22,735 nucleotides of DNA from a virus. The position numbers were made by a program, and so were the translations under genes. The stretch's first letter is position 1, and the number at the start of each line of letters is the position of its first letter. Shown here piece after piece: positions 1 through 22,735 of this stretch. The stretch is taken from the IMG/VR virus record IMGVR_UViG_3300037502_001901, positions 1 to 22,735 of that record; one strand, given 5' to 3'. The notes beneath the pieces were generated by a model, which was not told where the DNA came from, did no database searches, and was given only the letters and a program-made list of their open reading frames with translations.

Positions 1-401
1 CGTGTGCCGTAGTATCCTTCAAAAAGGCCTTCTTTGATAGCAGCAATACCGGCTTGTACTCGCTTGAGCTTGCTGATATCTGCGAGAGTGGCTGTCCAAC
101 GATTGCGATTGGCCAAATCGCTGAGTTGCTGTTGAAAATCAAAAAATTCACTACGGTCTTCAGGATCCTCAATTGTTTTGCCTAGGTTATCGCCATACAT
201 GATGTACATCTCATTGTCAGCGCCCAAGATAACAACCATGGTTCCGTAATTTTTGCCTGTACTGCTTACATAATCAAAGCTGAATGTTTTGGCTTTGTCT
301 GCATCAGACGGGCGGCCATCTTTGCCCAGCATTTCGGGGTGGAAATCGCGGGTATCTAGTAAGTCAGCAAGTTTCTGTTCAAGGTTTAATTCTGTAGCCA
401 T
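1..401 (-). CDS. Phage protein of unknown function, N-terminal part (cut by window edge)
   Basis: An uninterrupted reading frame starts at the ATG at 399-401 and runs off the left edge, giving 133 codons. It begins MATELNLEQKLADLLDTRD and continues with an alpha/beta-looking stretch, then a basic helix (KLKRVQAGIAAIKEGLFEGY) ending at GYYGT. There is no signal peptide or membrane segment. It follows gp17 by 10 bases on the same strand, so it is probably in the late packaging/structural operon. The phrase around AIKEGLFEGYYGT resembles a large conserved protein of marine T4-like phages as I remember it, possibly a virion protein, but I cannot name a function. A TAAATA-type late promoter sequence lies 7 bases before the start. 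The coding call is firm; the product is unknown. Confidence 0.75.
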   Translation of the reverse strand, partial: MATELNLEQKLADLLDTRDFHPEMLGKDGRPSDADKAKTFSFDYVSSTGKNYGTMVVILGADNEMYIMYGDNLGKTIEDPEDRSEFFDFQQQLSDLANRNRWTATLADISKLKRVQAGIAAIKEGLFEGYYGT

Positions 402-408
402 AGTCGTA

Positions 409-416
409 TATTTAGC
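409..416 (-). promoter_or_regulatory. Candidate late promoter octamer (GCTAAATA)
   Basis: Minus-strand GCTAAATA ends 7 bases before the ATG at 401 and overlaps the gp17 stop codon. It keeps the TAAATA core of the T4-type late octamer but has C where consensus TATAAATA has A. It is one of ten such cores placed just before starts in this window. Weak alone. Confidence 0.35.
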
Positions 417-1995
417 GCATCATTGCAATGAAGGGCATCGGTTCAACAATGTTGTCACCGTGGTCCTTTAGGTGTGAATCTAGGTCTGTGTGGTAACTTT
501 GCAGCAATTGCAGCATGCGAGTAGCCAGCAAACAGGACATTACCAAGTCATCTGTTTCGCCGGGCTTGGCAGCATAGCTAGTGCCTATGGCAACAAAGTT
601 TTTGAGTTCGGAAATCAAGGGCTTGCTTTTGATCTTCATGCGCTTGGTTTCTACTAGGATTTTAAACTTGCTGCAAGCACTGAGCTTGCTTTTGTTTGTG
701 GTGTTAAAGCCCTTGCGGAATCTGCGTCCCGAACTGCCTGTTACTGTATTATCACTAAGGAAGTATCCTTTGATGTTCTCTTCCCCGTATTCAGCAATAC
801 TCAACAGTGCCGCTTCGCCAATGGTGTTGTTTTCCACTGAGTAGTAGATCATCTTTTCATCTTTGGTAATAGAGTGAATATGATCTACAATGCCTGCCAT
901 AATGCGTATCTGTTCAGGGATAGTTGTTTTGTTGTGGCGCCACTCTGCAACTTGTTCAGTTGTGCCTGCTTCAAACACTTGAATAGCCGCAGGGTCACCG
1001 CCTGTGCCCAAGCTAGGGTCCAAGGCAACAACATAGATACTGCCGGGTTTAGGGTCTGAATACCAACGCACTTGACCTGTTTTCTTGAACGGCTCTATGC
1101 CTTCCATGTCCACAAGTGTAGTAGGAGCGATCAAGGTTTCATCGTTGATAATGAATTCACAGTCCATCTCTCGACGGAAACGTTCTTCTCCTAGCTGTGC
1201 TCGTTGTTCATCTGCCCATGAATCATCTCGGTCCGGGTGCTCACGCCAGAAAGCCCGGAACGCTTTGAAGCCGTTGATACCTAGCCCATTAGGGCGTTGG
1301 TTGCCGTATTCGTCTTCGGTCTTGTTGGCACCTTTCCAGATCAGCGCAAACTGATCTTCGTCTGAGTTTGGTGTTGATGTAATAATAGCTTTACCACCGG
1401 TGCTCAGTGTAGGTGTAATAGAAGTCCAGAACTCTGACGCAATAGTAGGTCTAACGAACGCAAATTCGTCCAGGTATAGCAGCGAGATAGACATACCCCG
1501 TCCAGTGTTTTCAGTTGTTGTCTGGCTTACAATGCGTGAACCGTTGTCAAAGTCTATTGAACCTTTGTTGTAGCTGGTAACGCCAGCACGAATGTGGTTA
1601 GGGCATAACTCATAAGCATATCTTATACGTTGCATAATTTCCTGTGCACCCAAGTATTTGTGCGCGGCAATTAGAATAGTTGAGTCAGGCACAAACATAG
1701 CGTACCACAACAGGTATCCGGCTGCTGACGTTGACTTGCCTGTTTGTCGAGGCATCAATGAAATACTGAACCGATTCTTGTGATAGTTTTCAATCAGTCT
1801 GCGTTGGTACTCAAACGGATGATAAACCATTTTACCGCGTGTGGGGTGCTGGATGTAAAAGAAATTGTCCATGAAGAACATAGGACCGTCGTCAGAATCT
1901 GCGCACTTCATGAATTCATCAAGTTGCTGTTCCGAAAACGTTTCTTTACGGTGTGGCGCTTTGGTTAGTACGCCCTCCAATCCTGGTTTTAACAT
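412..1995 (-). CDS. 17: Terminase large subunit (gp17-like ATPase/nuclease)
   Basis: This is the motor that pumps DNA into the prohead and cuts the concatemer. The 527 residues show both domains. The N-terminal ATPase has Walker A MPRQTGKST (81-89), Walker B LLYLDEF with D176 and E177, and the coupling motif TSTPN (206-210). The C-terminal RNase H-fold nuclease has an acidic triad matching T4 gp17: D326 (ALDPSLG), E388 (SVENN) and D482/D483 (TDDLV). It is somewhat shorter than T4 gp17 (610 residues), mainly at the N-terminus. It overlaps the upstream SGNH-like gene by 7 bases. The nearest Shine-Dalgarno-like AAGGA is about 13 bases from the ATG, so translational coupling is likely. Unlike in T4, the small subunit is not adjacent but 7 kb upstream (9154-9639). 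Confidence 0.96.
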   Translation of the reverse strand: MLKPGLEGVLTKAPHRKETFSEQQLDEFMKCADSDDGPMFFMDNFFYIQHPTRGKMVYHPFEYQRRLIENYHKNRFSISLMPRQTGKSTSAAGYLLWYAMFVPDSTILIAAHKYLGAQEIMQRIRYAYELCPNHIRAGVTSYNKGSIDFDNGSRIVSQTTTENTGRGMSISLLYLDEFAFVRPTIASEFWTSITPTLSTGGKAIITSTPNSDEDQFALIWKGANKTEDEYGNQRPNGLGINGFKAFRAFWREHPDRDDSWADEQRAQLGEERFRREMDCEFIINDETLIAPTTLVDMEGIEPFKKTGQVRWYSDPKPGSIYVVALDPSLGTGGDPAAIQVFEAGTTEQVAEWRHNKTTIPEQIRIMAGIVDHIHSITKDEKMIYYSVENNTIGEAALLSIAEYGEENIKGYFLSDNTVTGSSGRRFRKGFNTTNKSKLSACSKFKILVETKRMKIKSKPLISELKNFVAIGTSYAAKPGETDDLVMSCLLATRMLQLLQSYHTDLDSHLKDHGDNIVEPMPFIAMMR

Positions 1996-2729
1996 ATCTG
2001 TTGTATATCCTTTGCAACCACTTGTGCAAATGCTTTGTTATTTAACCTACCAGGATGCAAAAGATCCCTGCCAAGGTCGTGCTGTGTTTTATCCTCAACC
2101 AATGCAATGTATGCATCGGGTTTGTAAACAATCAGCGGTATATTGTGCTGGAGACAAATGCTTCGTATGGCTTCACGATTCTTTTCTGCTGCTAGCTCTA
2201 AGTTAGATTCTTCTAGCAGTAGTTCTTTAACATAAATTCCGCCCCAATTTTTATGATCATATGCCCAGTTTAACACTAGCGGAACATCTTCTTTGACTGT
2301 TTTTAATTCAGTGCGATTGTATCTTGGTTCTAGGTACACAACAAACTTAGGTTTCAATTTAGGAATATAATAGCTAGCAATCCTATAACAGGTATCTCCA
2401 GCTGCACCTGCTGTGCCCAGATTCCAGCAGTCTAGTCCAATCTGTTGCTCCACTAGGGTTGTCCATCTATCCGCTACATTAACACCTGTGCCTTGGGTAA
2501 AACTACAGCCAACAGCCATCCAGTTTTCTCTAGTGTCGAATTCGAGAGTTCTAAAGCCTTCGCTGTTGAACGTGTAATCAATACTAACATCTATCCAGCC
2601 AAACACATCTAACAAATGCCGTTTGTTAGTGTCTTTGTTGTGTGTACGATATGCTTCTTCTGTATCTGGACTTAGCCATTGCAACGTTTTGCCTGCACAC
2701 TCACTCCATTGATGCAACGGCACAGTCAT
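1989..2729 (-). CDS. SGNH/GDSL-hydrolase-like protein
   Basis: 246 residues with an SGNH esterase signature: the block I nucleophile segment AVGCSFTQGTG (S76), block II NLGTAGAAGDT (G105) and the block V catalytic pair D222-L-L-H225 followed by P. The usual block III GxND is not obvious; the corresponding strand reads VVYLEPRYN. The family hydrolyses esters, often acetyl groups on sugars, or lipids. There is no signal peptide, so it would act in the cytoplasm or in the virion. Its ATG overlaps the stop of the radical SAM gene as ATGA, and it overlaps gp17, so the three are translated together. Plausible roles are trimming acetyl groups from surface sugar during entry or modifying a virion component; the sequence does not choose. 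The fold is fairly sure, the substrate unknown. Confidence 0.8.
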   Translation of the reverse strand: MTVPLHQWSECAGKTLQWLSPDTEEAYRTHNKDTNKRHLLDVFGWIDVSIDYTFNSEGFRTLEFDTRENWMAVGCSFTQGTGVNVADRWTTLVEQQIGLDCWNLGTAGAAGDTCYRIASYYIPKLKPKFVVYLEPRYNRTELKTVKEDVPLVLNWAYDHKNWGGIYVKELLLEESNLELAAEKNREAIRSICLQHNIPLIVYKPDAYIALVEDKTQHDLGRDLLHPGRLNNKAFAQVVAKDIQQIC

Positions 2730-3862
2730 AGTAAACCTTTAAACTCTGGCCACAGCTTTTCAAACTGTCCTGCTTGATCTTTGTGGTATTGTGTTTCAAT
2801 TTCTTCTATGTGCTTGGCTAGCTTGCGAGCCATAGCAGGCTTGCTTTCAGTAACAGCTTGATAGTTACGCAATGCTTGATCTAAGAACCCACGGTCAGCA
2901 GGTGTAGCAAGTCCCGATGCATAGAAGCGTTCAATTTCAGCTGCGGCAGGTTCTGCAACTTCTCGACCATGCAAGAATGGGTCCAAGTAGTCAGGTTGAA
3001 ACAAGTTTTGCCACAGCACACTCACGCCTTGGTCAGCAGCAAACTGACGGAACTCTGTGATACGTGTGGCATTGTAGATGTTGTACACAGCATGAATGCC
3101 GCCCCAATGCCCTTGCTTGAACAGGTCTTTGACAACGGCAAGATTGTGTAGTACCTGCTGCCACTCGCCGCCATAGCGAACATATTCAAAACGTTCGCCG
3201 ATGTTGTCAAAGCTCATGCTCCAGCCAACTTTCTTACGCTGTGCTAGCTTTTTAAAGATCTTGTTCTTCTCAAGATCCACGTTCATGTTTGTAATCAGTG
3301 TGACTGTACAATCTTCGGGAATGACATCTAGCAAGCGTTCGTTTTCAGGGAGTAACAAAGGCTCGCCGCCCACCAGTGCGACATCTTTGATATGCTCTTG
3401 GTGTTGCTCCAGGAAATCACACACTTGCTCGTAGTAAGGGCGGCTACCAGACTTGAAAGGAATACCTTTGAGTGCTGACCATTTAGAACTAGCCCACTCT
3501 GAGCAATAGTTACAACTGAGATTACAAGTAGTGTTCCAGCGTACATCTACAATTACAGGATAGTGATACAGTTCGCCAGCGGTTTTGTAATCAAATCCAG
3601 GATTGGTATCATTGTGCCACTTGCGTTCAGAGTCTGCACCAAAGCGTTCTGCTTGCACACAGTTTGAGCAATATTTGTGAGGTTTTCCTTGTGCTAAATC
3701 TGTTCTGATCTCTTTGAGTAGATTGCTATCAAGGATTTCGATAATGCTGTGATCGTTGAGATTACCCAACATGTTTGGGTCACCTGCACAACAAGTTTTT
3801 ACATCGCCACGGGGGTTAATATGCAGCCCACGCCATGGGGCTGCGCAAAAGAAATTGGACAT
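2726..3862 (-). CDS. Radical SAM protein with an N-terminal Cys-rich (twitch/SPASM-like) segment
   Basis: 378 residues. The radical SAM cluster motif CX3CX2C is C113-NLS-C117-NY-C120, followed by the SAM-binding GGEP (165-168) and a TNMN strand (191-194). Before it lies a Cys-rich segment (C6 in CAAPW, C24-C25, C65xxC68) of the kind that holds an auxiliary Fe-S cluster in SPASM/twitch enzymes, here placed N-terminal to the core with a text typical of the family (INPRGDVKTCC, GNLND, IRTDLAQGK). Such enzymes perform radical chemistry on peptides or small molecules. Related proteins of this architecture occur in marine T4-like phages, without a settled function. It is coupled by ATGA to the SGNH-like gene, which suggests a joint pathway. 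The start follows an inverted repeat holding a late-promoter-like core. Fe-S binding is confident; the substrate is unknown. Confidence 0.9.
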   Translation of the reverse strand: MSNFFCAAPWRGLHINPRGDVKTCCAGDPNMLGNLNDHSIIEILDSNLLKEIRTDLAQGKPHKYCSNCVQAERFGADSERKWHNDTNPGFDYKTAGELYHYPVIVDVRWNTTCNLSCNYCSEWASSKWSALKGIPFKSGSRPYYEQVCDFLEQHQEHIKDVALVGGEPLLLPENERLLDVIPEDCTVTLITNMNVDLEKNKIFKKLAQRKKVGWSMSFDNIGERFEYVRYGGEWQQVLHNLAVVKDLFKQGHWGGIHAVYNIYNATRITEFRQFAADQGVSVLWQNLFQPDYLDPFLHGREVAEPAAAEIERFYASGLATPADRGFLDQALRNYQAVTESKPAMARKLAKHIEEIETQYHKDQAGQFEKLWPEFKGLL

Positions 3863-3876
3863 GCCGTATTTACGGC
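3863..3876 (-). promoter_or_regulatory. Inverted repeat containing a late-promoter-like core before the radical SAM gene
   Basis: Minus-strand GCCGTAAATACGGC is a perfect 6-bp inverted repeat around AA. It contains CGTAAATA (3867-3874), one base from the NATAAATA late consensus, and ends directly at the ATG. The octamer ends 4 bases before the ATG, leaving no room for a Shine-Dalgarno site. Confidence 0.45.
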
Positions 3877-3880
3877 GGGT

Positions 3881-4315
3881 TTATTGGCACCAGGATTGTT
3901 TTGCGTCGCCGTAGTATTCGCGAGCAAAACCATTTGTAATTAGGCCTTGGCGCAGGCTCTTACCGTCTAGAATGATATCTCCCAACACACGGCCGCCAAA
4001 CTTGTCCCAGCCATACAGTGTGACTTGACGTTTTTGACTGGAGTTGACCGCGGCTTTAGTAAATTCAGTTGCAGCTTTGCCCCTAGCATCTTCTTGAGGG
4101 CACTGTGCCCGGAATCCTTTTTCGGGGGTGTCAACACCAAAAACTCTAACTGCAAGTTCGGGCTTGAGTGGTGCAGGTAGAAAGGGTGCGGCAATCACAA
4201 CTGTGTCGCCGTCGTTGATGCGAACAATTTGTGCGTCATAGGTTACCCCTTGTGGAGTTTTTTGTGCTAGGGCCAAAACAGGCAATAATAAAAGTGCCAA
4301 TACTATTTTTTTCAT
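3881..4315 (-). CDS. Exported thermonuclease (SNase-like)
   Basis: 144 residues from the ATG at 4313-4315. Residues 1-17 form a textbook Sec signal peptide: MKK, a hydrophobic run to P12-V-L, then ALA before Q18. The rest is a Staphylococcus-nuclease (OB-fold) domain. Calcium ligands appear as D35 (NDGDT), D62 and T63; the catalytic set is R57, E65 (in VDTPE) and R109 (DKFGGR), equivalent to R35, E43 and R87 of the staphylococcal enzyme. It would hydrolyse DNA or RNA in the periplasm or outside the cell. I chose the 4315 start over an upstream in-frame ATG at 4342 because AAGG sits 7 bases before it, the signal peptide then begins at residue 1, and the longer form would overlap the upstream gene. 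An active exported nuclease in a structural cluster is unusual. Confidence 0.92.
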   Translation of the reverse strand: MKKIVLALLLLPVLALAQKTPQGVTYDAQIVRINDGDTVVIAAPFLPAPLKPELAVRVFGVDTPEKGFRAQCPQEDARGKAATEFTKAAVNSSQKRQVTLYGWDKFGGRVLGDIILDGKSLRQGLITNGFAREYYGDAKQSWCQ

Positions 4316-4329
4316 TTTTATACCTTGTG

Positions 4330-4962
4330 TTAAACTTGACAAACTGTTGCTATAACTGAGGGAACTATTGGGCCCGGGCCCGAACTAGCTGGTGCAATAA
4401 TATCAATACCAGCATCGCTACTCCACCAAGCCAGCTTTACATAGTCGCCGGCCTGTAGTTCTTCAACATAATTCCAAGCAGCGATATATTTGGTATTGTT
4501 ACCTGACATTGTTACAGAACCACCAGAGTATGGTATTGCAGTGCCATTTTTTTCCAGCCATATTTCCATGTCAGATGTTCCGCCGCCAGTCTTTACAAAC
4601 TGAGTACTAAATTGTATGTTGTACACGCCATCAAAATCCACAGTAATTTCATCACCATTGGCCACACTGACATGATTATTACTGCTGGTTGTGTTTAACT
4701 GCATGTAATTGACATTGCCAGCGGCATTGTTTTGATTTGTTGTGTCGTAGAACGACCCGTAAAACTTTGTGGCGTTGGCATTGGCTAACAGCACCAGATT
4801 GCCATTGTTGTCGCCAGCGTAAAGATTGAGATTATTTTGTTCCACCACAAGCTCAGCAGGCCTAGCATTGCCATTGTATTGCACAATATTAACCTGTGCA
4901 TTGTCTTTCATCGCCGCACGGCTAATACCAGTTATATTGCTGTATGGTGGTGGATTAGCCAT
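4330..4962 (-). CDS. C1q/TNF-like jelly-roll virion protein
   Basis: 210 residues. The N-terminal third (1-65) has a short phrase, RPAELVVEQNNLNLYAGD, like the head-domain linkers of phage fibre and structural proteins. Residues 68-210 read as a C1q/TNF-like jelly roll: FYDTTNQ, then alternating strands including DFDGVYNIQFSTQFVKTG, EIWLEKNGTAIP, AAWNYVEELQAGDYVKLAWWS and a C-terminal PSVIATV strand. Such domains form trimers on fibres, appendages or capsid decorations and often bind carbohydrate. It follows the 4966-5349 gene by 3 bases and has its own TATAAATA promoter at 4986-4993, with an AAAGGA site about 12 bases before the ATG. Late expression and the fold suggest a virion surface or receptor-binding role; this is inference. 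Confidence 0.75.
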   Translation of the reverse strand: MANPPPYSNITGISRAAMKDNAQVNIVQYNGNARPAELVVEQNNLNLYAGDNNGNLVLLANANATKFYGSFYDTTNQNNAAGNVNYMQLNTTSSNNHVSVANGDEITVDFDGVYNIQFSTQFVKTGGGTSDMEIWLEKNGTAIPYSGGSVTMSGNNTKYIAAWNYVEELQAGDYVKLAWWSSDAGIDIIAPASSGPGPIVPSVIATVCQV

Positions 4963-4965
4963 TTA

Positions 4966-5349
4966 TTAAATATATCCTTTGAAACTATTTATAGGGCTTT
5001 TGTTTACAACAAAATCCGGCTCTTCACTGTCAGGAGTTGACACTATTTTCTTGCCACCGGGTGTGTTAGTCATTTTGAGAGCAGCGTCAATTACATCGCC
5101 AATGCCTGAATTCATGCCCGATACTACTGCATGCTCGCCAAATGTAGTTTCTGCTGACCATTCGGGCATGTACGGATTAACATCGTCTTTGCGATAATCG
5201 CTGCGAGCTCGCGCTACAGCTACACCCATGCGATATGTTTTATATGGATCAGAACTAGACAGGCCTGGCAGTGTATAGGTGTAACGCATGGGTTCGCGAG
5301 TCTCAGGAGGAAGCTCACGTTGTTCGCGAATAAATTCTCGTGCTCGCAT
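4966..5349 (-). CDS. Small phage protein with capsid-targeting-like N-terminus (MRAREFIRE) and SPIxxFKGY tail
   Basis: 127 residues, soluble, no membrane segment. The N-terminus MRAREFIRE resembles the capsid-targeting sequence of T4 internal proteins (for IPIII roughly MKTYQEFIAE), which gp21 protease removes after the Glu. The middle has YRMGVAVARARSD, FGEHAVVSGMNSGIGDVIDAALKMT and KIVSTPDSEEPD; the end is SPINSFKGYI. I recall similar short proteins in marine T4-like phages, without a known role. The ATG shares its A with the stop of the upstream paralogue (TGATG), with GAGG 6 bases before it. A late promoter for the next gene lies inside its 3' end. A head-internal protein is the best inference; a free structural or accessory protein is the alternative. 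Confidence 0.8.
   Translation of the reverse strand: MRAREFIREQRELPPETREPMRYTYTLPGLSSSDPYKTYRMGVAVARARSDYRKDDVNPYMPEWSAETTFGEHAVVSGMNSGIGDVIDAALKMTNTPGGKKIVSTPDSEEPDFVVNKSPINSFKGYI
4986..4993 (-). promoter_or_regulatory. T4-type late promoter TATAAATA for the C1q-like gene
   Basis: An exact minus-strand TATAAATA inside the last codons of the 4966-5349 gene, 23 bases before the ATG at 4962. Transcription would start around 4980, and the leader includes the AAAGGA ribosome site. Confidence 0.65.
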
Positions 5350-5720
5350 CAGTAACCTCGGAAACCTTTTATTGGACTGACATTGTTAACTGCTGGATGC
5401 TCTTCAGAATCCAAATCCCCACGATTTAAATCATAATGCTTGCTTCCTACAACTTGATAGGCTTTTTTCAACATGTCAGCTTCTTCTTTGGTATACGGTG
5501 CTGCCACGTCGTGGCGTCCTACCCATGATTCAGCATCCATGTCCTGAACAAATTCTTTTCCGTCGTTTGAAGCAACAGCCATCATTATTCGATTGAGTTC
5601 GTATACGCGGTCAGCAAATTCAGCGTCGCGAAACTTGTGCAGGCCTACTGTGGCCTGCTGATTTCGTGTGCTAAGGTCACCAACTTTTTTGTGTTCAGCA
5701 ATGAACTCATTGGCTCGCAT
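5349..5720 (-). CDS. Small phage protein with capsid-targeting-like N-terminus (MRANEFIAE) and SPIxxFRGY tail
   Basis: 123 residues. The N-terminus MRANEFIAE matches the T4 internal-protein capsid-targeting pattern even better than its neighbour, with IAE being a canonical gp21 cleavage context. The rest is charged and helical: residues 30-60 (FRDAEFADRVYELNRIMMAVASND), a W-GRHD motif, then YTKEEADMLKKAYQVVGSKHYDLN and a tail SPIKGFRGY. The body differs from the downstream neighbour, yet both ends are shared, so the two look like members of one delivery class carrying different cargo domains. The junctions are TAATG upstream, with AGGA 6 bases before the ATG, and TGATG downstream. No enzymatic motif is visible. 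A head-internal, possibly injected, protein is inferred. Confidence 0.8.
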   Translation of the reverse strand: MRANEFIAEHKKVGDLSTRNQQATVGLHKFRDAEFADRVYELNRIMMAVASNDGKEFVQDMDAESWVGRHDVAAPYTKEEADMLKKAYQVVGSKHYDLNRGDLDSEEHPAVNNVSPIKGFRGY

Positions 5721-6010
5721 TATTGTCCTGCAGAGTTATAAACACTGGCAGTAGCCGAGCTTGCGGTACCAAGTTCTAACGCAGTCCAGTTAGAACCGGA
5801 AATAGTAACTTTGTTGCCTGCGCCCGAATACATTTCTGTAGTAGAGTTAGCAGGAATAGATATCGCAGCAGAGTAGAGGTTGCCAACAGCATTAGCAGTT
5901 CCTAGAGCTACAGCATAAACTTGATACGTAACCGCAGTGTTACCAGTCGAAATGCTCAACTTATCGGTATACACTGTGGCATTAGCTAGACTAGTATAAA
6001 CGTTGGCCAT
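5720..6010 (-). CDS. Small beta-rich virion protein, unknown
   Basis: 96 residues rich in S, T, A, N and V and almost without charged residues. It starts MANVYTSLANATVYTDK and proceeds as regular beta strands (YQVYAVALGTANA, NLYSAAISIPANSTTEMYSG, KVTISGSNWTALELGTASS). That composition is typical of small structural or decoration proteins or of a receptor-binding beta sandwich. There are no cysteines, signal peptide or membrane segment. It is coupled by TAATG on both sides: its ATG overlaps the stop of the 62-residue gene and its stop overlaps the ATG of the 5349-5720 gene. AAGGA lies about 10 bases before the start. I do not recognise the family. Confidence 0.75.
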   Translation of the reverse strand: MANVYTSLANATVYTDKLSISTGNTAVTYQVYAVALGTANAVGNLYSAAISIPANSTTEMYSGAGNKVTISGSNWTALELGTASSATASVYNSAGQ

Positions 6011-6198
6011 TATTTGCTATCCTTGTCAGGATGTCCATTGTAAGTGTTGTATAGAGCACGTGACTGCTCTAGCACGCCAGTCATCGGAACTGGCGTTTGT
6101 TTTACTTGAGGCATCATAGGCGGAGTGTATTCGTTGGCACGTCGACGTGCCAACTCGTCGGCTACCTCAGTGTATGGTCGCATCATGTTATTGTTCAT
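6010..6198 (-). CDS. 62-residue basic/Pro-rich protein, unknown
   Basis: 62 residues beginning MNNNMMRPYTEVADELARRRAN, followed by a Pro/Met-rich linker (TPPMMPQVKQTPVPMTGV) and a short C-terminal helix. It fits exactly between its neighbours: 3 bases after the stop of the 771-residue gene and a TAATG junction into the next gene, which supports it being real despite its size. The ribosome site is weak (AAGTAAAC); M5 or M6 could also be the start. The Arg-rich stretch (ELARRRAN) is encoded by a perfect 22-bp palindrome. Function unknown; a small structural or assembly factor is possible. Confidence 0.6.
   Translation of the reverse strand: MNNNMMRPYTEVADELARRRANEYTPPMMPQVKQTPVPMTGVLEQSRALYNTYNGHPDKDSK
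6133..6154. repeat. Perfect 22-bp palindrome inside the 62-residue gene
   Basis: The left arm GTTGGCACGTC is followed directly by its exact reverse complement GACGTGCCAAC. There is no spacer and no mismatch. It could bind a symmetric protein dimer or fold in the mRNA as a strong hairpin (about 9 bp with a 4-base loop). It lies in codons for ELARRRAN. Confidence 0.8.
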
Positions 6199-6201
6199 AG
6201 T

Positions 6202-8517
6202 TTACTTAGGTTGATATGTTTTCCAAAGATTGCGAGTAGCGGCTATGATACCTTCGTCTACTTTTTCCATGTCGCCGTCGCCGTCTAAGTCAGCTTGTTT
6301 TTTACCAGCAGCACGAGCCTTAGCTAAGTTACCGGTGAACAAGTTACCTTCTTCAGTCTTTTCTTCGTCAACTTCTTTCTTCTTGACACCAGCCATTTCC
6401 ATCATACGCTTGATAGCATCTTCTTCTGCTTCGGCGTATGTGCCTTGACGCTCATCTTGGCTAGCAAGAACTGGTACTGTGCTTTGTCCGGTTGACTTAG
6501 GGCCATCTAAACCGCCACTGTATTGCATGACGTTGTTGCTGGTTTCTGTGTTAGTAGGGTAGTCTGGCTCATTCATAGAAACTTCGTCAAGCTCTTCGTC
6601 GCCACACGAGCAGTCAGGAGATCCGCAACCACATGCTGACTTGTAACCACTACCGCCGTAGCCTTCGTCACCACCTAGACCAGCCATCTTGAGAATAGAG
6701 GCCAACTTCATTGCATCATCGTCTGTGGCAGTGATAGTCAAGCTCTTGCCACCTTCGGTGCTGTTGCTCATGTTAACACTCATGCTCTCATTAAGAGTAG
6801 AGTCAAGACGAGCCATGCTTTCTGAAATCATGTCTTCTAGGTCACGATTCATTGAATCATAGATGCCTTTGCCGTAGCTGAAGCCGCTGCTGGCAGTAGG
6901 TGTACCTGAACCGCCGGCTTCTTCAGTTTTTTCTTTTTTCTTGCCTTCGGGCTTTTTCTTTTCAGGCAAGCCTTTGTGCTTGGTGGCAGCAAAATCTTCA
7001 GCGTCTTTCTTGCCCATTGACTTGGCTACTTTGGCAACTTCTTTTGAAGGTGCTTTCTCGCCCTTTTGTGTTGCATGAACCATGCCCATAAAGCGTTGTT
7101 GCTTTTTGCTTACTGCTTTTTCAGACACTTGTTCTTCGCTGTCGTCCATCATCTGCAAGATGTCTTCGATCTTGTTGCCCAACATTTTGTTGCCGTCTTC
7201 AAAGGCTTCGTCACGCAGGCGTACAAGAATTTGAATATCGTCTTCACTGGCGCCTTCTTTGGTCATCAACTTTGACTTGCCGCTAGGACCTTTGGCGCCT
7301 ATTTTGCCGCCTGTGCCCTTTGGACGTCCGCGACCTTTTGCTACTGGCTTTCCTTCTGTATCGTCGTCAGCACCAACACTGTAACCTTGATCATCTGTAC
7401 GGCGTGTTACTTTGCGACCTGTAGCAGTGTGCTCAATATCATGCTTGTGACCACGCTCCACTGATCCAACTTTGGGTTTTTCTGCACGTGGCTTTTTCCA
7501 GTTGGTAAATGGATTGTTGTCATCGTCGCTGGCTTCTTCCATGCTGCTTTTGCCGGTTAGTCTCTTTTTGCTAGGACCTTTCATACGATCTACAGGATGG
7601 CTGTCTTGATCTGACCCGCCATACACACCGGGACCTGCTGAATGTTTGACCCCTTTGGCAGTCTTGGTGACTGTTCCGCCTTTGCTAGTAACAGCAGACT
7701 TCATTGCATTGGCAGCAACGTCACCCAGCATTTCGTCAACTTCTTTTTTGGCGCCAGCAATCTTGTCAGCAAAAGTGATCTTGTCTTTGGGTTCTGCCAA
7801 AGCTGCAAAACTCTTTTGCTTGGCGCTCATTGGCGCCGCAGCTTCTTTAGGTTGTGCCATGCTTTTTTTGCCGTGTACTTGAGTACCAGTTGCGCCCATC
7901 TTGCGTTGCAAGTCACGGATCATGTCTGCATCACTACTATGACCTAGTGTGTCCAGTGCCTTGCCAGCAACTTTCTTGACAGCGCCGCCTACTTTACGAG
8001 CCATGTCGCCTAGACCTTCTTCCATGTTGTTGTCTAGACCAATTTTGTGCATAGCGGCACTTTGTTGGGCATTGGCATATCTTCCAATTCTTTCAGGATA
8101 CATTGGATCCTGTCCATATTCGTCGCGATGTTTATTAACTTCTTTCTTCATGATTCCGCGATGGGCATCAACTGCTGCTTGACGGTCTTTTGGATTCTTA
8201 GTAATGTTGGCTTTCAAACCTTTTAGTTTAGCACCAGCTGTATCTGACATGTCTCCAACTTTATCAAATCCTTTAGCCAGTGCAGAGCCTAGACCTTCTT
8301 CCACTGACTCGTCATACTTGTCATACTTGGCGCGGATTGGATCAAGAGCTTTGCCTTCACGTCCGGCCTTGGCCAATGCCTCCATGCCTTCTTTGCCATA
8401 CTTCTCATAGCCTTTGGCAGCACGGCTCATGTCACGCTCGTTCAACTGCTTGTGCTCACTCTTTGGAGTTTCCAAAGCCTGTTGCAGTCTTTTGTTTAAA
8501 TCATAAAAAAATGTCAT
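6202..8517 (-). CDS. 771-residue multi-motif protein (AT-hook, DUF3008-like, Cys cluster), probable head-internal or structural protein
   Basis: A long, hydrophilic, Lys/Gly/Asp-rich protein. It starts MTFFYDLNKRLQQAL. Visible elements in order: SRAAKGYEKYGKEGMEALAKAG helices (31-52); two EEGLG repeats (73-77 and 166-170), each before an amphipathic helix; an AT-hook GRGRPKG (395-401); a DUF3008-like segment (about 465-520) with KKQQRFMGMVHATQKGE and KHKGLPEKK; a Cys cluster C629, C631, C636, C638; and near the end GNLFTGNLAKARAAGKK with an acidic loop D743-x-D745-G-D747-G of EF-hand/dockerin type. There is no signal peptide or membrane segment. The DNA-binding hook and position beside capsid-targeted proteins suggest DNA contact in the head; a scaffold or core role is the alternative. 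AGAGGA lies 8 bases before the ATG. DUF3008 is assigned from memory. Confidence 0.85.
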   Translation of the reverse strand: MTFFYDLNKRLQQALETPKSEHKQLNERDMSRAAKGYEKYGKEGMEALAKAGREGKALDPIRAKYDKYDESVEEGLGSALAKGFDKVGDMSDTAGAKLKGLKANITKNPKDRQAAVDAHRGIMKKEVNKHRDEYGQDPMYPERIGRYANAQQSAAMHKIGLDNNMEEGLGDMARKVGGAVKKVAGKALDTLGHSSDADMIRDLQRKMGATGTQVHGKKSMAQPKEAAAPMSAKQKSFAALAEPKDKITFADKIAGAKKEVDEMLGDVAANAMKSAVTSKGGTVTKTAKGVKHSAGPGVYGGSDQDSHPVDRMKGPSKKRLTGKSSMEEASDDDNNPFTNWKKPRAEKPKVGSVERGHKHDIEHTATGRKVTRRTDDQGYSVGADDDTEGKPVAKGRGRPKGTGGKIGAKGPSGKSKLMTKEGASEDDIQILVRLRDEAFEDGNKMLGNKIEDILQMMDDSEEQVSEKAVSKKQQRFMGMVHATQKGEKAPSKEVAKVAKSMGKKDAEDFAATKHKGLPEKKKPEGKKKEKTEEAGGSGTPTASSGFSYGKGIYDSMNRDLEDMISESMARLDSTLNESMSVNMSNSTEGGKSLTITATDDDAMKLASILKMAGLGGDEGYGGSGYKSACGCGSPDCSCGDEELDEVSMNEPDYPTNTETSNNVMQYSGGLDGPKSTGQSTVPVLASQDERQGTYAEAEEDAIKRMMEMAGVKKKEVDEEKTEEGNLFTGNLAKARAAGKKQADLDGDGDMEKVDEGIIAATRNLWKTYQPK

Positions 8518-8523
8518 TTTGAA

Positions 8524-9132
8524 TTATCCTCTTGGGTTAGCACCAGTTGCTGGCTTGGGTTGACGTTTGATATTGCTGAAAGGACTCTTGTCGCCCTGTG
8601 GCAAATCATTTGTGGTTTTAGCAGGTGGGGTGTTACCTCCGGCTACTGTGAATTTTGTACGGTAGGCGTTTTTAAGAACCACGTGGTCATGAGATTCAGC
8701 GCCATAGTCTTTCTTGAGAGCCTTTTGCTCTTTGTCATCTGCTGGATAGTCAGGATCGTCCAACAAGTCTTTGTTTTGATCCGTAATTTTGTCGTTCTCA
8801 ACGTTGAGACTATTGTCATGAGCAACGGTGCCCATCACAATGCGATTCTCGTCTAGGCCAGCTAGTCTAGCAATCTGTTTGATCTGTGGTTCGATAGCTG
8901 GGTATCTAAACTCAACATCCACAATGGTCAACGACTCATTGGGAAATGCCGGGAAATCGGGGATTTGCTTGCGCACTGGGGTGGTCTTGGGTTCAGACAT
9001 TTTTACAACGTCAAACTGAGCAAGCTTTTCTTTCATTGCTTTAAGAAAGCCCTCGGGCAGATCACCAACTACCTTGATACGGTAGTTGTAAGTACGTTCG
9101 CTCTCGGTTAAGTATTTTGCGAATGTTTTCAT
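8524..9132 (-). CDS. Phage protein with capsid-targeting-like N-terminus (MKTFAKYLTE)
   Basis: 202 residues. The N-terminus MKTFAKYLTE|S has the form of the T4 internal-protein capsid-targeting sequence, with LTE followed by Ser, a good context for a gp21-type prohead protease. Residues 13-110 look like two ferredoxin-like repeats: YNYRIKVVGDLPEGFLKAMKEKLAQFDVVKMS and LTIVDVEFRYPAIEPQIKQIARLAGLDENRIVM. The C-terminal third is acidic, then Pro/Lys-rich and probably disordered. I recall related proteins beginning this way in marine T4-like phages, but no established function. It has a CATAAATA late promoter 18 bases upstream and an AGGAA site, and ends 6 bases before the 771-residue gene. A protein packaged in the head is the inference. 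Confidence 0.82.
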   Translation of the reverse strand: MKTFAKYLTESERTYNYRIKVVGDLPEGFLKAMKEKLAQFDVVKMSEPKTTPVRKQIPDFPAFPNESLTIVDVEFRYPAIEPQIKQIARLAGLDENRIVMGTVAHDNSLNVENDKITDQNKDLLDDPDYPADDKEQKALKKDYGAESHDHVVLKNAYRTKFTVAGGNTPPAKTTNDLPQGDKSPFSNIKRQPKPATGANPRG

Positions 9133-9150
9133 TGTCAGGTTCCTGTTGTA

Positions 9151-9158
9151 TATTTATG
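9151..9158 (-). promoter_or_regulatory. Late promoter CATAAATA for the 202-residue protein
   Basis: Minus-strand CATAAATA matches the NATAAATA form I recall for late promoters of marine T4-like phages. It ends 18 bases before the ATG at 9132, leaving room for a short leader with AGGAA. It overlaps the last codons of gp16. Confidence 0.6.
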
Positions 9159-9639
9159 TTTTCTTGTTGTCTTTGAGCAAACGCTCTAGCAAATCATTGC
9201 GATTTAAAACCACGCCTTGTGCTGTTTGTGTGGGCCCAGAGTCGCCTTCTTTTTCTGCAGCCTGCTGATCCAACCGCATTTTTTTCATCTGCAAATCGAT
9301 CATTTTGAGCTTTTTGTCTAGCTTGGCTGTTTTGGCTGTGATTGCATGGCCCAACATGTTTGATGCTACACTGAATATTTCACTAGCGAATCGACTGTCG
9401 ACTTGCATGCCTAGATCCATGAGATCTTTGTAGCTGTCAGTGGCCAAACTGGCCAGTTCATCCATTTCCTGGTCAGTGCTTTCTAGTCCTTTGACAGCAG
9501 GCAGTGCATCATCTATTTTGTCAATGGTGGCGTCTAATGCAGCCAAAGTCTCCCGATTGGTAGGCAGTTCCGGGATGGCGGTGTCTACTTCTTCTGTGGT
9601 GGGAGGTAAATCGAACAATTCCTCAAGTTTTCTAGTCAT
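9154..9639 (-). CDS. 16: Terminase small subunit (gp16-like)
   Basis: 161 residues, close to T4 gp16 (164). It begins MTRKLEELFDL and is nearly all alpha-helical. The central part, from DQEMDELASLATDSYKDLMD through RFASEIFSVASNMLGHAITA to KTAKLDKKLKMIDLQMKKMR, reads like the helical hairpin of T4-like gp16, which forms rings, recognises DNA and stimulates gp17. The C-terminus is basic (LLERLLKDNKKT). Its start lies 15 bases after the gp4 stop and directly behind a TATAAATA element, with only AGGG near the ATG, so the late transcript may lack a leader. Its partner gp17 is far downstream in this genome. Assignment is by helix pattern, length and context. Confidence 0.78.
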   Translation of the reverse strand: MTRKLEELFDLPPTTEEVDTAIPELPTNRETLAALDATIDKIDDALPAVKGLESTDQEMDELASLATDSYKDLMDLGMQVDSRFASEIFSVASNMLGHAITAKTAKLDKKLKMIDLQMKKMRLDQQAAEKEGDSGPTQTAQGVVLNRNDLLERLLKDNKKT

Positions 9640-9640
9640 A

Positions 9641-9654
9641 CCCTATTTATAGGG
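9641..9654 (-). promoter_or_regulatory. Inverted repeat containing the exact late promoter TATAAATA before gp16
   Basis: Minus-strand CCCTATAAATAGGG is a 6-bp inverted repeat around AA containing an exact TATAAATA (9644-9651). The octamer ends 4 bases before the gp16 ATG, which predicts a start of transcription at or near the ATG itself. Confidence 0.6.
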
Positions 9655-10086
9655 TCATGCTCGGCCGTTGTGGAACATTTGGTCTTCTGTTATGACTCGA
9701 AACGTAATGCCCTGACGCTGGCACCATTTTTGAGCTGCTGCCCATTTGGCATAGTTGATAGCAACCACGGCACGGTCTCGTGAGCTCATTTTTGACTCAA
9801 TCACGCTTTGCTTTTTGGGTTTGATTTCAATCAGCTCTGCTCTCATGGTGTTGTTGCGAGTGCGATAAGTGATCAGGAAGTCGGGCACATAGATAGTTTG
9901 TTTGCCTGTAAGTGGGTGACGATAGGGTATTTGTATGGCTTCACTAGCCCATTGTAACACATTTGAGTTGGTGTCACAAAATCTCATGAAGCTGAGTTCC
10001 CACCCGGACCTGTATCTAGGCTGTTTGGTGCCTACATATTTGTCAGAATTTTGAACTTGATAAAAACCCTGTGCCCATTTGCTCAT
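9655..10086 (-). CDS. 4: Head completion protein, gp4-like PD-(D/E)xK nuclease
   Basis: 143 residues. The opening WAQGFYQVQNSDKYVGTKQPRYRSGWE is characteristic of T4 gp4 (also called gp50), which acts on the filled head before tail joining. The fold is a small PD-(D/E)xK nuclease: E30 in the first helix (SGWE), P68-D69-F70, then E87-I88-K89 in ELIEIKPKKQ, with a later helix ending KWCQRQGI. It may trim packaged DNA ends or plug the portal. It is coupled to the preceding gene by AATGA (4-base overlap) and ends 15 bases before gp16. Family and active residues are clear. Confidence 0.9.
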   Translation of the reverse strand: MSKWAQGFYQVQNSDKYVGTKQPRYRSGWELSFMRFCDTNSNVLQWASEAIQIPYRHPLTGKQTIYVPDFLITYRTRNNTMRAELIEIKPKKQSVIESKMSSRDRAVVAINYAKWAAAQKWCQRQGITFRVITEDQMFHNGRA

Positions 10087-10457
10087 TGTAGTACTGCTCT
10101 GGCAGCATATTGATTGGGTGTAACTGGGGCACTCACGCCTACCAGTGTGGCACGACTGCGAATCAAATTCAAATAATAGGCCAAGGTCACTGTGAGGTTT
10201 ATTCCTGATGCGCCTTGAAATGCCTGCAAAAGAGTTTGTGCAGGAGTGTTGGTTTCTTGTGCTACTCTAAACAATGCGCTGGAAAAATTACTGGCTGCTC
10301 TGGGAGTGGTCATCACACTGCGGAAATACGAATAAACAATATCCCATTCAGCAGCTGGCACATTTGCTTCGTACTTGTAAAAACGATCAAACACTCGCAC
10401 TGTGAGATCTTGATTGAGGTTGGTTTGATTTACAGTTGTCATGATATTAGTTATCAC
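10083..10457 (-). CDS. 124-residue virion-assembly protein, unknown
   Basis: The GTG at 10455-10457 overlaps the stop of the upstream tube-like gene (GTGA) and gives 124 residues; an internal ATG at 10442 would give 119 and is an equally plausible start, since neither has a clear Shine-Dalgarno site. The protein is helical: DQDLTVRVFDRFYKYEANVPAAEWD-like N-terminus, YSYFRSVMTTPRAASNFSSALFRVAQETN, then LLQAFQGASG and TLAYYLNLIRSRATLVG. There are no cysteines, signal peptide or enzymatic motifs. It lies between a tail-tube-fold protein and gp4 in a coupled late operon, so a tail or head-completion role is likely. It does not match the gp53 pattern I remember. Confidence 0.75.
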   Translation of the reverse strand: MITNIMTTVNQTNLNQDLTVRVFDRFYKYEANVPAAEWDIVYSYFRSVMTTPRAASNFSSALFRVAQETNTPAQTLLQAFQGASGINLTVTLAYYLNLIRSRATLVGVSAPVTPNQYAARAVLQ

Positions 10458-11602
10458 CCGTTGGGCGGTGTTGTATTAGTTGTAGCAGAATTGCTAGCGC
10501 CAGATGTAGGGAATGCCCAGCCACTGCCAGTATTGGATATGGCTCTGACTGCCCCTGGAATAGCAGCGTTTGCTGCTGCCACTGCACCAGCTTTGACTTC
10601 GTTGCTCAATGCTTGACCAACATTGACATTCTTAAAGGTGTTGTAGGCTGTGCCTGCTTTTTGTGTGGCACCAATCAAGCCCAGCACCGATCCTGACTGC
10701 AAGTCTTCCAATATTCCACCAGCTGCATCCAGCAAGCCGCCTTGACCCAAGATAGTCTGTGTAGACCCAGCTCGGGAGATAGGACTGGTTCGTGTGTCGT
10801 AGTGTGTAGGATCGCCAAATCCGGGCGCTTGTTTGTTGGGAGCCCCTTGATAATACTTCACTGTTTCGTAGGCAATGGTCATTGAGTTTTGCATAGTGCC
10901 ATTACCTTGACTGTAGTCATAAGTGTCGTGACTCCAGTTTGTGATTAGTGGATTGATCAACACATACTCAGCATACTTGTGCTGATAGTCAAATCCAAAA
11001 ATTCTAATGTCTTTGAAAAATGGTGGCTTGCCTGAACTAGAGCTCACGCCATCGCTGATACTTTCGCCGATGTAGCCCCAGTCGTTAACCAAACGATCGT
11101 TGTTGTAAATGTCACGGCTGTTATATCCAAACCCAGCTGTGCGGTTGGCTAATGCTCCCAAGCTACCGTTGGTATTGTTGGCTGCACCGTATTGTTGTGT
11201 GGGATCTTTGTAGTAGTAACTGTAGTAGTTGTACCACAAATTGCGCATCAAGTCGCCGCCGTCGTCATGAAACGTGATGTTAATTGGTTCGTAGTTAATC
11301 TTGGTCTGTACAATACGCTTGCGATTGTACTGATTCAGTGTTTCTGTTTGAATGTTGTACTTGGGTAGGTCAACAGTCTTGACCACGTAACTGATGTTGT
11401 TGACATCAGTCAGTCCCAATGCACCACGCAGAGAAGGAATCTCGGCGGTGTTAATAGAAAAAGCCACGTGGAATAAAAACTTAAACCGTGGCTTTAATTC
11501 ATAACCGTTGGTTCTGAATACCTTGGCTGCGTGAGTATAATCACGCAGCGTATCGGTACCAAAAAAACCTTTTAGAAAGTCCTGTCCCCAGGTAGCTGGC
11601 AT
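10454..11602 (-). CDS. Second tail-tube-fold protein (gp19/gp48/gp54-like)
   Basis: 382 residues, larger than gp19. The N-terminal half has the tail-tube beta pattern: RFKFLFHVAFSIN, then VVKTVDLPKYNIQTETLNQYNRKRIVQTKINYEPINITFHDDG, and LINPLITNWSHDTYDY with TMQNSMTIAYETVKYY at about 210-255. Residues 280-382 form a Gly/Ala/Ser-rich tail ending SATTNTTPPNG, absent from gp19. T4 has two further tube-fold proteins at the baseplate, gp48 and gp54, that start tube polymerisation; this could be one of them or a tube terminator. Its ATG overlaps the gp19 stop (TAATG), so both are made from one message. The fold is fairly certain; which T4 protein it replaces is not. Confidence 0.8.
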   Translation of the reverse strand: MPATWGQDFLKGFFGTDTLRDYTHAAKVFRTNGYELKPRFKFLFHVAFSINTAEIPSLRGALGLTDVNNISYVVKTVDLPKYNIQTETLNQYNRKRIVQTKINYEPINITFHDDGGDLMRNLWYNYYSYYYKDPTQQYGAANNTNGSLGALANRTAGFGYNSRDIYNNDRLVNDWGYIGESISDGVSSSSGKPPFFKDIRIFGFDYQHKYAEYVLINPLITNWSHDTYDYSQGNGTMQNSMTIAYETVKYYQGAPNKQAPGFGDPTHYDTRTSPISRAGSTQTILGQGGLLDAAGGILEDLQSGSVLGLIGATQKAGTAYNTFKNVNVGQALSNEVKAGAVAAANAAIPGAVRAISNTGSGWAFPTSGASNSATTNTTPPNG

Positions 11603-12237
11603 TAAACGCCTCCGCCACCAGCGCCAGTAACAACGTCACCCAATGTACGTGCAATACCAGTAGCAACACCAACACCATATGGGATTTGGTTAGCGTTGTC
11701 AAAGGCAATTGTCATGTTGATGGTCACAGGAGCTGACTCACTGTAATTCATTGCACCGTAGTCAGCTGCCTTCAAGTAGCAACCATACAGTTCCCAAGTT
11801 TCAAGAACGTTAGGTTGTTCTGCGCCATTGCCACCGTCCAAGATCTCAAAACGTGTCAAGAACTTGTAGTCAATACCAGAACTAGCAGAAGCCATTTCCA
11901 AAAAGTCCATTTGCTTCTGTAGCTGTTCGCCAACCAGTCGGCTGACGTTGCCGCCTGCGTCGTCACGGATTTCGCAAGTGGTGTCTGCCCAGGTGTGCTT
12001 GCCTGCCAACTTCAGTGTTGAGTTGTAGATTGGCAAAGTAATTTCTTCAAAGCTCAAGTTAGGTCGAGCAAAGCTCATGACCTGTTTAGTTAATTCTGTA
12101 CGAGGAGTTGAAATACCAAAATTTTCAAACATCACGCGGAAGCGATATTTGAGCTTGGGCATCAGCAGACCTTGAGTGCTAGAACTCTGATCGCTGGCCA
12201 ACGGTACTGTCATTCTCTGTAATGATGAAACTGCCAT
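11602..12237 (-). CDS. 19: Tail tube protein (gp19-like)
   Basis: 211 residues; T4 gp19 has 163. The beta pattern is that of contractile-tail tube subunits: KYRFRVMFENFG, KQVMSFARPNLSFEEITLPIYNSTLKLAGKHTWADTTCEIRDDAGG, a helix LVGEQLQKQMDFLEM, a strand RFEILDG, then ETWELYGCYLKAADYGAMNYSESAPVTINMTIAFDNA. Hundreds of copies stack as hexamers to make the DNA conduit inside the sheath. It lies 64 bases after gp18, as in T4, with a strong hairpin and a GGTAAATA late-promoter-like element in that gap. AGGAG is about 10 bases before the ATG. The Gly-rich end (GAGGGGV) is flexible. Confidence 0.9.
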   Translation of the reverse strand: MAVSSLQRMTVPLASDQSSSTQGLLMPKLKYRFRVMFENFGISTPRTELTKQVMSFARPNLSFEEITLPIYNSTLKLAGKHTWADTTCEIRDDAGGNVSRLVGEQLQKQMDFLEMASASSGIDYKFLTRFEILDGGNGAEQPNVLETWELYGCYLKAADYGAMNYSESAPVTINMTIAFDNANQIPYGVGVATGIARTLGDVVTGAGGGGV

Positions 12238-12258
12238 TTTTTATATCTCCTATGTCTT

Positions 12259-12266
12259 TATTTACC
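12259..12266 (-). promoter_or_regulatory. Late-promoter-like GGTAAATA for gp19
   Basis: Minus-strand GGTAAATA (one base from NATAAATA) ends 21 bases before the gp19 ATG, followed by a short leader with AGGAG. Its position just after the gp18 hairpin fits independent, higher gp19 expression. Confidence 0.5.
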
Positions 12267-12268
12267 TT

Positions 12269-12299
12269 AACTGGGGGGCTAAAAATTAACCCCCCAGTT
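12269..12299 (-). terminator. Strong hairpin between gp18 and gp19
   Basis: A perfect 10-bp stem, arms AACTGGGGGG and CCCCCCAGTT, with an 11-base A/T-rich loop. It begins right at the gp18 stop codon. The minus-strand RNA has no U-run after it (AAGGTAAA), nor has the plus strand, so it may be a partial terminator, an mRNA end stabiliser or a processing site rather than a full intrinsic terminator. Confidence 0.55.
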
Positions 12300-12301
12300 T
12301 A

Positions 12302-15300
12302 TTAGGCTGCTGCTCCAGAGATCTCGCCAGTGTTCTTGATACGCAATGGAATGTAGATAAACTCCACTGCCTTCACCGGTTCGATGGCAATATCTACCCA
12401 CAACTCGTTTCTATCGATGCGTGCAGGTGTGTTGTTGCTCAAGTCACATACAACCAAGTAGTCATAGATTGCTCGTTTAGCGATCAAGTCAATCATCAAA
12501 CTGTTAACAGTGTTGGTGATTTCGTTACGAGTAATCTCGTCGTTTGGTTCAAACAAGTACAACTTACCAATCTCTTCCAGGCGTCCACGCAAGAACGCAA
12601 CCAGTCGGCTGACGTTGATACGATCCAGAGCACTAGTAATACTAGTTGTAGTTTTGTTACCAAAGTTGGTGATACCTACACCTGGAATAAAGGTGATTGG
12701 GTTGATGTCGTTTTCGTACAACACATCACGTAGACCTTGACCCACATTGATCTGGATAAACTCGCCTGTGAGACTGTCAATGTAGCCAATTGCCGTAGCA
12801 TTGTCCACAACACCTCTTCGTGTACCAGCTGGTGCTAGCCATGGGTAGCTCACTGCATCACTACGGATGATTGTGCGCATCATCATGTGGCTCGGTGCTG
12901 TAACTACTGCATTGCCCGACAAATCTGTTGTCTGGCAGCTTGGATAGAATGTGGCCATGTACTGGCTGGCAGCAACTAGTCCGTCTTCTGAATTCAATCC
13001 AAGACCGTTGTTGTTGGTGGCCCAGGTTACCAAGTCAGTGCCGTTAGCAGCCAATCGCATTGGTGTATCGCCAATCACAAACAAGGTATTGTTACGCTCG
13101 TTGCTGAGTGCAATCATGTTTGGGATCAACTCTGGGTATGCTGGTGTAGCAATCAAGCTGTATAGAGCTTGTTCTTCACGTGCTGCTTCGCTGGTGTCAA
13201 TGCCGCTCTTGAGTGCTTCGACCACAATTTGTCGTTGTGCTTGACGTCCTGCCCACATGCTGCCGTTGTCTTTGTTGCCGCTGGCAGTTACCCAAGTGTT
13301 AGTCACAATTACCGACCAATAGGTAGTATTAGTAGGTGCAGTGCCTGTGCTTGGAGGAGCAAGTTTACACACATAAATCACACCGTTGTAGACCACAAAG
13401 TCATTGTAGACATATTGGGTAGTTGATGAGTATGCGTCAACACTGTAGCTGGTGCTTGTGGTGTTGAAGTAATTGACTGCAAAACGTTTGACGTTGTATC
13501 CGCTGCGTCGAGTATTAAACAACAACATACCTTGAGGATACAATGCAGCATTAGGCGCATCTAGGTCAAGATAGTTGCTGTCTAGTAGACTTTCGATGGT
13601 AGGAATTGGATCTGCTACAGTATCAACTGTACCAGTAGAACTCCAACGTGCATCTGCAAACAAGATACCGTTTTCACTCACTTGATCAGTTGTGTCAACC
13701 GCAACCCACTGGTCGACTCCGTTAACTGGCTCCCAACGATACAACAAAGGATAATTTTCCAAGTCGCTGGTATCAATCCACAAGTCACCGTACTGCAATG
13801 GACTCAATGCAGTGTTGGTCTGTGTAGTAGGTGCTGTGGCGCTGATGATTGGTCCTGCGGCGTTGGTTAGACTCAAGTCAAAACCACGAACATCGTTGGA
13901 CACTGTTTGATAACCCACCCAGTTTGAGCCGTTCTTGATCATGATATCAGCTTCACTCACTGTGCTGTAGTACCACAGACGTCCATCTGCTGGATCTTGG
14001 TCTGGTGCAGTACTGCTGGCTGTGTATGTGAACAGTGGGCTAGATACCCAATTGCTCATGATGAGATATCCTGCTGTTCTAGCTGAAGGTCTGCACAGCG
14101 GAGTGCTAGAGGTAAATCCTGCTAAAGTAATAGGAACACCACTATTGTTTTGACAAGATATTGTACCGCCTTGTGAGTGAGTAAGCACAATATAACCGTC
14201 GCTGTTGATACTGGCACTCACGTATGGAACGTTAGCAGCACTCACCGCAGTCACAAAGTCTGCCGGGGTAGTACCATTTAGTGTGGCAAGATATGGTGAG
14301 CTAAATTGGTCAGATCCAGCAGCAGTAGCTCTGATGTAAAAACTACTACCGTTTACAAAAGCTGCATCATTAACACTAGCGGTAATAACCGTGGCTCCCA
14401 AAGCATAGCGTTCAAGAATAGTAAAACTACCCGATACGAGACCGTCAGTGTTGATTTGGTCTTCATTCCACTGTATGTAAGTAGTACCTACTGGAATGTT
14501 TTTGCCGCCACCGCTGGGGTCAAATGCATAAGTTGCAAAAGAAGCGCTTTCATACGCAGGAGTGTCCTGTGCCACAAAAGACCCAAGCGCAGAGTTGTAT
14601 CTCTTGACTCGCACATTGATACCGTTGTTTACTGGACTCATGTTGTTCCAGATTGACCCAGTTGGGCGTGGACTTGTGTCTGTGGTTCTCCAGCGAGGTG
14701 CTTCGTAGCTGTAGCTTGGGTAGTACTGCGGAGCAGGATACTCGCCAGTCAACAAGCCAAGACTTGCCAACAGCACTGATCCGTTGTTTGGGCCCGCATC
14801 AATTGTGATCAATCCGTTGTTGCTGAGTGTTGATCCATCGTTGGCTGCTGTTGCGTCAGCGTACAATACCAACTTGCCGCTGCTGACTCCAGCAGTAACA
14901 CCGGTGATAGCGCTGGCGTTGATAGCTGCTGCATAGCCAGTTACTGTGGCTGCTGTGCTGTTGTAACCTACGTCAACTGTAACGTCGTTGATGATAAGGT
15001 TGTAGCCATTGACCAACGAAGTGGGTGTTCCTGTGCCGGTCACTGTGGCCCAGCTGCTTTTCCAATCATTGGTACCAACTTGTACCCAATTGTTGCTGGA
15101 ATTTTTGTAGTAAACAGGAGTTTTTACTGCTTGTGCAACCACTGCATAGTCACCAATACTGCCAATACTGGCTAGTGGGGTGTAGTCATTGCTGCCTGCA
15201 TTTACAACTTCTGTATCATCAGTAATGGTAATAGGAGTTTTTACAGTAAAGGTAGCTGTGGTTTGATTCCATTCCTGGATACCCCACACACTGGTCGAAG

Positions 15301-15715
15301 TGTCAAGCCAGAATGTTCCGTCAGTGGCATTGCCCAAAGGACGAGTTAAACTGGCAGTGAGTTCTGCTAGGTCAATATCCACACGCTGAACATAAGCACG
15401 ATTGGTAATACCCAATGAACTGTATGCTGCCAACAAACCGTATTCGTTGAGCTCGTAACCGTTGATCGGTGTACCAGCAGTGGTTTGATAGAAGAAAGGC
15501 ACGCCAAATGTAGCTGCCAAATCACGCTGACTGGTGATGAGATAAGTTTTGTTAGCATTTGCTGCTAAAGTACCTGGTGCTACACTAACACCACTTGCAC
15601 TGATTTTGTTTTGTGCGGTAGCAATTAGAAAGTAAGGTACTGTGTTGACAGCAGAAGGGATATATTGACTCTCGTCAATAACTGTTACTTCTACGCCGGG
15701 TGATACTAGAGCCAT
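12302..15715 (-). CDS. 18: Tail sheath protein (gp18-like), greatly enlarged
   Basis: The contractile sheath subunit. At 1137 residues it is far longer than T4 gp18 (659). The N-terminus (MALVSPGVEVTVIDESQY) and the C-terminal core (GVGITNFGNKTT, ALDRINVSRLVAFLRGRLEEIGKLYLFEPND, DRNELWVDIAIEPVKAVEFIYIPLRI) are standard sheath. The middle, about residues 130-810, carries extra domains likely exposed on the tail surface: four related segments with a G-x-W-D-T-S...W pattern near 131-150, 348-375, 573-600 and 640-670, and a CBM5/12-like module at about 760-805 (YNDFVVYNGVIYVCK ... YWSV). Cytoplasmic until lysis; no signal peptide. A late promoter TATAAATA and AAGGAAT precede the ATG. The insertions probably bind glycans; this is inference. 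Confidence 0.95.
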   Translation of the reverse strand: MALVSPGVEVTVIDESQYIPSAVNTVPYFLIATAQNKISASGVSVAPGTLAANANKTYLITSQRDLAATFGVPFFYQTTAGTPINGYELNEYGLLAAYSSLGITNRAYVQRVDIDLAELTASLTRPLGNATDGTFWLDTSTSVWGIQEWNQTTATFTVKTPITITDDTEVVNAGSNDYTPLASIGSIGDYAVVAQAVKTPVYYKNSSNNWVQVGTNDWKSSWATVTGTGTPTSLVNGYNLIINDVTVDVGYNSTAATVTGYAAAINASAITGVTAGVSSGKLVLYADATAANDGSTLSNNGLITIDAGPNNGSVLLASLGLLTGEYPAPQYYPSYSYEAPRWRTTDTSPRPTGSIWNNMSPVNNGINVRVKRYNSALGSFVAQDTPAYESASFATYAFDPSGGGKNIPVGTTYIQWNEDQINTDGLVSGSFTILERYALGATVITASVNDAAFVNGSSFYIRATAAGSDQFSSPYLATLNGTTPADFVTAVSAANVPYVSASINSDGYIVLTHSQGGTISCQNNSGVPITLAGFTSSTPLCRPSARTAGYLIMSNWVSSPLFTYTASSTAPDQDPADGRLWYYSTVSEADIMIKNGSNWVGYQTVSNDVRGFDLSLTNAAGPIISATAPTTQTNTALSPLQYGDLWIDTSDLENYPLLYRWEPVNGVDQWVAVDTTDQVSENGILFADARWSSTGTVDTVADPIPTIESLLDSNYLDLDAPNAALYPQGMLLFNTRRSGYNVKRFAVNYFNTTSTSYSVDAYSSTTQYVYNDFVVYNGVIYVCKLAPPSTGTAPTNTTYWSVIVTNTWVTASGNKDNGSMWAGRQAQRQIVVEALKSGIDTSEAAREEQALYSLIATPAYPELIPNMIALSNERNNTLFVIGDTPMRLAANGTDLVTWATNNNGLGLNSEDGLVAASQYMATFYPSCQTTDLSGNAVVTAPSHMMMRTIIRSDAVSYPWLAPAGTRRGVVDNATAIGYIDSLTGEFIQINVGQGLRDVLYENDINPITFIPGVGITNFGNKTTTSITSALDRINVSRLVAFLRGRLEEIGKLYLFEPNDEITRNEITNTVNSLMIDLIAKRAIYDYLVVCDLSNNTPARIDRNELWVDIAIEPVKAVEFIYIPLRIKNTGEISGAAA

Positions 15716-15732
15716 AGTCTATTCCTTTTCAA

Positions 15733-15754
15733 GATATCAATATTTATAGATATC
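15733..15754 (-). promoter_or_regulatory. gp18 late promoter TATAAATA flanked by GATATC hexamers
   Basis: An exact minus-strand TATAAATA at 15741-15748, 25 bases before the gp18 ATG, with AAGGAAT in the leader. GATATC occurs on both sides (15733-15738 and 15749-15754). The octamer is firm; a regulatory role for GATATC is speculative. Confidence 0.7.
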
Positions 15755-15798
15755 CTCCAAAATCGCCGCTCTAGCGCACCCTTTGGCAAAGGTCCAAC

Positions 15799-15806
15799 CA
15801 TAAATA
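15799..15806 (+). promoter_or_regulatory. Candidate late promoter CATAAATA for the HNH-like gene
   Basis: Plus-strand CATAAATA ends 4 bases before the ATG at 15811. There is no Shine-Dalgarno sequence between them, so a message from it would be leaderless. The spacing equals that before gp16 and the radical SAM gene. Confidence 0.45.
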
Positions 15807-15810
15807 CACC

Positions 15811-16158
15811 ATGCAAAGACCCACTTGTCAAGCCTGTGGCCAGCGCCCTTGTGCTGTAAACTATGTCAAACACGATGTCAAGCACTATCGCAGTCGATGT
15901 GAAACGTGTGCTAGAAAAAATCGAGGACTAAAAAAGAGAATACCCCGCTGGGAGGCAGCAGGGTATCGTAAGAAAATGACTTGTGACAAGTGCGGGTTCA
16001 AAGCCCGCTACTCTGCACAAACTCTAGTGTATCACATGGATGGAAATCTCAATAATGTAGCACAAAAGAATCTCAAAACTGTGTGCCGTAACTGCGAGAT
16101 CGATTTATCGAAATCTGATTCTGTATGGCGTCCCGGTGATCTACAACCAGACGTGTGA
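15811..16158 (+). CDS. HNH-like zinc protein
   Basis: 115 residues with paired cysteines: C6xxC9, C30xxC33, C58xxC61 and C92xxC95. Between the last two pairs lies YHMDGNLNNVAQKNLKTVCRNC, which has the HNH endonuclease layout (H75-x-D77-G-N, later N87) between zinc-binding CxxC knuckles. The final His of many HNH motifs, usually after the last CxxC, is Glu here, so activity is uncertain. I remember similar small proteins in marine T4-like phages. It is alone on the plus strand, transcribed away from gp18, and its 3' end overlaps the 3' end of the kinase gene by 86 bases. The C-terminus WRPGDLQPD looks family-typical, which argues against the overlap being read-through. It could be a nuclease, or a nucleic-acid-binding regulator. 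Confidence 0.8.
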   Translation: MQRPTCQACGQRPCAVNYVKHDVKHYRSRCETCARKNRGLKKRIPRWEAAGYRKKMTCDKCGFKARYSAQTLVYHMDGNLNNVAQKNLKTVCRNCEIDLSKSDSVWRPGDLQPDV

Positions 16159-16642
16159 CCAACTCACGGGTATTGCGCTCTAAGTCAGATAGTGTGCCAT
16201 TGTTGTCAATCACATAGTCTGCCATCCAGATTTCCAAGCTCATGCTGCTCTTGTCTTCCTGAGGCAAATGATCGCTGCGGTCCACCCAAATAGCATAGTC
16301 AAACACATTGGTGTTCTTCATGGCATGAAACTCTGACTTGTTGCGCAGACCGCAGTAGATATCGTTTTCAGCAAAAATTTCCCTGCCCAAACGAGCATAG
16401 TCATCCCGGCAATATTCATGAATCATGTCGTACCATTCTGCACGATGATTATGTCTGTCCTCAAAACACTGCTCATAGCTAGTGTATCCATACTTGTCCT
16501 TGAGCTCAGCATAGATAAACTTTTCGGCACAAAAGTCTGAGCTAGAGCGAAAGCTATATCCAAACTCTTCACGCAGGATATCACATACAGTGTCTTTGCC
16601 GTGACGAGCATTGCCGATAATCAGTAATTTAGGTAGTGTCAT
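16073..16642 (-). CDS. P-loop nucleotide kinase (deoxynucleoside monophosphate kinase-like)
   Basis: 189 residues. The N-terminus LLIIGNARHGKDT is a P-loop (G10, G15-K16-D17-T18) of the type found in dNMP and related nucleoside kinases; T4 gene 1 encodes such an enzyme, though 241 residues long. A possible substrate or lid region is YEQCFEDRHNHRAEWYDMIHEY, followed by DYARLGREIFAEND, a strand FDYAIWVDRSDHLP and a C-terminal helix with YVIDNNGTLSDLERN, as in kinases of this fold. It would help supply dNTPs for phage replication. Its ATG overlaps the exonuclease stop as ATGA, so the pair share a transcript from the sigma-70 promoter at 17166-17194. Kinase fold is confident; exact substrate is not. 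Confidence 0.82.
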   Translation of the reverse strand: MTLPKLLIIGNARHGKDTVCDILREEFGYSFRSSSDFCAEKFIYAELKDKYGYTSYEQCFEDRHNHRAEWYDMIHEYCRDDYARLGREIFAENDIYCGLRNKSEFHAMKNTNVFDYAIWVDRSDHLPQEDKSSMSLEIWMADYVIDNNGTLSDLERNTRELVTRLVVDHRDAIQNQISINRSRSYGTQF

Positions 16643-17160
16643 TTTAGTTCAGTTACGTTAAGGTGGCGCAGGGTATTTTGCAACATGCCAATTTGGCGCC
16701 GGCAATCTTCTAGTGCATGGTGGCTAGTAGGCGGAATAGGCTGCCCTGGCCACAAGCTAAACACTGTGCGGCTGTCCCGAACCATGTAGTATTTCCAGGG
16801 CAGGGGCTTGCGATAGCTCTTGTAGGCATGTTCCAGGATGTTCATGTCATATGTGGGACCTTGTGCCCAGATTAGCTTGGAGTGCCAAATCAGCTTGCCT
16901 AGCTCGTCTAAGGCTTGATCGAGTGGTATACGACCTTCTTCATCGAACGCTTCGTCACGTACGATAGCAGGCTGAGTTGCCCACCAATCAATTGTGCCTT
17001 GATCAATGGCGCGGTCAGGTTGGCTTTCCAGCGTTACTCTAGCATAGTAAGATTGTTCGTAATGTCCGTGCCCAAAAGGATCAAATGCCTGGGCAGCTAT
17101 GGTGAGAATACAGGTATCCGGGCCAGTTGCTAGCCCTTCTAGGTCGATCATTAGGTGCAT
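16639..17160 (-). CDS. DEDDh 3'-5' exonuclease (Rv2179c-like)
   Basis: 173 residues. The DEDDh active-site set is complete: D6 and E8 in MHLMIDLEGL, D105 in GPTYDMNIL, H147 and D152 in SHHALEDCRRQ. The opening and the phrase CILTIAAQAFDP match the Rv2179c-like branch of RNase T/DnaQ-fold exonucleases; T4 DexA is a functional relative. It would degrade single-stranded DNA or RNA ends from the 3' side, for host nucleic acid turnover or repair. The first ATG lies at the predicted transcription start of a consensus promoter, so the leader is absent or only a few bases; M4 is an alternative start. It is coupled by ATGA to the kinase. Its early-type promoter inside a late gene region marks it as a separate expression unit. 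Confidence 0.9.
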   Translation of the reverse strand: MHLMIDLEGLATGPDTCILTIAAQAFDPFGHGHYEQSYYARVTLESQPDRAIDQGTIDWWATQPAIVRDEAFDEEGRIPLDQALDELGKLIWHSKLIWAQGPTYDMNILEHAYKSYRKPLPWKYYMVRDSRTVFSLWPGQPIPPTSHHALEDCRRQIGMLQNTLRHLNVTELK

Positions 17161-17165
17161 ACTGC

Positions 17166-17194
17166 ATTATAGCACATATGCACCAGTGTGTCAA
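17166..17194 (-). promoter_or_regulatory. Consensus sigma-70 promoter (TTGACA-17-TATAAT, extended -10)
   Basis: Minus-strand TTGACA (17189-17194) and TATAAT (17166-17171) are separated by exactly 17 bases, with TGC directly before TATAAT (extended -10). Both hexamers are perfect consensus. The -35 begins right after the gp13 stop codon. It points at the exonuclease/kinase pair; the predicted start is near 17159, at the exonuclease ATG. Confidence 0.85.
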
Positions 17195-17965
17195 TTAGCC
17201 AATTACCCAAGTTAGAGGTTGTGAGCCATCTACATAGTTCTTGAGTTGTTCTTCTAGTGCTGTCATTGCCTCTTTGGCTTCGGCTTTCATGGCCGCACCG
17301 TTTAGGGTGCCGCCGCCTTGTGGGCCAGCAATGGTTCCAAACTTCTCACGTGCTTCACCAATGATCATTTTGCAGTTAGCCACCATGTAGTCCTTGATCC
17401 ATTGACTAATTTGGAAGTCACTCAGCAAGTTGATTTCGGGCTTTAGGTTATAGGTCCACAGCAAAACGTTTTCGCCAGTGCCTTTTGGGTCGCGCACTAG
17501 CTGGAGTTTTTTGGTTACAGGGTTAAAAGTGTAGTTCATGTAGCCACCAAACATACGTGCGGCAAGTTCTACATATTGGCTATAGAAATCGTATGTAGCA
17601 AGGCCACCTGCTACGTTGAAGTTCATGAGATACACGTTCAGCGATGCTTGAGCAAATGGGTCAAAGTTTGACGCAAATGGGCCAGTGGAATCACCGAAAG
17701 TTCTGCGAAAGATTTGCCTTACAGTAACAACTTCTTGAGGTAATTGATAAATGTTTACATCACGGACTAGTTCCATGAATGAGTATGATTCTTCGTAAGC
17801 GCCTTGGGCACGTTGACGATAGGTGCCAATTGTTTTTTGGTATGCTGATTCGTAGTGAGCTGGATCCAACTCGACGTCTACAATATCGCCGCCGAGTTGA
17901 AGCCGTACATAATCGTTTAGATTTTGTTTTAGTGTGTCAAGACTGTTTTGTTGCTGTTCTGCCAT
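17195..17965 (-). CDS. 13: Neck protein (gp13-like)
   Basis: 256 residues from the ATG at 17963-17965. The opening, LDTLKQNLNDYVRLQLGGDIVDVELDPAHYESAYQKTIGTYRQR, has the form of T4-like gp13 neck proteins (a short helix, a hydrophobic strand, then D-x-D-x-x-x-x-x-x-x-A). Later come VNIYQLPQEVVTVRQIFRR and ISQWIKDYMVANCKMIIGEAREKFG, then GPQGGGTLNGAAMKAEA. gp13 joins the filled head to the tail together with gp14. I preferred the inner ATG to the one at 17983 because GGAG lies 6 bases before it, though inside a hairpin, and a TAAATA element is correctly spaced. It follows the 17987-19129 gene by 21 bases. Confidence 0.75.
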   Translation of the reverse strand: MAEQQQNSLDTLKQNLNDYVRLQLGGDIVDVELDPAHYESAYQKTIGTYRQRAQGAYEESYSFMELVRDVNIYQLPQEVVTVRQIFRRTFGDSTGPFASNFDPFAQASLNVYLMNFNVAGGLATYDFYSQYVELAARMFGGYMNYTFNPVTKKLQLVRDPKGTGENVLLWTYNLKPEINLLSDFQISQWIKDYMVANCKMIIGEAREKFGTIAGPQGGGTLNGAAMKAEAKEAMTALEEQLKNYVDGSQPLTWVIG

Positions 17966-17966
17966 G

Positions 17967-17981
17967 GGGGACTCCGTCCCC
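17967..17981 (-). promoter_or_regulatory. Hairpin over the gp13 ribosome-binding site
   Basis: Minus-strand GGGGAC-GGA-GTCCCC is a perfect 6-bp stem with a 3-base loop. The Shine-Dalgarno GGAG (17972-17975) fills the loop and first stem base, 6 bases before the gp13 ATG. It could restrain gp13 translation unless ribosomes arriving from upstream open it. Confidence 0.5.
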
Positions 17982-17983
17982 AT

Positions 17984-17991
17984 TATTTACC
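17984..17991 (-). promoter_or_regulatory. Late-promoter-like GGTAAATA for gp13
   Basis: Minus-strand GGTAAATA ends 18 bases before the gp13 ATG at 17965 and overlaps the stop of the upstream gene. The same octamer precedes gp19 at a similar distance (21). Confidence 0.4.
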
Positions 17992-19129
17992 AGCTTTTAA
18001 GGATCACAATGTTCTCTGTACCGCGACCATTGAACTGAGTTTCTGTAGTTGTGAGCTCTTTAAACAGTTTACGAGCAGCCGGCTTGCCTGCGGCACCGAG
18101 TGCTTTCAGGGTTTCTGCTGGCTTGCGCACAGTTTTTTGCACAGTTTCTACTGTGCTAAATCCAATGATAGCATTGTTCTTGACTGTAAAAACTTTGGCA
18201 TACTCGTCGGCTACAACGTGAATCAACTTGCGCTTCTTGGTGTCATATAACCAAGCTTCTGCCTTGTCCACTAGCTGTGCCGCAGGTAGTGACTTGAGTT
18301 TAAGTTCAGCAAACTCAGCTTGGAACTTGAATTTGGCCGCTTTCTTCTCTGGCGGCACCGCCTTGACTTTGCGTGGTTTACGTTCCACTTTCTTGATCTG
18401 GACGTAAGAGCCGCAGTCGCTGATCACCAGCTCACAGAACTTGACACAGTTCTTGAGTTGTGTTTTGGTCATGTAGTCGTAGGCTTTTGCAACTTCTGCA
18501 TCCTTGCCCTCGGCCGCTGTTTCAAACTCGGCTAGTTTGCGAGTCCAAGTATCCTTGATCATTGATACCATTTGCGGTGCAATGTTCATGCTTCGCATCA
18601 AGCTCACTGGCTTGTAGTCAGCATTGAGTTTAGCCCCAGACATGATAAAATCGTCAAACAAGCCATCTAGTTCGCCCAGGCACTCACTTGCCTTTTCACG
18701 CAGACGATCCTGGATCGTAAGTTTAGAAGGGGCAGTTTCGTCTGCCACTGCAACTTCTTCAACCACAGCTTCTTGCTTGGATTCCAAAATTTCTTTCAGC
18801 AAGTTGTCTAGTTGAATCTGCTCATGGTCCGACAGTTCTAGTCCTACCATGCTCATGCGACACAGCCAGCCTGTAGTCAAACGTATCGAGCTGTCTGGAA
18901 TACCTTTTAGCAGTTTAACATCTGCCTTGCGGTCGTGGCTTTCGAGATAGTTAACAATCATGTCCCGGGCATCTTTTTTGCCGTAGAAGTAGTTGTACCA
19001 CGAAAATGCTTTGCTCAAGGCACTGATGCGGTTATCAGTGGGTTGTATATTCCAAGTGGGTTCCATGCCCATGGCATTGGTATCTGCACTACGCGGATTC
19101 AGGGGCTTAACTGGTTTTGTTGCAATCAT
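17987..19129 (-). CDS. Conserved-looking phage protein, unknown (380 residues)
   Basis: 380 residues, soluble and Lys-rich. Residues 30-75 (NRISALSKAFSWYNYFYGKKDARDMIVNYLESHDRKADVKLL) are a helical module; 95-150 form acidic helices; about 255-275 is a basic linker (KKVERKPRKVKAVPPEKKAAKFKF). The C-terminal 110 residues (ELKLKSLPAAQLVDKAEAWLYDTKKRKLIHVVADEYAKVFTVKNNAIIGFS) look like a small beta domain, ending KELTTTETQFNGRGTENIVILKSW. I remember proteins of this kind near neck genes of marine T4-like phages but know no function. The basic linker suggests nucleic-acid contact. The start has AAGGAA about 7 bases upstream. It lies 9 bases after the 95-residue gene and may share that gene's sigma-70 promoter. 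Confidence 0.85.
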   Translation of the reverse strand: MIATKPVKPLNPRSADTNAMGMEPTWNIQPTDNRISALSKAFSWYNYFYGKKDARDMIVNYLESHDRKADVKLLKGIPDSSIRLTTGWLCRMSMVGLELSDHEQIQLDNLLKEILESKQEAVVEEVAVADETAPSKLTIQDRLREKASECLGELDGLFDDFIMSGAKLNADYKPVSLMRSMNIAPQMVSMIKDTWTRKLAEFETAAEGKDAEVAKAYDYMTKTQLKNCVKFCELVISDCGSYVQIKKVERKPRKVKAVPPEKKAAKFKFQAEFAELKLKSLPAAQLVDKAEAWLYDTKKRKLIHVVADEYAKVFTVKNNAIIGFSTVETVQKTVRKPAETLKALGAAGKPAARKLFKELTTTETQFNGRGTENIVILKSW

Positions 19130-19138
19130 AATTGTTCC

Positions 19139-19426
19139 TTACTTAGTCTTGGGCAAATCTTTAACAGTGTCAAACAGTTTTGAGGCACGTTTGACATCAA
19201 AATTTTTGTGCTTGTACATCCAGGCTTTTTTGCGTTCTGCTACTTCTAGTGCTTCTGCTAGTTTCCATTTTGTATTGAAGTCCACTGTCATTATAATACG
19301 ACTCATGTCTACAATGTCTAAGGCATACTCTACCCATTTTTCTGTCGCCTTTACTTTGTCGTAAGGCTGTATGACACCCTTGCTTTTTGGGCCTGTGTAC
19401 TTTGCAACAAAATTTGCGGCTTTCAT
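19139..19426 (-). CDS. Small basic protein, unknown (95 residues)
   Basis: 95 residues starting MKAANFVAKYTGPKSKGV, with a central helix (KWVEYALDIVDMSRIIMTVD), then FNTKWKLAEALEVAERKKAWMYKHKNFD and a basic end (KDLPKTK). An upstream in-frame ATG at 19465 exists, but GGGAG lies 7 bases before the inner ATG at 19426, and the sigma-70 promoter at 19456-19484 would start transcription between the two, so I use 19426. No known motif, signal peptide or membrane segment. An early or constitutive promoter suggests a host-takeover or DNA-related role rather than a virion part, yet it leads into the gp13 operon. Confidence 0.75.
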   Translation of the reverse strand: MKAANFVAKYTGPKSKGVIQPYDKVKATEKWVEYALDIVDMSRIIMTVDFNTKWKLAEALEVAERKKAWMYKHKNFDVKRASKLFDTVKDLPKTK

Positions 19427-19455
19427 AACATTACTCCCTGAGTGAACAAGTGTAT

Positions 19456-19484
19456 ATTGTAACATCTGCCCAATTTCAGGTCAA
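19456..19484 (-). promoter_or_regulatory. Sigma-70 promoter (TTGACC-17-TACAAT, extended -10)
   Basis: Minus-strand TTGACC (19479-19484) and TACAAT (19456-19461), 17 bases apart, with TGT before the -10. The predicted start near 19449 leaves a leader of about 22 bases holding GGGAG before the ATG at 19426. Each hexamer has one mismatch to consensus. Confidence 0.7.
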
Positions 19485-19490
19485 CCACTA

Positions 19491-19498
19491 ACTAAATA
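19491..19498 (+). promoter_or_regulatory. Late-promoter-like ACTAAATA for gp14
   Basis: Plus-strand ACTAAATA ends 8 bases before the gp14 ATG, with no Shine-Dalgarno between. It has the same C-for-A change as the octamer at 409-416 and lies back-to-back with the sigma-70 promoter for the minus strand. Confidence 0.35.
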
Positions 19499-19506
19499 GT
19501 ATTACC

Positions 19507-20823
19507 ATGCCCCGTTTAAGTTTATACCGCCCAAATCGCACAAAAGATTACCAATTCATTGATCGCACAATCAAAGAAATGTACACCGTTGGTGGTGTGG
19601 ATATCTATGTGCACAAATACATGGGCCCACAAACTGGTGGCGAGGATTCGGCATTTTCGGGCAATGCAGATGCTACTCAACCCATTTATGAAACTCAGAA
19701 TCCTCTAAATATACAAGATCTATTGCTGTTGGAAAACCGCGACAGAATCTATGACCAAGACGTGTATGTCATGCGTGGAGTATTTCAGACCCAGGACATT
19801 GATTTTGATCTAAGTCAATTTGGATTGTTTTTGAACAACGATACTTTGTTTATTACATTCCATTACAACAAGATGATTGACGAGTTTGGGCGCAAACTCA
19901 TGAACGGTGATGTGCTGGAAGTGCCTACTCTCAAAGACTACTATCCACTGAATGCCAACATTCCCGAAGCCTTGCCCAAGTACTACGTGATTCAAGATGC
20001 TGCTTTTGCCAGCGAAGGCTTCTCAATGACCTGGCTACCGCACCTATGGCGTGTGAAAGCCACACCGCTGGTCAATGCACAAGAATACAAAGACGTTCTT
20101 AAAAAGCCCATGGTCAACGACACTGCCTGGGATCCGGGTAACTTCTATCCTGCTGGGTCTATTGTTAACCAAGGCGATGTATACTATCAAGCCACTCAAA
20201 ACGTGCCAGCAGACACTGATATTACCGACACTGATTACTGGTCCGAGTACACCCCGTTCACCGAAAGTGACATAATGAGCACTCGTACTAAAGATCAAGA
20301 AATCAACGATGCTATTCTCACACAAGCTGATGTCGAAGTTCCGCTCAGTGGTTACGATGTTGACAAGTTCTTTATTACACCTACCTTGTCATCGAATGGT
20401 CAACCTGCAAACCCAGTGGGCTTGAATACCAGCTCTAGCACAACTGTAGATGGCACCGAAGGTGGTATGAATTCTACACCACGGGACTTTGGTTATACGC
20501 TAGGATACATGACCGGCAATGGTCAGGCACCCGATGGATTCCCTGTCACTCCTGGGGTGACCTTTCCTGAACGTCCAGTAGCTGGGGACTATGCCTTGCG
20601 TCTTGATTACCGACCAAATCGACTGTTCCGTTACAACGGTGTTCGTTGGGTACGCATTGAAGACAATGTTCGAACAGATCTCAACAACGGTCCAGATAAC
20701 AAGACCCTGCGTTCAAGCTTTGTAAATAACAACGCAACCGTTAATACTACAGACCGCGGGCCTATACCTAGTCGCCAAAGTCTTAGTGAAATTCTCAAAC
20801 CCAAAGCCGACAACGGCGGTTAA
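19507..20823 (+). CDS. 14: Neck protein (gp14-like) with an internal chitin-binding-like module
   Basis: 438 residues; T4 gp14 has 256. The opening FIDRTIKEMYTVGGVDIYVHKYMGPQ and the core FGLFLNNDTLFITF, NGDVLEVP, KYYVIQDAAFASEGFSMTWLPHLWRVKATPLVNAQEYKDVL fit the gp14 neck pattern. After the core, residues 204-249 form a compact CBM5/12-like module (WDPGNFYPAGSIVNQGDVYY ... DTDYWSEY), then a linker, and at about 358-380 a G-D-Y...RYNGVRWVRI segment like those in gp18. gp14 caps the filled head and receives the tail. It heads the plus-strand unit gp14-gp15-Nudix. There is no clear Shine-Dalgarno site; a TAAATA element lies 8 bases before the ATG. The gp14 identity is inferred from pattern and neighbours. 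Confidence 0.72.
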   Translation: MPRLSLYRPNRTKDYQFIDRTIKEMYTVGGVDIYVHKYMGPQTGGEDSAFSGNADATQPIYETQNPLNIQDLLLLENRDRIYDQDVYVMRGVFQTQDIDFDLSQFGLFLNNDTLFITFHYNKMIDEFGRKLMNGDVLEVPTLKDYYPLNANIPEALPKYYVIQDAAFASEGFSMTWLPHLWRVKATPLVNAQEYKDVLKKPMVNDTAWDPGNFYPAGSIVNQGDVYYQATQNVPADTDITDTDYWSEYTPFTESDIMSTRTKDQEINDAILTQADVEVPLSGYDVDKFFITPTLSSNGQPANPVGLNTSSSTTVDGTEGGMNSTPRDFGYTLGYMTGNGQAPDGFPVTPGVTFPERPVAGDYALRLDYRPNRLFRYNGVRWVRIEDNVRTDLNNGPDNKTLRSSFVNNNATVNTTDRGPIPSRQSLSEILKPKADNGG

Positions 20824-20825
20824 TT

Positions 20826-20840
20826 AGGAGAGCCAAAATT
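20826..20840 (+). promoter_or_regulatory. Shine-Dalgarno AGGAG and ATT initiation codon of gp15
   Basis: AGGAG (20826-20830) is followed after 7 bases by ATT (20838-20840), which opens the frame whose protein aligns with the gp15 N-terminus. No ATG, GTG or TTG exists in this frame between the gp14 stop and the conserved segment. Confidence 0.65.
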
Positions 20841-22235
20841 CAAAGCTTCTTTTATGACGAGCAAATACGTCGTTTCTTACTGCAATTTACAAGAATCTTT
20901 TCAGGATTCCAAGTGGAGTACGGCCGCAGTGCAGAAAACCCCAACGAGTATGCTCTGTTGCGTGTGCCTGTTCGCTACGGAGATGCAAGCCGTAATGCAC
21001 AGACCATCATACAGGAAAACTCTGCCAACAGCTTGCCTGCTACTCCACTAATGACATTTTACATCACCGGTCTCGACTACGACAGACCAAGAATGCAAGA
21101 ACCGTATTTTGTATCACGCTTTGCTGTGAAACAGCGTACCTATGACACTGCTACCGACACTTATGAGACCACACAGGGCAATGCTTTTACTATTGAGCGT
21201 TTGATGCCCGTGCCTTACAAGATGACCATTAACTTGGACATCTGGACTTCAAACACCAATCAAAAGTTTCAGATCTTTGAACAGATTTCTACCTTGTTTA
21301 ACCCTGCACTGGAAATACAAAGCACTGACAACTACATTGATTGGACCAGCTTGAGTATTGTAGAATTGGAGCGTGTGAACTGGAGTTCTAGAACTATCCC
21401 AATAGGCACAGAGAATCCCGTTGACATAATGACCTTGACTTTTGGCATTCCCATTTGGATCTCTAGTCCTGCCAAGGTCAAGAAGTTGGGTGTTATTGAG
21501 CGTGTGATTGCCAGCATGTACGATGCACAAGGAGATCTGCGTGATGCTGTAACCGACAACGATTTGTTACTGGGAACTCGTCAAGTAATCACACCGTTCA
21601 ACTACAAGACTGTGGTGATTGGCAACAGTGTACAAATTCTTCAAGAACAAACTGTGGTAGATCAGTCTAACTCTAGTCTTGTGCCACCTGACATTGTTAG
21701 TGGCAGTGGCCTGCAATGGCCAGCAGTGATCGGCATGTACGGAGTATTACGCCCAGGTATCAGCCAACTGCGCTTGAGCCAGCCTGACGGATCTGAAGTG
21801 GTTGGCACCATTGTGGTCAATCCCAACGACGAGCGTTTTGTGTTGTTTACTGTGGACGAGGATACAGTGCCACAAAATACCATGCCACCAATTGCTGCTG
21901 TAATTGACCCGTTGCTGAGTGCGCCAGGTGCAGGCCTGCCGGCTGCCGCAACTGGCCAACGCTATCTATTGACTGAAGCCACAGGCGCAGTAGGCAATAC
22001 CAGTCCTGCACCTGCTTGGTTGGGTCCGGCTAATCGTCCGCTGATTGCTAGAGAAAATGACATCATTGAATTCAATGGTCTTTGGTGGGATGTTACCTTT
22101 CACGCTGACCAAGAAACTGATATACAGTATATTACTAATTTAACCACAGGTGTTCAATACGAGTGGACAGGTCAGTCATGGATCAAAAGCTATCAAGGAA
22201 TTTACCCCGGCGGCGAGTGGAGTCTTGTACTGTGA
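20838..22235 (+). CDS. 15: Tail sheath stabiliser/completion protein (gp15-like), probable AUU start
   Basis: 465 residues from the ATT at 20838. The N-terminus (M/I)QSFFYDEQIRRFLLQFTRIFSGFQVEYGR, then EYALLRVPVRYGD, PRMQEPYFVSRFAVKQR, MPVPYKMTINLDIWTSNTNQKFQIFEQISTLFNPALEIQ and IMTLTFGIPIWIS, parallels T4 gp15 (272 residues), which caps the tail and joins it to the head. The first recognised start, GTG at 20913, would remove the first 25 residues, which are plainly part of the family pattern. The C-terminal 200 residues are an extension, with a W-rich end (FNGLWWDVTF, YEWTGQSWIKSYQGI) like the repeated segments of gp18 and gp14. It starts 15 bases after the gp14 stop; its stop overlaps the Nudix GTG (GTGA). 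Confidence 0.78.
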   Translation: MQSFFYDEQIRRFLLQFTRIFSGFQVEYGRSAENPNEYALLRVPVRYGDASRNAQTIIQENSANSLPATPLMTFYITGLDYDRPRMQEPYFVSRFAVKQRTYDTATDTYETTQGNAFTIERLMPVPYKMTINLDIWTSNTNQKFQIFEQISTLFNPALEIQSTDNYIDWTSLSIVELERVNWSSRTIPIGTENPVDIMTLTFGIPIWISSPAKVKKLGVIERVIASMYDAQGDLRDAVTDNDLLLGTRQVITPFNYKTVVIGNSVQILQEQTVVDQSNSSLVPPDIVSGSGLQWPAVIGMYGVLRPGISQLRLSQPDGSEVVGTIVVNPNDERFVLFTVDEDTVPQNTMPPIAAVIDPLLSAPGAGLPAAATGQRYLLTEATGAVGNTSPAPAWLGPANRPLIARENDIIEFNGLWWDVTFHADQETDIQYITNLTTGVQYEWTGQSWIKSYQGIYPGGEWSLVL

Positions 22236-22657
22236 ACGCAGTAGGCGTTTGGTTTTTTAGCAATCAAACCAATCGTTACTTGTACTTGTTGCGCAACGAT
22301 GCCAAGCACCCTGGCACATGGGGCTTGCCTGGCGGAAAAATAGAGCCTGGTGAAACATTACTAGGCGGTATGGAACGCGAATGTATCGAAGAGCTTGGCA
22401 GTTTTCCTGCCTATCGCAGACTCGTACCAATTGAAAAATTTACTTCAGCAGATGACAAGTTTGTTTACCATACGTTTGTATGTGTAGTAGACGGTGAATT
22501 TGTTCCTGTACTCAATGATGAGCACCTGGGATATGCCTGGATCAATGAAGGCACTTGGCCAAAACCCCTGCACCCCGGCCTATGGAGTACCGTCAACATG
22601 GACACGGTGCAAAACAAAATCCTGCGTGTGGCGCAGGATTTTGTGTGTTCCAAATAA
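22232..22657 (+). CDS. Nudix hydrolase
   Basis: 141 residues from the GTG at 22232-22234. The Nudix box GX5EX7REUXEEXG is complete: G35-KIEPG-E41-TLLGGME-R49-E50-C-I-E53-E54-L-G56, following LPG. It begins with a strand VGVWFFSNQTNRYLYLLRND as usual. Nudix enzymes cleave nucleoside diphosphates linked to another group; in T4 NudE degrades ADP-ribose, FADH and Ap3A, and other phage members clean damaged nucleotides or decap RNA. I chose this start because GTGA overlaps the gp15 stop and GGAG lies 9 bases upstream; a longer form from 22163 would run deep inside gp15 and precede the domain with nonsense. The last codons contain a perfect terminator-like stem-loop. Confidence 0.93.
   Translation: MNAVGVWFFSNQTNRYLYLLRNDAKHPGTWGLPGGKIEPGETLLGGMERECIEELGSFPAYRRLVPIEKFTSADDKFVYHTFVCVVDGEFVPVLNDEHLGYAWINEGTWPKPLHPGLWSTVNMDTVQNKILRVAQDFVCSK
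22614..22644. terminator. Bidirectional stem-loop at the end of the Nudix gene
   Basis: A perfect 13-bp stem, arms ACAAAATCCTGCG and CGCAGGATTTTGT, with the 5-base loop TGTGG. Minus-strand RNA ends GGAUUUUGUUUUGC, a fair U-tract for the convergent gene at 22664; plus-strand RNA ends UUUUGUGUGUUCC. It lies within the last Nudix codons (NKILRVAQDFV). Confidence 0.75.
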
Positions 22658-22663
22658 ATCTTT

Positions 22664-22735
22664 TTAGGCTTGCGATTCTTGGAATTGCAGCTGGATTTCA
22701 CCAACTGGACTTGATTGAGTAGTCAACGCAGTAAC
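22664..22735 (-). CDS. C-terminal end of a gene cut by the right edge, unknown
   Basis: Minus-strand frame open from the window edge to TAA at 22664-22666, 23 codons, ending SPVGEIQLQFQESQA. It converges on the Nudix gene, 6 bases apart, and the stem-loop at 22614-22644 lies about 20 bases beyond its stop in the right orientation to end its message. A beta-strand-like end such as this is common in phage structural proteins, but nothing identifies it. The frame is short, so the call rests mainly on context. Confidence 0.5.
   Translation of the reverse strand, partial: VTALTTQSSPVGEIQLQFQESQA

Follow-up and report, generated by a model that had tools for sequence, protein, structure and literature searches.

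Putative capsid-targeting N-termini on three late-region phage proteins and on unrelated proteins of related viruses

Introduction

Three ORFs of an IMG/VR virus record, from an uncultured T4-like phage, begin with MRAREFIRE, MRANEFIAE and MKTFAKYLTE, which raises the question of whether these short N-termini are capsid-targeting propeptides like those of the T4 internal proteins (IPs), and what such a tag carries in this phage and its relatives. An earlier note on this DNA had reported the three starts and compared them with a T4 IP N-terminus of roughly MKTYQEFIAE; all three are present on the minus strand as described, and in the T4 genome IPII and IPIII indeed start MKTYQEFIAE. We consider it likely that all three are propeptides of the same kind as the T4 capsid-targeting sequence (CTS), that the bodies behind them stay in the head and may be ejected from it, and that relatives reuse a close variant of the tag on many other bodies.

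Results

The tagged ORFs lie in a late gene module

The window, that is, the whole stretch of DNA analysed, is the entire 22.7-kb virus record and contains 27 ORFs; no nucleotide match to it was found in INPHARED. ORF1, ORF2 and ORF3 lie in a late module bounded by a gp4-type head-closure gene and the large terminase gene:

412..1995, minus strand: terminase large subunit (phrog_36964, E 3.5e-115)
4966..5349, minus strand: ORF1 (127 aa), paralogous to ORF2 by sequence comparison and predicted to be an internal head protein
5323..5349, minus strand: MRAREFIRE, tag of ORF1, with cleavage predicted after E9 (M1, R2, A3, E5, F6 and E9 invariant in 19/19 orthologues retrieved via body peptides)
5349..5720, minus strand: ORF2 (123 aa), paralogous to ORF1 and predicted to be an internal head protein (sequence comparison; model pLDDT 74)
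5694..5720, minus strand: MRANEFIAE, tag of ORF2, with cleavage predicted after E9 (kept in orthologues found via body peptides)
6202..8517, minus strand: 771-aa protein directly downstream of ORF3 (ORF list)
8524..9132, minus strand: ORF3, 202 aa, conserved virion protein with a CTS-like N-terminus (MS-identified homologues; model)
9103..9132, minus strand: MKTFAKYLTE, tag of ORF3, with cleavage predicted after E10 (K2, F4, Y7, L8 and E10 conserved)
9154..9639, minus strand: probable small terminase (phrog_16202, E 3e-13)
9655..10086, minus strand: head closure protein, T4 gp4 type (phrog_218, E 9.8e-41)

The gene at 9154..9639 is one that we take, from its position, to be gp16-like; phrog_16202 itself is a family of unknown function. 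The start of ORF1 overlaps the stop of ORF2 by one base, and a 96-aa ORF overlaps ORF2 to the same extent. The place of the 771-aa gene is occupied in phage PA5oct by EST35_0203, an MS-identified virion protein matched by position only. The 771-aa protein is not enriched in [IL]xE (6 sites vs 4.8 in shuffles) and thus gives no evidence of being a gp22-like cleaved core protein. Elsewhere in the window, two proteins were recognized by eye only: one is radical-SAM-like (2726-3862), the other thermonuclease-like, its start resembling a signal peptide (3881-4342).

The motif is enriched at ORF starts

A strict motif, M.{2,5}[EKDQR][FYL][ILVM].E, was written after the window had been seen and was then applied elsewhere. 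Of the 27 ORFs in the window, 3 begin with it, where the frequency at internal positions predicts 0.05 (P 2e-5). Over nine contigs including the window it marks 41 starts, against 6.9 expected (P 9e-19, a value that does not count independent events because related families recur between contigs). In IMG/VR, a DNA pattern encoding MRAxEFIxE matched at least 120 stretches and the residue-shuffled control MARxFEIxE matched 23. The former coincide with real starts of ORFs, with a median of 8 open codons upstream, whereas control matches are mostly intragenic (median 44). As a positive control, 8/283 T4 ORFs carry the strict motif, six of them encoding the head or prohead proteins IPII, IPIII, gp21, gp22, gp24 and inh, and the other two being gene 61.1 and mobD.1. 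T4 gene 61.1 (NC_000866 18966-19130, locus L242) encodes a 54-aa protein annotated as hypothetical, with the near-perfect CTS-like start MKTFKEFIKE. The late-promoter motif TAAATA was not enriched upstream of tagged ORFs (21/140 vs 25% of other ORFs).

It is extremely improbable that the tags arose by chance or were recently inherited from a single gene. Two of the three tags are not independent, since ORF1 and ORF2 are paralogues; against this stand the enrichment over nine contigs and in IMG/VR relative to the shuffled control, and the roughly 30 unrelated bodies that remain once the tag is removed. Chance as the origin of the tags was ruled out on the start enrichment, the shuffled control and these bodies.

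Conserved tag positions match those required in T4 IPIII

Targeting of T4 IPIII needs residues 4 and 7 and its processing needs residues 8 and 10; a change to D10 blocks processing and leaves targeting intact (PMC9026906). The 21 ORF3 orthologues were fetched independently of their own tag and so give a less biased view of its conservation. They keep K2, F4, Y7, L8 and E10 and vary at positions 3, 5, 6 and 9; F4 (17/21) and Y7 (21/21) correspond to the IPIII targeting residues 4 and 7. D10 (YLTD) occurs in one member, which ranks among the most divergent. At the sequence level, the entropy pattern of the ORF3 family matches the published IPIII targeting and processing positions.

With the CTS of T4 IPI, IPII and IPIII (MKTYQEFIAE; MKTFKEFTSTTTPVSTITE), the window and its relatives share an M[KR]..(x)EF[IL]xE or MKxFxxYLxE start. 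The EF[IL]xE half of the ORF1 and ORF2 tags matches IPIII, but MRAxEFIxE, at 9 residues, is one shorter and has no aromatic residue at position 4, so ORF1 and ORF2 agree only in part with the IPIII targeting residues. An [IL].E site falls within residues 4-22 in 18/21 ORF3, 53/58 ORF1 and 50/63 ORF2 sequences (the last two sets partly fetched by tag), compared with 0.015-0.058 in body windows. At loci retrieved via body peptides, E5, F6 and E9 are each present in 19/19 ORF1 orthologues; for ORF2, retrieved with six peptides of which one overlaps the tag, the counts are 17/20, 18/20 and 17/20. Residue 7 is I, L or V in both.

Five ORF2 orthologues have lost E9, and their [IL]xE ends at residue 13 after a short TTT-like insert (MRAKEFVTTTITE), resembling the T4 IPI arrangement MKTFKEFTSTTTPVSTITE; these five may represent only one or two events. 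Synonymous codons differ at conserved tag positions, indicating that the peptide, not the DNA, is what is conserved.

Relatives encode T4-type head machinery

Neither gp21 nor gp23 is present in the window, which is a fragment. In the long relatives G001, G002 and G004, gp23 and gp21 adjoin portal- and scaffold-like genes, and gp21 was found in these three contigs with a full head module. All seven tag-bearing contigs of at least 150 kb encode gp23, against 1/3 control contigs of that size. In two relatives gp22 contains 21 and 18 [IL]xE sites (7.6 and 7.4 in shuffles), and in two relatives all four [IL]xE sites of gp23 fall in the N-terminal propeptide. A small ORF with a gp23-like piece (G005 42312-42722; PF07068, E 7e-12) sits in a run of short ORFs ending LKW[ST]-like.

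The likeness to T4 IPs thus extends from the [IL]xE site, the small bodies and the IPI-like displaced site to the T4-type gp21, gp22 and gp23 of relatives. By analogy with T4, we infer a course in which the 9-10-residue peptide would be taken up with the scaffold core during prohead assembly and a gp21-type protease would cut after [IL]xE. The mature body would remain in the head with the DNA and would possibly be ejected at infection, with any action in the host following from there. Among relatives, the reuse of a closely similar tag on many unrelated bodies would make the packaged repertoire open-ended.

ORF3 belongs to a family of virion proteins

ORF3 is similar in sequence to CBB_210, EST35_0202, GAP32_204 and phrog_14802, annotated 'virion structural protein'. 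CBB_210 of Pectobacterium phage CBB was detected by 13 MS peptides at 60.5% coverage (PMC5259590), and EST35_0202 of PA5oct is annotated from ESI-MS/MS. The two homologues occupy the same gene neighbourhood, and gene order around the head-closure gene is shared. The CBB and GAP32 members start MNKLQKILTE, an N-terminal signal as in ORF3, whereas the PA5oct and Phosso homologues lack the cleavage-site E. Of the three tagged proteins, ORF3 is the one with MS-identified homologues. MS detection cannot separate head from tail; a head location for the family is suggested by the motif. The a priori motif showed no enrichment among PA5oct MS-identified proteins (0/93 vs 2/385), and enrichment appeared only with a variant defined post hoc (7/93 vs 4/385, p 0.0014).

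The ORF3 model (pLDDT 68) comprises a ferredoxin-like N-terminal domain and a low-confidence tail. In a fold search it weakly matched ferredoxin-like structures of the S6/PII type (E 6e-4 at best), which indicates fold class only. The most fitting view of ORF3 is that of a virion protein conserved among large T4-related phages.

ORF1 and ORF2 form a conserved pair

ORF1 and ORF2 align as paralogues from end to end (26% identity, E 7e-10), and both have the C-terminus SPIxxF[KR]GY. The proposal that the three bodies are mutually unrelated is therefore correct for ORF3, which has a separate body, and wrong for the other two; there are two body families. ORF1 and ORF2 are slightly acidic, unlike the T4 IPs, which have been described as basic. 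The two genes keep their paired arrangement in many contigs. No ORF2 homologue was found in INPHARED. The ORF2 model (pLDDT 74) gave nothing below E 0.78 in a PDB fold search, and in BFVD its only significant match was A0A6J7WL65, to part of a 320-aa cytidyltransferase-like phage protein (E 9e-8, 39% identity). Family searches, and for ORF2 the fold searches of PDB and BFVD, returned no link from the window bodies to IPI or another IP. In contrast to those of T4 IPs, cleavage and packaging of the window proteins are predictions from sequence. By analogy, ORF1 and ORF2 are best seen as a duplicated pair of small, presumably internal head proteins with a conserved late-region position.

The earlier note had also raised an anti-restriction function. 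This finds no support, because ORF3 is a conserved virion protein and ORF1 and ORF2 are a conserved late-region pair. T4 IPI is an anti-restriction protein (PMC9026906), and ORF1 and ORF2 are likewise small and tagged, and are paired; it nevertheless seems unlikely that they are injected counter-defence effectors, as their family is conserved in many contigs and not hypervariable, and the ORF2 fold matches no known inhibitor in PDB or BFVD.

A narrower form of our explanation, compatible with its reading of the tag, holds that the tag serves for docking to the prohead core and for processing, and is confined to assembly or structural proteins, so that the three window proteins would build or fill the head and be inactive in the host. 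This is a serious possibility that falls a little short of probable. It accords with the conservation of ORF3 in far relatives and the MS identification of its homologues, with the lasting pairing of ORF1 and ORF2 in many contigs, with the assembly role of T4 IPIII (PMC9026906) and with the same motif on T4 gp21, gp22 and gp24. The enzyme-like tagged bodies found elsewhere (ADP-ribosyltransferase, GH19, GNAT), which have no obvious assembly role, count against it.

The tag is reused on about 30 bodies

After the first 12 residues had been trimmed off, the 153 tagged proteins that reach 100 aa or more fell into 30 families, the ORF1/ORF2 family accounting for 87 of them; the set was fetched mostly by tag and so demonstrates reuse, not its frequency. 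One body is an ADP-ribosyltransferase (L176:6640-7242; PF03496, E 9.5e-13), which has no match in INPHARED and whose only sequence match among solved structures is C3larvin (E 7e-4). Others are GH19, amidoligase, GP88 and GNAT proteins, with a weak ParB match. HExxH and kinase-like bodies were identified by eye, and the HExxH body gave chance-level matches only in a PDB sequence search. Consecutive or nearby tagged genes with mostly unrelated bodies form clusters at G001 195732-201220, G003 16310-19357, G019 77500-92090 and L179 1402-5690.

Two tagged GH19 proteins (L100:2992-3612, plus strand; G001 198995-199861) contain a Tat-like RRGFLG stretch. In the L100 protein it directly follows the predicted cleavage site, and the Pfam TAT_signal match (E 0.0096) fails the cut-off.

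The RRGFLG right behind the tag in some GH19 proteins would fit a shared N-terminus that is some other targeting or regulatory leader of late genes, acting for example in translation or membrane association, as would the failed a priori enrichment in PA5oct. Such a leader is nonetheless quite improbable given the position-specific CTS match, the relocated [IL]xE, the co-occurrence of the tag with a T4-type head module and the variable codons. The capsid-targeting reading put forward in the earlier note is instead well supported, by the match to T4 genetics, the relocated [IL]xE, the head module of relatives, the MS-identified ORF3 homologues and the roughly 30 bodies.

Discussion

The occurrence of a close variant of the tag on about 30 unrelated bodies, several of them enzyme-like, suggests that phages have here a general means of bringing proteins into bacterial cells. 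Tentatively, and with slightly less than even confidence, we propose that in large uncultured T4-like phages a portable 9-10-residue tag acts as a delivery code, by which clustered unrelated enzymes would be loaded into the head, trimmed by gp21 and injected, and packaged effectors could be read from their N-termini. Its cargo would perhaps include the ADP-ribosyltransferase and the GH19 muramidase-like, GNAT, amidoligase, metalloprotease-like and kinase-like proteins, and in one lysozyme the predicted cleavage would conceivably expose a Tat-like signal.

T4 itself has an internal ADP-ribosyltransferase, Alt (MELITELFDE), and the tagged ADP-ribosyltransferase of a relative is a parallel; it lies outside the window, however, and its only sequence match among solved structures is C3larvin, not Alt. 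The ejection (inner body) proteins of phiKZ and SPN3US likewise undergo processing in the head, are packaged together with the DNA and leave with it. They belong to another phage group, and SPN3US propeptides are mostly much longer, exceeding 100 residues for several, with 20 for gp45 (PMC5694885). CTS use for various internal proteins in T4-type phages is already known (PMC9026906); the open-access literature searched yielded no study that had surveyed uncultured phages for the tag or had described it on such a range of bodies, which is weak evidence of absence.

The main interest lies in the cargo repertoire of uncultured phages. Injected phage proteins are normally known only through proteomics of cultured ones. 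If a tag calibrated on T4 can be read from sequence, lists of predicted packaged proteins could be drawn up for many uncultured T4-like phages. The T4 internal-protein system would then prove to be a general delivery system with enzymatic cargo instead of a T-even speciality. The tag also provides short peptides with which proteins could be loaded into phage heads.

A module of about 50 aa, phrog_10346, is common to several tagged proteins (for example L199:3130-3846 and L079:18644-19357), and the first of these has further matches in Synechococcus phages, to proteins whose annotation is tail fiber or hypothetical.

Follow-up and report, generated by a model that had tools for sequence, protein, structure and literature searches.

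A recurrent AUU start signal at the neck genes gp14 and gp15 of large T4-like phages, probably a weak start for low-copy virion parts

In the phage DNA analysed here the gene of the tail completion protein gp15 almost certainly begins, to judge by its sequence, at the rare codon AUU and not at AUG. An AUU signal of this kind is common to dozens of related phages, with about one per genome, located at gp14 or gp15. The combination of AUU with a Shine-Dalgarno (SD) sequence is a recurrent, family-wide device rather than a one-off. In T4, each virion needs few copies of gp15 and gp14. We conclude that AUU with SD would represent a recurrent, selected and deliberately weak start for low-copy neck genes, and it is likely that the SD-led AUU limits gp15 as one of three interchangeable weak start modes of the gp14-gp15 pair.

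The window, that is the whole analysed stretch of 22,735 nucleotides, is a 22.7-kb IMG/VR fragment whose source is a large T4-like myovirus (aquatic bacteriophage). Its features relevant here are the following.

Positions 11602 to 12237, minus strand: tail tube protein gene (phrog_4542, E=2.1e-48), with an AGGAG-class SD and ATG, used as internal comparison.
Positions 19492 to 19498, plus strand: late-promoter-like CTAAATA, with the gp14 ATG 8 nt later.
Positions 19507 to 20823, plus strand: gene of a gp14-like neck/virion structural protein (phrog_11591, E=1.1e-80), with ATG and without SD.
Positions 20787 to 20789, plus strand: in-frame stop TGA upstream of the gp15 AUU, closing the gp15 frame.
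Positions 20826 to 20830, plus strand: Shine-Dalgarno sequence AGGAG, the first G of GGAG lying 11 nt before the A of ATT.
Positions 20838 to 20840, plus strand: predicted AUU start codon of gp15, aligned with the ATG of relatives.
Positions 20838 to 22235, plus strand: gp15, tail sheath stabiliser/completion protein, 465 codons counted from AUU.
Positions 20913 to 20915, plus strand: GTG, the first standard start codon in the gp15 frame, at residue 26; an internal Val codon.

The gp15 protein belongs to the T4-like gp15 family, as its match to PF16724 (T4-like tail sheath stabiliser; residues 4-237, E=2.7e-27) reaches 95.9 bits against a curated cut-off of 25 bits. It also matches phrog_11196 (E=3.8e-85) and phrog_227 (E=1.1e-23). 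The gene order of the window is neck-like gp14, gp15 and a NUDIX gene, and the isolates 121Q, GAP32 and PA5oct have the same order of structural protein, gp15 and NUDIX. The apparent GTG start of the NUDIX gene overlaps the gp15 stop (GTGA, 22232-22235), and this gene is therefore probably translationally coupled to gp15. Elsewhere in the window, a radical SAM/SPASM protein gene and an overlapping gene of unknown family (2726-3862 and 1989-2729, both on the minus strand) adjoin the large terminase gene. No tRNA genes were found in the window, nor in 14 other pieces taken from AUU contigs.

The gp14 stop, TAA at 20821-20823, is followed by TTAGGAGAGCCAAAATT, which carries both AGGAG and ATT. 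Between these two lie 7 nt, AGCCAAA, and ATT is followed by CAA AGC TTC TTT TAT GAC. From the TGA at 20787-20789 up to the GTG at 20913, ATG, GTG and TTG are absent in the gp15 frame. On this arrangement the initial annotation had placed the start of gp15 at the ATT at 20838, 7 nt behind a strong SD, and our analysis bears this out. The GTG at 20913 was considered as a start and discarded: the protein would lose its most conserved segment, and the codon varies between Val and Ile among homologues. The residues encoded upstream of it are the most conserved part of the gp15 N-terminus; the motif FYDxQIRR (FYDEQIRR in the window) is nearly invariant among 167 loci. In the ATT loci, pN/pS is 0.16 over codons 2-25 versus 0.87 over the eight in-frame codons before ATT. 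Because a start at GTG 20913 would lose the conserved FYDEQIRR, and in view of this contrast in constraint, translation should enter at or very near ATT. In the 96% identical relative L110 the first standard start codon appears only at residue 41. The gene thus has an AUU at the homologous start, a strong and well-spaced SD, and conservation of both in relatives, as a non-canonical AUU gene should.

Sequencing or assembly error, with ATG as the true codon, had been put forward as the main alternative. AUU starts are very rare generally, and a survey of bacteria and archaea counted a single switch from AUG to AUU among 61,358 ancestral AUG starts (PMC5622118). The relatives speak against error, however. 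L110 and L181, from other assemblies, share about 96% DNA identity with the window around gp15 and show many differences, SNPs among them, yet both keep ATT. An ATG in a close relative, which the initial annotation had held to be decisive against AUU, was thus found in neither of them. ATG stands at the gp15 site only in more distant relatives, for example L129 (78%), and gp15 starts with ATG in the isolates with known hosts (PA5oct, Atu_ph07, Phosso, SCTP-2, 121Q and GAP32).

In a set made up of the window and 80 gp15 relatives, the aligned start is ATT in ten cases, each with a strong SD. Additional scans, including one targeted at ATT, took the count to 28 distinct gp15-ATT loci, a few ATT loci being near-copies of each other, and GG[A/G]G[A/G] starts exactly 11 nt before ATT in all 28. 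The start codons of gp14 were ATT in 15 loci, ATG in 105 and GTG in 11. A completed scan for ATT, ATC or ATA before the gp14 N-terminus gave 72 contigs with 32 distinct sites having enough upstream sequence. All 32 were ATT with GGRG at 11 nt, none was ATC or ATA, and the gp14-ATT total is therefore at least 32 loci. The equivalent scan before the gp15 N-terminus gave eight contigs, all with ATT. ATT recurs, at constant SD spacing, in 28 loci of gp15 and at least 32 of gp14 drawn from many metagenomes, which leaves the probability of an error close to nil. Two loci are irregular in another way. L065 has ATC at the aligned gp15 start, with no ATG, GTG or TTG and no SD (ggagataatc-ATC), which is either a further non-canonical start or an error. 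L142 has neither a standard nor an ATT start before the conserved gp15 N-terminus and an in-frame TGA about 4 codons upstream; this anomaly may be an indel.

Could gp15 be reached from gp14 by frameshifting or stop read-through, with ATT merely an internal codon? Such a route agrees with the +2/-1 frame of gp15 relative to gp14 in most ATT loci, but the offset is 0 in L068 and L241 and 1 in L029 and L221, the latter two with another ORF upstream. With offsets of 0, 1 and 2, the constant frame and open upstream frame of a programmed gp14-gp15 frameshift were not found, and this mechanism was rejected. Several ATT loci have an in-frame stop 6-9 codons upstream with no standard start between (L068, L241, L282 and L025). 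The codons upstream of ATT show no coding constraint, and the SD-ATT unit also starts gp14, which is the first gene behind the late promoter. We regard expression of gp15 by frameshift or read-through as very improbable.

The SD-ATT signal is specific for the two genes and occurs there more often than by chance. In 1.15 Mb of gp15 loci, 22 open ORF starts have ATT behind GG[A/G]G[A/G] at spacing 11, and all of them are gp14 or gp15. Spacings 7-10 and 12-17 yielded 0-3 each in the same 1.15 Mb, and ATC, ATA and CTG behind GGRGR at spacing 11 gave none. The same specificity was obtained in 278 kb from contigs behind gp15 loci. Six phage contigs (349, 161, 144, 66, 45 and 37 kb, 802 kb in all) each contain the motif GGAGANNNNAAATT a single time, and each occurrence matches the gp14 or gp15 site in sequence. 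A general use of AUU as start in these phages was rejected, since a scan of the 349-kb relative for AUU genes left none credible besides gp15. The SD-ATG genes of this relative peak at spacing 9-11.

How often has the start codon changed? In a FastTree phylogeny of 161 gp15 proteins, from which the first residues were excluded, ATT requires 19 changes, at least 16 of them forced by supported branches. Nearly all these changes are accompanied by gain or loss of the SD and of the gap from gp14. Among 16 independent pairs differing in ATT, the SD co-changes in about 14 and goes in the opposite direction in none (sign test, p ~1e-4), and a gap of at least 11 nt from gp14 co-varies with ATT in about 13 of 15 pairs. 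Recombination may blur the gp15 tree, so the switch count holds for the gp15 body. The SD-ATT unit itself may have spread by recombination, which would mean fewer origins and leave the association unchanged.

These changes might also be near-neutral drift, a strong SD letting ATG decay to ATT without consequence. Strong SD and weak start codon do co-occur as compensation in bacteria (PMC5622118), and some relatives combine the SD with ATG or GTG (six relatives' loci at gp15; L189 and L194 at gp14). The existence of such SD-led ATG and GTG starts at both genes also indicates that low output is not strictly required. Drift, however, should produce GTG, TTG, ATC and ATA too, and no SD-led ATC or ATA was found at gp14 or gp15. 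It should also hit other SD genes, whereas ATT is restricted to two genes, and the switch to ATT recurred many times. In our opinion drift is an unlikely explanation.

A GIY-YIG-type endonuclease ORF (assigned by PF01541, two ORFs tested) lies exactly at the gp14/gp15 junction in L004, L029, L054, L062, L076, L139, L140, L184 and L221. In L029, L062, L139 and L221 the gp15 SD is inside the 3' end of this ORF and the gp15 start is ATT, so that insertion or loss of the endonuclease gene may have driven some of the switches. The sequence AGGAGANNNAAAAUU could be primarily a binding site, for example of a translational repressor made by the phage or of the junction endonuclease, with the start codon inside the recognised sequence. 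The invariant spacing, the use of AUU only and the A-rich positions -3 to -1, conserved in two unrelated genes, would fit such a site, as would a GIY-YIG ORF at the junction in about nine relatives, its 3' end carrying the SD in some. But the motif starts gp14 as well, most ATT loci are without a junction endonuclease gene, no repressor was identified, and SD, spacer and start can explain all conserved positions; a primary role in binding is quite unlikely. As to the weak SD-led start that we prefer, low output alone does not explain the strict AUU (not AUC or AUA) and the invariant 11-nt spacing. Both features may reflect descent from a small number of ancestors by recombination, or an additional recognition step.

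The position of the start codon differs with its type in both genes. In 54 of 56 loci with a gp15 ATG, this codon is found -1 to +11 nt from the stop of gp14, frequently in the form TAATG, and the ATT of gp15 lies at least 11 nt from that stop in 27 of 27 measured, some with an inserted ORF between. In 88 of 104 loci the ATG of gp14 follows TAAATA at a distance of 4-8 nt, and 3 of the 104 have an SD. The ATT of gp14 follows TAAATA at 17-23 nt in 12 of 14 loci, and all 14 have an SD. The T4 late promoter consensus TATAAATA spans -13 to -6, and phage Aeh1 has CTAAATA (PMC1524935). With a promoter in this position, ATGs 4-8 nt behind it would coincide with the mRNA 5' end or be no more than about 4 nt from it, and by analogy the late mRNA of the gp14-ATG loci is probably leaderless or nearly so. 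The late-promoter-led genes of the window and of two relatives form two classes, one with at most 7 nt and without SD, the other with at least 15 nt and mostly with SD; no promoter-to-start distances fall between them. Leaderless-type starts were found on other late genes too, besides gp14. The tail tube gene of the window has the upstream region taggagatataaaaa-ATG, with an SD of the same class as at gp15, and the tube genes of relatives likewise pair an AGGAG-class SD with ATG.

The pattern in the sequences, together with its recurrence and the features that vary with it, leads us to infer initiation at AUU itself, a low output and IF3 sensitivity. Host ribosomes would initiate gp15 de novo at AUU, where the strong and optimally spaced SD (AGGAG-N7-AUU) would place fMet-tRNA. 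The strong SD would render AUU usable and the weak codon would limit output; gp15, which caps the tail in few copies, would thereby be made far less than the high-copy tail tube, which has the same SD with AUG. One alternative mode would be re-initiation at an SD-less ATG that overlaps or adjoins the gp14 stop, the other a leaderless start at a 5'-terminal ATG directly behind the late promoter. SD with AUU would set a low stand-alone rate where gp15 is uncoupled from gp14 or where gp14 has a leader. AUU probably serves, then, to keep low-copy neck and tail parts scarce. The suggestion that gp15 is made sparingly finds indirect support by analogy, as the tube gene pairs its SD with ATG and AUU with a strong SD gives about 10% of the AUG output in S. 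aureus (PMC13009471). The suggestion that gp15 is held below gp14 needs recasting, since in many relatives gp14 starts at AUU as well; it is the neck proteins that contrast with the tube, and gp14 and gp15 act as a pair.

In E. coli, IF3 acts against initiation at non-canonical codons, on leaderless mRNAs and by SD-less re-initiation (PMC2268962). All three start modes are weak, and in that species IF3-sensitive, so IF3 may be their common control, and by this analogy IF3 control of the gp14 and gp15 starts is plausible. A more far-reaching version, which we offer as tentative and rather doubtful, is that gp14-gp15 are kept IF3-sensitive by SD with AUU, leaderless AUG or SD-less re-initiation, with typically one dedicated AUU gene per genome and host IF3 limiting tail completion. 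If true, the host IF3 level would time or limit tail completion during infection. No phage-encoded IF3 (PF00707) was detected in seven phage contigs of 66-354 kb. Autoregulation of the infC type was rejected, the gp15 product being PF16724 and not IF3.

Well-documented AUU starts are few: infC, pcnB and cvfC1. No phage gene with an AUU start was found reported in the mainly open-access literature covered. In this one phage family there are dozens of natural AUU starts and at least 16 switches, together with matched ATG relatives and a comparison with the tube gene. This is a natural experiment on the trade-off of start codon, SD and coupling, and on the setting of virion stoichiometry. Gene callers limited to ATG, GTG and TTG would shorten AUU-started genes by up to about 40 residues.

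The annotated start of E. coli pcnB was checked and is AUU. This weak start is reported to limit a protein needed in small amount (Binns and Masters 2002). Unlike the phage genes, pcnB is a single bacterial gene without alternation with coupled or leaderless starts. E. coli infC resembles gp15 in having AUU behind a strong SD (TTGGAGGAATAAGGT-ATT in MG1655), conserved in relatives, and its AUU is known for weak, IF3-sensitive initiation (PMC5472188). It differs in that it encodes IF3, autoregulates and has a spacing of 13 nt, whereas the phage neck and tail genes have 11 nt and switch repeatedly between ATT and ATG. The genes cvfC1 (AUU) and ccpN (AUA) of Staphylococcus and Bacillus also have a strong SD and a conserved non-canonical start, with about 10% of the output of AUG (PMC13009471). 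These, however, are bacterial genes with an extended SD; in the phages the SD is a plain AGGAG, and the start switches among related phages. A further comparison is with the coupled gp14-gp15 of the isolated jumbo phages 121Q, GAP32 and PA5oct, where the orthologous gp15 lies between a neck-like gene and a NUDIX gene as in the window, but its ATG overlaps or abuts the upstream gene.
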